From: Comamonadaceae bacterium
Lineage (GTDB): Bacteria; Pseudomonadota; Gammaproteobacteria; Burkholderiales; Burkholderiaceae_C
Reading direction: 5' to 3'
Length of the DNA stretch: 64,000 nt
Assembly: GCA_947452785.1 (NCBI GenBank)
Contig: CANGDZ010000001.1
Span: forward strand, 62,001-126,000
The notes under the pieces: model-generated
Database searches by the model: none
Seen by the model: only the letters and a program-made list of their open reading frames with translations
Told to the model about the DNA's origin: nothing
Position numbers and translations under genes: made by a program
Part shown: one piece after another, positions 1-64,000 of the stretch
Layout of the letters: every line of letters starts with the position of its first letter
How positions within the stretch are numbered: position 1 is the stretch's first letter

Positions 1-917
1 CCAACCACGCCGGTGACCAGACGCAGTTTTGCAAGCATGTGCGCATCAACCGCTACACCACGGTGGACCGAGGCGGTATCGTCTGGGTCTGGCTGGGCAC
101 AGGCGAGACACCGCCGCCATTCCCTGCATTGCCGTTTGTGGATTTGCCCGTACACCAGCGCTCAGTGACCAGCGTGGAAGTGCCCACCAATTGGGTGCAA
201 GGCGTTGAGGCTTCCATGGACTCTTCGCATGTGGGCGTGCTGCACGAATCGACCACTCAACTGACGTCCGGCGGCGGCAACGAACGCATGCTGATGACCA
301 AGGCACTGGCCCCTAAGCTGGAATTTGAAGACCGTCCCTACGGTTACCGCTATGCTGCACTGCGCAGCTTGCCCGATGACAAGGTCTATGCCCGGGTCAA
401 CAACTTCGTGATGCCCTGGTTTGGCATCATTTGTCCGCCCGACGCCAACGGCCCGACCACGGTGTTTTTCTCCACCCCGGTGGACGATGTGACGCACCGC
501 GCCTGGTTTGTGCACTACAACCCGCACCGCGATTTAGGCATGACCGTGATGTCAGCCTCGCCCGATGTGTGGAACTTTCCGCCGCTGCCGCCCGGTGAGG
601 CCAAAGACAACTGGGGTCAGAACCGCGACATCATGAAGCGTGGACATAAAACCGGCTTTCCGCAGCATCTGGGCACAGAAGATTTTGCAATGTTTTTGAG
701 CCAGGGCCCGACCTATGACCGCACCGATGAGCAACTGTGCTCGGCTGATGGAGCCGTAATCCGTGTGCGGCAGTTGCTGATTAAGGCAGCCAAAGAGTTC
801 ATTGAAGGTAAGGCACCAACGCTGGCATACCACCCTGAGCTGAACTACCCGAGCATTCAGTCAGTAGGCGGCGTTGTGGTCGCAGGCACAGACTGGCGCA
901 CGCTGGCCGACAAATGA
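1..917 (+). CDS. Rieske non-heme iron aromatic ring-hydroxylating oxygenase, large subunit (5' end missing)
   Basis: The reading frame is already open at base 3 and runs to a TGA at 915-917, so the N-terminal part, including most of the Rieske domain, lies outside the window. What remains contains the catalytic-domain signature MDSSHVGVLHES (Asp, His, His that bind mononuclear iron), as in phthalate 4,5-dioxygenase and phenoxybenzoate dioxygenase alpha subunits. Such enzymes insert oxygen into aromatic acids using electrons from a reductase; the VanB-type reductase three genes downstream is a natural partner. The substrate cannot be told from sequence. Confidence 0.85.
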   Translation, partial: NHAGDQTQFCKHVRINRYTTVDRGGIVWVWLGTGETPPPFPALPFVDLPVHQRSVTSVEVPTNWVQGVEASMDSSHVGVLHESTTQLTSGGGNERMLMTKALAPKLEFEDRPYGYRYAALRSLPDDKVYARVNNFVMPWFGIICPPDANGPTTVFFSTPVDDVTHRAWFVHYNPHRDLGMTVMSASPDVWNFPPLPPGEAKDNWGQNRDIMKRGHKTGFPQHLGTEDFAMFLSQGPTYDRTDEQLCSADGAVIRVRQLLIKAAKEFIEGKAPTLAYHPELNYPSIQSVGGVVVAGTDWRTLADK

Positions 918-988
918 ACCGCAACAGGTTCCGCACGCAGAAGGCGGACCTAACTCCCCTAAACAGGCCCCGTACACCGGAGACAAGC

Positions 989-1960
989 ATGCCCATTTCA
1001 CGACGACAAATGCTACTGGCAAGCAGTACTTTGCTGGCACCCGCACTGAGCAGGGCGCAGGACAAGCCGACCATCCGTATCCTGATGGGCTTGCCACCTG
1101 GGGGCGGCACCGACTCGATCGCCCGTTACATCGCCGAAAAATTGCGCGAACAATTGGGCCAACCGGTGATCATTGAAAGCCGCGTGGGCGTGGGTGGACG
1201 CCTGGCCGCCGATGCGCTGATGAACGCCAACCCCGACGGCCTGACTTACATGATTGCGCCGAACGCCACGCCGACTTTTCAGACGCTGGTATTTGGCCCG
1301 CAACTCAAATGGAACATCTGGCGCGACTTTGCGCCGGTTGCCGGTCTGGTGTCCTACCCGCTGGGCATGGCAGTGAACGCCGATCTGGGTGTGAAAAACG
1401 CCAAGGAATTTGTGCAGTGGGTCAAAGCCAACCCTGGCAAAGCCAGCTTTGGCACCCCCGGAACAGGCGGCCAGAACCACTTTTTGGGTGTTCAGTTTGC
1501 CAAACTCGCCGGCATTGACCTGCCCATGGCCCCTTACAAGGGCACCCCTCCCATGATCACCGACCTGCTGGGAGGACATGTACCCTCGGGCATCTCGCTG
1601 ATGGACGAACTGATCAAGCATCAGAGAACTGGCAAGCTGCGCGTGATCGGCATTTTCAGTGACAAGCGCTCAGAGATGATGCCCGACATCCCGACCTTCG
1701 CCGAGCAGGGCTTTGCGGTTTCGTCCGGCGACGGTTGGACAGCCATGTGGGCCCCCGCCAAAACGCCACAGTCAGAAATCGCGCGCGTGCAGCAGGCTGT
1801 GCAGAAAATTTTGGCCAACCCGCAAGTCAAGGACTTTCTGATGACGCGCTTGGCGGTTGAGCCCCACTATCGCAGCGCCGAAGAGATGGCCAAAGCCCAA
1901 CGCGAGGAGCTCGCCACCTGGGAGCCCATCATCAAGGCTTCGGGCTTCAAGGCTGAGTGA
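989..1960 (+). CDS. Bug-family (TctC-like) tripartite tricarboxylate transporter substrate-binding protein
   Basis: This is a periplasmic binding protein of the Bug family, which captures small carboxylates or aromatic acids. I chose the ATG at 989 because it follows a GGAGA ribosome-binding site and yields a clean signal peptide (MPISRRQMLLASSTLLAPALS). The twin arginines suggest Tat export. An upstream ATG at 914 would overlap the previous gene but adds 25 unlikely residues. The mature part has typical Bug features (PPGGGTDSIARYIAEKL, then GTPGTGGQNHFLG). No TctA or TctB membrane subunits are adjacent. It sits between two Rieske oxygenase genes, so it probably supplies their aromatic substrate or a related acid. 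Confidence 0.85.
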   Translation: MPISRRQMLLASSTLLAPALSRAQDKPTIRILMGLPPGGGTDSIARYIAEKLREQLGQPVIIESRVGVGGRLAADALMNANPDGLTYMIAPNATPTFQTLVFGPQLKWNIWRDFAPVAGLVSYPLGMAVNADLGVKNAKEFVQWVKANPGKASFGTPGTGGQNHFLGVQFAKLAGIDLPMAPYKGTPPMITDLLGGHVPSGISLMDELIKHQRTGKLRVIGIFSDKRSEMMPDIPTFAEQGFAVSSGDGWTAMWAPAKTPQSEIARVQQAVQKILANPQVKDFLMTRLAVEPHYRSAEEMAKAQREELATWEPIIKASGFKAE

Positions 1961-1981
1961 TCCCTACAAAATGCCCTGACT

Positions 1982-3262
1982 ATGCTCAGCAAGGAAAAAA
2001 ACCAGCAACTGACCCAGGTCGGCGCCGGCACGCCCATGGGCGAGGTGCTGCGCCGCCACTGGCACCCGATTGCAGGTATCGACGAACTTGAGCGCAACCC
2101 AGTGAAGGCCGTGCGCCTGATGGGCGAAGACCTAGTGCTTTACAAAGACCTGAGCGGGCAATATGGCCTGGTGGAGCGCCAGTGCGCGCACCGCCGCGCC
2201 GACCTGAGCTATGGCTTTGTTGAAGACAACGGCATCCGCTGTAACTACCACGGCTGGCAGTACAACGCCCAAGGGCAATGCGTGGCGCAGCCTTATGAAG
2301 AGCAGGTCAATCCACAGGCTCGTCAAAAATGCAAGATCCAGATCAAGGCTTATCAGGTAAAGCCGCTGGCCGGTTTGCTGTGGGCATACATGGGGCCGCA
2401 ACCTGCACCAGAGTTGCCCGACTGGGAGCCCTTTCATTGGCCCGAGGGTTTTGTGCAAACTGTGTTTGCCGAGGTGCCGTGCAACTGGCTGCAAACCCAG
2501 GAAAATTCGATCGATCCGGTGCACTTTGAGTGGATGCACGCCAACTGGAGTCGGCGCCTGCGCGGGCACACTGGTGGCTATGCGCCTAAACACCTGAAGC
2601 TGGCGTTTGAAGAGTTCGAACACGGTTTCATCTACAAGCGCATATCGGAAGACACCAGCGATCAGCACCCGATGTGGACAATCGGCCGTGTGTGCCTGTG
2701 GCCCAACGGCTTTTTTCTGGGTGACCACTTTGAGTGGCGTGTGCCGGTGGACGACGAGAACACCCTGAGCGTGACTTGGTCGTTCATCCGAGTGCCTCGT
2801 GAACGCGAGCCTTATGTGCAAACCAGCATTCCAAGCTGGACGAGCCCGATCAAGGACGACGCCGGGCGCTGGATCACCAGCCATGTGATAAACCAGGACA
2901 TCGTGGCCTGGGTGGGGCAAGGCCGCATTGCCGATCGCACTCAAGAAAACCTGGGGGCCAGCGACCTGGGTATCGCCATGATTCGTCGACGCCTTTTTGA
3001 AGACATCGACGACGTGAAAGTCGGGCGCGACCCCAAAGGCGTGCTGCGCGACGCCAGCACCAACAAGCGCGTCTTTTTACCCAGCGACTCGCGCGACTTC
3101 TTTCAAAACGGTCTGCCACTGGCCGAATACCAGCGCCACCCCAAATGGGCGAGACTACTTAACCATTCCATCTTTCACGCCGGACAACCGGAGTGGGTGC
3201 AGCGCGCCCATGCCGAGGCCACAGGCGTGATGATCCAGCCGATCAACGTGATCGATCTTTAG
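1982..3262 (+). CDS. Rieske 2Fe-2S aromatic ring-hydroxylating oxygenase, large subunit (phthalate 4,5-dioxygenase-like)
   Basis: The protein has 426 residues, normal for a full-length alpha subunit. The Rieske cluster ligands are visible as CAH (C68, H70) and CNYH (C87, H90). The mononuclear iron site is NSIDPVHFEWMH (D178, H181, H186). It catalyses oxygenation of an aromatic acid with electrons from the FMN/2Fe-2S reductase encoded 26 bp downstream. It is a second large subunit in the same operon as the one at the left edge, so the two may act on successive substrates and share the reductase. The exact substrate is not recognisable. Confidence 0.88.
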   Translation: MLSKEKNQQLTQVGAGTPMGEVLRRHWHPIAGIDELERNPVKAVRLMGEDLVLYKDLSGQYGLVERQCAHRRADLSYGFVEDNGIRCNYHGWQYNAQGQCVAQPYEEQVNPQARQKCKIQIKAYQVKPLAGLLWAYMGPQPAPELPDWEPFHWPEGFVQTVFAEVPCNWLQTQENSIDPVHFEWMHANWSRRLRGHTGGYAPKHLKLAFEEFEHGFIYKRISEDTSDQHPMWTIGRVCLWPNGFFLGDHFEWRVPVDDENTLSVTWSFIRVPREREPYVQTSIPSWTSPIKDDAGRWITSHVINQDIVAWVGQGRIADRTQENLGASDLGIAMIRRRLFEDIDDVKVGRDPKGVLRDASTNKRVFLPSDSRDFFQNGLPLAEYQRHPKWARLLNHSIFHAGQPEWVQRAHAEATGVMIQPINVIDL

Positions 3263-3288
3263 CCCTCTGAATCAGCCTTTCGAAACTT

Positions 3289-4257
3289 GTGACTGCCACC
3301 TCTACCCTCCAAGTCCGCTTGCGCGCCACTACCTACGAAGCTTCAAACATACTGGGCTTTGAGCTGGTGCCGCTGGACCCTGCCACCTCATTGCCGGCCT
3401 TCACGGCAGGTGCCCACATCGATTTGCACCTGCCCGGTGGCCTTCGGCGAAGCTACTCGCTGCTCAACGACCCACAGGAAACCCACCGCTACCGCATCGG
3501 CGTGAACCTGGACGCACAAAGCCGAGGCGGCTCGCGTCACATGCACGAACAAATACGCACGGGCACGGTGCTCACCATTGGCACGCCGCGCAACCTTTTC
3601 GCCATGGACGAATCGGCCCCTTTCAATGTATTCATCGCAGGCGGCATCGGCATCACACCGCTACTCAGCATGATTGCCCGATCGCAGGCACTGGGCACGC
3701 CCTGGCGTTTGCATTACGCTGCACGCACCCGGTCGCATGCGGGCTTTCTGCCTATGCTGGCCAGCTACCAGGGGCAATCCGAGGCCGATGTGCGGCTGAA
3801 TTTTGACCAGGAGCCTGGCGGCCAGATGCTGGACCTGAACGCGGTGATTGCAGACATGCCCGCGGGCGCGCATGTCTATGCCTGCGGACCGGCCCCCCTG
3901 CTGGCGGCTTATGAACAAGCCACCGCCTGCTTGCCAAACGGGCGCGTTCACCGCGAGTACTTTGCCGCCAAAGAATTGGCAGCTACCGACGGCAGCTATA
4001 CCGTGACGCTGGCACGCAGCCAGCGCACGCTACAAATCAGCTCAGGTCAGACCCTGCTGGCAGGCTTGTTGGCCATAGGAGTGGAACCCCCATTTTCTTG
4101 CCAGCAAGGCATTTGTGGCACCTGCGAAGTCAAGGTGCTGGAAGGCACGCCTGATCACCGCGACATGGTACTGACTGATGCAGAGAAAGCAGCCAACGAC
4201 CGCATGATGGTTTGCTGTTCCGGCGCCAAAGGCGAGCGACTGGTACTGGACCTTTAA
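3289..4257 (+). CDS. VanB/phthalate-dioxygenase-reductase type oxidoreductase (FMN, NAD(P)H, 2Fe-2S)
   Basis: This 322-residue protein has the order flavin domain (RRSYSL, 53-58), nucleotide domain (GGIGITP, 118-124) and C-terminal plant-type 2Fe-2S domain (C271, C276, C279 and C309 or C310). That is the one-component reductase architecture of class IA Rieske systems. It passes electrons from NAD(P)H to the Rieske oxygenase encoded just upstream. The start is a GTG at 3289; no nearer ATG gives the full flavin domain. Its C-terminal domain is clearly related to the stand-alone ferredoxin at 28466-28765, including the shared LVLDL ending. Confidence 0.88.
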   Translation: MTATSTLQVRLRATTYEASNILGFELVPLDPATSLPAFTAGAHIDLHLPGGLRRSYSLLNDPQETHRYRIGVNLDAQSRGGSRHMHEQIRTGTVLTIGTPRNLFAMDESAPFNVFIAGGIGITPLLSMIARSQALGTPWRLHYAARTRSHAGFLPMLASYQGQSEADVRLNFDQEPGGQMLDLNAVIADMPAGAHVYACGPAPLLAAYEQATACLPNGRVHREYFAAKELAATDGSYTVTLARSQRTLQISSGQTLLAGLLAIGVEPPFSCQQGICGTCEVKVLEGTPDHRDMVLTDAEKAANDRMMVCCSGAKGERLVLDL

Positions 4258-4292
4258 CCCCTTTTTTTCGACTTGACCCATTGGAAACCCCC

Positions 4293-5081
4293 ATGAGCGA
4301 ACACTTGATCACCTACGAACTCGACGGCAACGTCGCCCTGATTGGCCTGAACCGTCCCGACAAGCGCAACAGCATCAACGATCCGCTGATTGACGAGCTG
4401 CGCGCCGCCGTGCTGCGGGCACACGAAGAGGCCGACGTGGCCGTGCTGTTTGGCCACGGCACCAACTTTTGCGCCGGTCTGGACCTAGCCGAAGCCCTGG
4501 CTCGCGCCACTGGTCAGATCAAGCCGCCCCGCAAGCGCAAGCGCCACAACTGGCACGAAGTGTTTGATCTGATCGAACGTGGCCCTATCCCCTTTGTGGC
4601 AGCCTTGCACGGCGCTGTGGTTGGCGGCGGTCTGGAGCTGGCCACCGCTGCCCATGTGCGCGTGGGCGACGAGTCGGCCTTGTTTGGCTTGCCCGAAGGC
4701 CAGCGCGGCATTTTTGTGGGTGGCGGCGGCACAGTGCGCATCCAACGCGTGGTCGGCACCACGGTGATGATGGACATGATGCTCACGGGCCGTCTGCTGA
4801 CGGCGGCCGAAGGTCTGCAGGAAAAAGTCATCCGCTACCTGACCCCAGCGGGTGAGGCGCTGGCCAAGGCCAAAGAGCTGGCCCATCGCATTGCCAAAAA
4901 CAGCGTGGAAACCAACTGGATGATCGTCAATGTGCTGCCGCGCATCCACGACATGACGCACGACGACGGTCTGTTTGTCGAGCAACTGAACTCGGCCCGA
5001 GCACGCCCGCCCGAAGCCGAGGCCCGTCTGCGCGAATTCGTCGAAGGCAAAGCCAAAAAGATCCAGGACAACCAGTCATGA
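4293..5081 (+). CDS. Enoyl-CoA hydratase/isomerase (crotonase) family protein
   Basis: This 262-residue protein has the crotonase fold: substrate-binding HGTNFCAGLDL, oxyanion-hole segment HGAVVGGGLELA, and LPEGQRGIFVGGGG. Both glutamates used by hydratases (GGGLE and LPE) are present. I chose the ATG at 4293, which matches family N-termini; the frame is open further upstream but overlaps the reductase gene. It overlaps the following dehydrogenase by 4 bp. It probably hydrates an unsaturated acyl-CoA from the aromatic substrate of this operon. A paralogue with the same LPEG-RGIFVGGGG signature lies at 51346-52152. Confidence 0.85.
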   Translation: MSEHLITYELDGNVALIGLNRPDKRNSINDPLIDELRAAVLRAHEEADVAVLFGHGTNFCAGLDLAEALARATGQIKPPRKRKRHNWHEVFDLIERGPIPFVAALHGAVVGGGLELATAAHVRVGDESALFGLPEGQRGIFVGGGGTVRIQRVVGTTVMMDMMLTGRLLTAAEGLQEKVIRYLTPAGEALAKAKELAHRIAKNSVETNWMIVNVLPRIHDMTHDDGLFVEQLNSARARPPEAEARLREFVEGKAKKIQDNQS

Positions 5082-6430
5082 ACAGCGTGCAAGAATTTGA
5101 TTTCTTCAGTGTCAGCGATGACGAACGCGCACGCGCACTGGCCCACGCCAAAACGGCAGCCGCCGAAGCGGCGCACATCCCCGACATCCCTGCCAGTACC
5201 CCGCTGCGGGCCGTGCGTCGTGTGGCGGTCATCGGCGCGGGCACCATGGGCGGCGGCATCGCGATGTCACTTGCGAGCGTTGGCATTGCAGTTACGCTCA
5301 TCGACGCCAACACCCAGGGGCTTGAGCGCGGTTTGCAACGGATCAAGGATAACTACGCCACCACCGTCAAGCGTGGCAAGCTCGCACAGGCTGAAATGGA
5401 CCAGCGCGTTGCACTGATCACCGGCTCAGTGCAGATCGCAGACGTGAATGACGCGGACATGGTGATTGAGGCCGTGTTCGAGGACATGGGCCTCAAGCAG
5501 GACATCTTTCGTCAGCTCGATGCGTTGTGCAAACCCGGTGCCATTTTGGCCACAAATACCTCGGGCCTCGATGTGGACCAGATCGCAGCGGTGACCAGCC
5601 GTCCGCAAGACGTGGTCGGCGCGCACTTTTTCAGCCCTGCCCATGTGATGCGCCTGCTTGAAGTCGTGCGAGGCGCGCAGACCGCGCCCGACGTGATTGC
5701 CACCTTGATGGATCTGGGCCGTCGCATGGGCAAAATTGCGGTACTGGCGCGCATCTACCCGGGCTTTATTGGCAATGCGCTGTTTCGCAACTACACCCGT
5801 GAAGCGCACTTTCTGGTGGAAGACGGCGCGCTGCCCCACGAGGTGGACGCAGCACTGAAGAAATTCGGATACGCCATGGGTATCTTTGCGGTGCACGACA
5901 TGGCGGGCAATGACGTGGGGTACCAGACGCGCAAAGCGCAAATGGCCACTCGCCCGAACGATCGTCGCTGGAACGATCTGATCATGAAGCTTTGCGACTT
6001 GGGTCGCTTGGGCCAAAAAAGCGGCAAAGGCTGGTACCGCTACGAGGCCAGTGACCGCACTCCGCACCGGGACTCTGAAGTCGAGCAATTCATCGCCGAA
6101 GAGTCAGCCCGCATGGGTCTGCCGCGCCGCGAGATGAGCGAGGCCGAGATCGTCAAACGCTGCCTTTACGGCATGATCAACGAAGGCGCGAAACTGCTGG
6201 AGCAAGGCATCGCCTTGCGGCCCAGTGACATCGACATCACATACCTGACGGGTTACGGTTTTCCAGCGCATCAAGGCGGGCCGATGTTCATGGCAGACAG
6301 AATTGGTCTGGCCAGGGTGCTGGCCGACATTGAACGACTGCACGCTGAATATGGCTTTTGGTGGCAACCCGCACCGTTGCTGCAAAAGCTAGTGAGCGAA
6401 GGTAAATCATTCGCCAATCTGCAAAACTGA
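5078..6430 (+). CDS. 3-hydroxyacyl-CoA dehydrogenase (FadB/PaaH-type)
   Basis: This 450-residue protein starts with a charged linker-like stretch, then an NAD-binding Rossmann motif (VAVIGAGTMGGGIAMSL) near residue 50, the catalytic region GAHFFSPAHVMRLLEVV with its histidine, and two C-terminal 3HCDH domains. It oxidises 3-hydroxyacyl-CoA to 3-ketoacyl-CoA. With the crotonase directly upstream (ATGA overlap) it is equivalent to a FadB/FadJ multifunctional protein split into two genes. The N-terminal 45 residues resemble the interdomain linker of such fusions. No thiolase is adjacent. Confidence 0.88.
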   Translation: MNSVQEFDFFSVSDDERARALAHAKTAAAEAAHIPDIPASTPLRAVRRVAVIGAGTMGGGIAMSLASVGIAVTLIDANTQGLERGLQRIKDNYATTVKRGKLAQAEMDQRVALITGSVQIADVNDADMVIEAVFEDMGLKQDIFRQLDALCKPGAILATNTSGLDVDQIAAVTSRPQDVVGAHFFSPAHVMRLLEVVRGAQTAPDVIATLMDLGRRMGKIAVLARIYPGFIGNALFRNYTREAHFLVEDGALPHEVDAALKKFGYAMGIFAVHDMAGNDVGYQTRKAQMATRPNDRRWNDLIMKLCDLGRLGQKSGKGWYRYEASDRTPHRDSEVEQFIAEESARMGLPRREMSEAEIVKRCLYGMINEGAKLLEQGIALRPSDIDITYLTGYGFPAHQGGPMFMADRIGLARVLADIERLHAEYGFWWQPAPLLQKLVSEGKSFANLQN

Positions 6431-6446
6431 ACCCAAGGATACGACT

Positions 6447-7226
6447 ATGGATCTCGGTCTGAAGGGCAAAAAAGCCATCATCTGCGCATCGTCACAGGGC
6501 TTGGGCTATGCGTGCGCGTTGGCCTTGGCACAAGAGGGCTGCGAAGTCTTTATCAATGGCCGCAACCTCGACAAATTGGCCCTTGCTGCAGAAAACTTGC
6601 GTCAGACCACCGGGGCAATAGTCACACCTGTACAAGCAGACCTCAACACCGATTCGGGCCGCAGCGCCTTGCTGCTGGCCTGTCCAGAGCCAGACATTTT
6701 GGTCAATAACAACGCAGGACCGCCGCCAGGCCAACTTGCCGACTGGGACCACTCTGCCTGGATAGACGCCCTGGAAAGCAACTTGCTTTCGGCGGCGTTA
6801 TTGATGCGTGAAGTGATCCCTGGCATGCGCGAGCGGCGCTTCGGGCGCATCATCAATATCACCTCGGCCATGGTCAAAACACCGCACGCAGCGATGGGAT
6901 TGTCCACTGCAGCCCGTGCAGGGCTGACGGCCTTGTCTAAAGCACTGGCCCGTGAGGCCGTCATCGACAATGTGACGATCAACAACCTACTGCCGGAGCG
7001 ATTTGACACGCCAAGGCAGGAGTTTATGGCCCAACGCATGATGAAGGAATTAGGCATCACACGCGATGAAGCACGAGCTCAAATTGCGTCGACTTTGCCT
7101 ATCAACCGAATGGGAGATCCCAAAGAATTTGGTGCAGCCTGTGCATTTTTTTGCGCAGTGACTTCAGGATTCATTACGGGTCAAAATCTTCAATTAGACG
7201 GTGGAGCCTATAGCGGATTGATTTGA
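6447..7226 (+). CDS. SDR-family protein with substituted catalytic residues
   Basis: The protein has 259 residues and an SDR fold: nucleotide loop ICASSQGLGYACALALA, NNNAGPP, and a C-terminal ITGQNLQLDGGAYSG. The usual SDR active site is altered. After Ser140 the positions expected for Tyr and Lys are Ser153 and Arg157 (SAMVKTPHAAMGLSTAAR), and the glycine-rich loop lacks its first glycine. This resembles the known beta-ketoacyl-reductase-like SDR subgroup that departs from the catalytic tetrad. It closes the first operon, 17 bp after the dehydrogenase. Its reaction, or whether it is an oxidoreductase at all, is unclear. Confidence 0.8.
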   Translation: MDLGLKGKKAIICASSQGLGYACALALAQEGCEVFINGRNLDKLALAAENLRQTTGAIVTPVQADLNTDSGRSALLLACPEPDILVNNNAGPPPGQLADWDHSAWIDALESNLLSAALLMREVIPGMRERRFGRIINITSAMVKTPHAAMGLSTAARAGLTALSKALAREAVIDNVTINNLLPERFDTPRQEFMAQRMMKELGITRDEARAQIASTLPINRMGDPKEFGAACAFFCAVTSGFITGQNLQLDGGAYSGLI

Positions 7227-7639
7227 ATTTCATTTCCTGAATCCCAGGTAATTCAGCCGCAAAAAAGATATCACTTTCAAGAATTTTTTTGAAATTTAAA
7301 AAAATATATCAACCTTCTTGAAGGACTCCTTTGGGCCTTGTCCTGCCAATACTTGACCAAACTGCAAATGCAGCGCATGGTCGTTAATCCTCCCCGAAAT
7401 TGACGGGTAAAACGCTATCCATTCCAACGGCTGCTTTGGAGTATTCCGCTAGTGATTGACAATGACCGCTATGAGGCGACTACATTCGTAGCCTGATTTT
7501 TTCGGAAGACCGCAAACGCGACATTTGAGACACTAGGCCCCGAAGTCTATCAACCGCTGCAGGTCGACTCCAGCCATCCAAAAAAACTGACAGTGTCAAT
7601 GACGTTCAGAAGCAGCCGTCTGCATCAGCCGCGCACGAA
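7227..7639. other. Intergenic region between convergent genes
   Basis: This 413-bp gap separates the end of the plus-strand aromatic operon from the end of the minus-strand sugar-acid operon. I see no convincing coding frame. The first 100 bases are A/T-rich. It holds a plus-strand terminator-like hairpin at 7474-7502. A weaker minus-strand candidate lies at 7580-7598: TGAC, loop AGT, GTCA, followed on the minus strand by seven T. A 15-bp tandem repeat lies at its right edge. Confidence 0.6.
7474..7502 (+). terminator. Possible rho-independent terminator of the first operon
   Basis: A hairpin forms from CTAC (7480-7483) with GTAG (7488-7491) over the loop ATTC, extended by AGG (7474-7476) with CCT (7492-7494) across a three-base bulge. 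It is followed by GA and six T. It lies about 250 bp after the last stop codon, which is far for a dedicated terminator. Confidence 0.35.
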
Positions 7640-7653
7640 TCAGCCGCGCACGA
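7624..7653. repeat. Perfect 15-bp tandem duplication spanning the cupin stop codon
   Basis: The unit ATCAGCCGCGCACGA occurs twice without a gap (7624-7638 and 7639-7653). On the minus strand each copy reads through the codons for the final residues of the cupin and its TGA. The copy outside the gene is therefore a silent duplicate of the gene end. Confidence 0.9.
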
Positions 7654-8023
7654 ACAAGGTCACCAAGGGCTCGTCGCCCAATTGGCGGCTCCAGTGGCCG
7701 TGCACTTTCGCATCAAACGTGGCGCCGGCAGGCAAGGTGTCGGCTGAGTAGAAATGGTCGCCCCGGCTGAACACACGGCTGGTGCCGTCTTGCAAACCGA
7801 TCTCCATGTGGCCGTTCAAAATGAAGACCCATTGGTTGTGACCCGAGCAGTGGAACTGGCTGCGAAAGCCGGTCGGGCTGTGGCGCAGTTGGTAGCCGCC
7901 AGAAGCCATCAAGGTGGAGAGTTGACTCTGCGGCGTGCCCTCGGTCAATGCCACCGTTTCCTCGCGGAATTTGGCGCGGCCATCGGTGTCGGTGAAGAGA
8001 ACAGTTTTTTTGAAATCAGTCAT
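7640..8023 (-). CDS. Small cupin-domain protein
   Basis: This 127-residue single-domain protein fits a cupin beta-barrel: a GYQLRHSPTG strand, FHCSGHNQWVFILNGHMEIGLQDG (first cupin motif, with histidines and acidic residues), and FSRGDHFYSADTLPAGATF (second motif). Small cupins of this kind often bind a metal and may isomerise or sense sugar acids. I start at the ATG at 8023; a TTG at 8032 is possible. It is the last gene of the leftward sugar-acid operon, 37 bp after the idonate dehydrogenase-like gene. Its function is otherwise unknown. Confidence 0.75.
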   Translation of the reverse strand: MTDFKKTVLFTDTDGRAKFREETVALTEGTPQSQLSTLMASGGYQLRHSPTGFRSQFHCSGHNQWVFILNGHMEIGLQDGTSRVFSRGDHFYSADTLPAGATFDAKVHGHWSRQLGDEPLVTLFVRG

Positions 8024-8060
8024 ACGGGGCAATCAGAAGAGGATCAGGTCAGGGAGAAGA

Positions 8061-9110
8061 TCAGACTGTGGCTTCGGCGCCAAAATCGATTTGCACTTTC
8101 ATGGCTTGGCTCTTGTCAGCGGCCAAGCGAAAGGCCGACTCAGCTTGGTCGAGCTTGATCACATGCGAGATCACGGGCTTGCCGTTGATCAGCCCCTCGT
8201 TCAAGAAGCGCACCGCCACCGCAAACTCGGGATGGAAACGGAAGGTACCACGCAACTCCAGCTCTTTGCTCACCAGTTGATTCAAAGGCAAGGTGGAATC
8301 GCCACCCAAGCCGATGGTGACGATCACGCCGCGTGGCGTGACTACGTCCAGACCGCTGCGCAAGGCCTTGTCGCTGCCAGAGGCTTCAAACATTACATCG
8401 AAGGTGCCCTTGTTGGCCGCAAATGCCGCCAAGCCGTCAGGCTGGGTGATCAGGTTCACGGTCTCGTCGGCACCCATGGCACGGGCACAGGCCAAGGGGC
8501 CATCGGCCAAGTCGACCGCCACAATGCGGGCCGCACCAGCGCGGCGCAAACCGGCAATCAACAAGGCACCAATCGGGCCGCAACCGGTGACCAGCACCTG
8601 CTTGCCAAACACCGAGCCGGCGCGCTGGATGGCGTGAAGGCCGACCGACAAAGGTTCAGCCAAGGCCGCTTCAGACAGGCTCAAGCGATCGCTCAAGGCA
8701 TGGGCTTGATGCTCTTCAATGATCAGGCTTTCGCGGAACGCACCTTGGATGTGCGGAAAGCGCATGGCGCTGCCGTAAAAGCGCATGTCCATGCAATGGT
8801 TGTGTTGGCCTTTTTGGCAATACGCGCAGGCAAAGCAAGGGCGCGAAGGTGAGATGGCGATGCGTTGGCCGGCGCGAAAAGCAGTGACGCCCTCTCCCAC
8901 CGCAGAGACAATGCCCGAGACCTCGTGGCCCAAGGCCATGGGCTCTTTAATGCGCACGGTGCCAAACCCGCCGTGCTGAAAGTAATGCAAGTCAGAACCG
9001 CAAATGCCGCCAAAAGCGACACGCACTTGCAACTGACCCGGGCCAAGGACCTCGGTGGTTTGGGTGTCGATCCGCAGATCTTCGGGGGCGTGACAAACGA
9101 TAGCGCGCAT
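8061..9110 (-). CDS. idnD: Zinc-dependent alcohol dehydrogenase, L-idonate 5-dehydrogenase-like
   Basis: The protein has 349 residues with the medium-chain ADH layout. Catalytic zinc ligands are C37 (CGSDLH) and H62-E63 (GHE), the structural-zinc cysteines are C92, C95, C98 and C106, and the NAD-binding segment is VLVTGCGPIGALLIAG. The sequence resembles L-idonate 5-dehydrogenases, which convert L-idonate to 5-keto-D-gluconate. The start at 9110 follows an AGGA site; longer open frame upstream runs into the neighbouring SDR gene. The adjacent gluconate 5-dehydrogenase-like SDR and gluconokinase reproduce the idonate pathway order. The exact polyol or sugar acid is inferred. Confidence 0.8.
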   Translation of the reverse strand: MRAIVCHAPEDLRIDTQTTEVLGPGQLQVRVAFGGICGSDLHYFQHGGFGTVRIKEPMALGHEVSGIVSAVGEGVTAFRAGQRIAISPSRPCFACAYCQKGQHNHCMDMRFYGSAMRFPHIQGAFRESLIIEEHQAHALSDRLSLSEAALAEPLSVGLHAIQRAGSVFGKQVLVTGCGPIGALLIAGLRRAGAARIVAVDLADGPLACARAMGADETVNLITQPDGLAAFAANKGTFDVMFEASGSDKALRSGLDVVTPRGVIVTIGLGGDSTLPLNQLVSKELELRGTFRFHPEFAVAVRFLNEGLINGKPVISHVIKLDQAESAFRLAADKSQAMKVQIDFGAEATV

Positions 9111-9132
9111 AAGTAATCCTGATAAGGCGTGA

Positions 9133-9903
9133 TTAGAGTTGAGCGGTGACACCGCCGTCGACATACAGAATGTGGCCATTGACAAAGCTGGCCGCATCGC
9201 TGGCCAAGAAGACTGCAGCTCCTGCCAGTTCCTGCACCTCGCCCCAGCGGCGATTCGGTGTACGGTTGGTGAGCCAAGCACTGAAGGTCGGGTCGTTGAC
9301 CAGTTTTTCGTTCAGCTCGGTTTTGAAATAACCGGGACCAATGCCGTTCACATTCAAGCCCAACGGGCCCCAGTCAATGGCCATGCCCTTGGTCAGCATC
9401 TTCACCGCGCCCTTGGTGGCCATATAGGGCGCGATGCCAGGACGCCCCAACTCGCTTTGCACCGAGCAGATGTTGATGATGCGGCCACGGCCACGCGGGA
9501 TCATGTGCTGCGCCACGGTCTGGCCTACAAAGAACACGCTGTTCAAATTGGTTTGCATGATGTCTTGCCAATCGCTGTGGGCAAACTCATGCAAAGGACC
9601 GCGCCGCTGAATACCGGCGTTGTTGATCAAAATCTCCAGTGGACCGATGTTGCTTTCAATATCGGCCACCTGGGCTTTGACTTGCTCGGCATCGGTGACA
9701 TCGAAAGCGCGCTCATGCACCGTCAGCCCCTTGGCGCGCAACCCCTCAGCCGCTTTGGACAGCGCATCGGCATTGCGCCCATTGAGTACCACCGCGGCGC
9801 CGGCCTGGCCCAAACCCTGCGCCAGGGCCAAGCCAATGCCAGCAGAAGAGCCTGTGACCAATGCCAAACGGCCGTCAAGTCGAAATGTGGAAGCAGTGAT
9901 CAT
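9133..9903 (-). CDS. idnO: SDR oxidoreductase, gluconate 5-dehydrogenase (5-ketogluconate reductase)-like
   Basis: This 256-residue classical SDR has TGSSAGIG (17-24), INNAG, a Ser/Tyr/Lys active site (NICSVQSELGRPGIAPYMATK) and a C-terminal NGHILYVDGG. IdnO/Gno enzymes reduce 5-keto-D-gluconate to D-gluconate. Placement between the idonate dehydrogenase-like gene (22 bp downstream) and gluconokinase (16 bp upstream) supports that role: idonate to ketogluconate to gluconate to 6-phosphogluconate. Related SDRs act on other 2-deoxy or uronic substrates, so the assignment rests partly on context. Confidence 0.78.
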   Translation of the reverse strand: MITASTFRLDGRLALVTGSSAGIGLALAQGLGQAGAAVVLNGRNADALSKAAEGLRAKGLTVHERAFDVTDAEQVKAQVADIESNIGPLEILINNAGIQRRGPLHEFAHSDWQDIMQTNLNSVFFVGQTVAQHMIPRGRGRIINICSVQSELGRPGIAPYMATKGAVKMLTKGMAIDWGPLGLNVNGIGPGYFKTELNEKLVNDPTFSAWLTNRTPNRRWGEVQELAGAAVFLASDAASFVNGHILYVDGGVTAQL

Positions 9904-9919
9904 GGTGTGTGAATAAAGT

Positions 9920-10456
9920 TCAGACCGTACCTAGAGGGGTGGGGCAAAGGGTTTGCAAGTACTGCATGACTTGATGGCATTGCTGCTCAGGGGGCAATTG
10001 CATATCCAATGTCAAAGCGGCTTCGTCCTCCTGCAGCGGCTCCAGGATCGCCAATTGGCTTTGCAACAATGTAGGCGGCATGTAGTGGCCGGTGCGTTGC
10101 TGCAGGCGCTGGGTCAAGACCTCAGGACTGCCCTGCAAATGCACAAACAGGACCTCGAGCGCACCTTGGCGCAACTGGTCGCGGTAATTTCTTTTCAGGG
10201 CCGAGCAAGCGACCACCAAGCCTTGCTCTTGCGACACGGCTTGGCTCAGGCGTTGCGACAAGGCAGACAACCAACCGCCCCGATCCTCATCGGTCAACGG
10301 TTGACCCGCCGCCATTTTGGCGACGTTGGCGGCACTGTGCAGGTCGTCGCCCTCCACAAACGAAACGGACAATCGCGCGGCAAGCAAGTGCCCCAAGGTA
10401 CTTTTGCCGCAACCGCTGACCCCCATCACCACCACCCGAAATGGTGCCTGTGTCAT
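9920..10456 (-). CDS. gntK: Gluconokinase
   Basis: The protein has 178 residues, the usual size for GntK/IdnK. It carries a P-loop GVSGCGKST near the N-terminus, GDDLHSAANVAKMAAGQPLTDEDR (substrate-binding signature of the family) and CSALKRNYRDQLR. It phosphorylates D-gluconate to 6-phosphogluconate in the cytoplasm. The gene starts 2 bp after the ABC transporter ATPase stop and is clearly co-transcribed. It links the periplasmic sugar-acid uptake system to central metabolism. Confidence 0.92.
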   Translation of the reverse strand: MTQAPFRVVVMGVSGCGKSTLGHLLAARLSVSFVEGDDLHSAANVAKMAAGQPLTDEDRGGWLSALSQRLSQAVSQEQGLVVACSALKRNYRDQLRQGALEVLFVHLQGSPEVLTQRLQQRTGHYMPPTLLQSQLAILEPLQEDEAALTLDMQLPPEQQCHQVMQYLQTLCPTPLGTV

Positions 10457-10458
10457 GC

Positions 10459-11529
10459 TTAAACCAAACGCTGCTCAGACGCGGCGTCAAACAAATGGGT
10501 TTTGGCAGGGTCAATGTGCAGGTACACGGTCTCGCCCGGCTGGGCATCGGTGCGGCCATGCAAGGTGACGACCAAAGTGAACTCGCCCACTTTCACCAGC
10601 AACTCGGTCTCAGCCCCGGTAGGCTCCACCACCACGACTTCGGCTGCAATGCCCTGCCCGGCTCCCGCCAAGGTGATGTCGGTGGGGCGTATGCCGTAAT
10701 GCACGGCTTGACCATCTTTGCCACCTGCCACAGCACTAGCGGGCCAAGACGCGCCTTGGGCCGTGACATGGGCTTGGCCGCCAGCCAAATGCAATACACC
10801 TTGCACCACATTCATGGAAGGTGAGCCGATGAATTGCGCCACAAACAAATTGCCAGGGTGGTCAAATAAATCGAGCGGCGTGCCAATTTGTTCCACGATA
10901 CCGTCGTGCATCACCACGATCCGGTCGGCCATGGTCATGGCTTCGATTTGATCGTGGGTCACATAGACGGTGGTGGTTTTCAGACGCTGGTGCAGCGCCT
11001 TGATCTCGGCCCGCATCGCCACGCGCAGCTTGGCATCCAGGTTCGACAAGGGTTCATCGAACAAAAACACTTTGGGGTCACGCACAATCGCCCGGCCCAT
11101 GGCCACACGCTGGCGCTGACCGCCAGACAACTCACGCGGGAAGCGGTGCAGCAAATGCTCCAAGTTCAAAATCTTGGCCGCATGGGCCACGCGCTCATTG
11201 GTCTTGGCCTCATCGGCCTTGCGCAACAGCAAGCTGAACGCCATGTTGTCGCGCACGGTCATGTGCGGATACAGCGCATAGCTTTGAAACACCATGGCAA
11301 TGTCGCGGTCCTTGGATTCCAGATCGTTGACAACTTTGTCATCGATCAAAATCTCTCCGCCACTGATTTCTTCCAAGCCGGCCAGCATGCGCAGCAACGT
11401 GGATTTGCCGCAACCCGAAGGCCCTACCAAGACGACGAACTCGCCGTCGGTGATGTCAAAGCTGATGCCGTGGATGATGTCGGTTTTACCAAACGACTTC
11501 TTGATGTTTTTAAAGGATACGGTAGCCAT
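10459..11529 (-). CDS. Carbohydrate ABC transporter ATP-binding protein (MalK/UgpC family)
   Basis: The protein has 356 residues. It carries Walker [10 protein letters not shown], the signature [15 protein letters not shown], Walker [14 protein letters not shown] and the switch histidine [10 protein letters not shown], followed by a C-terminal TOBE-type regulatory domain typical of sugar importers. It energises the two permeases encoded upstream. Position in the gluconate/idonate operon suggests that the imported solute is a sugar acid or polyol. Confidence 0.9.
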
Positions 11530-11557
11530 ATAGTCTTTGCAAATCGTGAGGTGAAAG

Positions 11558-12409
11558 TCAGCTTTTCACAGCGCCGGCCGTCAGGCCCGACACCATGTAG
11601 CGTTTGAAGGTGTAGTAAATCGCCGCAGGCGGCAGGGCGTAAATCAGCCCCGTGGTCATCAGCAACTCCCAAGGCGAATCGTCGGCTGACAAAAAATTGC
11701 CCAGCGCTACCGACAGGGTCACGTCCTTGTCGTTGGACAAGAGCAAGAAGGCGTAGAGGTACTCGTTCCAGGCCAGCAGCAAGGCATAGGTGCCCACAGC
11801 CACCAAAGACGGCACCATCAAGGGCAGATAGACCAAACGAAACAACTGCATCGGTGAGGCGCCATCCATGCGAGCCGCTTCATCAAGTTCAAAAGGCAGT
11901 TTGTCAGACGCTTGCTTGAGCACCCAAATGCAATACGGCGAAGCGATGGTCACCATGGCCAAGATCAAAGACCATTGGGTATTGAGCAGACCGTACACGC
12001 CCATGGTTTTGTACATGGGCACGGCCAAAAATGCCGCCGGAATGAAGTAAGTGAACAAGGCCAAATTCATCACCGTGCGGCCACCGGGGACCTTGAGGCG
12101 ACTGATGGCAAAGGCCGCGCAGGTGGAGACCATCAAGGTCAACAAACCCACCGCGGTGGCGATCAACAGCGAGTTGCCCATCTGGAGCCAAAAGTAATCC
12201 AAGTAGAAATGCTTTTGGTTAAAGACAAAGTCAAAATTTTGCAAGGTAGGGTGGTCAGGCCACAGCTTGCCCGAGGTGGCCGAGTCCCTTGGGGAAATGG
12301 AGAACAACACCATGTGGTAGATCGGGATCAGAGTCCAGATCGTCAACGGGATGCCGATCAGCAGCAGTTTGGCTTCGGTGGCGACCGATTTAAAAGTAAT
12401 GCGTTTCAT
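11558..12409 (-). CDS. Carbohydrate ABC transporter permease (MalG family)
   Basis: This 283-residue protein has about six membrane segments and the inner-membrane EAA loop that contacts the ATPase ([26 protein letters not shown]). It forms the membrane channel with the MalF-type partner 10 bp upstream. A clear AGGAG-like site precedes the ATG at 12409. The N-terminus has a short cytoplasmic tail before the first helix ([21 protein letters not shown]). Confidence 0.9.
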
Positions 12410-12419
12410 GATGGTCTCC

Positions 12420-13301
12420 TTATTTCGACAAACGTTTCATCATGAAAAATACCAGCGGCAAGACCATGGGCAAGGCCACCACAATGGACGCCATCGCCAA
12501 GTCCACCTGGTCCAGGCGCAGATAGCGGATACCCAAAGTGGCCAGCACATGCGTCAAGTCAGCCGGGCCACCGCCGGTCAGCAAGTACACCGAATTGAAG
12601 TCGCCCAGTGTCCAGATCATCGACAAAATCGTCGACGTCAAATACAGGGTGCGCATCGAAGGCCAGGTGATGAACTTGAACTTTTGCCAGTTGGTGGCGC
12701 CGTCTACTGAAGCGGCTTCATACTGCTCCGTGGGAATGGACATGCGACCGGCCACCAAGATCAAGGTCCAAAACGGCAAGGACTTCCAGATGTGCATCAG
12801 CATGGAAAAGCTCAAGGCCAGGGTAGGATCGTTCAACCAATTGGGGCCATCCGCGCCAGTCAGGCGGAAGATCAGCGAATTGATCACACCCCACTCGGGG
12901 TTGAGCATGAAGCGCACCGACAAAATGGTGGGGATTGAAGGAACGGCCCAAGGCAAGATGAAAATCAGTGAAATGATTTTGATCCACCAGCGGGTTTGCA
13001 TAAAGAAACCCGATAACACCATGGCCACAGCCATTTTGATGTTGATGCCCACTACCAAAAATATCACCGTGTTGATCGCGGTGCGAAAAAATATGGGGTC
13101 GTCAAACAGCTTGACGTAACTCTCCGGGTGCCTGGCCAGCCACAAACCATAGCCCACAGGAAAGAGCACAAAAATAAAGAAAATCAGCAGATAAGGTACG
13201 ACCAGCATGCGTCCCCAGAACTCCCATTGAGTGGAGCTCTTGCGAACTGGCGCTGAAACCGCAGGCAAAGCTACGCTTGCATTGGACATGTTGGAAACCA
13301 T
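12420..13301 (-). CDS. Carbohydrate ABC transporter permease (MalF family)
   Basis: This 293-residue polytopic membrane protein has an EAA loop (YEAASVDGATNWQKFKFITWP). I start at the first ATG (13301). A second ATG lies at 13289, and a GTG at 13334 would begin inside the terminator-like hairpin, so I rejected it. It pairs with the MalG-type permease. The gene begins immediately after the T-tract of the hairpin that follows the binding-protein gene, so its expression probably depends on read-through. Confidence 0.88.
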   Translation of the reverse strand: MVSNMSNASVALPAVSAPVRKSSTQWEFWGRMLVVPYLLIFFIFVLFPVGYGLWLARHPESYVKLFDDPIFFRTAINTVIFLVVGINIKMAVAMVLSGFFMQTRWWIKIISLIFILPWAVPSIPTILSVRFMLNPEWGVINSLIFRLTGADGPNWLNDPTLALSFSMLMHIWKSLPFWTLILVAGRMSIPTEQYEAASVDGATNWQKFKFITWPSMRTLYLTSTILSMIWTLGDFNSVYLLTGGGPADLTHVLATLGIRYLRLDQVDLAMASIVVALPMVLPLVFFMMKRLSK

Positions 13302-13309
13302 CAAACAGA

Positions 13310-13358
13310 AAAAAAGGCCGCGCCGCCCTGACACCCTTTCGGGGCCAGAAGGCGCGGC
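13310..13358 (-). terminator. Intercistronic terminator/attenuator between binding protein and permease genes
   Basis: On the minus strand GCCGCGCC (13358-13351) pairs with GGCGCGGC (13324-13317). The inner CCC-GAAA-GGG adds a second stem, and the structure is followed directly by a run of seven T. It starts 11 bp after the binding-protein stop codon and ends just before the permease start. This is the form of a rho-independent terminator acting as a partial stop, giving more binding protein than permease. Confidence 0.75.
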
Positions 13359-13369
13359 AACTTATGAAA

Positions 13370-14749
13370 TTAATTGCCGGCGACCGTTTTGATACGGGCA
13401 ATCATTTCGTCTACAGCTTTGTCCACTGGCACTTTTTCGTTCAGGACGCGGTTCATCGCCTTGGCCCAAACGTTTTCGTTGTTCAGCTGTGTGAAGCGAA
13501 AGTTCTTGGTGAACTCGAAAGTCGAAGTCCCGGCCATGAACTGGTTGTAAACCGCCTTGCGGTGCACATCGCCTTGCCAGAACTTGCTTTGCTGACCTGT
13601 CTTGGTCACAGGGAACCAGCGACCCAAAGAACCTTCCACATAAGGTGTGATGTTCTCTTCGGCCAACATGAAGGCCACAAAGTCTTTGGCGCGCGCCTTG
13701 TTCTTGGATTCCTTGAAGATCACGCCGGTCTTGATCGCCGCGCGGTAGGTCATCTTCGAGCCATCTGGCTTGTTAGGGAAACCTGCAGTTTTGATCAGTT
13801 CGGTGTAGTTCTTCTTGGCGGTAGCGCGTTGCGCATCCGTCAAAGCCGCGTTGTTCATGTCGTCCAGCCATTTCGCGGCGATCGAGATCGTGGCGTTGTG
13901 GGTCATGACCGTAGTGCGGTTGTGGAAGGCGACATTGTTGTCGGGGTCTTTCCAGCTGGTGGACGACGGTGGCGTGCAACCCTTGGAATACACCGCGGTG
14001 TAATCGGTCACAGCCTGAATCATGCCTTTACGCACATCTGGATCGTCGACCAACAACTTACCCGAATCGTTCACCAACTTGATGTTGTACGCGTCCATGA
14101 AGGTCAGGAACGAGAAGAACGAGTCAGTGGCGTCCACGCCCATAGGTTGGCCAATGCCGAAGGTGCGCAAGCCGGTCTTTTGACGCGAAGCAGGTTGCAC
14201 CTTGTCGCACCAGAAGTTCCAGTAGTCTTTCCAACCCGTAGGGATATCGGACTCTTTGTAACCCGCATCCGCCAGCATGTCAGCCCAGTACTGGATGTGC
14301 ATGGTCTGCTGCTTGATTGGGAAGGCGTAATACGCGCGCTTGCTTTCTTTGTTGTTCAACAAGAAAGTGGTTTCGACCGTGTTCGGTGCAAAACGCCCAA
14401 TGATGGGGTTAATGACACTGGAGATGTCTTCTAACTTGCCGTCATAGGCCCACGACGCGGTGGTCTGAAAGTCATAGGTGTCGGCATAAGCCACATCAGG
14501 GGGGCTGCCAGAGTCCAGCGCCGCCACAGTTTTAGGAATCATGTCCTGGATCGGGTACTGTGACAGTTCGATCTTGACGTTCTTGTTTTTGGCTTCGTAT
14601 TTTTTGATGGCTGCAAACAGCGCATCGTCTTCAGCCTTGTAAAACCCTTTGACCCACCAAACGGTGAGTTTCTCTTGGGCGAAAGCTTGCGCCCCGACCA
14701 ACAGACCGGCAGCCGTCATGGCCACGCAAAGTACGGACTTCATCTTCAT
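13370..14749 (-). CDS. Extracellular solute-binding protein of a carbohydrate ABC transporter (family 1)
   Basis: This 459-residue protein has a Sec signal peptide (MKMKSVLCVAMTAAGLLVGA, cleavage after AFA) and a mature start QEKLTVWWVKGFYKAEDDAL typical of sugar-binding family 1. It binds the substrate in the periplasm for the two permeases downstream. A good GGAG site precedes the ATG. It is the first transporter gene after the GntR regulator, and it is separated from the permeases by a terminator-like hairpin. Confidence 0.9.
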   Translation of the reverse strand: MKMKSVLCVAMTAAGLLVGAQAFAQEKLTVWWVKGFYKAEDDALFAAIKKYEAKNKNVKIELSQYPIQDMIPKTVAALDSGSPPDVAYADTYDFQTTASWAYDGKLEDISSVINPIIGRFAPNTVETTFLLNNKESKRAYYAFPIKQQTMHIQYWADMLADAGYKESDIPTGWKDYWNFWCDKVQPASRQKTGLRTFGIGQPMGVDATDSFFSFLTFMDAYNIKLVNDSGKLLVDDPDVRKGMIQAVTDYTAVYSKGCTPPSSTSWKDPDNNVAFHNRTTVMTHNATISIAAKWLDDMNNAALTDAQRATAKKNYTELIKTAGFPNKPDGSKMTYRAAIKTGVIFKESKNKARAKDFVAFMLAEENITPYVEGSLGRWFPVTKTGQQSKFWQGDVHRKAVYNQFMAGTSTFEFTKNFRFTQLNNENVWAKAMNRVLNEKVPVDKAVDEMIARIKTVAGN

Positions 14750-14805
14750 GGTTTGTCTCCTCGTTGAAAAAATAAAAGTGGTGATGAAAACGACAGGGGA
14801 AAGGA

Positions 14806-15564
14806 TTAAGCCGCTTTGAGCTGCGAAGCCGGCCGGGTGATTTTGGGTAAGCGTTTGCGCGATCCGAGAATCAATTGAATATCATCGCGCGCGCCATCAA
14901 TCAATTTCAAAATGGCCTTTTCGGCGCGCACAGGCTCTTTGGCGATCACCGCATCCAGCACCTCACGGTGCATGGGTAAAGAGGATTTTGGCCCATCTTT
15001 TTTACTGGTCGAAATCTCAAAACTGGTGCGCAGCAAAGCGCCCAAGGCCTTGCTCATTTGTATCAACATGCGGTTGTGTGAGGCGCGCATCAACCCTTGG
15101 TGAAAGCGCAAATCGAAGGTGACATAATCGCCGCCGAACTCCACCGCTTTTTTCATGCCCGCAAAGGCAACTTCAATTTCGTCCAAATCCTGCGCTGTGG
15201 CGCGTTCGGCCGCCATGCGCACGGCAGCAGGCTCCACCACGCGACGCAAATCTTGCAGGTCTTTTAAAAACTCAGGCGTCAAGCCGTTTTGAGATTGCCA
15301 GGTGATGACATCGGGATCAAACCAATTCCAATGCTCCTCTGGCAGGACGCGGGTCCCCAGCTTGGGCCCGGTGATGATCAGGCCTTTGGCCACCAACGAC
15401 TTGACGGCCTCGCGCACCACCGTGCGACTGACGCCCAGTTCTTCGCACAAGAGCGGCTCAGGCGGCAGGCTGGCGCCGATGGCATAACGACCCGAAATTA
15501 TGGCATGACCCAGCAAATCGACCGTCGTGCCGTGCACGTTTTTAATCAAATAGAGTGGCTTCAT
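14806..15564 (-). CDS. GntR-family transcriptional regulator (FadR/FCD subfamily)
   Basis: This 252-residue protein has an N-terminal winged helix (LLCEELGVSRTVVREAVKSLVAKGLI) and a C-terminal all-helical FCD effector domain, as in regulators of gluconate and galactonate genes. It heads the leftward sugar-acid operon. Upstream lies ATCATCATATGATA (minus strand, 15572-15585). Almost the same 14 bases occur at the promoter of the rightward dehydratase operon, so it probably represses both and its own gene. No ribosome-binding site is visible before the ATG, and a TATGAT box lies only 7 bases upstream. Confidence 0.88.
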   Translation of the reverse strand: MKPLYLIKNVHGTTVDLLGHAIISGRYAIGASLPPEPLLCEELGVSRTVVREAVKSLVAKGLIITGPKLGTRVLPEEHWNWFDPDVITWQSQNGLTPEFLKDLQDLRRVVEPAAVRMAAERATAQDLDEIEVAFAGMKKAVEFGGDYVTFDLRFHQGLMRASHNRMLIQMSKALGALLRTSFEISTSKKDGPKSSLPMHREVLDAVIAKEPVRAEKAILKLIDGARDDIQLILGSRKRLPKITRPASQLKAA

Positions 15565-15571
15565 TAACTCG

Positions 15572-15585
15572 TATCATATGATGAT
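15572..15585 (-). promoter_or_regulatory. Candidate GntR operator upstream of the regulator gene
   Basis: Read on the minus strand the site is ATCATCATATGATA, containing the palindrome ATCATATGAT. It matches 13 of 14 bases with the site at 16646-16659. It overlaps a possible -10 box (TATGAT) for the regulator-transporter operon. Confidence 0.6.
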
Positions 15586-15620
15586 TAAAAAGAAAACGGT
15601 CTCAGGAAAACCCTAGCTTC

Positions 15621-16562
15621 TTAACGTGCGCGACACTCAGGCACGGGGGTCAGCAAGGCATGACCCGCCAGATGCGCTTGCAAATTGGCCAAGGCCAAAT
15701 CCGACATGGCTTTGCGCGTTTGCGCGGTACCGCTAGCCATGTGCGGGGTGAGCACCACATTGGGTAATTGGCGCAAGGCCTCGGGCACGCGGGGCTCGTC
15801 CACATACACATCGAGCGCAGCGCCGGCAATGGCCTTGTTTTGCAAGGCCTCAATCAAAGCGGCCTCGTCCACCACGGAGCCACGCGCCACATTGATCAAA
15901 TAGCCGTCTGCACCCAGGGCCTTGAGGACCTGCGCATTAATCAAGTGACGGGTACCCGCTCCGCCGGGCGTGATGACTATCAGAAAATCGACCTTGGCGG
16001 CCAGCTGCACCACATCCGACTCATAGGCGTAAGGAATGTCGGCTTTCGCACTGCGTGCGGTGTAGCTGATCTGCATGTCAAAGGCGGCAGCCCGCTTGGC
16101 AATGGCTTGGCCAATGCGGCCAATACCCACAATGCCCAGTTTGGCGCCACTGACTTTGCGGCTCAAAGGGAAAGGGCCATTCACCCACTGATTGGCGCGC
16201 ACAAACTGATCGGACTGAGGCAATTGGCGGCCAATGGACAACATCAAGGCAATGGCCAAATCGGCCACATCGTCGTTCAGCACTTCGGGGGTGTGCGTGA
16301 CCGGTACGCCACGTGCGATGGCGGCGGCCACGTCCACACCGTCATAGCCTACACCGCAGATGGAAATCATCTCCAGCGCAGGCAATTGGTCCATCAAAGC
16401 TTTGTCGATCTTGGCTTCTCCGCCGCCCACAATGGCGCGAATGCGGGCCAGCACCTCGGGTGAAGGCATGGGGTCACGTTGATGGACCACAAAATGACTT
16501 TCCAAACTGGCCATCAAAAACGGTGGCACACGTGAAGCCAATAAAATTTCGGTCTGACTCAT
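15621..16562 (-). CDS. 2-hydroxyacid dehydrogenase (D-isomer-specific, GhrB-like)
   Basis: The protein has 313 residues when started at ATG 16562, which fits family N-termini better than the longer frame. It shows the NAD motif GIVGIGRIGQAIAKR and the catalytic Arg (NVARGSVVDEAAL), Glu (VDEP) and His (LTPHMASGT). Such enzymes reduce glyoxylate, hydroxypyruvate or 2-keto sugar acids such as 2-ketogluconate. It is divergent from the dehydratase operon and upstream of the GntR gene, so a role in keto-sugar-acid reduction is likely. The substrate is inferred. Confidence 0.85.
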   Translation of the reverse strand: MSQTEILLASRVPPFLMASLESHFVVHQRDPMPSPEVLARIRAIVGGGEAKIDKALMDQLPALEMISICGVGYDGVDVAAAIARGVPVTHTPEVLNDDVADLAIALMLSIGRQLPQSDQFVRANQWVNGPFPLSRKVSGAKLGIVGIGRIGQAIAKRAAAFDMQISYTARSAKADIPYAYESDVVQLAAKVDFLIVITPGGAGTRHLINAQVLKALGADGYLINVARGSVVDEAALIEALQNKAIAGAALDVYVDEPRVPEALRQLPNVVLTPHMASGTAQTRKAMSDLALANLQAHLAGHALLTPVPECRAR

Positions 16563-16621
16563 GAAGCTATTTCCATTCAATGACAATCGGGGGTTAGGGG
16601 TTTGCACGGGTGTCCAAAGGG

Positions 16622-16659
16622 TTTACATTGGAGGCGCAATTTCTTATCATCATACGATA
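16622..16659 (+). promoter_or_regulatory. Promoter with overlapping GntR operator for the dehydratase operon
   Basis: TTTACA (16622-16627) and TATCAT (16645-16650) are spaced by 17 bp, a good sigma-70 pair. The second copy of the shared motif, ATCATCATACGATA (16646-16659), overlaps the -10 box, which fits repression by the GntR protein encoded at 14806-15564. The expected transcript start leaves about 50 bases of leader. Confidence 0.6.
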
Positions 16660-16708
16660 GTATTTTTAATTTCACCCCCTAGTTTTCCCTCATTCAACCC
16701 AGAACGAC

Positions 16709-18445
16709 ATGACCCAAAATCCCCGCAAAAAACCCGAAGACCTGCGCAGCCAACAATGGTTTGGCCGCCAAGACCGTGATGGCTTTGCCTACCGCAGCTG
16801 GCTCAAGGGCAAAGGCCTGCCGCACGACCAATTTGATGGCCGCCCGGTGATCGGCATTTGCAACACCTTCAGCGAACTGACCCCCTGCAACTCGCACTTT
16901 CGCACCTTGGCGGAGCAGGTGAAAATTGGGGTTTATGAGGCTGGTGGTTTCCCTCTTGAATTTCCGGTCATGTCTCTTGGCGAAACCTTGCTGCGCCCGA
17001 CCGCCATGCTGTACCGCAACCTGGCCAGCATGGATGTGGAAGAAAGTATTCGTGGCAACCCGATTGACGGCGTGGTGCTACTGATGGGCTGCGACAAAAC
17101 CACCCCCTCTTTGCTGATGGGCGCCTCCAGCGTGGACTTGCCCACCATTGGCGTGTCTGGCGGCCCGATGCTCAACGGCAAGTGGCGTGGCCAAGAACTC
17201 GGCTCGGGAACCGGCGTGTGGAGCATGAGCGAACAAGTGCGTGCAGGCACCCTGAAACTGGCCGACTTTTTCGAAGCCGAAAGCTGCATGCACCGCAGCC
17301 ATGGCCACTGCATGACCATGGGCACCGCCAGCACCATGGCCAGCATGGTCGAAGCCTTGGGCATTGGCCTGCCCGGCAACGCCGCCTACCCGGCGGTCGA
17401 TGGCCGCCGCAATGTACTGGCCCGCAACGCCGGGCGCCGCATTGTCGAGATGGTGCACACCGACCAGAAAATCTCTCAGGTGCTGACCCGCGAGGCCTTT
17501 GAAAATGCCATCTGCACGCTGGCGGCGATTGGCGGCTCGACCAACGCGGTGATCCACTTGATCGCGATTGCTGGCCGCTTGGGTCTGAAACTCACGATCG
17601 ACGACTTTGAGCGTTTGGGCAGCGAGCTGCCTTGTTTGCTGAACCTGCAACCCTCTGGTGAACACCTGATGGAAGACTTCTGCTACGCCGGGGGTCTGCC
17701 CGTGGTGATGAAAGAGATTGAGCACCTGCTGCACAAAGACATCATCACCGTCAGTGGCCACAGCGTGGCCGAGAACATTGCCGATGCTGTGAACTACGAC
17801 CCGCGCGTGATCAAAACTTTTGACGCGCCGTTCAAAGAAAAAGCCGGCATCGCCATTCTGCGTGGCAACCTGGCTCCGCGTGGCGCCGTGATAAAGCCCA
17901 GCGCCGCGACTCCTGCCCTGATGACGCACACCGGACGTGCCGTGGTGTTTGAAGACAGCACCGACTTTCATGCGCGCATCGACGATGAAAACCTGGACGT
18001 CGACGAAACCTGCATCTTGGTGCTGAAAAACTGCGGCCCCAAAGGCTACCCCGGCATGGCTGAGGTGGGCAATATGCCGCTGCCGCCCAAGGTGCTGCGC
18101 AAGGGCATCACGGACATGGTGCGCATCAGCGACGCTCGCATGAGCGGCACAGCCTATGGCACGGTGGTCTTGCACACCACCCCCGAAGCCGCTGCCGGTG
18201 GCCCTCTGGCCGTGGTGCAAAACGGCGACATGATTGAGCTGAACGTACCCGCACGCAAACTGCAGCTGCTGATCAGCGACAAAGAACTGGCCGCGCGCTT
18301 GGCGAAGTGGAAAGCACCGGAGCCACCACTGAGCTCAGGCTACTGGAAGCTGTATGTAGACACCGTGCTGCAAGCCGACCAAGGCGCCGATTTGGACTTC
18401 TTGGTGGGCCAACGTGGCTCCTTTGTGCCCAAAGACAACCATTGA
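16709..18445 (+). CDS. IlvD/Edd-family sugar-acid dehydratase (L-arabonate/D-galactonate dehydratase-like)
   Basis: The protein has 578 residues. Its cysteines C60 (SELTPCN), C128 (MGCDKT) and C201 (GHCMTMG) sit one position from the three I recall as iron-sulfur ligands in Rhizobium L-arabinonate dehydratase, a protein of nearly the same length. K130 follows the second cysteine, as in that family. It removes water from an aldonic acid to give a 2-keto-3-deoxy acid. The downstream KDG/KDGal kinases and KDPGal aldolase make D-galactonate or a related hexonate the likeliest substrate. It is first in a five-gene operon. Confidence 0.88.
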   Translation: MTQNPRKKPEDLRSQQWFGRQDRDGFAYRSWLKGKGLPHDQFDGRPVIGICNTFSELTPCNSHFRTLAEQVKIGVYEAGGFPLEFPVMSLGETLLRPTAMLYRNLASMDVEESIRGNPIDGVVLLMGCDKTTPSLLMGASSVDLPTIGVSGGPMLNGKWRGQELGSGTGVWSMSEQVRAGTLKLADFFEAESCMHRSHGHCMTMGTASTMASMVEALGIGLPGNAAYPAVDGRRNVLARNAGRRIVEMVHTDQKISQVLTREAFENAICTLAAIGGSTNAVIHLIAIAGRLGLKLTIDDFERLGSELPCLLNLQPSGEHLMEDFCYAGGLPVVMKEIEHLLHKDIITVSGHSVAENIADAVNYDPRVIKTFDAPFKEKAGIAILRGNLAPRGAVIKPSAATPALMTHTGRAVVFEDSTDFHARIDDENLDVDETCILVLKNCGPKGYPGMAEVGNMPLPPKVLRKGITDMVRISDARMSGTAYGTVVLHTTPEAAAGGPLAVVQNGDMIELNVPARKLQLLISDKELAARLAKWKAPEPPLSSGYWKLYVDTVLQADQGADLDFLVGQRGSFVPKDNH

Positions 18446-18485
18446 TCTACCCACTGGCGAAACACCTTTTGACTGAATTGACACC

Positions 18486-19490
18486 ATGAAAATCCTCATC
18501 ACCGGCGGTGCCGGCTTCTTGGGCGCCCGCTTGGCCCGCACCATCTTGAAGCAAGGCACACTCTGCGGCCAAACAATCACCTCTGTGGTGATTGCCGACT
18601 TGTTTCCCCCACCCGCCGACCTGCAAGCCGACCCCCGCGTGAGCCACCATGCCGGCCCCATGCTAGAGCAGGAGGCCTTGTTTGCCAGCGGCTTTGATGG
18701 CGTGTTTCATTTGGCCTCGGCCGTCTCCGGTGAATGCGAGCAAGACTTTGACTTGGGCCTGCGCTCCAACTTAGACAGCACCCGTGCCTTGCTTGACGGC
18801 TTGCGCCATGCCGGCAATGTGCCGCGCATGGTGTTTGCCAGCTCGGTGGCGGTATACGGACCCGACGCGTCCAACCCCTTGCCCGATCTGGTGACCGACC
18901 ACACCCTGCCCTCGCCGCAAACGTCCTACGGCACGCACAAATTGATGCTGGAATACCTGTTGGCCGACTACACCCGCAAAGGCTTTATCGACGGACGCTC
19001 GGCCCGCTTGATGACGGTGACCGTGCGTCCCGGCAAACCCAATGGCGCGGCCTCGTCCTTTTTCAGCGGCATCATCCGCGAGCCATTGGCTGGGGTGGAG
19101 AGTATTTGCCCGGTGGACGCAAGCGTCTCGCACCCCGTGTCGTCGCCGGGCAACACCGTCAAGGGTTTGATCACCGTGTTCGAAGCCAGCCGCGAGGCCA
19201 TGGGTGGTCGCTTGGCGTTGAACCTGCCAGGCTTGAACGTCAAAGTCAGCGACATGCTACAAGCCCTGGAAGCCGTGGGCGGCCCCGCCGTGCGCCAACG
19301 CGTGCGCTTTGAGCGCAACGAGCAAGTGGCCGGCATTGTGGCCAATTGGTCGCGCGGCAGCACCGCCGAGCGTGCCCATGCTTTGGGCCTGCGACCCGAT
19401 GCATCGTTTGAAGCCATCATCGAGCAATACATTGAAGACTGCCAAGGCCCCGGCTATCCCGCCGATGCTTTGAAAGGCCTGGCCCTTTGA
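18486..19490 (+). CDS. denD: NAD-dependent epimerase/dehydratase-family protein, D-erythronate dehydrogenase-like
   Basis: This 334-residue extended SDR has GGAGFLGARLA at the N-terminus, an FHLASAVSGECEQDFDLG segment and a catalytic SYGTHK (Tyr, Lys). It resembles DenD, which oxidises D-erythronate at C2 or C3 with NAD. The usual DenD partners (OtnK/DenK kinase and its decarboxylase or isomerase) are absent. Instead it sits between an aldonate dehydratase and 2-keto-3-deoxy-acid kinases, so it may act on a different sugar acid here. Confidence 0.75.
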   Translation: MKILITGGAGFLGARLARTILKQGTLCGQTITSVVIADLFPPPADLQADPRVSHHAGPMLEQEALFASGFDGVFHLASAVSGECEQDFDLGLRSNLDSTRALLDGLRHAGNVPRMVFASSVAVYGPDASNPLPDLVTDHTLPSPQTSYGTHKLMLEYLLADYTRKGFIDGRSARLMTVTVRPGKPNGAASSFFSGIIREPLAGVESICPVDASVSHPVSSPGNTVKGLITVFEASREAMGGRLALNLPGLNVKVSDMLQALEAVGGPAVRQRVRFERNEQVAGIVANWSRGSTAERAHALGLRPDASFEAIIEQYIEDCQGPGYPADALKGLAL

Positions 19491-20431
19491 AGTCAGAGCG
19501 CCGGTGGGACGTGGTGGCCTTGGGCGAGGCCATGGTCGAGTTCAACCAAACCCGCGCAGGCGAGCCGCATTACCAGCAAGGTTTTGGCGGCGACACCAGC
19601 AACGCCATCATTGCCGCAGCCCGCGCCGGGGCGCGCACCGCTTACCTGACCCGCGTGGGCGCGGACTCTTTTGGTCACAGCCTGCAAGGGCTGTGGGCGC
19701 AGGAGCAGGTGGACACCCACGCCGTGACGCAAGATGCGAGCGCGGCCTCTGGCATTTACTTTGTCAGCCATGGCCCACAAGGCCATGAGTTCAGCTACCT
19801 GCGCGCCCACTCAGCCGCCAGCCGCATGGACGCAGCGTGGCTGAGCGGCGCGCCAGCCCAATGCATTGCGCAAGCGCAGTGGTTGCATGTGTCGGGAGTT
19901 TCGATGGCGATCTCCGCCAGCGCTTGCGACACGGTCTTTGCCGCCATGGCCTTGGCCCGCGCGGCGAGCACCCAGGTGTCGTTTGATGCGAACCTGCGCC
20001 TCAAGCTCTGGCCCTTGGCTCGCGCACAAGCCTGCATTCGCCAAGCCATTGGCTTGTGTGATGTGTTCTTGCCCAGTTACGACGACATGGTCACCCTGAC
20101 TGGCCTGACCGATGCACAGGCGATTGTGGATTGGTGCCATGTCCAAGGCGCGCGCCAGGTGGTTCTCAAACTCGGTGCCGAAGGCGCCATCGTGAGCGCC
20201 GCTGTTGGTGCGGCCCGCAGCACCGTGACCGGTCATCGCGTGATCGCGGTGGACGCGACCGGCGCAGGTGACTGCTTCAGCGGCAATCTGTTGGCTCGCT
20301 TGGCGGCAGGTGACCGCTTGGAAGCCGCAGCACATTACGCCAATGTGGCCGCAGCCCTGACGGTGCAAGGCTTTGGCGCCGTGGCTTCGCTGCCGCGTGC
20401 GGCCGATGTCCACGCGAGCGGTTTGCTTTGA
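19487..20431 (+). CDS. kdgK: PfkB-family sugar kinase, 2-dehydro-3-deoxygluconate kinase-like
   Basis: The protein has 314 residues. It carries ALGEAMVEF at the N-terminus, GGDTSNAIIAAARAG (substrate-side glycine motif) and the catalytic DATGAGDCFSGN (Asp base, anion hole). It phosphorylates 2-keto-3-deoxygluconate at C6. The start is a TTG that overlaps the previous stop as TTGA, suggesting translational coupling. A second, unrelated 2-keto-3-deoxy-acid kinase follows immediately. Confidence 0.85.
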   Translation: MKSERRWDVVALGEAMVEFNQTRAGEPHYQQGFGGDTSNAIIAAARAGARTAYLTRVGADSFGHSLQGLWAQEQVDTHAVTQDASAASGIYFVSHGPQGHEFSYLRAHSAASRMDAAWLSGAPAQCIAQAQWLHVSGVSMAISASACDTVFAAMALARAASTQVSFDANLRLKLWPLARAQACIRQAIGLCDVFLPSYDDMVTLTGLTDAQAIVDWCHVQGARQVVLKLGAEGAIVSAAVGAARSTVTGHRVIAVDATGAGDCFSGNLLARLAAGDRLEAAAHYANVAAALTVQGFGAVASLPRAADVHASGLL

Positions 20432-20451
20432 ACTCATTCCGCAGCGCTGTG

Positions 20452-21405
20452 ATGTCTTCTCATTTCACCCCCCCCTTTTCGCCCACCGAATGGGTGATGG
20501 TTGACTGGGGCACCAGCTCTTTGCGCGGCGCTCTGCTGAATGCGCGGGGCGAGGTGCTGCAAGAGCGCGCCTTTGCGCAAGGGATTTTGACCGTGCCCGC
20601 CGGTGGCTTTGCGGCCGTGTTTGCACAGCGCTTTGGCGACTGGATGGCCGAACCTCATCGCCGTTGCCTGATCTCGGGCATGGCCGGCAGCCGCCAAGGC
20701 TGGCAAGAAGCGCCCTACTGCCCTTGCCCCGCCGGTTTTGCCGAACTCGGCCAGCACCTGCTGTGGTTAGAGACTGGCCGCATCGCACTGGTGCCGGGCT
20801 TGAGCTGCATAACCGCAGACGCGCTCAACACCCCTGATGTGATGCGAGGCGAAGAAGTGCAAATTTATGGCGCCCTGCAATTGGCCCGGCGTGACAACGC
20901 CACACTGGTGCTGCCCGGCACGCACAGCAAATGGGTGCAGGTGCACAACGGGCGCGTGACGCAGTTCAGTACTTTAATGACGGGCGAGATTTATGCCTTG
21001 CTGAGTCAGCACTCCATCTTGGCCAAAACCCTGGACCTGAACGGTGCGTTTGATCCCGACGTTTTTTTGCAAGGCATTAAACACAGCCAACAAGCAGGCA
21101 GCCTGCTGCACAGGCTGTTCGCTGTGCGTACGCTGGGCTTGTTCGATCGCCTGCCCGCTGCCGCCTTGCCCAGTTACCTGTCGGGCTTGTTGATTGGTGA
21201 AGAGCTGCGCAGCCAAGCCATATCGAACGAAGCCGGACCGGTGATCTTGATCGGCAGCGCCACCTTGACGCTGCGCTATACCTTAGCCTTGCAGCACCTG
21301 AACATCGCCAGCCAAAGCTGGGGCGCAGAAGCCACCTGGGCCGGACTGTTTGCCCTGGCTTCGTCTGGGTTGACGTCCTTTGGACTGACCCCTCACTTGT
21401 TTTGA
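20452..21405 (+). CDS. dgoK: 2-dehydro-3-deoxygalactonokinase
   Basis: This 317-residue protein belongs to the DgoK family: MVDWGTSSLRGALL near the N-terminus (phosphate loop), CLISGMAGSRQGWQEAPY, and GTHSKWVQV with MTGEIYALLSQHSIL. It phosphorylates 2-keto-3-deoxygalactonate. I prefer the ATG at 20452. A TTG at 20428 would overlap the preceding stop and add eight residues. The following gene encodes the matching aldolase, so the pair forms the lower De Ley-Doudoroff route. Confidence 0.88.
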   Translation: MSSHFTPPFSPTEWVMVDWGTSSLRGALLNARGEVLQERAFAQGILTVPAGGFAAVFAQRFGDWMAEPHRRCLISGMAGSRQGWQEAPYCPCPAGFAELGQHLLWLETGRIALVPGLSCITADALNTPDVMRGEEVQIYGALQLARRDNATLVLPGTHSKWVQVHNGRVTQFSTLMTGEIYALLSQHSILAKTLDLNGAFDPDVFLQGIKHSQQAGSLLHRLFAVRTLGLFDRLPAAALPSYLSGLLIGEELRSQAISNEAGPVILIGSATLTLRYTLALQHLNIASQSWGAEATWAGLFALASSGLTSFGLTPHLF

Positions 21406-21426
21406 CGCCACGTCAACGGACTCCAA

Positions 21427-22062
21427 ATGAAACCCTTCAACGCAACGCAAGCTCTGGCCCAGGCCATGGCCCAACTGCCACTCATTGCCATCTTGCGCGG
21501 CCTCACACCCGCTGAAGCCCCGGCCATTGGCCAGGCGCTGGTGGGCAACGGCTTTGCCCTGATTGAAGTTCCGCTGAATTCGCCCGAGCCTTTGCAGAGC
21601 ATTGCCGCGTTGACAATGCAATTTCCGCAAGCCTTGATCGGCGCCGGCACGGTGCTGAACGTGCAGCAAGTGAACGATGTACACGCCGCCGGCGGCCGCT
21701 TGATCGTCTCGCCCAACTACAACCCCGTCGTGGTCGCACAAGCGCTGGCGCTGGGCATGGTGGTGCTGCCCGGCGTGGCCACGCCCAGCGAAGCCTTTGC
21801 CGCTTTGGAGGCAGGTGCACATGGCCTCAAATTATTCCCCGCAGAAATGATTTCCCCCGCCACCGTCAAAGCCCTGCGCGCCGTGCTTCCCAAAGAAGCC
21901 GCTCTGATGCCGGTAGGTGGCATCACACCAGACAACATGGCCGCCTACCGCGCAGCAGGGGCGAGCGGCTTTGGTTTGGGCTCGGCCTTGTACGCACCGG
22001 GGCGCAGCGCAGAACAAGTGCGAGCGCAGGCAGCTGCGTTTGTACGGGCTTATCGGGCTTAA
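21427..22062 (+). CDS. dgoA: 2-dehydro-3-deoxy-6-phosphogalactonate aldolase
   Basis: This 211-residue class I aldolase of the KDPG/KDPGal family has ILRGLTPAEA with the active-site Glu-Arg region, GAGTV, and the Schiff-base Lys135 in HGLKLFPAEM. It splits KDPGal into pyruvate and glyceraldehyde 3-phosphate. It is the last gene of the rightward operon, 22 bp after dgoK, and is convergent with the YcaO gene. KDPG rather than KDPGal activity is possible, but the dgoK neighbour favours the latter. Confidence 0.87.
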   Translation: MKPFNATQALAQAMAQLPLIAILRGLTPAEAPAIGQALVGNGFALIEVPLNSPEPLQSIAALTMQFPQALIGAGTVLNVQQVNDVHAAGGRLIVSPNYNPVVVAQALALGMVVLPGVATPSEAFAALEAGAHGLKLFPAEMISPATVKALRAVLPKEAALMPVGGITPDNMAAYRAAGASGFGLGSALYAPGRSAEQVRAQAAAFVRAYRA

Positions 22063-22145
22063 GCGCTTCGCATCAAGTCCCGGTTGGTTTGCTACAAGGA
22101 CGTAAATCCCCACACGCTGCAGGTGCCATTGAAAAGCCTCAGCGT

Positions 22146-24365
22146 TTAAACCGCGTTGACTTTGCCAGTGCCAGACGCCACATGGACACGCGCTGCGTGC
22201 AGTTTTTTGTAGCTGTCGATCAGGCGGTGGTGCCTGTCGAGCCCTTCGAGTTTCGTGCTCGTTGGCGTGAGCCCGAAGAAGCGAACGCTGCCATCCACAG
22301 ACCCCATGACAGCGTCCATCCGCGCGTCACCAAACATACGGCGGAAATTGACCGCATAGTCTTCTAGTTCCAACTCGGCATCAAGCAACACTTCCAGCAC
22401 CACGTTCACGGCTTGGTAAAACAATCGGCGCTCGACCGTGTTGTCGTTGAACTGCAAGAAGGCGCCCGTGAGCCCCTGTGCCTCCTCAAATTGCTGCAAA
22501 GCCAGATGGATCAATAGCTTCAACTCGAGAACGGTCAGCTGACCCCACTCGGTATTCTCATCAAATTCGACGCCGATCAAAGTGGCAATATCAGCGTACT
22601 CATCCAGCTCACTGTTGTCCAAGCGCTCAAGCAGTGCACCCAAGCTGGCATCGTTCAAGCGATGCAAGTTCAAAATATCGGCGCGGAACAACAGCGCCTT
22701 GTTGGTGTTATCCCAGATCAAATCCTCTAGGGGGTAAATCTCGGAGTAACCGGGCACCAAAATCCGGCAAGCGATGGCGCCCAGTTGGTCATGCACCGCC
22801 GTGTACACCTCTTTGCCCATGTCTTCGAGAATGGCCAACAAGGTGGCCACTTCCTGGGCGTTGGAGTTTTCACCCTGACCAGAAAAATCCCACTCTACGA
22901 ATTCGAAATCTGCCTTGGCGCTGAAAAACCGCCATGACACGATGCCACTGGAATCGATAAAGTGTTCAACGAAGTTATTGGGCTCCGTGACCGCGTTGCT
23001 TTCAAAGGTAGGCTGAGGTAAATCGTTCAGACCTTCAAAACTGCGGCCTTGCAGCAACTCGGTGAGACTGCGTTCCAGCGCCACTGCCAAGCTCGGGTGC
23101 GCACCGAACGAGGCAAACACACCGCCGGTGCGTGGGTTCATCAACGTGACGCACATGACCGGATAGACCCCGCCCAGCGACGCATCTTTGACCAGCACCG
23201 GAAAGCCCTGCGCTTCCAAGCCTTGAATGCCAGCCAGGATGCTGGGGTATTTGGCCAACACATCGTGCGGCACATCGGGCAAACAAATTTCACCTTCTAG
23301 GATTTCGCGCTTGACCGCCCGCTCAAAAATTTCAGACAGGCATTGCACCTGCGCTTCGGCCAGCGTATTGCCGGCACTCATGCCATTGCTGACGAACAGG
23401 TTCTCGATCAGGTTCGACGGGAAGTACACCACCTCGCCATCCGATTGCCTCACATACGGCAGCGAACAAATACCCCGCTGCACATTGCCAGAGTTGGTGT
23501 CGACCAGATGCGAGCCACGCAACTCGCCATCGGCGTTGTAGATTTGCAGACAGTAGGAATCGAGGAGTTCAGCGGGCAGCGCATCCTTCTTGCCTGGTTT
23601 GAACCAGCGCTCGTTCGGGTAATGGACGAAGCTCGCATTGGCAAGGTCTTCGCCCCAAAAAGTACCTGCGTAAAAATGGTTGTTGTTGAGCCGCTCAATG
23701 TATTCACCCAAGGCCGACGCCAAGGCGCTTTCCTTGGTGGCGCCTTTGCCATTGGTAAAACACATTGGCGAATGTGCATCGCGGATATGCAGCGACCAGA
23801 CATTGGGAATGATGTTACGCCACGAAGCAATTTCAATCTTGATGCCTAGGGCGGCCAAAATGCCCGACATATTCGAGATGGTCTGCTCCAACGGCAGATC
23901 CTTGCCTGCGATAAAGGTGCGGCCATCAGCCGTCGGCTGCAACGTCAGTAAAGACTGCGCATCGGCATCCAAGTTTTCGACTTCCTCGATGATAAACACG
24001 GGCCCAGCTTGCACTACCTTTTTCACGGTACAACGCTCAATCGAATTCAAAATTCCTCGGCGGTCAATTTCTTGGATGTCTGCCGGCAACTCCACTTGAA
24101 TTTTGAATATCTGCTGGTATCGGTTCTCCGGATCCACGATATTATTTTGGGACAAGCGGATATTTTCGGTCGGGATATTGCGCGTGACGCAGTACAACTT
24201 GACAAAGTAGGCCGCACACAATGCAGACGAGGCCAAGAAGTAATCGAAAGGACCAGGGGCCGAGCCATCGCCTTTGTATCGGATCGGCTGATCAGCGACC
24301 ACCGTGAAGTCGTCGAATTTGGCTTCAAGACGAAGCTTGTCCAGAAAGTTAACCTTGATTTCCAT
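22146..24365 (-). CDS. ycaO: OsmC-YcaO fusion protein
   Basis: The protein has 739 residues. Residues 1-140 are an OsmC-like domain retaining two cysteines (C50 in ASSALC and C112 in IERCTVKK) where OsmC/Ohr peroxidases have theirs. From about residue 170 follows a YcaO domain with the ATP-binding stretch GKGATKESALASALGEYIERL. YcaO enzymes activate amide backbones with ATP; E. coli YcaO assists RimO in methylthiolation of ribosomal protein S12. I start at ATG 24365. No rimO or azole-peptide precursor is adjacent. Confidence 0.88.
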   Translation of the reverse strand: MEIKVNFLDKLRLEAKFDDFTVVADQPIRYKGDGSAPGPFDYFLASSALCAAYFVKLYCVTRNIPTENIRLSQNNIVDPENRYQQIFKIQVELPADIQEIDRRGILNSIERCTVKKVVQAGPVFIIEEVENLDADAQSLLTLQPTADGRTFIAGKDLPLEQTISNMSGILAALGIKIEIASWRNIIPNVWSLHIRDAHSPMCFTNGKGATKESALASALGEYIERLNNNHFYAGTFWGEDLANASFVHYPNERWFKPGKKDALPAELLDSYCLQIYNADGELRGSHLVDTNSGNVQRGICSLPYVRQSDGEVVYFPSNLIENLFVSNGMSAGNTLAEAQVQCLSEIFERAVKREILEGEICLPDVPHDVLAKYPSILAGIQGLEAQGFPVLVKDASLGGVYPVMCVTLMNPRTGGVFASFGAHPSLAVALERSLTELLQGRSFEGLNDLPQPTFESNAVTEPNNFVEHFIDSSGIVSWRFFSAKADFEFVEWDFSGQGENSNAQEVATLLAILEDMGKEVYTAVHDQLGAIACRILVPGYSEIYPLEDLIWDNTNKALLFRADILNLHRLNDASLGALLERLDNSELDEYADIATLIGVEFDENTEWGQLTVLELKLLIHLALQQFEEAQGLTGAFLQFNDNTVERRLFYQAVNVVLEVLLDAELELEDYAVNFRRMFGDARMDAVMGSVDGSVRFFGLTPTSTKLEGLDRHHRLIDSYKKLHAARVHVASGTGKVNAV

Positions 24366-24509
24366 GTGCAAATTTTATAAATACGGACAATGATGAAGTG
24401 GCCACTGTTGGCCACCACGATAGTGCCCAGTATATAAACCTGGCCCCCATGGCGCTTGCGCCGGCCATGGGCTTCAACCAAAGGCGGCGATTCAAGGTGT
24501 TGGTCACTT
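24366..24509 (-). promoter_or_regulatory. ycaO upstream region with two hairpins
   Basis: GTGGCCA (24398-24404) pairs with TGGCCAC (24409-24415) over a 4-base loop. Nearer the monooxygenase gene, CCCATGG (24446-24452) and CCATGGG (24465-24471) form another inverted repeat. Neither has a T-tract on the minus strand. Candidate -10 boxes TATACT and TATAAA lie between and after them. The second box is only eight bases from the ycaO ATG, which has no visible ribosome-binding site. Confidence 0.4.
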
Positions 24510-26162
24510 TCAACCGATGTGCGCGCCGCGCACAAGGTCAATCAAGGCCAGCGGATCTTGGGGAATGCAGTCGCCGCGCCATGCAACGTGCTGATCGGGA
24601 CGGGACAACACAAACGCATGACGATAAAGACCTGCTGCTTGACTCGATTTCAAGTCCAGCACAGTGAGGGGCACGCCTCGGGCCTTCGCCGCTTGGATGA
24701 GGGGCTGTGCATCGGCGGCGGAATCCAAGCGCAGCAAGGTGTACTCCGGGCCCATGGCGTCGTAGAGTGAGCGACCATCGTCCAACCAGACATGGGGGGT
24801 GCGGCAGCCAGGGACCGTGGAGGGTGTGAACTGATCCATGGTGTAGCTTGGCGGACTTTCGCCGTCATAGGCGATCAACGGCGAGTGGTCATAAAAATAA
24901 CCAAAGTTCAGACCCCCACAGCAGTACTGCTTGACGTTCAAGTCGTACAAGGCCTTGCCGGCCGCGGCCCGGGCGGCAGCCCCGACCGCACCGGGCTCTT
25001 CAATACCGACAGGGACACCTTCTCGCTCCTTTTGCAGTGCAATGGCATGGTTCATGGCGAACTTGGACACCTGCTCGGTGATCGGCTGGCGCTCGGCCTC
25101 GTAAGCGGCCAATGCCGCCTCCGTCGCCCAACCGTTCAACCGTCCAGCCAACAACCACGACAGGTTCATGGCATCAGCTATGCCGGCGTTCATGCCGTAG
25201 CCGGCCATCGGAATCCAAAGGTGCGCCGCATCACCGCAAATATAAACACGGCGATCACGGAATTTATCTGCTACCAAGCGGCGTCCAACCCAGTCTTCCT
25301 TAGAAATAATTTCGTAATTGAAATCCGCACCAACGCCCAAAATCGTGCGCATCGCCCAATCACGGTCTACCGCCTCGAAATCTGTTTCACCCGCGTTAAG
25401 GTAGTTGTGCATGAGAAAGGTCTCGTGCCCGTCAATGGCGTAGACGTTGCCACAGCGACGCGGGTTGAGCGAAAAGGTCGCCCATGCAGGTCGATGCTTC
25501 GCCCGGGCCAGCAAGTCTGGTGCACGGAAAAAAGTCGACTGAACTCGGCCCACAACATCCGTGCCTGACAGGGTGGCGCCAATGGCTTTGCGCACCGCCG
25601 ACTTTCCGCCGTCGCAGCCGATCATGTAGTCGCATCGCAATTGCAGCGTTTCACCCGTTTCCAGGTCGGTGGCCCTGACCTGAACGCCATCGTCGTCCTG
25701 CGTAAAGTCATCCACACGCGTGCGACTGAGGATGCGCACGCCATCCATGGCCTGCGCATGTGCAAACAACAAGGGTTCCAAATAAATCTGGTTGATGCGG
25801 TGCGGTGGCTCCGCGGTGGGCCACCAGGTGTCCGGACCACCGGTTGCGGTATACCGTTGGCTGCGTGCGGGAATAGGGATACGGGACAGCTCTTCACCCG
25901 TGAAGGTGGTGCGATAGGACACATCGTTGGCGTGGTCTTCGGGCAAGCCGGCATTGCGCAAGGTGGTCGCAACGCCAAGGCGACGAAAAATCTCCATCGA
26001 GCGCGCAGACACGTGATTGCACTTGACGTTCGGTGGCTCGCCGCGAAAGCGCGTCTCCACCATCAAGACCGAAATGCCTCGGCTGGCCAGATCCATGGCA
26101 AGCGTCAAGCCCACCGGGCCTGCGCCCACGATCAAAACCTGCGATTGAAGAGTGCGGCTCAT
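24510..26162 (-). CDS. FAD-dependent aromatic monooxygenase (PheA/TfdB family)
   Basis: The protein has 550 residues. It carries the FAD dinucleotide motif VLIVGAGPVGLTLAMDLASRG, the central motif YMIGCDGGKSAVRK and the second FAD motif VYICGDAAHLWIPMAGYGMN. These are hallmarks of class A flavin hydroxylases acting on phenols and related aromatics. I start at 26162, which follows a GGGAG site. The C-terminal thioredoxin-like domain is present (LRLDSAADAQPLIQAAKARG). It lies 130 bp beyond the MFS gene of the Rieske/Liv cluster and may hydroxylate a product of that pathway. Confidence 0.87.
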   Translation of the reverse strand: MSRTLQSQVLIVGAGPVGLTLAMDLASRGISVLMVETRFRGEPPNVKCNHVSARSMEIFRRLGVATTLRNAGLPEDHANDVSYRTTFTGEELSRIPIPARSQRYTATGGPDTWWPTAEPPHRINQIYLEPLLFAHAQAMDGVRILSRTRVDDFTQDDDGVQVRATDLETGETLQLRCDYMIGCDGGKSAVRKAIGATLSGTDVVGRVQSTFFRAPDLLARAKHRPAWATFSLNPRRCGNVYAIDGHETFLMHNYLNAGETDFEAVDRDWAMRTILGVGADFNYEIISKEDWVGRRLVADKFRDRRVYICGDAAHLWIPMAGYGMNAGIADAMNLSWLLAGRLNGWATEAALAAYEAERQPITEQVSKFAMNHAIALQKEREGVPVGIEEPGAVGAAARAAAGKALYDLNVKQYCCGGLNFGYFYDHSPLIAYDGESPPSYTMDQFTPSTVPGCRTPHVWLDDGRSLYDAMGPEYTLLRLDSAADAQPLIQAAKARGVPLTVLDLKSSQAAGLYRHAFVLSRPDQHVAWRGDCIPQDPLALIDLVRGAHIG

Positions 26163-26292
26163 ATTGGCTCCCATATGCGAGAAAACAAAGCTACTCCATG
26201 CACGGACGGCCTGCACTTGGGCAGTCCCGAGCCTGCGCAGAAGTAGACAACAAGGGTCAAATTTTCACTGTCGCAGAGCAGCTCACGCGGAC

Positions 26293-27489
26293 TCAGCCAA
26301 GGGGCTTTGTGCTACTGCGCGTTTTGACTCTGCCCTGCCCACCCAAGGCAATCACGTGGCACAACACTGCCACACCCAAGGCCGAAAATAACAAGGTTTC
26401 GCGCATCCAGCCTGCGTCCAGGCTGCGGGCCACTGCCGCCACGCCCATGGTTTGGCCAAAAAACAAGGTGCAGGCAAACAGCGTCACAGCCATGCTGCGC
26501 GACTGCGGGGCCATCTGCGTGGCCTGGGTTTGCAAAGTGTTGTGCATCATGTAAAAGCCCAGACCCGAGAAACCGCAAGCGGCCACGGCCAGCGGCGCCG
26601 CATCGGCCAGTGCCAAGGTACTCAATCCCAAGACGATCAAACTGCCACCGCACCAGGCCAAACCTTTTTCACCCAGTAGCGCCAGACTCTGCCGCGCCAA
26701 CTGGCTGTAAAGCAAACCCGAGGCACCATAGAGCACCATGGCGCCCCCCGCCTGCGCCACCGTGAGGCCAAAATGCCCGACCAAGCGACTGGGCATAAAA
26801 GCCAAGGTGCCCATGATCAACGCGCCTTCAGCCAATGTAGCGCCCAGCACCCAGCGCACACGCGCCTCGGTGAGCAAACGCGCCATGTGCTGCCAGTACT
26901 GCAGCATGGGCAAAGGATGTTCAGGCGGCACAAAACGCGGCTGGCGGTTCAAATGCAGCCACATGCGCCAAAGGGCCACAGCAAAGATCGCACTCACGAC
27001 CACAAACGCATAACGCCAGCCCCAATGCTGCGAGGCAAAGCCGCCAAACCATTGGCCCATCATCATCCCGGTGATGGAGGCCCCCATGAGCCTTGCCAAG
27101 GCTTCTTGGCGCTGTTCATAAGGCACCTGATCACCCACCCACCCCACGGCCAGCGGAATAATGCCGGCTGCAGCCGCGCCCATCGCAGCACGCGCCATCA
27201 CCAAGAGATGCAAACTGGGGGCCAAAGCGGTCAGCAAGCTGAGCAGCATGCACACCAGAGACGAGGCACCGATCACGCTCAGCTTGCCCCATCGGTCACC
27301 CAAGGGGCCATAAAAAATTTGCAACACCCCGTAGGACACAGCGTAGGCGGCAATCACGGCCGAGGCTTCGCCCGTGGTCACGCCAAACTCTTGGCCCAAA
27401 CCCACCAGCATGGGGTCGCACATGCGCATCGAGGCCGTGCTGGCAAAGGCCGACAAAGCCACCAAACGCACCGGGGACACCGCGCTCAC
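26293..27489 (-). CDS. MFS transporter
   Basis: This 398-residue protein has about twelve hydrophobic segments and the MFS loop motif GPLGDRWGKLSVI between helices 2 and 3. The start is a GTG overlapping the upstream AEC gene stop by 4 bp (GTGA). A longer open frame upstream is antisense-like composition within the AEC gene and is not needed. It is probably an exporter or importer for intermediates of the neighbouring aromatic pathway; the substrate is unknown. Confidence 0.85.
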   Translation of the reverse strand: MSAVSPVRLVALSAFASTASMRMCDPMLVGLGQEFGVTTGEASAVIAAYAVSYGVLQIFYGPLGDRWGKLSVIGASSLVCMLLSLLTALAPSLHLLVMARAAMGAAAAGIIPLAVGWVGDQVPYEQRQEALARLMGASITGMMMGQWFGGFASQHWGWRYAFVVVSAIFAVALWRMWLHLNRQPRFVPPEHPLPMLQYWQHMARLLTEARVRWVLGATLAEGALIMGTLAFMPSRLVGHFGLTVAQAGGAMVLYGASGLLYSQLARQSLALLGEKGLAWCGGSLIVLGLSTLALADAAPLAVAACGFSGLGFYMMHNTLQTQATQMAPQSRSMAVTLFACTLFFGQTMGVAAVARSLDAGWMRETLLFSALGVAVLCHVIALGGQGRVKTRSSTKPLG

Positions 27490-28430
27490 AGCGACACGTG
27501 CTGCAGCACCCAAAGCAGACCGCTGAGCGTGAAGAACGAGGCCACGGTGGTCACCAGCAGCGCTGCGGCGCTGGTGGCTTCGTGGCCATGCCGTTGCGAC
27601 AAAATCGTGTAAATTCCCAGCATGGGCAGTGCGGCCGTGATCAAGGCCGCCGCACGCAAAGCCGGGTCGTCCACCGGCACCACCCACCACAAGGTGACCA
27701 GCATGGCCAAGGGATGCAGGAGTAATTTGCCCAGCGTAATATGCACCACCGGCCTTTTGAGACCTTGCACTTTCAAATCCACCAATGAGCCGCCGATCAC
27801 AAACAGGGACAGGGCGCCGCTGGCTTGCGCAAACAAAGTGACGGTGCGCGTAAAAGGCGTGGGAATGTGCACACCCGACCAAGACACACAAAAACCCGCT
27901 GCAATGCCGATGATCATGGGGTTCTTGATCAAGCCGATCAAGGTTTGCTGCAAGACCTTGCGCCACTGCCCATGCGCACCGCCATCGCTGTCGGCCACGG
28001 CCAGCAAGAGCGGGATCAGCAACAGGTTTTCGACCACCATGTTCAGCGCCAACGCGATACCTGCCACCGGGCCCAAGGTCAACAAGATGATGGGAAAGCC
28101 CACAAAGCCACTGTTCGGGCAAGTCATGCCCATGGCCATCATGCTGCTGTAGCTCAGGCTGTGTCGCTGCACATGGCGCGACCACACCAAGGCCAAGCCC
28201 ATCACCACCAAAGTGCTGAGCGCATAGGCCAACAGGTACTGGCCATTCAAAATTTCGGCCACGCTGCGCTGCGACAAGGCATTGAAGAGCAGCGCGGGCA
28301 AAGCCAAGTTCAGGGTGAACTTACCAAACACCCGCATATCAGCACGCTCAAAAACGCCCCAACGGGTGGCCACATAACCCAGGCCAATGGCCAAGTAAAT
28401 CGGGCCCGTGATGGCCAGGATATCAAGCAT
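27486..28430 (-). CDS. AEC (auxin efflux carrier) family transporter
   Basis: The protein has 314 residues and about ten membrane segments, including LDILAITGPIYLAIGLGYVA at the N-terminus and MGMTCPNSGFVGFPII in the middle, a conserved AEC feature. AEC proteins move carboxylates such as malonate or malate. The ATG at 28430 is chosen; a TTG at 28439 is possible. It follows the ferredoxin gene in the same direction and is coupled to the MFS gene. Two different carriers at the end of one catabolic operon suggest handling of acidic intermediates. Confidence 0.85.
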   Translation of the reverse strand: MLDILAITGPIYLAIGLGYVATRWGVFERADMRVFGKFTLNLALPALLFNALSQRSVAEILNGQYLLAYALSTLVVMGLALVWSRHVQRHSLSYSSMMAMGMTCPNSGFVGFPIILLTLGPVAGIALALNMVVENLLLIPLLLAVADSDGGAHGQWRKVLQQTLIGLIKNPMIIGIAAGFCVSWSGVHIPTPFTRTVTLFAQASGALSLFVIGGSLVDLKVQGLKRPVVHITLGKLLLHPLAMLVTLWWVVPVDDPALRAAALITAALPMLGIYTILSQRHGHEATSAAALLVTTVASFFTLSGLLWVLQHVSL

Positions 28431-28465
28431 CGCGTTCAAATTAAAAAGGCCCTGCGTCTATCGAA

Positions 28466-28765
28466 TTACAAATCCAGGACCAACTTGGCACTGCGGGCAC
28501 GCGAGCAGCAAGGCATAAATTGGGTGTGAGTGGCTTGCTCTTCATGGGTGAGGTAATGGTCGCGGTGATCCACCTCGCCACTTTTCACGCCCGTCAAACA
28601 AGTGCCGCACACGCCCTCTTCGCAGGCGAATGGAATATCAAAGCCTTCAAACATCAAGGTGTGCAACACCGATTGACCCGCAGGAACCGGAAAGATCTGG
28701 CCAGTGCTGGCGATCTCGACTTCAAAGTCAGTGTCGGGTGTAGATGCAGTGGTGAGCGTACTCAT
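28466..28765 (-). CDS. Stand-alone plant-type 2Fe-2S ferredoxin
   Basis: This 99-residue protein has ligands C48, C53, C56 (CEEGVCGTC) and C86 or C87. The segment from VDHRDHYLT to the final LVLDL mirrors the C-terminal domain of VanB-type reductases such as that at 3289-4257. It is 4-bp coupled to the VanA-like oxygenase and presumably donates electrons to it. No flavin reductase is encoded in the cluster, so another reductase must load it. It could be a detached reductase domain. Confidence 0.88.
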   Translation of the reverse strand: MSTLTTASTPDTDFEVEIASTGQIFPVPAGQSVLHTLMFEGFDIPFACEEGVCGTCLTGVKSGEVDHRDHYLTHEEQATHTQFMPCCSRARSAKLVLDL

Positions 28766-29814
28766 GCGGTTTCCTTTTGTGCAATTCCGACCTGCTCTTG
28801 CGCAAGCAAACGGTCAATCACACGGCGGGATTGCACGCCGCCGGCGTCGATGTTGAGCATCAGCAAAGCGCGATCAGGGTTGGCCAACAAGTTCTTTTGC
28901 TGCAACTCCAGCATCTCCATGTCTTCGGCAAAAATGCCGCCTTGCCCTTGGCGAATCTGGTCGGTCAGCGCCTGGTCATGCGGCTTGAACTGGCGCACCA
29001 TGCCCCAAAAATAATGGATACTGGTTTCGGTCTCGGGGGTAATAAAGTCCACCACCACGCTGTAGGCCTTGTGCTCGGGCGCGGCGTCATAGCCGCCCTT
29101 GCCGGCGAGCGCCACGCCCACTTCAATCAGCACATGGCTGGGCGGGGTGAAGCGGCAAATTTGCCAGCGGTCGACCACTTGGTCGTCGGGCAAATCGTTG
29201 GCGCGCAAAGCCATTTTCCAAAACGGCGGCGCCATGATGTTTTCCATAAAGCGGGTGGTCACCACTTTGTCGCCATCCACCGTGGTTTTGCACGGGGTCT
29301 CGTCAATCTCTAACTGACCGATGCTGGTGGAATGCACATAGGTCTCATGCGTCAAGTCCATCAGGTTGTCGACCATCAAGCGGTAGTCACAAGCGATGTG
29401 ATACAGCCCGCCACCATAGGCCCAGTTGGGGTTGTCAAACCACTCAAACACCGGCATGGACGCTTCGTCGGCCAAAGCCGCATCGCCCGGCCAGACCCAG
29501 ACAAAGCCATAACGCTCGACCACAGCAAAATTTTTGACGGGCGGAAAGCCCCGCACCCGCTGGCCCGGCATGGCCACAGTTTTGCCGTCGCAGCCCATCT
29601 CCAGGCCGTGGTAGCCGCAGACCAATTTGCCTTCGCACACTTTGCCCAAAGACAAAGGCGCGCCGCGGTGCGGGCAAAAGTCTTGCACCGCCGCGGGCTG
29701 GTTGTCTGGGCCACGAAAGAAAGCAATGCTCTCATTGCAGACCTTGCGGCCCAAGGGCTTGTCGGTCAACTCATGCGACTGACAGGCCACGTACCAGGTA
29801 TTTTTGATGAACAT
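28762..29814 (-). CDS. Rieske oxygenase large subunit, vanillate O-demethylase (VanA)-like
   Basis: This 350-residue protein has the Rieske ligands C47, H49, C66 and H69 (FCPHRGA, CGYHG) and iron ligands D153, H156 and H161 (LMDLTHETYVHS). Length and N-terminus (MFIKNTWYVACQSHEL) match VanA-type demethylases, which turn vanillate into protocatechuate plus formaldehyde. It overlaps the ferredoxin gene by 4 bp. It follows a complete branched-chain-type ABC importer, which likely brings in the aromatic acid. Related enzymes act on veratrate, phenoxybenzoate or dicamba. Confidence 0.85.
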   Translation of the reverse strand: MFIKNTWYVACQSHELTDKPLGRKVCNESIAFFRGPDNQPAAVQDFCPHRGAPLSLGKVCEGKLVCGYHGLEMGCDGKTVAMPGQRVRGFPPVKNFAVVERYGFVWVWPGDAALADEASMPVFEWFDNPNWAYGGGLYHIACDYRLMVDNLMDLTHETYVHSTSIGQLEIDETPCKTTVDGDKVVTTRFMENIMAPPFWKMALRANDLPDDQVVDRWQICRFTPPSHVLIEVGVALAGKGGYDAAPEHKAYSVVVDFITPETETSIHYFWGMVRQFKPHDQALTDQIRQGQGGIFAEDMEMLELQQKNLLANPDRALLMLNIDAGGVQSRRVIDRLLAQEQVGIAQKETA

Positions 29815-29831
29815 AAAAACAGCTTTCTGAA

Positions 29832-30584
29832 TTAGGTCTGTACAGCGTGCTCGCGCGAGACGCCCAGCAAACGATCCAACAAGGCAGGCTGCGCCTGCAA
29901 CTCGTGCGCCGCGCCACTGTGCACCACGCGGCCTTGGTCCAGCACCACCGCACGGTGGCTGATGGCCAAAATTGCTTGCGGATGCTGCTCCACGATGATG
30001 GCCGACAGCCCTTCGTCGCGGGTGATTCGGGCAATGGCACGCAGCAGCTCTTCCACAATGATGGGGGCCAAGCCCTCTAAGGGTTCGTCCAGCAAGAGCA
30101 AGCGCGGATTCAGTACCAAGGCCCGGCCCACAGCCAGCATTTGCTGCTCGCCGCCCGACAGTTGCGTGCCCAAATTGGTTTTGCGCTCGGCCAGGCGTGG
30201 AAACATGTCGTACACGCGCTCAGGCGTCCACGCCGGTGCGCTGCGCCCTGCGCGTGCGGCGCGCGCGGGTCTGGCTACGGCGCTCAAGTTTTCGTGCACG
30301 GTGAGCGATTTGAAAATATTGCGCTCTTGCGGCACCCAGCCAATGCCGGCGCCGGCGCGCTCTTGCGAAGGTAAGCTGTGCAAAGCCACGCCGCCCAATA
30401 GGATCTGCCCGGCATGTTGACGGGTGGCGCCCGCCAGCGTGTCCATCACAGTAGTTTTACCGGTGCCGTTGCGCCCCAAGAGCGCCAGGGTTTCGCCCTC
30501 GGCCAAAGAAAAACTCACGCCGTTCAGCACCACGGCTTCGCCGTAACCGGCGCTCAATGCCATCACTTGCAGTAAATCAGCCAT
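29832..30584 (-). CDS. livF: Branched-chain/aromatic-acid ABC transporter ATP-binding protein (LivF type)
   Basis: The protein has 250 residues from ATG 30584, which overlaps the upstream livG stop. It carries Walker A GRNGTGKT, signature QLSGGEQQMLAVGRAL, Walker B LLLLDEPLEGLAP and the switch histidine VEQHPQAIL. It forms the second ATPase of the importer encoded upstream. Liv-type systems in Burkholderiales often carry aromatic acids, and the Rieske oxygenase gene starts 17 bp after it. Confidence 0.9.
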   Translation of the reverse strand: MADLLQVMALSAGYGEAVVLNGVSFSLAEGETLALLGRNGTGKTTVMDTLAGATRQHAGQILLGGVALHSLPSQERAGAGIGWVPQERNIFKSLTVHENLSAVARPARAARAGRSAPAWTPERVYDMFPRLAERKTNLGTQLSGGEQQMLAVGRALVLNPRLLLLDEPLEGLAPIIVEELLRAIARITRDEGLSAIIVEQHPQAILAISHRAVVLDQGRVVHSGAAHELQAQPALLDRLLGVSREHAVQT

Positions 30585-31344
30585 GCGCCAACTCCTCGCC
30601 ATGACCCAGGTACACCGACTTGACCTGGGGGTCGTTGGCAATCTCTTGCGGTGTGCCTTCGGTCAGCACGGCACCGTTCACCAGCACGGTGATGCGGGTG
30701 GCGAAATCAAAAACCAAATCCATATCGTGTTCAATCAACATCACCGACACATCGGCCGGCAAGGCCGCGACGGTGTGCAGCAGTTCCTCGCGCTCGCCCG
30801 CGGGCACACCAGCCACCGGCTCGTCCAGCAACAAGACCTTGGGCTCGCACGCCAGGGCAATCGCCATTTCCAGCAAGCGGCGCTTGCCGTAGGCCAACAC
30901 CTCGGTACGCTGGTTCATCACCTCGGTCAGGCGAAACAGTGTGAGCAGTTCTTCGCAGCGCTCGACCACGTGGCGGTTGGCGCCCAGGGGCTGCCACCAG
31001 CGCCCGCCCGAGCCTTGCTGCTGCGAGACCACCATGGCCAGCGTTTCCAGCGGCGTCATGCTGGCAAACAACTGGTTGATCTGGAAGGTGCGCACCAGCC
31101 CCTTGTGCACCCGTTGATGGGGGGGCAGTTCGGTGATGTCCTCGCCCAACAGGGTGATGCGTCCCGCGGTAGGTTCCAGTACACCGGTCATCAAATTGAT
31201 GAGCGTGGTTTTGCCCGCACCGTTGGGGCCGATCAAGGCATGCCTGGCGCCTTGCGTTATCGACAGGTTTACGTCTTGGGTGGCGGTGATGCCGCCAAAC
31301 TTTTTCAACAAGCCTTCGGTTTTCAAAACAACAGGCGCGCTCAT
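30577..31344 (-). CDS. livG: Branched-chain/aromatic-acid ABC transporter ATP-binding protein (LivG type)
   Basis: The protein has 255 residues from ATG 31344, overlapping the livM stop. It carries Walker A GPNGAGKTT, Walker B VLLLDEPVAGV and the switch region VMLIEHDMDLVFD, and ends with VYLGHGEELAHG as in LivG. The signature motif reads VLAYGKRRLLEIA-like (EVLAYGKRRLLEMAIAL), as usual for LivG. It is the first ATPase of the five-gene importer. Confidence 0.9.
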   Translation of the reverse strand: MSAPVVLKTEGLLKKFGGITATQDVNLSITQGARHALIGPNGAGKTTLINLMTGVLEPTAGRITLLGEDITELPPHQRVHKGLVRTFQINQLFASMTPLETLAMVVSQQQGSGGRWWQPLGANRHVVERCEELLTLFRLTEVMNQRTEVLAYGKRRLLEMAIALACEPKVLLLDEPVAGVPAGEREELLHTVAALPADVSVMLIEHDMDLVFDFATRITVLVNGAVLTEGTPQEIANDPQVKSVYLGHGEELAHG

Positions 31345-32327
31345 GCCGATGCCCCTGAGGCGCGGGCCTTGTTGGCGCCGAACCACGACCATGGGCGCAG
31401 CAAACGGTCACGCCCCGCCAGCGCCAGCACCACCAAAAACAAACCAATCCAGAAGGTCCAGTACTGCGGCGTGATGCTCGAGATCACATCGTGCAGCAGC
31501 TTGAACACCACAGCGCCCAACACGCCACCATACAACCAACCCACACCGCCAATCACCAACATCAACATCACATCGGCCGAACGGTCCAATGCAAACAAGT
31601 CCAGGGATGCAAAGCCCGAGGTTTGCGCCAGCAAGGCGCCAGCCGCACCAGCCACACCCGCGGCCAAGGTGTAAATCACCGCCAAGCGGCGATGCACTGC
31701 AATGCCAATCGCCATGGCGCGCAAGGGGTTGTCGCGCAAGGCTTTGAGCGTGGCGCCAAACGGTGAATGCACCAAGCGCCTGGCCAACACAAACAGCAAA
31801 AGCAGCACGACCAAGGAATACCAAGCCGCGGTTTGCCCCATCAGGTCAAACTCAAACCGGCCCAAAACTGGCCCCAAGATCACGCCTTGCAGCCCGTCAG
31901 AGCCACCTGTCAACCAGTCCAGCTTATTGGCCAGCTCCAGCAAAATCAAAGCCACGCCCAAGGTGACCATCAACCGGGTTAAGTCCGTACCGCGCAAGAT
32001 GGTGAACGAACACATGGCACCCAGAAACGTTGCAGCCGCCATGCCGACCAGCAAACCCATCACTGGGTCGGGCATGACCAGCTTGGCAAACAAGGCCGCA
32101 GCGTAGGCGCCGAAGCCAAAAAAAGCCGCATGACCCAACGAGACCACACCGGCGTAACCCAGCACCAAATCGAGCGACAAGGCGAACAAGGCCACGATGG
32201 CGATCTCGTTGACGATCAAGGCGTGACCGGGCAAAACCCATGGCGCGGCAAAGGCCGTCAGCCAAAGCAAGGGCTCCCAGGCTTTGAAGCGCGAAGGAGT
32301 CAATAAACTGTGTTGCATAGCGTCCAT
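31341..32327 (-). CDS. livM: ABC transporter permease (LivM type)
   Basis: This 328-residue protein has multiple membrane helices and the LivM signature GYAGVVSLGHAAFFGFGAYAAA near the N-terminus. The start at 32327 overlaps the livH stop (TGATG), indicating translational coupling. It forms the membrane channel with LivH. The C-terminus (RDRLLRPWSWFG) is typical of the family. Confidence 0.9.
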   Translation of the reverse strand: MDAMQHSLLTPSRFKAWEPLLWLTAFAAPWVLPGHALIVNEIAIVALFALSLDLVLGYAGVVSLGHAAFFGFGAYAAALFAKLVMPDPVMGLLVGMAAATFLGAMCSFTILRGTDLTRLMVTLGVALILLELANKLDWLTGGSDGLQGVILGPVLGRFEFDLMGQTAAWYSLVVLLLLFVLARRLVHSPFGATLKALRDNPLRAMAIGIAVHRRLAVIYTLAAGVAGAAGALLAQTSGFASLDLFALDRSADVMLMLVIGGVGWLYGGVLGAVVFKLLHDVISSITPQYWTFWIGLFLVVLALAGRDRLLRPWSWFGANKARASGASA

Positions 32328-33202
32328 CACTTGCCCCCTTTGCGGACAAACAGGCCTTGCGGGCGCCACAACAAAATCATCAACATCAGCGAATACACAA
32401 TGAAGGCCCCTAACTTAGGCACGTAATATTTACCCGCCACATCGGCAATGCCCAGCAGCAAGGCGGCCAACAAAGGACCGGTGATGGACGAGGTGCCGCC
32501 CACCGCAACGACGATCAAAAAGTACACCATGAACTTGAGGGGAAAGGTCGGGTCCAGGCCCAGCACCTCGGCGCCCAAGGCGCCGCCCAAACCGGCCAGA
32601 CCCGAGCCCACCGCAAAAGTGGCGGCAAACACCAAGTTCACGTTGATGCCCAAACCTGCAGCCACGCGCGCGTCGTCCACGCTAGCGCGCAAACGGCTGC
32701 CAAAGCGGGTTTTCGCCAAGATGTACTGCAAGCCCACGGTGAGCGCAGCGCACACAGCGATGATGAACAAGCGGTAGTGCCCCATGCCCAAGGCATAGCG
32801 CTCGCCGTCAAACAACTCGGTGCGCCCACGCAACCAATCAGGCAGCTGCATGATTTGCTGCTGCGAACCCATGAAGTAGTCGGTGGCCGCAACGGCCATG
32901 AATGCCAGGCCGATGGAAAACAGCACCTGATCCAAGTGCGGTTTTTTGTACATCGGCCGGTACAGCGTGCGTTCCAACACCGCGCCCAGCAAACCAGCAC
33001 CGGCAAAAGCGATGGGCAGACACCACAAGAACGGCACGCCATACTGCTGTGTAAGCACCACCGTGAGGTAGCCCCCCACCATGGCAAAAGCGCCGTGCGC
33101 GAGGTTGATGAAATTCATCAACCCCATCGTCACCGACAGGCCCACGGCCAAGATAAACAAAAGCATGCCGTAGGCGATGCCGTCAAAAAGAATAGTCAGC
33201 AT
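32327..33202 (-). CDS. livH: ABC transporter permease (LivH type)
   Basis: This 291-residue polytopic protein has MGLMNFINLAHGAFAMVGGY, the LivH hallmark, and a C-terminal VYSLMLMILLWRPQGLF. It partners LivM. The gene begins 2 bp after the binding-protein stop codon. Confidence 0.9.
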   Translation of the reverse strand: MLTILFDGIAYGMLLFILAVGLSVTMGLMNFINLAHGAFAMVGGYLTVVLTQQYGVPFLWCLPIAFAGAGLLGAVLERTLYRPMYKKPHLDQVLFSIGLAFMAVAATDYFMGSQQQIMQLPDWLRGRTELFDGERYALGMGHYRLFIIAVCAALTVGLQYILAKTRFGSRLRASVDDARVAAGLGINVNLVFAATFAVGSGLAGLGGALGAEVLGLDPTFPLKFMVYFLIVVAVGGTSSITGPLLAALLLGIADVAGKYYVPKLGAFIVYSLMLMILLWRPQGLFVRKGGK

Positions 33203-33204
33203 GT

Positions 33205-34371
33205 TTACTTGGTTTTGCCCGGATCTTTCACGTCCTTGAGGGTCGAGAACTCCTGGTTGTAGAGCTGGCCGTTGACCTTTTCCACCTTGCGAATATAGAT
33301 GTTGTGCACCACGTCGCGGGTTTGCGCGTCGATGAACATCGGGCCGCGGGGGCTTTCAAACACTTGGCCCTTCATCGCGTCGAGCAAGGCTTGACCACCG
33401 GCACCCTTGGTGGCTTTGGCGGCTTCGTAAATCACGCGCATGCCGTCATACCCGCCCACCGCCATGAAGTTGGGGCGCAAGCCGTTGTTAGCTTTTTCAA
33501 ACGCAGCCACGAATTTTTTGTTCACCGCCGAGTTGTGCGAAGCCGAGTAGTGGTGCGAGGTCACCACACCGTTGGCCACATCGCCCATGCTGTTCAAGAT
33601 ATCGTCATCGGTGATGTCGCCGGTGCCGATCAGCTTGATGCCGGCCTTGTCCATGCCGCGTTCGGCAAACTGCTTCATCAGCGCCGCACCAGCGCCCGAG
33701 GGCACGAAAACATAAACCGCGTCGGGCTTGAGGTCACGCACTTTTTGCAAAAAAGGTGCAAAATCGGGGTTACGCATGGGCACGCGCAAGGTGTCGAGCA
33801 CTTGGCCGCCGTTGAAAGTCAAACGGTCTTTGAAATACTTTTCAGCATCCATGCCCGGGCCGTAATCGGCCACCAGCGTGACCACTTTCTTGATGCCGTT
33901 GTTGGGTGCCCAATCGGCAATCGCCACGGCCGCTTGCGGCAAAGTGAAGCTGGTGCGGATGATGAAAGGCGAGGCTTCGGTGATGCTCGAGGTCGCCGCC
34001 GCCATAACCACCAAAGGCGTCTTGGACTGGGTGGCAATCGGCGCGGTGGCCAAGGCCAGAGGCGTCAGGCCAAAACCGGCCAGCACGCTGACCTTGTCGT
34101 TCACCACCAACTCTTGCGCGATGCGCTTGGTCACGTCAGGGGCGCTGGTGTCGTCTTTGACGATCAGCTCCACTTTTTTGCCAGCCACGGTGTCACCGTT
34201 TTGCGCCATGTACAAGCGCGCAGCGGCTTCGATCTGTTTGCCGGTGGAGGCAAAAGGTCCGGTCATGGGCAAGATCAAACCGATCTTGAATTTGTCTTGA
34301 GCCAAGACGTTGGTAGCGCCAGCCAACACCACCGCTGCGGCGACAGTGCGGAGAAAAAATCGTTTTTGCAT
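33205..34371 (-). CDS. ABC transporter substrate-binding protein (LivK-like, type 1 fold)
   Basis: This 388-residue protein has a Sec signal peptide (MQKRFFLRTVAAAVVLAGAT, cleaved near VLA-QDK) and the mature start KIGLILPMTGPFASTGKQIE typical of Leu/Ile/Val-type binding proteins that also bind aromatic acids. ATG 34371 follows a GGAGA site; the upstream ATG is ignored. It lies 50 bp after the GntR-type regulator gene and is probably transcribed with it. Confidence 0.9.
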   Translation of the reverse strand: MQKRFFLRTVAAAVVLAGATNVLAQDKFKIGLILPMTGPFASTGKQIEAAARLYMAQNGDTVAGKKVELIVKDDTSAPDVTKRIAQELVVNDKVSVLAGFGLTPLALATAPIATQSKTPLVVMAAATSSITEASPFIIRTSFTLPQAAVAIADWAPNNGIKKVVTLVADYGPGMDAEKYFKDRLTFNGGQVLDTLRVPMRNPDFAPFLQKVRDLKPDAVYVFVPSGAGAALMKQFAERGMDKAGIKLIGTGDITDDDILNSMGDVANGVVTSHHYSASHNSAVNKKFVAAFEKANNGLRPNFMAVGGYDGMRVIYEAAKATKGAGGQALLDAMKGQVFESPRGPMFIDAQTRDVVHNIYIRKVEKVNGQLYNQEFSTLKDVKDPGKTK

Positions 34372-34421
34372 GCTGAGGGTCTCCAAAAAAATCAAGGGGG
34401 TTGAGGTGAGGGAAATGGGCG

Positions 34422-35165
34422 TCAGCCCGACTTACGAATAAGTTGCACACCGGGCACAGGCACCGCTTGGGGGCTTCGAATGGCAGCTTTCAAATTGGTT
34501 TGTGCCAAACGCGAATGCTCGCGCATCAGCGATTCTGCGCGAGCACCTTCGCGCAAGGCAATTGCTTTGAGCACCTCGCGGTGCTGGTGCTGGGCCATGA
34601 TGAGCATGTCGCGCGATTGGGGCGAGTTGAACTGCACGCCGACAAACCCCGAGGGCGAGGCAAACGGCTGACTGGCCACGCGCTCGATCTCGCGCACCAG
34701 CACACGGCTGCCCGACATGGCCCCCAGCAAGGTATGGAACTGATGGTTCATCAGCACATAGGCCGAGAAGGTCCTGTCCGACAAAGCGGCATCCGTCAGC
34801 ACCGCATCGATCTCGTCTAAACAGGTTTGCGCCCGCCGCATGACTTCCGGGTCCACACCGCGCTCCGCGGCCAGACGTGCAGCCAAACCTTCGACCGTGC
34901 CGCGCAACTCAATCGCGTCAGACACTTCGGCCTCCGAAAAGGTACGCACCGCATACCCGCCATGGGGCAAGGCCTCGAGCAAGCCCTCTTGCTCTAACCG
35001 AATCAGCGCGGCGCGAATGGGGGTGCGCGAGACGCCCAACAGGTCCACCAAAGTCAGCTCGGCAATGCGCGCACCGGCAGGCAAGGCCCCGGCCAAGATC
35101 AACTCGCGCAACTTGAGCTGCGCTTTGACCGCTTGCGAACTACTTTCTTCCAAAGTGACAACCAT
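34422..35165 (-). CDS. GntR-family transcriptional regulator (FCD subfamily)
   Basis: The protein has 247 residues from ATG 35165; a 112-codon upstream extension lies across the promoter region and is rejected. It has a winged helix (LTLVDLLGVSRTPIRAALIRLEQEGLL) and an FCD effector domain. It is the first gene of the leftward run with the Liv importer, Rieske oxygenase, ferredoxin and carriers, and likely controls it in response to an aromatic acid, as VanR does for vanillate genes. A TGTATACA palindrome lies 58 bp upstream. Confidence 0.87.
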   Translation of the reverse strand: MVVTLEESSSQAVKAQLKLRELILAGALPAGARIAELTLVDLLGVSRTPIRAALIRLEQEGLLEALPHGGYAVRTFSEAEVSDAIELRGTVEGLAARLAAERGVDPEVMRRAQTCLDEIDAVLTDAALSDRTFSAYVLMNHQFHTLLGAMSGSRVLVREIERVASQPFASPSGFVGVQFNSPQSRDMLIMAQHQHREVLKAIALREGARAESLMREHSRLAQTNLKAAIRSPQAVPVPGVQLIRKSG

Positions 35166-35220
35166 AGGACTGACCAAGAATGCGACAAGGCGTCGCGCAG
35201 GGGGTATTGCAATGCGATTA

Positions 35221-35231
35221 ATTGTATACAG
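35221..35231. promoter_or_regulatory. Candidate GntR/FCD operator
   Basis: The perfect palindrome TGTATACA (35223-35230) lies in the 171-bp divergent gap between the GntR gene and chrA. Symmetric sites of the form TTGTATACAA are common for FCD-type GntR regulators. Only one copy is seen. Confidence 0.4.
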
Positions 35232-35336
35232 CAAGTCACAAAACCATGCCAAATCGGCCAAATAACCCTTGATATCCCTCAATATGTCCAACTGATGTAT
35301 CCCAAAATACTCCTCAGCGCCTGCGACAATGGGATT

Positions 35337-36701
35337 ATGAACTCCGCCCAAGCGCCTGATCCCGTCACTTTGCGCCAAGCCTTTTGGTTTTGGCTGAAGA
35401 TCGGCTTGCTCAGTTTTGGCGGTCCGGCCGGACAAATTTCGCTGATGCACCAAGAGCTGGTGGAGCGCAAACGCTGGATTTCGGAGCGCCGCTATCTGCA
35501 TGCCCTAAATTACTGCATGGTCCTGCCCGGTCCCGAGGCGCAGCAGCTGGCCACCTACATCGGTTGGCTGATGCACCGCAGCTGGGGCGGGGTGATGGCG
35601 GGGGCCTTGTTCGTCCTGCCTTCGCTGTTGATATTGATCGGCCTTTCCTGGATATATACAAGCTTCGGCCAGGTCAGCTGGGTCGCTGGACTGTTCTATG
35701 GCATCAAACCCGCGGTCACGGCCATCGTGTTGCAAGCCGCGCACCGCATGGGCACGCGAGCGCTGCAGCACCCGGCATTGTGGGCCTTGGCCATGGCCTC
35801 GTTTGTGGCGCAATTTGTCTTTAACCTGCCGTTTCCAGCCATCATCTTCGCTGCGGCCCTGTGCGGCTGGGCCATCAGCCGGATGCGACCGGGGGTGTTC
35901 AGCGCAGCCCAAGGCCATGGCAGCAAGCGTGCCGACCATGGCCCGGCACTGATTGACGACGACACGCCGCGCCAAGACCACACCCATTTCACGCTGCGGC
36001 GCCTCATGCAGGTGCTGGGCATCGGCACTGTGCTGTGGGCCGTGCCTATGGCCGGCTTGATCTGGGTCTGGGGTTGGGACCACACCCTGACGCAGATGGC
36101 CTGGTTTTTCAGCAAGGCCGCACTGCTCACCTTTGGCGGCGCTTATGCGGTATTGCCTTATGTGTACCAAGGCGCGGTTGAACAGTTTGGCTGGGTCACT
36201 GCCACGCAAATGATTGACGGGTTAGCCTTGGGCGAAACCACGCCCGGCCCGCTGATTATGATCGTGGCCTTTGTCGGCTACCTGGGCGGCCATGCAGGTG
36301 CCTTTTTCGGGCCCGATCACTTGTTTGCTGCCGGGGCCTTGGCCGCTTGCGTGGCCACCTGGTTCACTTTTTTGCCCTCGATCATCTTTATCTTGGCCGG
36401 TGGCCCCTTGGTGGAGTCCACCCACAACCAGCTGCAGCTGACGGCACCGCTGACCGCCATCACCGCCGCCGTGGTCGGCGTGGTGCTGAACTTGACGCTG
36501 TTTTTAAGCGTCCACGTGTTCTGGCCCCAGGGCTACAGCGCAGAGCGTTTACTGGGGGGTGTGGACGTCGTTGCACTGGTCATGGCCTTTGCTGCGGCGT
36601 TGGCCCTGCTGCGCTACAAACGCAGCGTGATGGAAGTGATTGCAGTCTCGGCCTTGCTGGGCTGGGGGGGCAGCATGGCGCCGGTTGGGCTGGTGGCCTG
36701 A
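35337..36701 (+). CDS. chrA: Chromate efflux transporter (CHR family)
   Basis: This 454-residue protein has two homologous CHR halves. The first holds FWFWLKIGLLSFGGPAGQISLMH and YCMVLPGPEAQQLATYIGW. The second holds WFFSKAALLTFGGAYAVLPYV and GLALGETTPGPLIMIVAFVGY. This is the long-chain bidomain form that exports chromate. The start at ATG 35337 gives a standard N-terminus; the longer upstream frame runs across the intergenic promoter. It stands alone, so a housekeeping anion-transport role is also possible. Confidence 0.9.
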   Translation: MNSAQAPDPVTLRQAFWFWLKIGLLSFGGPAGQISLMHQELVERKRWISERRYLHALNYCMVLPGPEAQQLATYIGWLMHRSWGGVMAGALFVLPSLLILIGLSWIYTSFGQVSWVAGLFYGIKPAVTAIVLQAAHRMGTRALQHPALWALAMASFVAQFVFNLPFPAIIFAAALCGWAISRMRPGVFSAAQGHGSKRADHGPALIDDDTPRQDHTHFTLRRLMQVLGIGTVLWAVPMAGLIWVWGWDHTLTQMAWFFSKAALLTFGGAYAVLPYVYQGAVEQFGWVTATQMIDGLALGETTPGPLIMIVAFVGYLGGHAGAFFGPDHLFAAGALAACVATWFTFLPSIIFILAGGPLVESTHNQLQLTAPLTAITAAVVGVVLNLTLFLSVHVFWPQGYSAERLLGGVDVVALVMAFAAALALLRYKRSVMEVIAVSALLGWGGSMAPVGLVA

Positions 36702-36739
36702 ACACCAGACAGATGACCGATCTCAGGGCTTCAGGCAGA

Positions 36740-37072
36740 TCACACCGCCTTGTCGACCCAATGACCGGACTGGTGCAAGCCTGCGCTGCCGCCTGAAAAG
36801 CCTTTGAGGGTGATTTTGCGCACCACATCGCCGGTGCCGGAATCGGTCATGGCCAGCATCCAGGCCTGCGTCAAGGCATTGAATTCAAAGCGCATGTCCA
36901 CCGTGCTAGGTAATGCCGCCACAACAGACTGAACCGCCTCAGGCTTGGGCGGGTCAGGCGCCTTCGCCGCTGTGGGCCGCTTCATAGCAGGTTCTTGTTG
37001 CACCGCTTCCGGTTTGGACAAAAGCACATCCAGTGGCCTGAGCGATCCATTTAAAAAAGAAACTGAGGACAT
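36740..37072 (-). CDS. Small FlaG-like protein
   Basis: This 110-residue protein has a proline- and alanine-rich middle, then a FlaG-like segment: VDMRFEFNALTQAWMLAM followed by DSGTGDVVRKITLKGF. FlaG proteins share the pattern of a strand, then D-x-x-TG-x-V-I/V-R-x-I. No flagellar gene is near. It is convergent with chrA and divergent from the response-regulator operon. A motif shared with the TerB-repeat gene lies about 85 bp upstream, so it may belong to the same regulon. The assignment is tentative. Confidence 0.55.
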   Translation of the reverse strand: MSSVSFLNGSLRPLDVLLSKPEAVQQEPAMKRPTAAKAPDPPKPEAVQSVVAALPSTVDMRFEFNALTQAWMLAMTDSGTGDVVRKITLKGFSGGSAGLHQSGHWVDKAV

Positions 37073-37093
37073 GGCAAATTCCAGGTTGTAACT

Positions 37094-37112
37094 CCGATAC
37101 CTCTTGTATCGG
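37094..37112. promoter_or_regulatory. Perfect inverted repeat upstream of the FlaG-like gene
   Basis: CCGATAC (37094-37100) and GTATCGG (37106-37112) are separated by five bases, 22 bp before the FlaG-like start codon. It would fold in the leader of that minus-strand mRNA or serve as a protein-binding site. There is no T-tract. Confidence 0.5.
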
Positions 37113-37154
37113 CAGCAGCGCGGCCGAAATAAGGCGTTGATGGCCTGAAATTGG

Positions 37155-37176
37155 ACTTATGACAAAAATGTAATGG
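37155..37176. promoter_or_regulatory. Candidate response-regulator site, copy 1
   Basis: ACTTATGACAAAAATGTAAT occurs in the divergent gap between the FlaG-like gene and the first response regulator. It matches ACTTATGACATAAACGTCAT at 41661-41680 in 17 of 20 positions. The half-sites ATGAC and GT-AT form an inverted repeat with a 6-base spacer. Confidence 0.5.
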
Positions 37177-37301
37177 GGCAACAAATCCCGTTTGTGAATA
37201 TCACCCCTAGAATGAAAAATTGTTGAAATCACCATTAATGACTTAATCGATTATTGGCTGTGTACCATCTTGAGCCAGTTGTCATTCTTTGGAGCTGTGC
37301 C

Positions 37302-38018
37302 ATGAACTTGCAAGTGAGAACCCCAACTCCCCAAATTTTATTGGTCGAGGACGAAAACAAGATCGCTGAATTTGTGACGCAAGGTTTGGAGAACGCAGGC
37401 TATCAGGTCGAGCATGTGGCCGATGGCGTCAGTGGCTTGAAAAACATCTTTAAAAAAAACTATGACTTGGTTCTGCTGGACCTTATGCTGCCCAAGCTCA
37501 ATGGGATGGAACTGCTGCAGCAATTACGCCAGGACGGCAACAAAACGCCCGTGATCATTTTGAGCGCCAAGGTCGACTTGAACGACCGCTTGCTTGGCTT
37601 TGAAACAGGCGCCAACGACTACATGCCCAAGCCGTTCTTTGTCGAAGAACTGATCGCCAAGATGAAAGTCATCCTCGGGCGAAAGCAATATGCACCGCCG
37701 CCCCAAACCCTCACAGCCAGTCACCTGACACTCAATTTGGTCAGCCGCAAAGTGCTTTGGTTTGAGGCGGAGGCGGTGCTCAGTCCGCTGGAATTCACCC
37801 TGATGCAATACCTCATGCAAACACCTGGACACATTTACACCCGACAGCAGATATTGAAAAACGTCTGGGGCATCAACTTTGACCCTGAAACCAATGTGGT
37901 GGATGTGTGCGTGCAAAGGATCAAGCGCAAACTCAGCAGCAATGCCAGCGACCGCTACGGACCCATTGAATCGGTCAGAGGCGTGGGTTACAGGGTCAAA
38001 GCAGAAGCGTCCGCATGA
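37302..38018 (+). CDS. OmpR/PhoB-family response regulator (copy 1)
   Basis: This 238-residue protein has a receiver domain with the acidic pocket VEDENK and phospho-acceptor D60 (LVLLDLMLPKLNG), then a winged-helix DNA-binding domain (IKRKLSSNASDRYGPIESVR, GVGYRVK). ATG 37302 follows a GGAG site; the upstream ATG is ignored. It overlaps the kinase gene by 4 bp. It aligns without gaps over its full length with the regulator at 39438-40154, showing a recent duplication. Confidence 0.92.
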   Translation: MNLQVRTPTPQILLVEDENKIAEFVTQGLENAGYQVEHVADGVSGLKNIFKKNYDLVLLDLMLPKLNGMELLQQLRQDGNKTPVIILSAKVDLNDRLLGFETGANDYMPKPFFVEELIAKMKVILGRKQYAPPPQTLTASHLTLNLVSRKVLWFEAEAVLSPLEFTLMQYLMQTPGHIYTRQQILKNVWGINFDPETNVVDVCVQRIKRKLSSNASDRYGPIESVRGVGYRVKAEASA

Positions 38019-39406
38019 AACGCTCTTTCAAACTGCGGCTGTTCCTGGGCATGATGTGCATTGCCGGCGTCGTTCTTTTGGTCAATCGCTTGATTGCCAC
38101 TACCTTGGTGAAGCAGCAAACTGAAACGACCCTGCACTTGCAAATGCAGAACGGCATTCAAATGTGTTACTACACCATCGAGCATCGGGATCTTTTTTTG
38201 GGTTGTTACAGAACCTTTGCAAATGAAAGATTGATCAGGAATTTGTCAGATGAATTCGTGCTTTGCCAAGAAGGCGCCTCAACCAACCCCCTAGAACAAG
38301 ACCCGCCTTGTTCCAGCGCACAAAGCGACTCAGCCTTTTGGGCGGCGCCCATGTTTGTCAATGACAAGCAAGTTCAAGGCGTGATCAATACGTTGAATGG
38401 ACGCACATGGCATGCTGTGCGGCTCACAGGCCACCCAGAGACGCAGCTTTTTCTGAATGAAGTGTCTCTGCGAGGCTACCTGCAAGACATCTGGAAAATC
38501 AGAGACGATACTTTGATTTTTGTCGCGCCCATCCTGCTGGCCTTGCTGATAGGGGCCACGCTCATTCAAATTCGCTTCGCGATGTCGCCCGTTGAGTCCT
38601 TACAGGCCGCATTGAAACGGGTGAACACCCAAAATCTGGGCGAATCGGACCCGATCACTTCCCCCTACAGAGAATTCCAGGATTTTGTGGCAGTGTATGA
38701 CGATCTGTGGCGCAGATTGAATGCCAGCTTCATCAAAGCCAGGCGATTTTCTTCAGATGCGGCGCATGAACTGCGCACCCCTTTGGCCATTTTGCGCGGC
38801 AATGCCGAGCAACTGATGGGCAAACTGCCGGTCGGCTCAGAGGCTCAAATACACGCGCGCAAAATAGCCGATGAAATTGAACGCTTGATCGCCATGAGTG
38901 AAGATTTACTGCTATTGTCCAAGGCCGATGCGCAGTTGATCACCCATGATTTGGACGACTTTCACATCAGTACTTTTCTAGAGGAACTTGCCCAAAATTC
39001 TTTGGACTACCACCCCCAACTGATGGTCAAAAAGTCGATTGAAGTCCATCTGGTCTGGCACTGTAATCAACGCTTGATTCAGCAACTCATTCACAACTTG
39101 TACACGAATGCGGTGAAATACAACACCCCCAAGGGATGGATCAAGTTCAATCTGCACCGCGATGGCGACGAATTGGAACTGAGCTTGGAAAATACAGTCA
39201 CCTCCATCCCTGAAGATCTACCGCAAAAAGCCTTCGATAGATTTTACCGCGGCAATTCTGATCGAAACCGAGACATCGCTGGACTGGGCCTGGGTTTAAG
39301 TATCTGCCATGAGATTGCCACATTGCACCAAGGAACCTTGACCATCGAAGTCACTCCTCATTCAACGGTCATCGTCAGATTCCGGGCCCCACTGGCCTAT
39401 ACCTGA
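38015..39406 (+). CDS. Sensor histidine kinase (copy 1)
   Basis: This 463-residue protein has membrane segments at about 10-32 and 167-188 flanking a periplasmic sensor domain with cysteines C51, C64, C84 and C99. A HAMP-like linker follows, then HisKA with H251 (SSDAAHELRTPLAIL), and an HATPase domain with HNLYTNAVKYN and GLGLGLSICHEIA. The four cysteines sit at identical positions in the second kinase, suggesting disulfides or metal or redox sensing. It phosphorylates the regulator encoded just upstream. Confidence 0.92.
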   Translation: MKRSFKLRLFLGMMCIAGVVLLVNRLIATTLVKQQTETTLHLQMQNGIQMCYYTIEHRDLFLGCYRTFANERLIRNLSDEFVLCQEGASTNPLEQDPPCSSAQSDSAFWAAPMFVNDKQVQGVINTLNGRTWHAVRLTGHPETQLFLNEVSLRGYLQDIWKIRDDTLIFVAPILLALLIGATLIQIRFAMSPVESLQAALKRVNTQNLGESDPITSPYREFQDFVAVYDDLWRRLNASFIKARRFSSDAAHELRTPLAILRGNAEQLMGKLPVGSEAQIHARKIADEIERLIAMSEDLLLLSKADAQLITHDLDDFHISTFLEELAQNSLDYHPQLMVKKSIEVHLVWHCNQRLIQQLIHNLYTNAVKYNTPKGWIKFNLHRDGDELELSLENTVTSIPEDLPQKAFDRFYRGNSDRNRDIAGLGLGLSICHEIATLHQGTLTIEVTPHSTVIVRFRAPLAYT

Positions 39407-39437
39407 ATACCCGAATAACCCCTTTCAGAGGAACGCA

Positions 39438-40154
39438 GTGAATACAGCCATGAAAGCGCCAAGCCCCAAAATTTTGCTCGTCGAGGACGAAGAAAAGATC
39501 GCCGAATTCGTCGTGCGCGGATTGCAAAATGCGGGCTACCAAGTCGAGCACGTGAGCGATGGCGTCACCGGGCTGAAGCACCTCATTAAAGACAACTTCG
39601 ACTTGGTGCTTTTGGACCTCATGCTGCCCAAACTCAATGGCTTGGAGTTGTTGCAGCAGCTGCGCCAGGAGGGCAACACCACTCCCGTCATCATTTTGAG
39701 CGCCAAAGTGGATTTGAGCGACCGGTTACTGGGATTCGAAGTGGGCGCCGACGACTACATGCCCAAACCTTTTTTTGTGGAAGAACTGCTCGCCAAAATG
39801 AAGGTCATTCTAGGGCGCGGACAGCCTGCGTCTTCCGCTCAAACCCTCACCGCCAGCCATCTGACACTGGATTTGATTAGCCGCAAAGCACGATGGTTCG
39901 ATAAGGAGGCCTTACTCAGTCAACGCGAGTTCACCTTGGTGCAATACCTGATGCAAACGCCAGGGCATATTTTTTCGCGACAGCAAATACTGAAGAACGT
40001 TTGGGGCATCAACTTTGACCCAGAGACCAATGTGGTGGACGTTTGCGTACAGCGAATCAAACGAAAGTTGAGTGGCGGCGAGAATGACCACTACGGGGCC
40101 ATTGAATCGGTGCGAGGAGTGGGTTATCGGGTCAAGGCGGGAGCGCACACATGA
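39438..40154 (+). CDS. OmpR/PhoB-family response regulator (copy 2)
   Basis: This 238-residue protein is colinear with the regulator at 37302-38018. It has the acidic pocket VEDEEK, phospho-acceptor D60, and a winged helix ending in ESVRGVGYRVK. The start is GTG 39438, six bases after a GAGG site; an ATG at 39450 is too far from that site. The recognition-helix region (VVDVCVQRIKRKLS) is the same as in copy 1, so the two may bind the same DNA. It overlaps its kinase gene by 4 bp. Confidence 0.92.
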   Translation: MNTAMKAPSPKILLVEDEEKIAEFVVRGLQNAGYQVEHVSDGVTGLKHLIKDNFDLVLLDLMLPKLNGLELLQQLRQEGNTTPVIILSAKVDLSDRLLGFEVGADDYMPKPFFVEELLAKMKVILGRGQPASSAQTLTASHLTLDLISRKARWFDKEALLSQREFTLVQYLMQTPGHIFSRQQILKNVWGINFDPETNVVDVCVQRIKRKLSGGENDHYGAIESVRGVGYRVKAGAHT

Positions 40155-41572
40155 CGCGGTCCTTGCGACTGCGGCAGTTTGCCATCATTTTGACGATGGC
40201 CGTCGTGGTGGTTTTAATGAGCCGGTCGTTTGCGCAATACAGATCCGGCAACCAGTTTCTCCAAGAACTTCATATAGACATGCAGGCCGGACTGACGCGA
40301 TGTGCTCACGTCACCGAAAGCCAAAGCGAATTTTTAAAATGCAACTCCCCATTTTTTAAAAATTATCTTTTCAACCGGCTCTCGGGCGAAATCACGCTGT
40401 GTCGAAATGGTGAAGTCGTTGGGGAATGGGGTGACCGTTCCTCCTGCATCTTGATCGCCCGAGAAAACAACTTTTGGTCAGGCGCCAATCTCAGCACAGA
40501 ACCCCTTGTTCAATTGGTCGTCAACACCATGGGGGGGGAAATGTGGCACATTGCCAGACTGACGGTCCACCCTGAAATTCAAATCCTGATGCGTGAACAG
40601 GATTTCCAACATGTCCTGTCAGCCATCTACAAGGTTCGCGACCAGCAATTGCCCCTTTTTATCCCACTGCTGTTGCTGGCCGGATTGCTGATGGCGCATT
40701 TTTTAGTCAGTGCCACGGTCGGACCACTCAAAGCTTTGAAAGCTTCTCTTAAAAACCTAAAGCCTGAATCTTTGAAAAATGCACCCATCGTCACAACGCC
40801 TTATCAGGAGTTTGATGACTTCGTCACCGTTTACAACGACCTGCTGAACCGCTTACACAACAGCTTTACTAAGGCCAAACGCTTTTCATCCGACGCTGCG
40901 CACGAATTACGCACCCCTTTGGCTATCTTGCGCGGCCAGGCCGAAGATCTGATTGCAGGTGTGCCTACAGGCTCACCGCTGCAAGTCCGCCTGCGCAGCA
41001 TGTCCGATGAAATTGAGCGTTTGATTGAAATCAGCGAAAAACTTTTACTGTTGTCCAAAGCCGATGCCCAGATGATTGAGCAGGAACTGAGCGACTTTGC
41101 GCTCAGTGAGTTTATAGACGAACTCGCTGAAGAGTCTGCCTTGTACCATCCCAATGTACGCATCAAAAAATCGATTCAACACCATGTGATTTGGCATTGC
41201 GATCGGTCCCTGATTCAACAACTGATTCACAACCTGTACAGCAATGCAGTGAAATACAACATCCCTGATGGCTGGATCACATTCACCCTGAGCAGTGATG
41301 ACCACATGCTGGAATTGGCCATCGAAAATCCATCCGAAAACATTCCCGACGACTTGAATGAAAAGGCCTTTGACCGATTTTACCGTGGGGATGTTGCACG
41401 CGCTCGCAAAGTGGGCGGTACCGGTCTAGGGCTGAGTATTTGCAGTGAAATTGCAAAGCTGCATCATGCTACTTTGACCCTGAAGTCAACCCTCTCACAA
41501 AGCGTTATCGTCAAACTGCGGGCGCCACTGAATGAAGTCAATGCAATGAACATAACGAAATCGTCATGTTAA
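40151..41572 (+). CDS. Sensor histidine kinase (copy 2)
   Basis: This 473-residue protein has the same layout as copy 1: first membrane segment about 10-25, periplasmic domain with C51, C64, C84 and C99, second membrane segment about 167-188, H251 in SSDAAHELRTPLAIL, and an ATPase domain (HNLYSNAVKYN, GTGLGLSICSEIA). The periplasmic sequence has otherwise diverged strongly from copy 1, which suggests related but different signals. The next gene, 142 bp on, encodes the TerB-repeat protein. Confidence 0.92.
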   Translation: MTRSLRLRQFAIILTMAVVVVLMSRSFAQYRSGNQFLQELHIDMQAGLTRCAHVTESQSEFLKCNSPFFKNYLFNRLSGEITLCRNGEVVGEWGDRSSCILIARENNFWSGANLSTEPLVQLVVNTMGGEMWHIARLTVHPEIQILMREQDFQHVLSAIYKVRDQQLPLFIPLLLLAGLLMAHFLVSATVGPLKALKASLKNLKPESLKNAPIVTTPYQEFDDFVTVYNDLLNRLHNSFTKAKRFSSDAAHELRTPLAILRGQAEDLIAGVPTGSPLQVRLRSMSDEIERLIEISEKLLLLSKADAQMIEQELSDFALSEFIDELAEESALYHPNVRIKKSIQHHVIWHCDRSLIQQLIHNLYSNAVKYNIPDGWITFTLSSDDHMLELAIENPSENIPDDLNEKAFDRFYRGDVARARKVGGTGLGLSICSEIAKLHHATLTLKSTLSQSVIVKLRAPLNEVNAMNITKSSC

Positions 41573-41714
41573 ATTTTAAAATGACATAAATATTATTGCC
41601 ATCTAAATATGTCACTTATTACATTCAAGCGCATGCAAATGACAACTGACTAAGCTTGGCACTTATGACATAAACGTCATCCAATAACAGCCTGCGTTTG
41701 GTTATCTTGACGGC
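41573..41714 (+). promoter_or_regulatory. A/T-rich control region of the TerB-repeat gene
   Basis: It contains several related half-sites: ATGACATAAATATTAT (41581-41596), ATGTCACTTATTACAT (41609-41624), ATGACA (41639-41644) and the best copy ACTTATGACATAAACGTCAT (41661-41680), whose ATGAC and GTCAT arms are a perfect inverted repeat. The last copy matches the site at 37155-37176. The cluster fits binding of an OmpR-family regulator, most simply the adjacent pair. Confidence 0.5.
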
Positions 41715-43505
41715 ATGACCACCGCAAACCCCAACCTCCAACTTCTGAATCAATTCAAAGGCGAGATTGATCTGACGCAACAGATCCATTTTGACCACAT
41801 TGATTTGTCGCCGCCTTTGGTGCTGGCTGCGGCGCTGATGTACATGATGGCCTCCGACGGCGAAATCAAAGACTCTGAGAGCAGCCAGTTGCAATCGGTA
41901 CTGGGGGGTAATGACGAACTTTTGGCTTGCGCCGCCAGCTATGTACAGTCAGTGCCAATCGATACGTTTTTGCGGGAAGCCGCTGAGAGCTTGAGCGGCC
42001 TGGACAAGCTGTGTATTTTGACCAATGTCTGCGACTCCTTCTTAGCGGATGGTCAAGCGGATGAACAAGAGTTGCTATTGTTCTCGCGTATCTGCGAGGC
42101 CTTTGGCTTTGATGAAGCGGCTTTTGAGCCGTACTTGAAAACGATTCAACTGAAGAACGACAAGTCGGCACTGGGTCGTTATAACTTGGCCGCGGCAATG
42201 GGCCCCAAAGGCGCCATCAGCAACCATTTGGCACTAGCCGCTTGCATCGTCTACATGATGGCTTCGGACGGCAATATCGGCACCGAAGAAATTGGCCGGT
42301 TGCAAGCCGCTATTGGTGAATTTACGGGGCTCCAATCGGTGGCCTTAAAGTATGTGCTCAAGGTCAAAAACGCACAATTCCTGGCTGAGGTGGCGCCCAA
42401 CTTGAACCCCAGCATCAAACTGCTGATTCTGACCAACGTCTGCGACACTTTGCTGTCCGATGGGGTCGTCGAACCGGCTGAGAAAAAACTGTTCGTTAGC
42501 ATGTTGACCGCCTTCGGCTACAGCGAAAAGACCTTCCGCCGCTACTACGAAACCCTGCACATCAAAAATGTGAAGTCGTTTGACCTGAATGACTTTGCCG
42601 ATAGCGCTGCAGCCCAGGTCTTTCGCTCAGCCAAGTACAAAGCCAGCCAAGCCGCCTTCAATGCAGCCCATGCGGGCGAGGGAGATGGTATTGGCACCGT
42701 GATTCACCGCACCATGGAAGACAACATTGCCAGTGTGTCCCAAAACGCTGGAGGCAAAGACAATGTGCATGTGATGTCGAATAATGCCAACAATCTACAA
42801 AACATTCAGAAAGTTACAGCAGGACAGCGCGAAGACAATATCCAATTCGTCGGCGGCTCCGAACACCCAACAGATAATATTCAGTACGTCGATGGGTACG
42901 AACATGCTACAGATAACATCCAGTACGTCGACGGTCAGTCCCATTTTTCCGCCAATATTCAGCGCTTAGATGCCAGTGGGGGCATTGAAATGTCCTCGTC
43001 CCAACTGCAGTTGGGTCAGGGCATGGGCGTCGAGGGCATGAGCGATTACGAATCTCTGACGGGCACGGCGACCTCTTTGGATTCAGGGGCCAACTCTGAT
43101 ATCTCCATCGAGAGCCGTGGGGGCAAAGGCGGCCTGACGAACATGGCTCAAGCCGAAGTTTCGTACAGAGACCGCGCCATGCAAAACAGCCAAAAGCTGA
43201 CTCAATTCTCCGCAGGCGATGACGCCATGGATGCCGCCACCTTGTTATTGCGCTTGCAAGCCTTGAAGCTGCGCAACGCCGAAGTGGACAGCAAGCTCAA
43301 ACAACTCCATGCCAACGCTGGTCAAACCAGCGTGTTTGCGGAAGGCGAGTCCGTTCAAGTCAGCACAGCCTCCCAACCCGCAATCAACGTCAGCGGGGAG
43401 GCTTCGGTTTTACATCGCATCAGCCAACTTGTGTCGCAAAGCGTAGCGCTGATCGCGAAGCCTCGCCAAGCTCAAGGGATTTATGCCGACGCGGCAATGA
43501 CCTGA
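41715..43505 (+). CDS. Tandem TerB-like domain protein with 13-residue DNIQYV repeats
   Basis: This 596-residue protein has no signal peptide or membrane segment. Residues about 33-140 and 166-285 are two TerB-like helical domains, each with paired acidic motifs (ALMYMMASDGEIKDSE and FLADGQADEQE; IVYMMASDGNIGTEE and LLSDGVVEPAE). Residues 336-425 are seven units of about 13 residues with consensus DNIQYVDG. The remaining 170 residues are rich in Ser, Gln and Ala, with a short coiled-coil-like helix (LLLRLQALKLRNAEVDSKL). I do not recognise this architecture. The upstream motif and position point to control by the duplicated two-component systems. Confidence 0.85.
   Translation: MTTANPNLQLLNQFKGEIDLTQQIHFDHIDLSPPLVLAAALMYMMASDGEIKDSESSQLQSVLGGNDELLACAASYVQSVPIDTFLREAAESLSGLDKLCILTNVCDSFLADGQADEQELLLFSRICEAFGFDEAAFEPYLKTIQLKNDKSALGRYNLAAAMGPKGAISNHLALAACIVYMMASDGNIGTEEIGRLQAAIGEFTGLQSVALKYVLKVKNAQFLAEVAPNLNPSIKLLILTNVCDTLLSDGVVEPAEKKLFVSMLTAFGYSEKTFRRYYETLHIKNVKSFDLNDFADSAAAQVFRSAKYKASQAAFNAAHAGEGDGIGTVIHRTMEDNIASVSQNAGGKDNVHVMSNNANNLQNIQKVTAGQREDNIQFVGGSEHPTDNIQYVDGYEHATDNIQYVDGQSHFSANIQRLDASGGIEMSSSQLQLGQGMGVEGMSDYESLTGTATSLDSGANSDISIESRGGKGGLTNMAQAEVSYRDRAMQNSQKLTQFSAGDDAMDAATLLLRLQALKLRNAEVDSKLKQLHANAGQTSVFAEGESVQVSTASQPAINVSGEASVLHRISQLVSQSVALIAKPRQAQGIYADAAMT
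42720..42989 (+). repeat. Seven in-frame 39-bp coding repeats
   Basis: The DNA encodes units beginning DNIAS, DNVHV, QNIQK, DNIQF, DNIQY, DNIQY and ANIQR. The third unit is one codon shorter. Units 4 to 6 are the most alike, suggesting recent expansion. The spacing stays in frame and the bases vary at third positions, so selection is on the protein. Confidence 0.85.
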
Positions 43506-43532
43506 AGGACGAACCAGATGCAGGACGAGGGG

Positions 43533-44423
43533 TTAACCTTTGTCTTGCAACGCTTGCGCCAAAAAGTCCATCAACACCTTGACCCGGTGCGGGATGTAAC
43601 GGTTGCTGGGTAACACCGCATAAATGCCCAGGGGCACGGCATCAAACGCCTCCAACACCGGCACCACGTCTCCCCGCGCTAAAAACGGCTCCGCAATGAA
43701 ATCAGGTTGACGGGTGATGCCCAGGCCCCGTGCTGCAGCCTGCATCAAGGCGGTACCGTTGTTGGCCATGATGCGACTGCGCACCGGCACGCGTTCCTCT
43801 CGCCCTGCCACCGGATAGGCCCAGTTGCTCGGGCTCAAGTCCACCGAATAAGCCAAGCACTCGTGATGGCGCAGCTCATCTGGACTGCGCGGAGTGCCGT
43901 GCAAGTTCAGGTAAGCGGGCGAGGCCAAGGTAAGCAACTGGCAGGTGCCCAATTTGCGCAAAATGTCCCCTGACGCCAACTGCGCGGTGATGCGGATCGA
44001 CAGGTCAATCCCCTCTTCGATCAAATTGGTGCGACGGTCGGAGAAGTCCATCTCAAATTGAATGTGCGGCTGTTGCTCGGCAAACTCCAGCAGCAAGGGC
44101 ATCAAGCGCTCCAAGCCAAAACTCAAAGGCAGGCCCAAGCGAATCCGACCGCGTGGCTCGACCTTTTCTTGCGTCACTCCCGCTTCAGCTGCGTCCACCA
44201 AGTTCAAGATCACGCGGCACTTTTCCAGGTAAGCGGCCCCGGCCGCGGTGAGCGACAGTCTGCGGGTGCTGCGCGTCATCAACTTGGCGCCCAGCGCGGT
44301 TTCGAGCGCAGAGATTTGGCGCGTCACCACCGAGCGGGCGACGTTCAGCTGATCGGCCACTGCCGTGAAACTGCCGGTCTCGGCGACGCGGGCAAAGAGT
44401 TGCATGGCATGGAGCTTGTTCAT
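43533..44423 (-). CDS. LysR-family transcriptional regulator
   Basis: This 296-residue protein has an N-terminal helix-turn-helix (LFARVAETGSFTAVADQLNVARSVVTRQISALE) and a C-terminal effector domain. It is divergent from the dioxygenase-b561-YceI genes, with an 89-bp gap holding a perfect inverted repeat. It probably controls those genes and itself. Overall it resembles the CrgA/YhjC-like group whose effectors are often aromatic or unknown. Confidence 0.9.
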   Translation of the reverse strand: MNKLHAMQLFARVAETGSFTAVADQLNVARSVVTRQISALETALGAKLMTRSTRRLSLTAAGAAYLEKCRVILNLVDAAEAGVTQEKVEPRGRIRLGLPLSFGLERLMPLLLEFAEQQPHIQFEMDFSDRRTNLIEEGIDLSIRITAQLASGDILRKLGTCQLLTLASPAYLNLHGTPRSPDELRHHECLAYSVDLSPSNWAYPVAGREERVPVRSRIMANNGTALMQAAARGLGITRQPDFIAEPFLARGDVVPVLEAFDAVPLGIYAVLPSNRYIPHRVKVLMDFLAQALQDKG

Positions 44424-44436
44424 AGCATCGTCCTTA

Positions 44437-44457
44437 TTGTTGCTTATTTTGCAACAA
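44437..44457. promoter_or_regulatory. Candidate LysR operator
   Basis: TTGTTGC (44437-44443) and GCAACAA (44451-44457) are perfect 7-bp arms around a 7-base A/T-rich spacer. This contains the T-N11-A pattern of LysR sites. It lies 14 bp upstream of the LysR start and 56 bp upstream of the dioxygenase start. Confidence 0.65.
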
Positions 44458-44512
44458 ATAATTGGCTATTAGATACTTTATTAAATAAGAACAAGCCACT
44501 ACAGTCCATCCC

Positions 44513-45337
44513 ATGCCCTCACTGACCCCCACCTCCTCCCTGCGCAATGTCCTGTTTGTGCCGCATGGCGCGCCCACGTTCGCACTGAACCCTGGCGCAG
44601 CCGGAGCGGCCATGAGCCAATTGGCGCAGCTGCTAGCCCCACCCCGTGCCATCGTGGTGGTCAGCCCACACTGGGAAACCGCGCTGCCCACCGTGGGTTT
44701 GGCCAGCCAGCTCGAAACCATTCACGACTTTTACGGTTTCCCCGCGCCCCTGTACGACATCCACTACCCGGCCAGTGGCTGCCCGGAGGCGGCAGGCGAA
44801 GTCGTGAGCGCGCTGCAAGCCCATGGCTTTGAGGTGCAGACTGACGCCCAGCGCGGCCTGGACCATGGGGCTTGGATTCCCTTGCGGCAAATGTTCCCGG
44901 AGGCCGATGTGCCCGTGATTCCCCTGTCCGTCCAAAGCCACGCCGGCCCCGCCCACGCCTACCGCATCGGTCAGGCGCTGGCCGGTTTGGCCGCCAACAA
45001 CATCTTGATCCTCGGCTCGGGCAATGTGACCCACAACCTGGGCGATCTGCGCATCGCCCGCATGCAGGGCGATCGCACGCCCGCTTATGTGCAGGTGTTT
45101 GCCGACTGGTTGGCCGATCATTTGGCGCAGGGCGATCTGGACAGTTTGCTGAACTACCGCCAGCACAGCCCCGAAGGCATTCGCGCACACCCCAGCGAAG
45201 AACATTTGCTGCCGCTGTTCACTGCCCTGGGCGCTGCAGGACCGGACGCTGTGCCGCAGGCTTTTCACCGCGGCATCAGCGACTGCGTGATCGCCATGGA
45301 CGGTTACGCCTTTCAATCCCTCAAAGGAAAACCATGA
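44513..45337 (+). CDS. DODA-type extradiol ring-opening dioxygenase (LigB/YgiD family)
   Basis: This 274-residue protein carries the family metal ligands H18 (FVPHGAPTF) and H53 (SPHWET), then DHGAWIPLRQMFPEADVPVIPLS and LILGSGNVTHNLGD. These single-domain enzymes cleave catechol-type rings such as DOPA; E. coli YgiD is a zinc form. It heads a plus-strand operon and overlaps the cytochrome b561 gene by 4 bp. The true substrate is unknown; several homologues act on phenolic or quinol compounds. Confidence 0.87.
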   Translation: MPSLTPTSSLRNVLFVPHGAPTFALNPGAAGAAMSQLAQLLAPPRAIVVVSPHWETALPTVGLASQLETIHDFYGFPAPLYDIHYPASGCPEAAGEVVSALQAHGFEVQTDAQRGLDHGAWIPLRQMFPEADVPVIPLSVQSHAGPAHAYRIGQALAGLAANNILILGSGNVTHNLGDLRIARMQGDRTPAYVQVFADWLADHLAQGDLDSLLNYRQHSPEGIRAHPSEEHLLPLFTALGAAGPDAVPQAFHRGISDCVIAMDGYAFQSLKGKP

Positions 45338-45879
45338 GCACGACCTCTTACACCCGCATCGCCAAAGGCTTGCATTGGCTGATGACCGCCGTGCTGATCG
45401 GCATGCTGAGCCTGGGCTTTTACATGGCCGACTTGCCCTTGTCGCCCGACAAATTGCAGCTGTACTCTTGGCACAAATGGGTGGGCGTTACGGTCTTTGC
45501 GTTGGTGTGGCTGAGGCTGTTGTGGCGCATCACACACCGCCCGCCAGCCTACCCGGTCAGCATGCCCCGCACCCTGCAACTCTTGGCACACGGCGGCCAC
45601 TTGGCGCTGTATGCCTTGATGATCGCCATTCCGTTTACCGGTTGGTTGATGAGTTCAGCCAAAGGTTTTCAGACCGTGTGGTGGGGCCTGTGGCCCATTC
45701 CTGATCTGTTAGCCAAAAACAAAGAACTGGGTCACAGCTTGCAAGAAGTGCATGAGGCTTTGAACTGGCTCTTGGTGCTACTTATCAGCGGCCACGCGAC
45801 TGCGGCTTTGAAACACCACTGGATCGACCGCGACGATATTTTGACCCGCATGCTGCCTCAAGGAAAAAAACATGATTAA
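45334..45879 (+). CDS. Cytochrome b561 family membrane protein
   Basis: This 181-residue protein has four membrane helices. Heme-ligand histidines are visible in KGLHWLMTAVL, YSWHKWVGVTVF, LAHGGHLALYALM and EVHEALNWLLVLLISGHATAAL. Bacterial b561 proteins transfer electrons between quinones and oxidants such as superoxide. It starts inside the dioxygenase stop (ATGA) and overlaps the following YceI gene by 8 bp, so the three are translated together. The b561-YceI pairing is frequent in proteobacteria. Confidence 0.9.
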   Translation: MSTTSYTRIAKGLHWLMTAVLIGMLSLGFYMADLPLSPDKLQLYSWHKWVGVTVFALVWLRLLWRITHRPPAYPVSMPRTLQLLAHGGHLALYALMIAIPFTGWLMSSAKGFQTVWWGLWPIPDLLAKNKELGHSLQEVHEALNWLLVLLISGHATAALKHHWIDRDDILTRMLPQGKKHD

Positions 45880-46438
45880 ATTGAAAATCTTCGCTTTGCT
45901 CGCCACCCTGGCATGCACCCTGCCTGCCGCCCATGCGGTGGAATACAAAACCGTGGCGCTTGACAAGAGCAAAGTCGCGTTCAACTACAAACAAATGGGC
46001 GTGGCCATGGACGGCCAGTTCAAAAAATTTAGCCCCCAGCTGAGTTTTGACCCGGCTAAAGCGGCCAACGCCAAAGCCAGCATCGAGATCGAACTGGCCA
46101 GCGTGGACGCGGGCTCAGCCGAAGCCGACGATGAAGTGGTGGGCAAATCATGGTTCAACGTGAAGAGTTTTCCCAAGGCCACCTTTGTGTCGACCCAGGT
46201 CAAGCCTGCGGGCACCAACCAGTACGACGTGACCGGCAAACTCACGATCAAAGGACAAACCCGCGATGTGGCTTTTGTGCTCAAGCACACCACGCAGGGC
46301 AGCAACGGCGTGCTGAGCGGCGGCTTCACCATCAAGCGTGGCGACTTCACGATTGGCGAGGGCCCTTGGGCCAAGTTCGACGTTGTCGCCAACGACATTC
46401 AAATCAATTTTCAACTCACCGCCCAACCGGGCAAATAA
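45872..46438 (+). CDS. YceI-family periplasmic protein (copy 1)
   Basis: This 188-residue protein has a signal peptide (MIKLKIFALLATLACTLPAAHA) and a YceI lipocalin-like barrel: VDAGSAEADDEVVGKSWFNVKSFPKATFVS, LTIKGQTRDVAF and ending DIQINFQLTAQ. YceI proteins bind isoprenoid quinones or amide lipids in a tunnel. With cytochrome b561 it may shuttle or protect a quinone. A second YceI follows at once but shares limited sequence. Confidence 0.9.
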   Translation: MIKLKIFALLATLACTLPAAHAVEYKTVALDKSKVAFNYKQMGVAMDGQFKKFSPQLSFDPAKAANAKASIEIELASVDAGSAEADDEVVGKSWFNVKSFPKATFVSTQVKPAGTNQYDVTGKLTIKGQTRDVAFVLKHTTQGSNGVLSGGFTIKRGDFTIGEGPWAKFDVVANDIQINFQLTAQPGK

Positions 46439-46459
46439 TTTTTTAATTGGAACAAACTC

Positions 46460-47038
46460 ATGAAAAAACTCAACCGCATCGCCGCTGCTTTGACAATCGC
46501 CACCTTGTTCGCAGGCAGCGCCATGGCCGCCCCCGTCACATACAACATCGACGGCTCGCACACTTTCCCGCGTTTTTCTTACTCGCACTTTGGCTACTCC
46601 ACCCAATTGAGCAGCTTCAGCAAAACCACCGGCAAAGTGGTGTTTGACGCCGAAGCCAAAACCGGTTCAGTGGAAATCGTGATCGACACCAAATCGGTGA
46701 ACACCGGTTTCAGCGATTTCAATGAACATATCCAAGGCGAAGACTTCTTGGACACCGCCAAATTCCCGCAAGCCACCTTCAAGTCCACCCAAGTGATTTT
46801 TGACGGTGCCAAGCCCTCCAAAATTGAAGGCCTGTTGACCCTCAAAGGCGTGACCAAAGCGGTGACCTTGACTGTGACGGGTTTTCAGTCTGCGCCGCAC
46901 CCGATGCTGAAAAAACCAGCGCTGGGCGCCAACGCGTTCACCGTAATCAAGCGCACCGAATTCAACGCCGGTAAGTACGCGCCTTATGTGGGTGATGACG
47001 TGCGCATCGATATCGCTGTCGAAGCGATGTCCCAGTAA
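46460..47038 (+). CDS. YceI-family periplasmic protein (copy 2)
   Basis: This 192-residue protein has a signal peptide (MKKLNRIAAALTIATLFAGS, cleaved after AMA). The mature part follows the YceI pattern closely: YNIDGSHTFPRFSYSHFGY, EDFLDTAKFPQATFKST, LTLKGVTKAVTLTV and a final DIAVEAMSQ. It is nearer to canonical E. coli YceI than copy 1. The gap after copy 1 is 21 bp, so it belongs to the same operon. Confidence 0.92.
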   Translation: MKKLNRIAAALTIATLFAGSAMAAPVTYNIDGSHTFPRFSYSHFGYSTQLSSFSKTTGKVVFDAEAKTGSVEIVIDTKSVNTGFSDFNEHIQGEDFLDTAKFPQATFKSTQVIFDGAKPSKIEGLLTLKGVTKAVTLTVTGFQSAPHPMLKKPALGANAFTVIKRTEFNAGKYAPYVGDDVRIDIAVEAMSQ

Positions 47039-47072
47039 GCCTCTTAAACGCTCAGAAGCATAAAATCACGGC

Positions 47073-47795
47073 ATGATGAAAACCATTTTTTGCATGCTGT
47101 GTTGCACGTCGGTCTGGGCGCAAGCTCAGAACGACGTGGCTACTTCTGAGTCCTGGGCGTTCAAGCTCACGCCCTCGTTTTACGCGACGGCGCAAGAGCA
47201 CAATGCGGTCGATGTAAATCTGCGCGCCAACAATGGTCCGCACGCATTGTGGGTCGGTCAGTACCAGCGCGGAAACGAATTCCAGCAAACCCGAACGGGC
47301 TACGAGTACACCGCCAATTTCGACTGGGGGCAAATGGTGCCTTCGCTGCAGGCCGCCAGCGGTGGCTTTGCCGGCGGCTCACTGAGCTTTCAGATCGGGC
47401 AACCTGTGTATGCCTTGGTCGCTTTCGGTCGCACCAATTTGCGCGACTACTACAACCTGAACTTTGACCCGAACGACATGGTCACGCTCGGCTTCGGGGC
47501 GCATTTGGCTCATGGGCACCAATTGTCTGTTTTCACCGTCAAAGACAACCGACTGGCCACCGATCAAATGATCACCCACGGCGTCTGGCGCTGGCAAGCC
47601 AACGCAGCAGACCGTTGGACGCTGGACTTGGCATACAAAGAGGGCCGCAGCAGCCCTGGTGAGGCGCGCATCACCGGTCGCAGCGCGTCAGTGACCTATG
47701 ACCACCGCCGCACCTTTGTGCGGCTGGCTTACGACGAAAAGGTCAACTTCAGCGCAGACAACCAAACACGGGTGTCGGCGGGTCTGCGCTTTTAA
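47073..47795 (+). CDS. Probable outer-membrane beta-barrel protein, unknown family
   Basis: This 240-residue protein has a signal peptide (MMKTIFCMLCCTSVWAQAQ) and alternating hydrophobic/polar strands rich in aromatic residues. It ends in ...SAGLRF, the terminal Phe used by the barrel assembly machinery. About ten to twelve strands are plausible. I do not recognise the family. It follows the YceI genes by 34 bp, and its stop overlaps the convergent DUF3297 gene stop by 4 bp. Confidence 0.65.
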   Translation: MMKTIFCMLCCTSVWAQAQNDVATSESWAFKLTPSFYATAQEHNAVDVNLRANNGPHALWVGQYQRGNEFQQTRTGYEYTANFDWGQMVPSLQAASGGFAGGSLSFQIGQPVYALVAFGRTNLRDYYNLNFDPNDMVTLGFGAHLAHGHQLSVFTVKDNRLATDQMITHGVWRWQANAADRWTLDLAYKEGRSSPGEARITGRSASVTYDHRRTFVRLAYDEKVNFSADNQTRVSAGLRF

Positions 47796-48058
47796 GCGTA
47801 ATAGGCTTCGACCGTGCCCTTGAGCTTGATCAGCAAGGGCTTGCCTTTGCGGTCCAGCGCCTTGCCTGCGGGCACTTTCACCCAACCTTCGCTGACGCAA
47901 TACTCTTCCACGTCAGTACGCTCTTTGCCATTGAATCGAATGCCAATGTCATGCTGAAACACCGCCGCCACATGATGCGGGCTGCGCGGGTCGATGGACA
48001 AATGGTCAGGCAAGGCGGGACGTGTTGTAGCGTCAGGAATGGCGGGGGTGTCGGTCAT
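47792..48058 (-). CDS. DUF3297-family protein
   Basis: This 88-residue protein has the conserved DUF3297 text: LPDHLSIDPRSPHHVAAVFQ, HDIGIRFNGKERTDVEEYC and KGTVEAYYA at the C-terminus. The family is widespread in proteobacteria and of unknown function. It is short and basic in the middle, with no signal or membrane segment. It converges with the barrel-protein gene and is probably monocistronic. Confidence 0.85.
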   Translation of the reverse strand: MTDTPAIPDATTRPALPDHLSIDPRSPHHVAAVFQHDIGIRFNGKERTDVEEYCVSEGWVKVPAGKALDRKGKPLLIKLKGTVEAYYA

Positions 48059-48116
48059 GGGGTCTCAAAAGCAGATGGAATGTGCCTATTTTCGTTGATT
48101 TCAAAGCGTGCCTGAA

Positions 48117-48986
48117 TCACACCTTGTCCAGCCCCAGCAAGCGCACGGCGTTGCCTTTCAAGATGCCGGGCATCACTTCGGGCTTGAAGCCGGCCACTTC
48201 AAAGTCTTTGATCCAGCGCTCGGGCGTGATCAGCGGATAGTCGCTGCCAAACAAAATGCGGTCTTTAAGCAGGGTGTTGGCGTACTGAATCAGTTGCTTG
48301 GGAAAGTACTTGGGGCTCCAGCCCGACAGGTCGATCCACACATTGGGCTTGTGCGTGGCCACGCTCAAGGCCTCGTCTTGCCAAGGAAAGCTGGGGTGCG
48401 CCATGACGATCTGCATGTCGGGGAAGTCAATCGCCACATCGTCTAAGTGCATGGGGTTGCTGTAGGCCAGGCGCAGGCCGCCGCCGCATCGCATGCCCGA
48501 GCCAATGCCGCTGTGCCCAGTGTGAAAAATCGCCGGCATTTTGTGCGCGTTGATCACTTCGTAAATCGGCCAAGCCATCTTGTCGTAGGGGTGGTAGCCC
48601 TGCACCGTAGGGTGAAACTTGAAGCCCCGAATACCTTCTTCTTGGATCAAGCGCTCGGCTTCGCGCGCGCCCATCTTGCCCTTGTGCGGGTCGATGCTGG
48701 CAAAGGCGATCATCATGTCGCTGTTATCGCGCGCGGCCTTGGCAATCTCTTCGTTCGGGATACGTCGGCGGCCCAATTGGGACTCGCTGTCCACGGTGAA
48801 CATGACCAAGCCCATTTTGTGTTGCCGGTAATAGGACACAGTTTCGTCAATGGTGGGACGGCGGTTGCTACCAAAGAATTTGTCGGCGGCGCGATCGTAT
48901 TCTTCGCCGTAGTTGTCAAACGGGTTCCAGCAACTCACCTCGGCGTGGGTGTGGATGTCGATCGCAATCAGGTCTTCGTGTTTCAT
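48117..48986 (-). CDS. Amidohydrolase-family metal-dependent hydrolase/decarboxylase (ACMSD-like)
   Basis: This 289-residue protein has H12 and H14 (IDIHTHAEV), a further metal histidine in AIFHTGHSGIG, MAHPSFPWQDEAL and the C-terminal Asp in FGSDYPLITPERW. This TIM-barrel arrangement is shared by aromatic decarboxylases and meta-cleavage hydrolases of the ACMSD group. ATG 48986 follows GGAGT. It lies 19 bp after an MFS transporter gene, so it likely acts on the imported compound, perhaps a hydroxybenzoate. Confidence 0.85.
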   Translation of the reverse strand: MKHEDLIAIDIHTHAEVSCWNPFDNYGEEYDRAADKFFGSNRRPTIDETVSYYRQHKMGLVMFTVDSESQLGRRRIPNEEIAKAARDNSDMMIAFASIDPHKGKMGAREAERLIQEEGIRGFKFHPTVQGYHPYDKMAWPIYEVINAHKMPAIFHTGHSGIGSGMRCGGGLRLAYSNPMHLDDVAIDFPDMQIVMAHPSFPWQDEALSVATHKPNVWIDLSGWSPKYFPKQLIQYANTLLKDRILFGSDYPLITPERWIKDFEVAGFKPEVMPGILKGNAVRLLGLDKV

Positions 48987-49005
48987 TCTGTTCACTCCAA
49001 AATTT

Positions 49006-50229
49006 TCAAGCGGCAGCGGGACTTGCACCGGGCCGAACCACCGGGGCTTCGCGGATCGGCAAATTCACCAGCGCGGCCGCCACGGCCAGCGCGATGTCGG
49101 CGTACCACATCCAAGAGTAGTCACCAAAGCGCGTGATGGCCAAGCCGCCGAGCCAAGCGCCCATGAAGCCGCCAATTTGGTGAGACAACAGCGTCAAGCC
49201 AAACAAGGTGCCCATGTAGCGCACGCCAAACAATTTACCCACCAAGGCCGCCGTGGGCGGTACTGTGGCCAGCCAAGTCAAGCCCAGACCGGCGGCAAAG
49301 ATATAGAAGGTCCATTCGGTTTTAGGCATCAGCAAATACCAGCCGACCAGCAAAGCGCGCGAGCCGTACATGATGGCCAAAATGTACTTGCTGCGGTACT
49401 TGGACACGGCCGAGCCCACCACCAAACTGCCCACGATATTGGCCAAGCCAATGATGGCCAGCGACCAACTCGCCACCGCAGGCGGCAAACCGCACAGGTC
49501 CACCTCGCCAGGCAAATGCGTGACCAAAAAAGCAATGTGAAAACCGCAGGTGAAAAAGCCCGCGTGCAGCAGCCCGTAGCTTGGGGTTTTGAAAGCGTCT
49601 TTCACCGTTTGGCGCAGGCCCAGATCCGGTTCGGTGTTGACCGGCGACGCGCGGGAATGAGGGGTGACTTTGCGCACCAGCGGCAACGCCATCAAGGTCA
49701 GGGCGGCCAAAGTCCACATGGCCCCCATCCAGCCAAAGGTCTGGATCAACTTTTGCGCCACGGGGGCAAAGACAAACTGGCCTAGCGAGCTGCCCGCATT
49801 GATCACGCCCGAGGCGGTGCCGCGCGACTCGGCCGGCACGCGCTGCGCCACCGCTCCCATCAGAACCGAGAAACTGGCAGCGCCTGCGCCCGCGGCCGAC
49901 AACACGCCCAAAGCAATCGTGATCCCGAAAGCACTGGTCATGAAAGGGATGATGGCGGTGGCCAAAGCCATCATGGCCACGCCGCCCAACAACACGGGGC
50001 GGGCCCCGTAACGATCGGCCAAGGCCCCGGCCACAGGTTGCACAGCACCCCATACAAACTGGCCAATCGCCATGGCCAAGCTCAAGCTGACGATGCCCAA
50101 GCCGGTACTGGTATTGATCGGGCTGAGAAACAGGCCGTTGGCCATGCGGATGCCGCCAGTGATCATCATGATCCCCGCTGCGGCCAGGGTGATGGCCACA
50201 ACGCCAGGGTGTTTGAGTGAGCGGAACAT
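49006..50229 (-). CDS. MFS transporter (monocarboxylate/oxalate-formate antiporter-like)
   Basis: This 407-residue protein has about twelve membrane segments and the MFS motif GALADRYGARPVLLGG after helix 2. The N-terminal ITGGIRMANGLFLSPINTST resembles the oxalate/formate and monocarboxylate antiporter group. It is co-directional and nearly adjacent to the amidohydrolase gene and may import its aromatic or dicarboxylic substrate. The start is the ATG at 50229. Confidence 0.87.
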   Translation of the reverse strand: MFRSLKHPGVVAITLAAAGIMMITGGIRMANGLFLSPINTSTGLGIVSLSLAMAIGQFVWGAVQPVAGALADRYGARPVLLGGVAMMALATAIIPFMTSAFGITIALGVLSAAGAGAASFSVLMGAVAQRVPAESRGTASGVINAGSSLGQFVFAPVAQKLIQTFGWMGAMWTLAALTLMALPLVRKVTPHSRASPVNTEPDLGLRQTVKDAFKTPSYGLLHAGFFTCGFHIAFLVTHLPGEVDLCGLPPAVASWSLAIIGLANIVGSLVVGSAVSKYRSKYILAIMYGSRALLVGWYLLMPKTEWTFYIFAAGLGLTWLATVPPTAALVGKLFGVRYMGTLFGLTLLSHQIGGFMGAWLGGLAITRFGDYSWMWYADIALAVAAALVNLPIREAPVVRPGASPAAA

Positions 50230-50350
50230 GCAAAACTTTCAGTAGAGCGCGCTGTGTTCATCCACAGCCGCATGCGTCGATCCTAACCAATTCAACGCCC
50301 TGCCCTTGTCATGTGAGGGAATGACCGCCGCCCAAACCGCTGGCGCGGCC

Positions 50351-51157
50351 TCAAGGTTTGTGAGCGGGTACCTGGAGCGGCGAGGTGCAAGCTGGAATCT
50401 CGCTGAGCGGCGGCCCAACTTGCCCTGCTTGGGCCGACTGCAAATCCAAGCGCGGTTGCGCCGCTTGGCGTACTTCAGGTGCACAGTCTTGGCTCAATCG
50501 ACGCAGCACTGCAAGGTCGGTGTGCGCATGCACAGCCACCTGGGCACGCACCCGAGGATCCCCGTGCAGACTCAATTTTTCCAGCACATCCGCTGGCGAA
50601 AAGCGATTGCTGGCCAGGTCGCGCGCCTCGCGTCGATGCGTAGGTGCCAGCAGATCGTCGGCGTTGACGAGCAGCCTAAGGGTCTCGGGATCGGTGGCTG
50701 CTTCCGGCAAGGTCAAACGCAACAAGTGCGCACTGGACGTGAACAGTCCCAAAAGCATGATGCCCAGGATCGCGACCGGCAGCCAGAACATACGCCGTGC
50801 CCAAGTGGGAATAACCGCCAGCGCACGGCCTTTGAAAAACATTCGATCCACCAACTCAGCCAAACCATAGGCGACGAACAGCGTCATCACGCCATAAATG
50901 GGTGCAACCAAAAAAATGAAACTGGCCGTAGAGCCGTGCTTCAGGCCATCGCCAAACAAAAAGGGCCACAGCACCCACGACGACACAGCGCCGACCGCCA
51001 CCCCTGCCCACAGATGAATGAAATAAGGCTTGGCTTGCGCCAAGCGCAAGGGGCTGCGAGCCCGTAACACCGGCCACAGCATGGGAGGCAAGACCGTGGC
51101 CATCATCAAAAAAGGAACCCAACCCATATGGATGCAGTCCCAAACAACACCCATCAT
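50351..51157 (-). CDS. Integral membrane protein with C-terminal HEAT-like region, unknown function
   Basis: This 268-residue protein starts at tandem ATG codons (51157) nine bases after an AGGA site. Four hydrophobic segments occupy roughly the first 160 residues. The soluble tail (SPADVLEKLSLHGDPRVRAQVAVHAHTD, then VLRRLSQDCAPEVRQAA) reads like variant HEAT or leucine-rich helical repeats. I do not recognise the family. A much longer open frame upstream overlaps the crotonase gene antisense and is rejected. It is divergent from the feruloyl-CoA cluster. Confidence 0.65.
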   Translation of the reverse strand: MMGVVWDCIHMGWVPFLMMATVLPPMLWPVLRARSPLRLAQAKPYFIHLWAGVAVGAVSSWVLWPFLFGDGLKHGSTASFIFLVAPIYGVMTLFVAYGLAELVDRMFFKGRALAVIPTWARRMFWLPVAILGIMLLGLFTSSAHLLRLTLPEAATDPETLRLLVNADDLLAPTHRREARDLASNRFSPADVLEKLSLHGDPRVRAQVAVHAHTDLAVLRRLSQDCAPEVRQAAQPRLDLQSAQAGQVGPPLSEIPACTSPLQVPAHKP

Positions 51158-51279
51158 GAACGGTTCCTGCGAATGAAATGGCCGAGTATAGACAAGGTGA
51201 GCACCAAAAATTTCACTCTCACCACCACACCACCTAGGGTAAACACCAGGCAAGAAAGTGCGCGTACCGCTGACAATAT

Positions 51280-51296
51280 AGTTATCAACAATAACT
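51280..51296. promoter_or_regulatory. Candidate MarR-type operator
   Basis: AGTTAT (51280-51285) and ATAACT (51291-51296) are perfect arms with a 5-base spacer. The wider ATAGTTAT...ATAACT matches the general form of MarR-family sites. It lies 50 bp before the crotonase start, just after CTGACA (51270-51275), a possible -35 box. The MarR gene at 63149-63613 is the natural regulator. Confidence 0.5.
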
Positions 51297-51345
51297 TTAT
51301 CAACCTCTCTTGGCTTCACCTCGGGGCTCAGAACGGACACTGCAC

Positions 51346-52152
51346 ATGACTGATTTGAATACGCCCATTTTTGACCGCGCCGCAGCCCATGGCGTTTCGC
51401 TGGAGATGCAGGGCGCCGTAGCCGTGGTGCGTTTGTGCCGCCCCGCCAAGCGCAACGCCTTGAACGACGGCTTGATTGAAGCCCTGCGCGATGTGTTCCA
51501 AAACCTGCCTGCCGAAGTCGGAGCTGCCGTGATCCACGGAGAGGGTGACCACTTTTGCGCCGGGCTGGATTTGTCAGAACTGAAAGAGCGCGATGCGGGC
51601 GAAGGCATTCACCACTCGCGCAGTTGGCACGTGGCTTTGAACGCGGTCGAGCAAGGCCGCGTGCCCGTCGTCGCCGCCCTGCATGGCGCGGTGGTCGGTG
51701 GCGGTTTGGAGCTGGCCAGCGCCTGTCACATTCGCGTGGCCGATGACAGCACCTTTTATGCATTGCCCGAAGGCACACGCGGCATTTTCGTTGGCGGCGG
51801 CGGTTCGGTGCGCGTGCCCAAACTGATTGGCGCAGCCCGCATGACCGACATGATGCTGACTGGTCGCGTGTACAACGCGCAAGACGGCGAACGCGTGGGA
51901 CTGGCGCAGTACTTGGTGCCCACAGGCACGGCCCTGGCCAAGGCCATTGATCTGGCCTCGCGCATTGCCACCAACGCGCCACTGACCAACTTCGCTCTGA
52001 TGCACGCCCTGCCACGCATCGCTGAGCAACCGGCCGACCATGGCTTCTTCACTGAAGCGCTCATTGCCTCCATTGCCCAAGCGGCCCCTGAAGCCAAAGC
52101 CCGCGTGCGCGCCTTCCTGGATGGCAAGGCCGCCAAGGTGCAAAAAAGCTGA
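51346..52152 (+). CDS. Enoyl-CoA hydratase/lyase (crotonase) family protein of the feruloyl-CoA cluster
   Basis: This 268-residue protein has HGEGDHFCAGLDLSEL, HGAVVGGGLELAS and LPEGTRGIFVGGGG, with both hydratase glutamates present. ATG 51346 fits family length. It is followed 49 bp later by the feruloyl-CoA synthetase-type gene. The presence of thiolase and dehydrogenase downstream argues for hydration within a beta-oxidative route rather than direct retro-aldol cleavage to vanillin. It is a paralogue of the crotonase at 4293-5081. Confidence 0.85.
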   Translation: MTDLNTPIFDRAAAHGVSLEMQGAVAVVRLCRPAKRNALNDGLIEALRDVFQNLPAEVGAAVIHGEGDHFCAGLDLSELKERDAGEGIHHSRSWHVALNAVEQGRVPVVAALHGAVVGGGLELASACHIRVADDSTFYALPEGTRGIFVGGGGSVRVPKLIGAARMTDMMLTGRVYNAQDGERVGLAQYLVPTGTALAKAIDLASRIATNAPLTNFALMHALPRIAEQPADHGFFTEALIASIAQAAPEAKARVRAFLDGKAAKVQKS

Positions 52153-52201
52153 TTCCGATCTGCCCTCAAAAAATACAAAAAAACGATTCTGAGACCAGCC
52201 C

Positions 52202-54055
52202 ATGAACACCGTCCAATTTCGCTCGCTCCAATTTGGCGTCACCCGCGTCACGCTGCGCGATGGCGTGCCCGGCACACATTATTTGAAGGCCGACCAGGAC
52301 CTCCAACCTTTTGCCCACCGCATGACCGACCGGTTGCAACACTGGGCGAAAACCAAGCCAGACCACAGCTTCATGGCGCGACGTGTCAAGTTGGCCGACG
52401 GCACCACTGGCGACTGGAAACACATCAGCTATGCGCAGGCCTGGGCAACGGCCCGCAGCATTGCGCAAGGCCTGATCAACCGCGGCCTGAGCGCTGAGCG
52501 CCCTGTGGTGATTTTGAGCGAGAACAGCTTGGAGCACGCCTTGCTCGGCCTGGGTTGCATGCTGGCCGGTGTGCCGTTTGTACCCACCTCGCCGCCCTAC
52601 TCGCTGATCAGCGTGGACTACGACAAGCTCAAGCATGTGCTGCGCACCGTCACGCCGGGCATGGTGTTCGCATCTGACGCACGCTACGCCAAAGCCATTG
52701 CAGCCACTGTTCAAGCAGACATGGAAGTGGTCATGGTCGACGGCACCGTGCAAGGCCGTGAGGTCACCTCTTTCGCCAGCCTGTGCGCCACCACTGAAAC
52801 ACCCGCCGTTGACGCGGCGATTGCCGCCACCGGCCCCGACACCATCGTGAAGTTTTTGTTCACCAGCGGCTCGACCAAGTTGCCCAAGGCCGTGATCAAC
52901 ACGCAGCGCCTGTGGTGCGCCAACCAGCAGCAAATGGCGCAGTCCATGCCGGTGCTGGCCGAGAAAGAACTGGTGCTGGTCGACTGGCTGCCATGGAACC
53001 ACACCTTTGGTGGGAACCACAACGTGGGCATGGTGATCTACCACGGCGGCACGCTGTACATCGACGAAGGCAAGCCCACACCCGCACTGATCGCTGAGAC
53101 CTTACGCAACCTGCGCGAGATCGCACCCACGGTGTACTTCAATGTGCCAACCGGCTTTGAGGCGATTGCCAACGCCATGCAAACCGACGACCTGCTGCGC
53201 AAGACGCTGCTGTCGCGTGTGCAGATGTTCTTTTATGCCGGCGCCGCCTTGGCGCAGCCGATTTGGGACAGCCTGTATGCCTCGCAAGAGCGCGAAGTGG
53301 GCGAGCGCATCGTCATGGGCACGGGCCTGGGCATGACCGAGTCCGGACCGTTTGGCATCTTTGTCACCAACCCCTATGTGCACGCCGGCGACCTGGGCGT
53401 GCCCACGCCGGGCCTGGAGCTCAAGCTGGTGGACATGCAAGGCAAGACCGAAGTGCGCTATCGCGGCCCCAACATCACCCCGGGCTACTGGCGCAACGCC
53501 GAAGAAACGGCGGGCGCTTTTGACGAAGAAGGCTTCTTCAAGACCGGCGACGCGGTCAAATGGATTGACGAAACCGATGTGCACCTGGGTCTGAAATTTG
53601 ACGGCCGCATTGCAGAAGACTTCAAACTGGCCACAGGCACCTTTGTCAGCGTGGGCCCGCTGCGCGGCAAGATCATTGCGGCCGGTGCGCCTTACATTCA
53701 GGATGCGGTGCTCACCGGCATCAACATGAAAGAAGTCGGCGCCATGGTGTTCCCTACCCCCGCCGTGCGCGCCTTGAGCGGCCTGGGCGCGGATGCGCCC
53801 ATGTCCGATGTGCTGGCCTCGGCCTCGGTGCTCGCCAAGTTCCAAGACATCGTGAACGAATTGGCCCAAAGCGGCACTGGCAGCGCCAACCGCATCGCCC
53901 GCTTGTGCCTGCTGTCTGAGCCGCCCACCATCGACAAGGGCGAGATCACCGACAAAGGCTCGATCAACCAACGCTCGGTGCTCACCCACCGCGACGACAC
54001 TGTCACGGCCCTGCACGCTGACACGCTGCACTACATCCTCAAGCCGCAGGCTTAA
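52202..54055 (+). CDS. fcs: Feruloyl-CoA synthetase-type acyl-CoA ligase
   Basis: This 617-residue ANL-superfamily enzyme has the phosphate-binding motif LFTSGSTKLPKAVI and the adenylate motif GLGMTESGPFG. The full length and N-terminus (FGVTRVTLRDGVPGTHYLKA) are like feruloyl-CoA synthases. It activates a hydroxycinnamate with ATP and CoA in the cytoplasm. The crotonase gene upstream and beta-oxidation genes downstream form the rest of the route. Activity on p-coumarate or caffeate is equally possible. Confidence 0.87.
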   Translation: MNTVQFRSLQFGVTRVTLRDGVPGTHYLKADQDLQPFAHRMTDRLQHWAKTKPDHSFMARRVKLADGTTGDWKHISYAQAWATARSIAQGLINRGLSAERPVVILSENSLEHALLGLGCMLAGVPFVPTSPPYSLISVDYDKLKHVLRTVTPGMVFASDARYAKAIAATVQADMEVVMVDGTVQGREVTSFASLCATTETPAVDAAIAATGPDTIVKFLFTSGSTKLPKAVINTQRLWCANQQQMAQSMPVLAEKELVLVDWLPWNHTFGGNHNVGMVIYHGGTLYIDEGKPTPALIAETLRNLREIAPTVYFNVPTGFEAIANAMQTDDLLRKTLLSRVQMFFYAGAALAQPIWDSLYASQEREVGERIVMGTGLGMTESGPFGIFVTNPYVHAGDLGVPTPGLELKLVDMQGKTEVRYRGPNITPGYWRNAEETAGAFDEEGFFKTGDAVKWIDETDVHLGLKFDGRIAEDFKLATGTFVSVGPLRGKIIAAGAPYIQDAVLTGINMKEVGAMVFPTPAVRALSGLGADAPMSDVLASASVLAKFQDIVNELAQSGTGSANRIARLCLLSEPPTIDKGEITDKGSINQRSVLTHRDDTVTALHADTLHYILKPQA

Positions 54056-54073
54056 TTCGACAGAAAGAACTCA

Positions 54074-55324
54074 ATGGCTTCCAAAGGATTTTTCAACGCG
54101 TTTGCCGATGTGTGGATGCACGAAGGTGTGCGTACGCCCATGGTGGATTACTGTGGTGCACTTGGCCACATCTCGCCGACTGACCTGGGCATCAAGGCCG
54201 CCCGCGAAGCCTTGAAACGCGCGGGCATTGCGGCCACCGAGATCGACTCGGTCATCACCGGCAACATGGCGCCAGGCGACTTTGACCAGTTTTTTTTGCC
54301 ACGTCACATCGGTCTGTATGCCGGTGTGCCGCAAGAAGTGCCCGCCATCATGACCCAGCGCATTTGCGGCACTGGCTTTGAACTGTTCCGCCAAGCGGGT
54401 GAACAGATCGAAGCGGGCGTGTGCGAGGCTGCATTGGTGGTCGGCACCGAGAGCATGACGCGCAACCCGATTGCCGCTTTTAACCACCGAACAGGCTTCA
54501 AGCTGGGCGCCCCCGTGGGCTTTCAAGACTATATGTGGGAAGCGTTGAAAGACCCGGCGGCCGGCATCAACATGATCCAGACCGCCGAGAACTTGGCCAA
54601 GAAATACAACATCACCCGCGAAGAAGTGGACCAGTTCGCCTCCGACTCGTTTGCCAAGGCCGTGGCCGCGCAAGAGAGTGGTTTCCTCGCCGGTGAGATT
54701 GTGGCCGTGGTCACCGAAAAATTCGAGCTCGAAGGCTATAAAGCGCGTGGCATCAAGCTGCAAGGCAAGGTCACCGAGGTCAGTGCCGACACGCACCCCC
54801 GCATCTCGCCAGCCGAAGTGCTGGGCAAGCTCAGGCCAGTGTACGAAGGCGGCGTGCAAACCGGTGGCAACAGCGCAGCCTTGGTCGATGCGGCAGCGGC
54901 CTGCGTGGTCACTTCGGGCGCATTTGCCAAAGCCCATGGCACAAAGCCTTTGGCCCGCCTGGTCGCTGCAGCGGCCGTGGGTGTGCCGCCAGAAATCATG
55001 GGCATCGGCCCAGCGCCTGCGATTCGCTTGCTGCTGGAGCGCACGGGTCTGAAGCTGTCCGACATCGGCCTCTTTGAAATCAACGAAGCCCAAGGCGCAC
55101 AAACCCTGGCAGTGGGCCGTGAGCTGGGTCTGGACCTGGCCAAGCTCAACGTCAACGGTGGCGCAATTGCCTTGGGCCACCCCCTGGCCGCCACGGGCGT
55201 GCGCTTGACTATCACCTTGGCGCGCGAACTCAAACGCTCCGGCCAACGCTGGGGCATCTCCAGCGCTTGCGTGGGCGGCGGCCAAGGTATTGCGCTGCTG
55301 ATCGAAAACCCCGAAGCTATCTAA
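54074..55324 (+). CDS. Thiolase (acetyl-CoA acyltransferase) family protein
   Basis: This 416-residue protein has the nucleophilic cysteine C98 (TQRICGTGFEL), the catalytic His in NGGAIALGHPLAATG and the second cysteine in SACVGGGQG near the C-terminus. It cleaves 3-ketoacyl-CoA with CoA to release acetyl-CoA. In this operon the substrate would be a 3-keto-3-arylpropionyl-CoA, leaving an aroyl-CoA. The N-terminus deviates from degradative thiolases (FADVWMHEGVRTPMV), as expected for a specialised member. Confidence 0.88.
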   Translation: MASKGFFNAFADVWMHEGVRTPMVDYCGALGHISPTDLGIKAAREALKRAGIAATEIDSVITGNMAPGDFDQFFLPRHIGLYAGVPQEVPAIMTQRICGTGFELFRQAGEQIEAGVCEAALVVGTESMTRNPIAAFNHRTGFKLGAPVGFQDYMWEALKDPAAGINMIQTAENLAKKYNITREEVDQFASDSFAKAVAAQESGFLAGEIVAVVTEKFELEGYKARGIKLQGKVTEVSADTHPRISPAEVLGKLRPVYEGGVQTGGNSAALVDAAAACVVTSGAFAKAHGTKPLARLVAAAAVGVPPEIMGIGPAPAIRLLLERTGLKLSDIGLFEINEAQGAQTLAVGRELGLDLAKLNVNGGAIALGHPLAATGVRLTITLARELKRSGQRWGISSACVGGGQGIALLIENPEAI

Positions 55325-55340
55325 CCCCAAAGGAAAACAC

Positions 55341-56105
55341 ATGAAGATCCAAGGACACGCTGCACTCGTCACCGGTGGAGGCTCCGGCCTCGGTGAAGCC
55401 ACTGCCCGCGAACTGGCCCGCTTAGGCGCCAAAGTGGCGGTACTCGACGTCAACATGGACAACGCCCAGCGCGTAGCCGCAGATATTGGCGGCATTGCTG
55501 TTCAATGCGACGTCACCAGCCCAGGGAGCATGCAAGCGGCGATCGAACAAGCCGCAGCCGCCCATGGCACAGCGCGTATCTTGATGCAGATTGCCGGCAT
55601 TGGCTCGGCCAAACGCGTGGTCGGCAAAGACGGCAACGCAGCGCCTTTGGAAGACTTTGCCAAGGTCATCAACGTGAACCTGATTGGCACCTACAACGCA
55701 GCACGCTTGTTTGCCGCGGCCTGCGCCAAAGCCGACCCCATGGAAGACGGCGAACGCGGCGTGATGGTGTTCACCGCCTCGGTGGCCGCCTTTGATGGCC
55801 AAGTGGGTCAACAAGCCTACAGCGCCTCTAAAGCCGGCGTGGCAGGCATGACGCTGCCCATGGCCCGCGACTTGGCGCAGCACGGCATTCGCGTGTGCAC
55901 CATCGCCCCAGGGCTGTTTGCCACCCCCTTGCTGCGCACCTTGCCGGAGCCGATTCAGGCCTCACTGGCCGCCAGCATTCCGTTTCCCGCTCGCTTGGGC
56001 AAACCCGAAGAGTTTGCCGAGTTGGCCGCACACATCGTCAGCAACGGTCACCTGAACGGCGAAGTCATTCGCCTGGACGGCGCGCTGCGCATGGCGCCAC
56101 GTTGA
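55341..56105 (+). CDS. SDR 3-hydroxyacyl-CoA dehydrogenase (HSD17B10-like)
   Basis: This 254-residue protein has LVTGGGSGLGEATARELARLG, the catalytic Ser and YSASK, and a characteristic type 2 insertion (LFAAACAKADPMEDGERGVMV). The C-terminal NGEVIRLDGALRMAPR is like that of type 2 hydroxyacyl-CoA dehydrogenases. It would oxidise the 3-hydroxy-3-arylpropionyl-CoA made by the crotonase, feeding the thiolase 16 bp upstream. Confidence 0.88.
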   Translation: MKIQGHAALVTGGGSGLGEATARELARLGAKVAVLDVNMDNAQRVAADIGGIAVQCDVTSPGSMQAAIEQAAAAHGTARILMQIAGIGSAKRVVGKDGNAAPLEDFAKVINVNLIGTYNAARLFAAACAKADPMEDGERGVMVFTASVAAFDGQVGQQAYSASKAGVAGMTLPMARDLAQHGIRVCTIAPGLFATPLLRTLPEPIQASLAASIPFPARLGKPEEFAELAAHIVSNGHLNGEVIRLDGALRMAPR

Positions 56106-56113
56106 AGCTAGCC

Positions 56114-56533
56114 ATGAGCAAAACCGTTGTATACGAAGTGCAGGTGATGTTCGGGGATTGCGATCCCGCAGGCATCGTCTTCTTCCCCAACTTTTCCAAA
56201 TGGATGGACGCCTCGTCTTTGAACTTTTTCGTGAAATGTGGCGTTCTGCCATGGCGCGAGTTGGTCAAGACGCGCGGCATCATCGGCACGCCGCTGCTGG
56301 AGATTCACACCAAGTTCATCCGCCCTGCGACCTATGGCGAAACCATTCAAGTGCACACCAGCGTGCAAGAGTGGCGCGACAAAGTGTTTGTGCACAAACA
56401 TGTGGTGATGCGCGGTGACACCGTGCTGTGCGAAGGCACCGAAGTGCGCGCTTTTTGCATCAAACACCCGGACGATGCGGACCGCATCAAATCCATCCCC
56501 GTGCCTGAAGACATCAAAGCGCTTTGCAGCTGA
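56114..56533 (+). CDS. Hot-dog acyl-CoA thioesterase (4-hydroxybenzoyl-CoA thioesterase family)
   Basis: This 139-residue protein has the motif VMFGDCDPAGIVFFPNFSKW. D17 is at the position of the catalytic aspartate in Pseudomonas 4-hydroxybenzoyl-CoA thioesterase. It would hydrolyse the aroyl-CoA released by the thiolase, for example vanilloyl-CoA to vanillate. It begins 8 bp after the SDR stop. The longer open frame upstream lies inside the SDR gene and is rejected. Confidence 0.88.
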   Translation: MSKTVVYEVQVMFGDCDPAGIVFFPNFSKWMDASSLNFFVKCGVLPWRELVKTRGIIGTPLLEIHTKFIRPATYGETIQVHTSVQEWRDKVFVHKHVVMRGDTVLCEGTEVRAFCIKHPDDADRIKSIPVPEDIKALCS

Positions 56534-56617
56534 TGGTCAGAGCACGCAGCCCCATTTTTTAACCTTCCCTTTCCAGTTACCTTTTCCGTTACACCACCAC
56601 CCTCCGAGGAGACAAGC

Positions 56618-57751
56618 ATGAACTTTAAAAAAACCCTGTTGGCTATGGCCATCACTGCAACGGCCAGCAGTGCCGCTTTGGCCGACATCAAGATCGGCGT
56701 GAGCCTGGCTTTGACTGGCCCCGGCTCCGGTCTGGGCATCCCGATGCAAAAACAACTGAGCCTCTTTCCCAAGACCTTGGGCGGAGAAAAAGTGGAGCTG
56801 ATCATTTTGGACGATGCCTCCGATCCAGGCAAAGCCGCAGCGAACGCGCGCCGCTTCGTCACCGAAGATAAAGTGGATGTGATTTTTGGCTCCTGCCTGA
56901 CCCCCACATCGGCCGCCATCACCCCCATCGCTTTCGACGCTAAAACAGCGCAAATTTCTGGTGCCCCCACCCCGCCTCAAGGGGACAAAGAATCCATCGT
57001 CTTCCGACTTCCCCAGGGCTTCAACGTGATGAGCCACGCGGTGGTGGAACACATGAAAAAGAACGGTGTTAAATCCGTGGGTTTCCTGGGTTACGCCGAT
57101 GGTTATGGTCAAGGTTGGTTGGCCAATATGGCACCACTGCTGGAGAAAGCAGGCATCAAGTTTTTGGAAGCCGAGCGTTTTGCCCGCACGGACACCAGCG
57201 TCACACCACAAGCCCTGAAGCTGACCGCCGCCAATCCTGATGCCATTTTGGTGGTGGCTTCTGGCTCTGGCGCAGCCATGCCTCAACTGGCCCTGGCCGA
57301 GCGCGGCTACAAAGGCAAGATCTACCAAACCCACGCCGCAGCAACCCCTGACTTGATGCGCATTGGCGGCAAGACCGTGGAAGGCACTTATGTGGTTTCG
57401 GGTCCGGCTTTGTTGGGCGACCAACTGGCAGACAACCACCCTTCCAAAAAACAAGCGCTGAATTTCGTCGCCAACTTTGAACAAGCGTTTGGCGCCAATT
57501 CCCGCAACCAGTTTGCCGGTCACTCCTATGACTTCCAAGTCACCATGGAAAAAGTGATCCCCATGGCGTTGAAAAAAGCCAAGCCCGGCACAGTGGAATT
57601 TCGCACCGCCGTGCGCGACAGCCTGGAAACCATGGGCCGCACCGTGTTTGCCCATGGCGTGATGAATTGGACGGCCAAAGACCACGAAGGCTACACCCTG
57701 GAAACCGGTGTCATGACCAAGGTCGTCGAGGGCAAGTTCAAGGTCGAATAA
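56618..57751 (+). CDS. ABC transporter substrate-binding protein (LivK-like)
   Basis: This 377-residue protein has a Sec signal peptide (MNFKKTLLAMAITATASSAA, cleaved after ALA), a mature start DIKIGVSLALTGPGSGLGIP and a strong GGAG site before the ATG. Liv-type binding proteins next to hydroxycinnamate genes bind phenylpropanoids such as ferulate or coumarate. The permease gene follows after 134 bp containing a very stable hairpin. Confidence 0.9.
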   Translation: MNFKKTLLAMAITATASSAALADIKIGVSLALTGPGSGLGIPMQKQLSLFPKTLGGEKVELIILDDASDPGKAAANARRFVTEDKVDVIFGSCLTPTSAAITPIAFDAKTAQISGAPTPPQGDKESIVFRLPQGFNVMSHAVVEHMKKNGVKSVGFLGYADGYGQGWLANMAPLLEKAGIKFLEAERFARTDTSVTPQALKLTAANPDAILVVASGSGAAMPQLALAERGYKGKIYQTHAAATPDLMRIGGKTVEGTYVVSGPALLGDQLADNHPSKKQALNFVANFEQAFGANSRNQFAGHSYDFQVTMEKVIPMALKKAKPGTVEFRTAVRDSLETMGRTVFAHGVMNWTAKDHEGYTLETGVMTKVVEGKFKVE

Positions 57752-57817
57752 GTCCATTTTTGGACGGCGACAGCCTCCCCGCGCAGTGATGCACCGCATC
57801 CTGCCGGGGGCTGGTCC
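57752..57817 (+). other. Stable nested hairpin between binding-protein and permease genes
   Basis: From 57771 to 57813 four stacked stems form: CAGC/GCTG, CCCCG/CGGGG, GCAG/CTGC and GATGC/GCATC around the loop ACC. That is 18 base pairs with only small bulges. GGAC at 57762-57765 can pair either with GTCC at 57752-57755 or with GTCC at 57814-57817, giving two alternative folds. There is no T-tract, so it more likely stabilises the upstream mRNA or modulates permease expression than terminates. Confidence 0.7.
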
Positions 57818-57885
57818 TTTGCGATCTCGCACGGGCACAGAGTACCGTTGAACTCACTCTCTCACCAGACTTCGCAAGGTTTACT

Positions 57886-58926
57886 ATGGATTTCTCGATT
57901 GCCAGCATTTTGCTGCTGGACGGCATCACCAACGGCGCCATCTACGCCCTGCTGGGCTTGGCCACGGTACTGGTCTTCACGGTCACACGCATCATTTTCA
58001 TACCCCAGGGCGAGTTTGTGGCCTATGGTGCGTTGACCCTCGCGATACTGCAAACCGGCAAAATTCCGGGCACGGTCTGGCTGCTGATCATCATGGCCCT
58101 GCTGGCCAGTTTGATGGAGGGCGTGGCGCGCTGGCGTCACAACGGACACGCCGGTCGAGCCCTGCAAGCCGCGCTGAAAACGCTGGCTTTTCCTGCACTG
58201 ATCTCCGGGCTTGCCATTTGGGCTGCCCCTCAACAATTTCCCATGGGCGTTCAGGCTGCGCTCAGCGTGGCTATCGTGACCGCCTTCGGCCCTTTGGTCT
58301 ACCGAGTGGCTTACCAATCGCTGGAAGCAGCCAGCCCCCTGGTGCTGCTGATCGTCTCGGTGGGCGTGCATTTTGCGATGACCGGGCTGGGCCTGCTGTT
58401 TTTTGGCGCCGAGGGCTTTCGCAACCCGAGCTTTTGGGACCTGCGCTTGGCGTTGGGGCCGATCTCCTTGTCAGGGCAGATGATCATCACGTTCACCATG
58501 TCGCTGGCCTTGATCGTGATGCTGTGGCTTTACTTTGAACGCTCCTTGCGTGGCAAAGCCTTGCGTGCCACCGCCGTCAACCGCACCGGGGCACGGCTCA
58601 TGGGCATCTCCAGCCACAGCGCCGGGCAACTGACCTTTTTGCTGGCCGCCTTGATCGGCGCCTTGTCGGGCCTGCTCATCGGTCCGACCACCACGGTCTA
58701 CTACGACTCCGGCTTTTTGATTGGCCTCAAAGGCTTTGTGGCGGCCGTCATCGGAGGTTTGTCCAGCTACCCGGGCGCCCTGTTAGGCGCACTGTTTGTA
58801 GGCATTGTCGAAGCCTTTGGCGCCTTCTGGGCCAGCGCTTTCAAAGAGGTGATTGTGTTTACCTTGATCCTGCCCGTTCTCCTCGCGCGCTCCTTGCGCA
58901 GCGGTCACTCTGACGAGGCGCATTGA
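57886..58926 (+). CDS. livH: ABC transporter permease (LivH type)
   Basis: This 346-residue protein is longer than the usual 290 because of extra hydrophobic sequence near residues 60-120 (between VWLLIIMALLASLMEGV and VAIVTAFGPLVYRVAYQ). LivH hallmarks are the N-terminal LLDGITNGAIYALLGLATVL and the central GKALRATAVNRTGARLMGI loop. It works with the fused LivM-LivG protein encoded 1 bp downstream. Confidence 0.9.
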   Translation: MDFSIASILLLDGITNGAIYALLGLATVLVFTVTRIIFIPQGEFVAYGALTLAILQTGKIPGTVWLLIIMALLASLMEGVARWRHNGHAGRALQAALKTLAFPALISGLAIWAAPQQFPMGVQAALSVAIVTAFGPLVYRVAYQSLEAASPLVLLIVSVGVHFAMTGLGLLFFGAEGFRNPSFWDLRLALGPISLSGQMIITFTMSLALIVMLWLYFERSLRGKALRATAVNRTGARLMGISSHSAGQLTFLLAALIGALSGLLIGPTTTVYYDSGFLIGLKGFVAAVIGGLSSYPGALLGALFVGIVEAFGAFWASAFKEVIVFTLILPVLLARSLRSGHSDEAH

Positions 58927-58927
58927 G

Positions 58928-60694
58928 ATGAATAAGCAAAATTTGCATTTGTGGCTACTGGCTGCGGCCATCCCTGTGGTCGCCTGGCTGCCCCTGCCTG
59001 ATTTCTGGATCGTGCAACTCAACTACGTGGGCTTGTACGCCCTGGTCTGCTTGGGCTTGGTCCTGCTCACCGGCGTGGGCGGACTGACCTCCTTTGGGCA
59101 GGCTGCTTTTGTTGGCATTGGCGCTTACACCACCGCCTGGCTAACTCTGAACTTGGACCTATCGCCTTGGCTGACGCTGTGGATCGGCCTGGGCCTCACC
59201 GCTGTGAGTGCGCTGATTGTGGGCGCCATCACCTTGCGCATGTCGGGCCACTACCTGCCCTTGGCCACGATTGCCTGGGGCTTGTCGCTGTATTACCTGA
59301 TGGGCAACCTCGACGCTTTGGGCAAATACGATGGCTTGCAAGGCTTGAAAAGTTTGTCCATCGGCACCTTGGACATTGGCCAGGGCCGCTTGTTTTTTGT
59401 GCTGACCTGGGCCATCTTGTTGGCCGGGGCCGTGGCGTTGCTGAACTTGCTGGACTCACGGCCAGGGCGCGCCATCCGCTCACTCAAGACGGGCTCGCAA
59501 ATGGCCGAGGCCATGGGCATCAACACCTTCCGCTACAAGGTCACTATTTTCGTCATTGCGGCCTTGTTCGCTTCGGTAGCGGGGTGGTTGATGGCGCACT
59601 TTCAGCGCACCGTGAACCCCTCGGCCTTTGGTCTGAAGATGGGCATTGAATACCTGTTCATGACCGTGGTGGGCGGCGTGGGTTATGTCTGGGGTGCCTT
59701 GGTGGGTGCCGGCCTGATCAAGCTGCTCGACGATTATTTGCAGGTGGCGCTGCCGGCCTTGATTGGCACCAGCGGCAGCTATGAAGTCATTGTGTTCGGT
59801 ATCGCCATGGTTTTGGTACTGAAATACATGCCCGACGGTCTGTGGTCCTTGGTGACCGACCATCTGCCTCGCACGTCCAGGCCGGTCGATTGGCAAGATG
59901 CCACGGATCTGCCCGCACGCCACAAACCAGCGCCCGGCGAAAGTGTGCTGTCTGTGCGCGCCGTGCGCAAACAATTTGGCGGCTTGCTGGCGGTCAACGA
60001 CATCAGCTTTGACATCCATGCCGGACAAATCGTCGGTTTGATCGGGCCCAACGGCGCTGGCAAGTCCACCACCTTCAACCTGATCACCGGCGTGATTGGC
60101 AAGACCAGCGGTGAGGTGTTGTTTTGCGGCGAAAGCATTGGCAACCTGGCCTCGCGTGCCATCGCACGCCAAGGCATGGCCCGCACGTTCCAACACGTGA
60201 AGATGATCCCCGACATGACCGTGCTGGAAAACGTGGCCTTGGGTGCTTATATGCGCGGGCGCATGGGCGTGCTGTCAGCCATGTTGCGCAGCAACCGGGC
60301 CGAAGAGCGTCGCATGATGAAAGAAGCGCAGCGCCAGCTCGAACGCATTGGCATGGGCGAGTACCTGCACGAGCAAGCCGGCAACTTGGCCATGGGGCCG
60401 CAGCGCCTGATGGAAATTGCCCGCGCGCTGTGCTGCGACCCCGCATTGCTGCTGCTGGACGAACCCGCCGCCGGTCTGCGCCACAAAGAAAAACAAGGTC
60501 TGGCCCAGGTGCTGCGTCAATTGCAAGGCGAAGGCATGAGCATCTTGCTGGTCGAGCACGACATGGACTTGGTGATGGACGTGTGCGACCACTTGGTGGT
60601 GATGGAGTTCGGCACCTTGCTGACCCAGGGCACCCCCGCTGAAATTCAAGCCAGTCCGGCCGTGCGTGCGGCCTACCTCGGAACGGAACACTAA
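58928..60694 (+). CDS. LivM-LivG fusion: ABC permease joined to ATP-binding domain
   Basis: The protein has 588 residues. Residues 1-315 are a LivM permease (LTGVGGLTSFGQAAFVGIGAY), then a short proline-rich linker, then a LivG ATPase from about 340 with Walker A GPNGAGKST, Walker B LLLLDEPAAGL and switch VEHDMDLVMD. The signature reads NLAMGPQRLMEIARAL, with Pro where the usual motif has Gln. The fusion fixes permease and ATPase in one chain. The other Liv cluster in this window keeps them separate. Confidence 0.9.
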   Translation: MNKQNLHLWLLAAAIPVVAWLPLPDFWIVQLNYVGLYALVCLGLVLLTGVGGLTSFGQAAFVGIGAYTTAWLTLNLDLSPWLTLWIGLGLTAVSALIVGAITLRMSGHYLPLATIAWGLSLYYLMGNLDALGKYDGLQGLKSLSIGTLDIGQGRLFFVLTWAILLAGAVALLNLLDSRPGRAIRSLKTGSQMAEAMGINTFRYKVTIFVIAALFASVAGWLMAHFQRTVNPSAFGLKMGIEYLFMTVVGGVGYVWGALVGAGLIKLLDDYLQVALPALIGTSGSYEVIVFGIAMVLVLKYMPDGLWSLVTDHLPRTSRPVDWQDATDLPARHKPAPGESVLSVRAVRKQFGGLLAVNDISFDIHAGQIVGLIGPNGAGKSTTFNLITGVIGKTSGEVLFCGESIGNLASRAIARQGMARTFQHVKMIPDMTVLENVALGAYMRGRMGVLSAMLRSNRAEERRMMKEAQRQLERIGMGEYLHEQAGNLAMGPQRLMEIARALCCDPALLLLDEPAAGLRHKEKQGLAQVLRQLQGEGMSILLVEHDMDLVMDVCDHLVVMEFGTLLTQGTPAEIQASPAVRAAYLGTEH

Positions 60695-60695
60695 T

Positions 60696-61424
60696 ATGTC
60701 GACCCCTTTACTCAAAGTCACCGACCTGCGCGCAGGCTACGGCAAAGCCGAAGTGCTGCACGGGCTGAGCCTGGAAGCCGCCAAAGGCAGCGTGATCACC
60801 GTCATCGGCCCCAATGGTGCGGGCAAGTCCACCTTGCTGAATGCGCTGATGGGCCTGATCCCGGGCAAAGGCTTGATTGAATTTGATGGCCAGTCCATCA
60901 ACGAACTGACCTTGGAAGAACGCGTGATGCAAGGTATTGCTTTGGTGCCCGAAAAGCGCGAACTGTTCAGCACCATGAGCGTGGAAGACAACCTCGTGTT
61001 GGGCGGTTACCGCCAAATGCGCCTGGGCAATGCGCAATGGCGCGACCGCCTGGCCGATGTGTTTGATCTGTTTCCGCGCTTGAAGGAACGTCGCCTGCAG
61101 GAGGCCGGCACGCTGTCGGGCGGTGAGCGCCAAATGTTGGCCGTGGGCCGCTCGTTGATGTCACGTCCAGCGCTGTTGATGCTGGACGAGCCCAGCCTGG
61201 GCCTGGCACCGCTGATCGTCAAAGAGATTTTCTCGATCATCGAGACCCTGCGTCAAATTGGCGTAACCATTGTGTTGGTCGAGCAAAACGCGCGTGCAGC
61301 GCTGGCAGTGGCCGACCATGGCTATGTGCTGGAGATGGGCGAGATCGGTCTGCATGGCGACGCCGCCGATCTGGCGCAAGACTCCCGCGTGATCGACACC
61401 TATCTCGGTGCCGCCAAGAAGTAA
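60696..61424 (+). CDS. livF: ABC transporter ATP-binding protein (LivF type)
   Basis: The protein has 242 residues from ATG 60696, directly after the fusion-gene stop. It carries Walker A GPNGAGKST, signature GTLSGGERQMLAVGRSL, Walker B LLMLDEPSLGLAP and switch VEQNARAAL, and ends with IDTYLGAAKK. It is the second ATPase of the importer. The following acyl-CoA dehydrogenase starts 15 bp later, tying transport to catabolism. Confidence 0.9.
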   Translation: MSTPLLKVTDLRAGYGKAEVLHGLSLEAAKGSVITVIGPNGAGKSTLLNALMGLIPGKGLIEFDGQSINELTLEERVMQGIALVPEKRELFSTMSVEDNLVLGGYRQMRLGNAQWRDRLADVFDLFPRLKERRLQEAGTLSGGERQMLAVGRSLMSRPALLMLDEPSLGLAPLIVKEIFSIIETLRQIGVTIVLVEQNARAALAVADHGYVLEMGEIGLHGDAADLAQDSRVIDTYLGAAKK

Positions 61425-61439
61425 ACCCCAAAATTGAGC

Positions 61440-63146
61440 ATGAACGCCTACCAACCCCGCACCGATGACATGCAGTTTGTTTTGTCACGCGTCTTGAACG
61501 CGCCCGCCCAACTGCAAGCACTGAGCGCCTTTGCCGAGGTGGACACCGAGTTGATGCAGCAGGTGCTGGACGAAGCAGGCAAGTTTGTGGGCGAAGTGAT
61601 CGCTCCTTTGAGCCGAGATGGCGACGAGATCGGTGCGCAATACAAAGACGGCGCGGTCACCATGCCGCCCGGCTTCAAAGCGGCTTATCAAACGTTCTGG
61701 CAATCGGGCTGGCCGGCGCTGGCCTCCAGCTCTGAAGATGGAGGCCAAGGCCTGCCGGCTGTGCTCGAAGCCATGCTGTACGAAATGCTGTCGGCCGCCA
61801 ACCACGGCTGGACCATGGCGCCCGGTCTGCTGCATGGTGCCTACGAATGCATCAAGCACCACGCCAGCAACGAGCTTAAAGCGCAGTATTTGGAAAAGGT
61901 GGCCACCGGTGAATGGCTGGCCACCATGTGCCTTACCGAACCCCACGCGGGCTCGGACCTGGGCCTGGTTGCCACCCGTGCCCGGCCGCAAGCCGATGGC
62001 AGCTATGCCCTGAGCGGCACGAAAATTTTCATCTCGGGCGGCGAACACGACCTGACCGACAACATCGTGCACTTGGTCTTGGCGCGCCTGCCCAATGCGC
62101 CGCCGGGGCCCAAAGGCTTGTCGTTGTTTCTGGTTCCCAAGTTTTACCCGGACGGTCAGCGCAGCCATGCCTACTGCGACCGCATTGAAGAAAAAATGGG
62201 CCTGCACGGCAGCCCTACCTGCGTGATGCGCTTTGATGAAGCCACTGGCTGGATCATTGGCGAACCCGGCAAAGGCTTGGGTGCGATGTTCGTGATGATG
62301 AACGCCGCCCGCCTGCATGTGGCGTTGCAAGGCATTGGCCTGCTGGACGCGGCTTGGCAAAAGGCCGACGCCTACTCACAAGAGCGCCGCCAGATGCGCG
62401 CGCCGGGTCGAGGAAAGAGTGCCGGCGAAGCGGACCTGATTGCCGAGCACCCTGCCATGCGCCGCATTCTCGATACGCAGCGCGCCTGGGTCGATGCCGG
62501 CCGCGTATTGGCCTACCGCACCGCGCTCGAACTCGACATGATCAAGCATAGCCAAGACGCCGAGCAACAAGCCGCTGCGCAGCGCTGGTGTGCGCTGGTC
62601 ACGCCGGTCATGAAGTCCATCTTCACCCACCAGGCCTTTCACGGCGGCAGCGACTGCCTGCAAGTGTTAGGTGGCCACGGCTATGTGCGTGAATGGGGCA
62701 TTGAACAAATCGTGCGCGATGCCCGCGTGGCCATGATCTACGAAGGCACGAACGAGATTCAGGCAATCGACCTCTTGGTGCGCAAGGTGTTGGCCGATGG
62801 CGGCAACGGCATGAGCACTTTGCTGGGCAGCTTGAACACCGCTCAACGCCCGACACCTCCCGCCGCTCTGCAACGCCAACTGCGCCTGCACGAGCTCACG
62901 CAGAAGATCGTGCAAGCGGCGCCGCGTGATGCGGCCTTGCCTTACCGCTTGGCCGACGATTATTTGCGCGCCGTGGGTCTGGTCTTGATGGACTGGGCAT
63001 GGCAAAGCATTGAAGCCGCATTGACTGACGATATGACCGACTGCGCGAGCCGCTGGCGCGCCCCAGCAGCGGCGCTGCAACACTGGGTCTTGCCCGAGTT
63101 CGACATGCGCTGCGCGATCATCCACGCCCAGTGCCAAGCGGTCTGA
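61440..63146 (+). CDS. Acyl-CoA dehydrogenase (large, ~570-residue type)
   Basis: This 568-residue protein has FAD/substrate motifs (MCLTEPHAGSDLGLVATRA, KIFISGGEHDL), the catalytic glutamate in MIYEGTNEIQAIDLL, and a C-terminal extension of about 120 residues typical of the longer family that acts on 3-phenylpropanoyl, methylthiopropanoyl or fatty acyl-CoAs. I use ATG 61440; a TTG lies 6 bp earlier. In this cluster it could desaturate dihydroferuloyl-type CoA esters so that they enter the crotonase step. Confidence 0.87.
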   Translation: MNAYQPRTDDMQFVLSRVLNAPAQLQALSAFAEVDTELMQQVLDEAGKFVGEVIAPLSRDGDEIGAQYKDGAVTMPPGFKAAYQTFWQSGWPALASSSEDGGQGLPAVLEAMLYEMLSAANHGWTMAPGLLHGAYECIKHHASNELKAQYLEKVATGEWLATMCLTEPHAGSDLGLVATRARPQADGSYALSGTKIFISGGEHDLTDNIVHLVLARLPNAPPGPKGLSLFLVPKFYPDGQRSHAYCDRIEEKMGLHGSPTCVMRFDEATGWIIGEPGKGLGAMFVMMNAARLHVALQGIGLLDAAWQKADAYSQERRQMRAPGRGKSAGEADLIAEHPAMRRILDTQRAWVDAGRVLAYRTALELDMIKHSQDAEQQAAAQRWCALVTPVMKSIFTHQAFHGGSDCLQVLGGHGYVREWGIEQIVRDARVAMIYEGTNEIQAIDLLVRKVLADGGNGMSTLLGSLNTAQRPTPPAALQRQLRLHELTQKIVQAAPRDAALPYRLADDYLRAVGLVLMDWAWQSIEAALTDDMTDCASRWRAPAAALQHWVLPEFDMRCAIIHAQCQAV

Positions 63147-63148
63147 AG

Positions 63149-63613
63149 ATGGCTGGCGCCAAGAAGACTCCGCCGTCAGCCGCTGTGGAGCAGGTCGACA
63201 CCCGCTACCTGCAAACCCTGCTGGGCTACAACGCACGCCGCGCTGCGCTGTCCATCATTGGCGTTTTCTTGGAGCGCTTGGCGGTGTACGGTTTGAAGCC
63301 GGTGGACTTTTCGGTCATGTCGGTGATTCACCACAACCCCGGCGTGACGTCCCGCCAGCTGTGCGCCACGCTGTCTATCTTGCCGCCGAATTTGGTCGGG
63401 ATGATTCAGTCGCTGGAGTCGCGCGGCTTGATCGAACGCCAACCCCACCCCACCGACGGTCGCGCCGTGGGTTTGCACCCCACCGCCAAAGGCGTGTCGC
63501 TCATGCAACAAGCAGAGGCTACCGCCTCTGAGCTGGAAATCGATGCAAGCTCTAAACTCACGACCAGTCAGCGCCAAACGCTGGTCCAATTGTTGCAAAG
63601 AATTTACCTTTGA
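63149..63613 (+). CDS. MarR-family transcriptional regulator
   Basis: This 154-residue protein has the MarR winged helix: VTSRQLCATLSILPPNLVGM, SLESRGLIERQPHPTDGR and a C-terminal dimer helix. The start at ATG 63149, 2 bp after the dehydrogenase stop, gives a normal length. MarR proteins regulate many hydroxycinnamate operons by sensing the CoA ester. The inverted repeat at 51280-51296 before the crotonase gene is its likely target. Confidence 0.88.
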   Translation: MAGAKKTPPSAAVEQVDTRYLQTLLGYNARRAALSIIGVFLERLAVYGLKPVDFSVMSVIHHNPGVTSRQLCATLSILPPNLVGMIQSLESRGLIERQPHPTDGRAVGLHPTAKGVSLMQQAEATASELEIDASSKLTTSQRQTLVQLLQRIYL

Positions 63614-63660
63614 CGCGTGACACCGAGCGCGGCAGAACACACACACCGGAGACGCCGCGA

Positions 63661-64000
63661 TGAACCCCACCACTGCCAACCACAGCGCTTTGCCCCACGA
63701 TGCGGCCCATGCCACGCTGATCGGTCGCCTCTGGCTGCCCGGCACCGGCCCAGTGCTGGTGCGCGTCACGCCTGAAGGCGTATATGACCTGTCGACGCTG
63801 GCCCTCACATGCAGCGACTTGCTGGAAGTCGAAGGGGCCGCCGCCCAAGTGCAGGCGCACCAAGGCGCGTGGCTGGGCGACACCCCCAGCTTGTTGCAAG
63901 CTAGCGATGGCGCCAGCTTAGACACACCGCACTTTTTGGCCCCCTGCGACCTGCAAGCCATCAAGGCCGCGGGCGTGACTTTTGTCGCCAGCATGCTGGA
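63661..64000 (+). CDS. Fumarylacetoacetate hydrolase-family protein (3' end beyond window)
   Basis: Only the first 113 codons are visible. The ATG at 63661 follows GGAGA with good spacing. The N-terminal domain (HATLIGRLWLPGTGPVLVRV, YDLSTLALTCSDLLE) leads into FLAPCDLQAIKAAGVTFVASMLE, a stretch typical of FAH-family hydratases and hydrolases in aromatic or sugar-acid pathways. Catalytic metal ligands lie beyond the edge. Its position after the MarR gene suggests a role at the end of the same pathway. Confidence 0.82.

Follow-up and report, generated by a model that had tools for sequence, protein, structure and literature searches.

The question raised by this locus is what a protein that joins two TerB domains to an array of short N-x-Q repeats might do and which system controls its gene. 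We analyzed the gene within the 64,000-nucleotide stretch of Comamonadaceae DNA in which it lies (from here on, the window; features are collected in Table 1) and compared it with relatives in genomes of the same genus, family, and order.

Table 1. Features of the cassette in the window (RR, response regulator; HK, histidine kinase)
Feature	Position	Strand	Basis and remarks
FlaG-like divergent gene, 110 aa	36740..37072	-	Counterpart in 9/9 loci; profile alignment to true FlaG
Predicted RR box ATGACAAAAATGTAAT, divergent FlaG-like/RR1 promoter	37159..37174	+	14/16 vs E. coli CusR/HprR core
Extra response regulator RR1	37254..38018	+	Pfam; TTG start may be too early, ATG at 37302
Extra histidine kinase HK1, HK2-like sensor type	38015..39406	+	Pfam; four Cys
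OmpR-type response regulator RR2	39438..40154	+	Response_reg + Trans_reg_C; nearest NCBIfam TIGR01387, below cut-off
Histidine kinase HK2, four-Cys periplasmic domain	40151..41572	+	Pfam HisKA + HATPase_c
Weaker second box ATGACATAAATATTAT	41581..41596	+	10/12 matches
Predicted RR box ATGACATAAACGTCAT before TerB gene	41665..41680	+	Ends 34 nt before ATG; orthologues likewise
Tandem TerB/N-x-Q repeat protein, 596 aa	41715..43505	+	Intact ORF, ATG start; TerB x2; orthologues
TerB domain 1	41820..42128	+	PF05099, 31.8 bits vs cut-off 24.4; AF2 model; 2h5n match
TerB domain 2	42225..42542	+	PF05099, 26.0 bits vs cut-off 24.4
Repeat array: seven units of 12-13 residues with core N-[IV]-Q-x-[VL], units 1 and 2 being degenerate	42720..42989	+	Periodicity, 0/5000 shuffles

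The protein carries two TerB domains

The original prediction described two TerB-like domains with paired acidic motifs, and both parts of this description held. A Pfam profile scan gave two matches to PF05099 in the 596-residue protein, each over the curated cut-off and together amounting to 52.5 bits, and the two domains are 43% identical to each other. The acidic motifs form four D-G-x5-E loops, marked by Asp-48/Glu-55, Asp-112/Glu-119, Asp-185/Glu-192, and Asp-249/Glu-256, in which the Asp and Glu residues are invariant in all nine aligned proteins. Metal binding has been attributed to TerB domains, and the four acidic loops may bind a divalent cation or a membrane partner. For domain 1, AF2 modeling with 12 domain sequences gave a pLDDT of 78.7 and a pTM of 0.73, and the top solved match of this model by Foldseek was 2h5n (E 7e-3, probability 1.0; none at 0.001), which we take to be a TerB-like protein and which a sequence-profile search of the PDB reached at E 0.22. 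A VIA comparison of the model with 2h5n gave a Z of 8.8 (rmsd 3.7, 111 residues aligned; next entry Z 4.9) and, because values below ~13 can reflect an arrangement common among helical proteins, the TerB profile match outweighs the fold match. The model lends support to a TerB fold for domain 1, the domain modeled alone. A PDB search with the whole protein returned chance-level rows only, and PHROGs gave a weak match to phrog_3989 (function unknown) over residues 180-240 only. As had been supposed, no family along the whole length or across the repeat emerged from Pfam, NCBIfam, PADLOC, PHROGs, or PDB searches. The window protein shares with the TerB family (PF05099) its two domains, its loops, and, for domain 1, a probable 2h5n-like fold, but differs in being a tandem with a long repeat tail, whereas the other relatives inspected in the family and the order are single-domain proteins.

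Because one TerB helix of a second-genus protein scores 1.85 by KD19, equal to a supposed membrane segment, this is a weak measure of the hydrophobic C-terminal segment seen in three proteins of a second genus (1.85-2.01) and in the diverged protein G615 (2.25). No transmembrane segment stands out in the window protein, whose C-terminal KD19 peaks at 1.08; where its relatives have the hydrophobic segment, it has a possible amphipathic helix.

The N-x-Q array is modular

Seven units of ~13 residues had been claimed at residues 336-425, and the periodicity bears this out: self-identity is maximal at period 13 (0.33), whereas the best shuffle at any period reached 0.23 and 0 of 5000 equaled the observed value. 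The units occupy residues 336-348, 349-361, 362-373, 374-386, 387-399, 400-412, and 413-425, with units 1 and 2 (DNIASV and DNVHVM) lacking the Gln. The motif N-x-Q-x-[VILM] was found seven times in the tail of the window protein against 0.37 expected (one match overlaps another, and one falls outside the array) and 58 times in the tails of the nine relatives, where some matches likewise overlap or lie outside arrays. When the tails were shuffled 5000 times, the motif count was equaled 0 times in seven of the nine proteins, 3 times in L027, and 29 times in L026, which has 2 motifs. Within the arrays, successive motifs usually stand 13 residues apart in the window's genus but 12 apart in the second, and alignment of the relatives reveals differences in array length of whole units. 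At the DNA level, units 4 and 5 share 28 of 39 bases and units 5 and 6 share 26 of 39, but units 6 and 7 share only 15. Over the 58 matches, Asn is encoded by AAT 31 times and AAC 27 times, and Gln by CAA 39 times and CAG 19 times, a mix that is supporting only because the matches were selected by the same motif and overlaps were counted. We conclude from these sequence comparisons that the repeat is real and modular. We also note that the TerB repeat gene of genome G015 (L016 3879-5663), whose array has the fewest motif matches (2), has a frame break near codon 511.

A full-length structure prediction from five sequences had a mean pLDDT of 41.6 and was uninformative over the tail and the repeats, where pLDDT was 25-28 over the repeats, and it favors neither the solenoid nor the binding strip that had been suggested. 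One interpretation of the array is that it forms a short self-assembling β structure (solenoid or functional amyloid) that polymerizes the TerB protein; the alternating N-x-Q-x-[VIL] pattern would set conserved residues on one strand face and the 12/13 spacing is regular, but second-genus units are often N-R-Q with charged residues in variable positions, the repeat region has no sequence match in Pfam, PHROGs, or the PDB, and the pLDDT over the array is as low as given above. We regard this interpretation as decidedly unlikely. The tail had been described as low-complexity; it is not simply so, with conserved stretches around GGLTxMA and RNAEV, and the full-length model, at the same low confidence, places helices at residues 475-496, 507-541, and 565-580.

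Long forms are rare and share one gene order

Relatives were found in 7 of 90 genomes of the window's genus, six of them full-length and one a short single TerB protein. Among 399 genomes sampled from the family, 23 matched, with long forms only in the window's genome and in three genomes of one other genus; the remaining matches cover one TerB domain. A sample of 399 genomes from the order gave 10 matches, including one further two-domain protein (G615, 790 residues), which is without its own Pfam TerB match, N-x-Q motif, or D-G-x5-E loop. We also read 36 loci of shorter or split matches, some of which display one gene twice: 29 hold a single TerB protein, 2 hold pieces of the second-genus long forms, and 5 hold none. 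Five relative loci are Comamonadaceae metagenome assemblies. A mobile origin was considered and rejected: plasmid matches (5 records) span the TerB part only, the tail had no match among plasmids, and no phage record or viral contig carried a relative.

All nine repeat-bearing loci, in two genera, have the same order of response regulator, histidine kinase, and TerB gene, with the FlaG-like gene divergent from the regulator (in G070, the cassette is divided between two contigs). The original prediction had raised the question whether homologues always sit beside a two-component pair, and this adjacency was seen at 10 of 10 loci, including that of the diverged G615. HK2 of the window is the best blastp match of the kinases in the other five loci of the genus, where a counterpart of HK1 was not found. 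The extra regulator-kinase pair (window 37254-39406), which is of the same type, separates the FlaG-like gene from the orthologous pair, and a kinase tree places HK1 apart from HK2. Four of the other five genus loci have flanking genes in common, the exception being G008, and no flanking gene in the three loci of the second genus is a counterpart of the window's.

Some further arrangements were observed around these loci. Downstream of the cassette in the window (43533-47795) lie a LysR regulator and a LigB-type dioxygenase, both assigned by Pfam, and then a cytochrome b561-like and two YceI-like genes, recognized by eye; the LysR gene also comes next after the cassette at four of the other five loci of the genus, G008 again being the exception. 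In the G615 locus (L075 1534-6396), the gene for the tandem TerB-like protein diverges from those for a regulator and a kinase of the four-Cys type. On an Azospirillum plasmid (L112 1048-4429), a single-TerB gene is divergent from a response-regulator gene, which may be another association of TerB with a two-component system.

We considered whether the TerB protein is part of a Ter-type stress or anti-phage defense system. Anantharaman 2012 reportedly proposes a link of Ter to defense. HK2 matches the candidate models PDC-M43B (best E 3.4e-11), but the match is to the ATPase region common to kinases. TerB-like proteins do occur in defense systems, for example in Shango, according to the accessible part of the source (PMC10250203). 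Against membership stand the classical Ter component TerD, found in 0 of 10 carriers (4 of these 10 genomes being less than 90% complete), the TerB protein's matches to 0 families in PADLOC 2.0.0, the phage and viral searches above, and the six window neighbors scanned, among which there was no nuclease or helicase. Because of the TerD count and the PADLOC result, we do not file the cassette under Ter or defense, and we consider such membership highly improbable.

The divergent gene is a probable distant relative of FlaG

The divergent gene falls short of the FlaG (PF03646) cut-off, the best of six copies scanned scoring 20.8 against 23.8, with five of the six giving a sub-threshold match; in its own genome, the window's copy scored 14.8 bits and two other places scored 14.6 and 14.2. 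By eye, the second-genus copies are the most FlaG-like; in L015, the end of the contig truncates the gene. When the nine FlaG-like sequences were aligned as a profile with eight true FlaG sequences using hhalign, the probability was 94.9 and the pairwise E-value 4.5e-8, with the alignment extending over the FlaG core. This supports a distant relationship between the FlaG-like gene and FlaG, although single sequences are below cut-off and the divergent gene, unlike FlaG, is not beside flagellar genes. Elsewhere in the window's genome, next to flagellin on contig C10, lies a true FlaG that does pass the cut-off. Co-occurrence with flagellin is uninformative (6 of 6 carriers vs 65 of 90 genomes of the genus), and true FlaG over the cut-off, in 2 of 5 carriers within a 60-genome sample vs 30 of 60 overall, is no help to a flagellar reading.

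The kinase has a four-cysteine periplasmic domain

The four cysteines of the kinase periplasmic domain are invariant in all 17 kinases compared. Of these, 11 have a TerB gene as neighbor, the window contributing two, and the other 6 do not. In the genus, full-length matches to the sensor were found in 12 of 90 genomes, six without the TerB protein, and six more genomes had a partial match only; in the order sample, full-length matches were found in 2 of 399 genomes, both carriers, and four others were partial only. That the kinase is always paired with the TerB protein is ruled out by the former six genomes, and this kinase family therefore likely has several outputs. The converse holds, each TerB gene of the 10 loci having its regulator-kinase pair. 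In four genomes of the genus (L097 4313-8802, L096, L098, and L099), a four-Cys kinase adjoins a gene for a ShlB-type transporter; this outer-membrane transporter gene flanks the other side of the pair, as seen by Pfam in G079 and G025 and by eye in G007 and G023. In L097, a box with 11/12 matches at 6601 separates a small divergent gene from the regulator. We infer that the four-cysteine domain senses redox or metal. The TerB domains had been proposed as the sensors; the evidence instead places sensing in this periplasmic domain of the kinase, with the TerB protein as the predicted regulated output.

An alternative is that the TerB protein acts at the membrane as a feedback modulator of its own kinase, HK2, rather than as an effector. 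The accessible part of a preprint on DjlA describes that protein as membrane-anchored with a TerB-like domain and reports that its overproduction activates the Rcs phosphorelay, for which the J domain is needed (PMC11451591). DjlA and the window protein thus share a TerB-like domain and a tie to a two-component relay; the window protein differs in having two TerB domains, repeats, and no J domain, and its gene adjoins, and is apparently controlled by, a two-component system of its own. The turning up of Rcs by DjlA, the adjacency of TerB gene and kinase at 10 of 10 loci, and a regulator-type box before the TerB gene (see below), which would close a feedback loop, all speak for modulation. DjlA, however, works via its J domain, and neither Pfam nor the DjlA model PRK09430 (17.3 bits vs a cut-off of 162) pointed to such a protein, with no DnaJ match in the window protein; further, the kinase type is present in six genomes without the TerB protein. 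Overall, we consider feedback modulation unlikely, though worth keeping in view.

A predicted regulator box precedes the TerB gene

At 9 of 9 loci, the promoters of both the regulator and the TerB gene hold a predicted box, the inverted repeat ATGACA-N4-TGTCAT (18 of 18 promoters, each with 10-12 of 12 matches); the motif was first taken from two window sites, both counted among the 18. Only 0-15 of 1000 dinucleotide shuffles reached the observed score, and the box nearest to the TerB gene ends 32-34 nt upstream of the start codon in the nine loci; for L013 and L014 the distance is taken to the ATG, a start 15 nt further upstream giving 19. A 12/12 box is also located between the divergent TerB-like gene and the regulator-kinase pair of G615, whose locus, the tenth, has diverged and been rearranged. 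The upstream box of the window stands before RR1, the extra regulator, rather than before RR2, and between HK1 and RR2 the best box has only 6/12 matches, so either regulator might use either box. Before the TerB gene, loci of the window's genus have one strong box, to which the window and L013 add a weaker, more distant one, and those of the second genus (L056, L057, and L058) have two, 27 bp apart.

The published E. coli CusR/HprR box is CATTACAAAATTGTAATG, as given in the accessible part of PMC9302797. Across 19 regions, the best likeness to its core was 10-14 of 16 positions, with 14/16 at the RR1 promoter and at best 11/16 at the TerB promoter; the part of PMC7657598 available holds nothing on the ATGACA-N4-TGTCAT box. 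The cassette thus resembles CusSR and HprSR, the copper and hypochlorite systems of E. coli, in regulator type and inverted-repeat box, but differs in the four-Cys periplasmic domain of its kinase and in having a TerB protein as its output. The corresponding cut-offs (TIGR01387/TIGR01386) were not reached by the regulators (RR2 203.9 and RR1 202.4 vs 279.2) or the kinases (HK2 186.3 and HK1 162.9 vs 292.55). In the window's own genome, the strict pattern was found at six distinct places, two in the cassette and four inside ORFs, vs one for a reversed control. We took the four matches outside the cassette, all inside ORFs, as chance; because the genome-wide search used the strict box only, a wider regulon is possible.

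Taken with the RR-HK-TerB order at 9 of 9 loci in two genera with differing surroundings, the boxes make a regulatory link from the two-component system to the TerB gene a well-supported prediction. It might be objected that the adjacency is historical and that the TerB protein is a constitutive structural component with no connection to the two-component system. Conservation of the order in two genera at different sites, together with a conserved box 32-34 nt before the TerB-gene start, speaks against this objection, which we consider very unlikely to be correct.

Proposed mechanism

Overall, we give about an even chance to the reading that an envelope redox- or metal-responsive two-component system controls a tandem-TerB scaffold with an N-x-Q array of variable length. 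The locus would then be a small envelope-stress cassette consisting of the FlaG-like gene, a response regulator, and a kinase, with the TerB repeat protein as a main output. If the redox or metal state of the four periplasmic cysteines changed, the kinase would be altered, and the phosphorylated CusR/HprR-like regulator would bind ATGACA-N4-TGTCAT in its own promoter, which is common to the FlaG-like gene, and in the TerB promoter, and may activate them. The TerB protein would then accumulate at the cytoplasmic face of the inner membrane, where its acidic loops could bind a divalent cation or membrane partner, and the N-x-Q array could act as a strip of similar docking sites, the number of which would be set by gain or loss of whole units. 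Together these parts would make up an inducible scaffold, gathering protective or signaling proteins at the stressed membrane. A bolder version, which we consider doubtful, is an undescribed envelope-stress cassette in which the four-cysteine kinase directly induces a scaffold of variable valency: the tandem TerB domains would attach it to membrane or metal, gain and loss of whole 36-39-bp units would set the number of partners, and a FlaG-like partner produced from the shared promoter region would link envelope redox stress to flagellar export.

Neither TerB proteins nor CusR-like systems are new in themselves. No description of the two joined with a four-Cys sensor, an N-x-Q array, and a FlaG-like partner was found in the literature that we searched, including the accessible parts of PMC11451591, PMC10250203, and PMC4012209; Anantharaman 2012 could list the architecture. 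The cassette reveals a small family of kinases with a four-cysteine periplasmic domain and a repeat of 12-13 residues without a known family. In the part of the 2024 preprint available, the TerB-like domain of DjlA is called "of unknown function" (PMC11451591). Because the cassette links a TerB protein with a single type of sensor, a single type of regulator, and a readable DNA box, a reporter and a few deletions can test which signal induces it and whether the TerB protein is needed.
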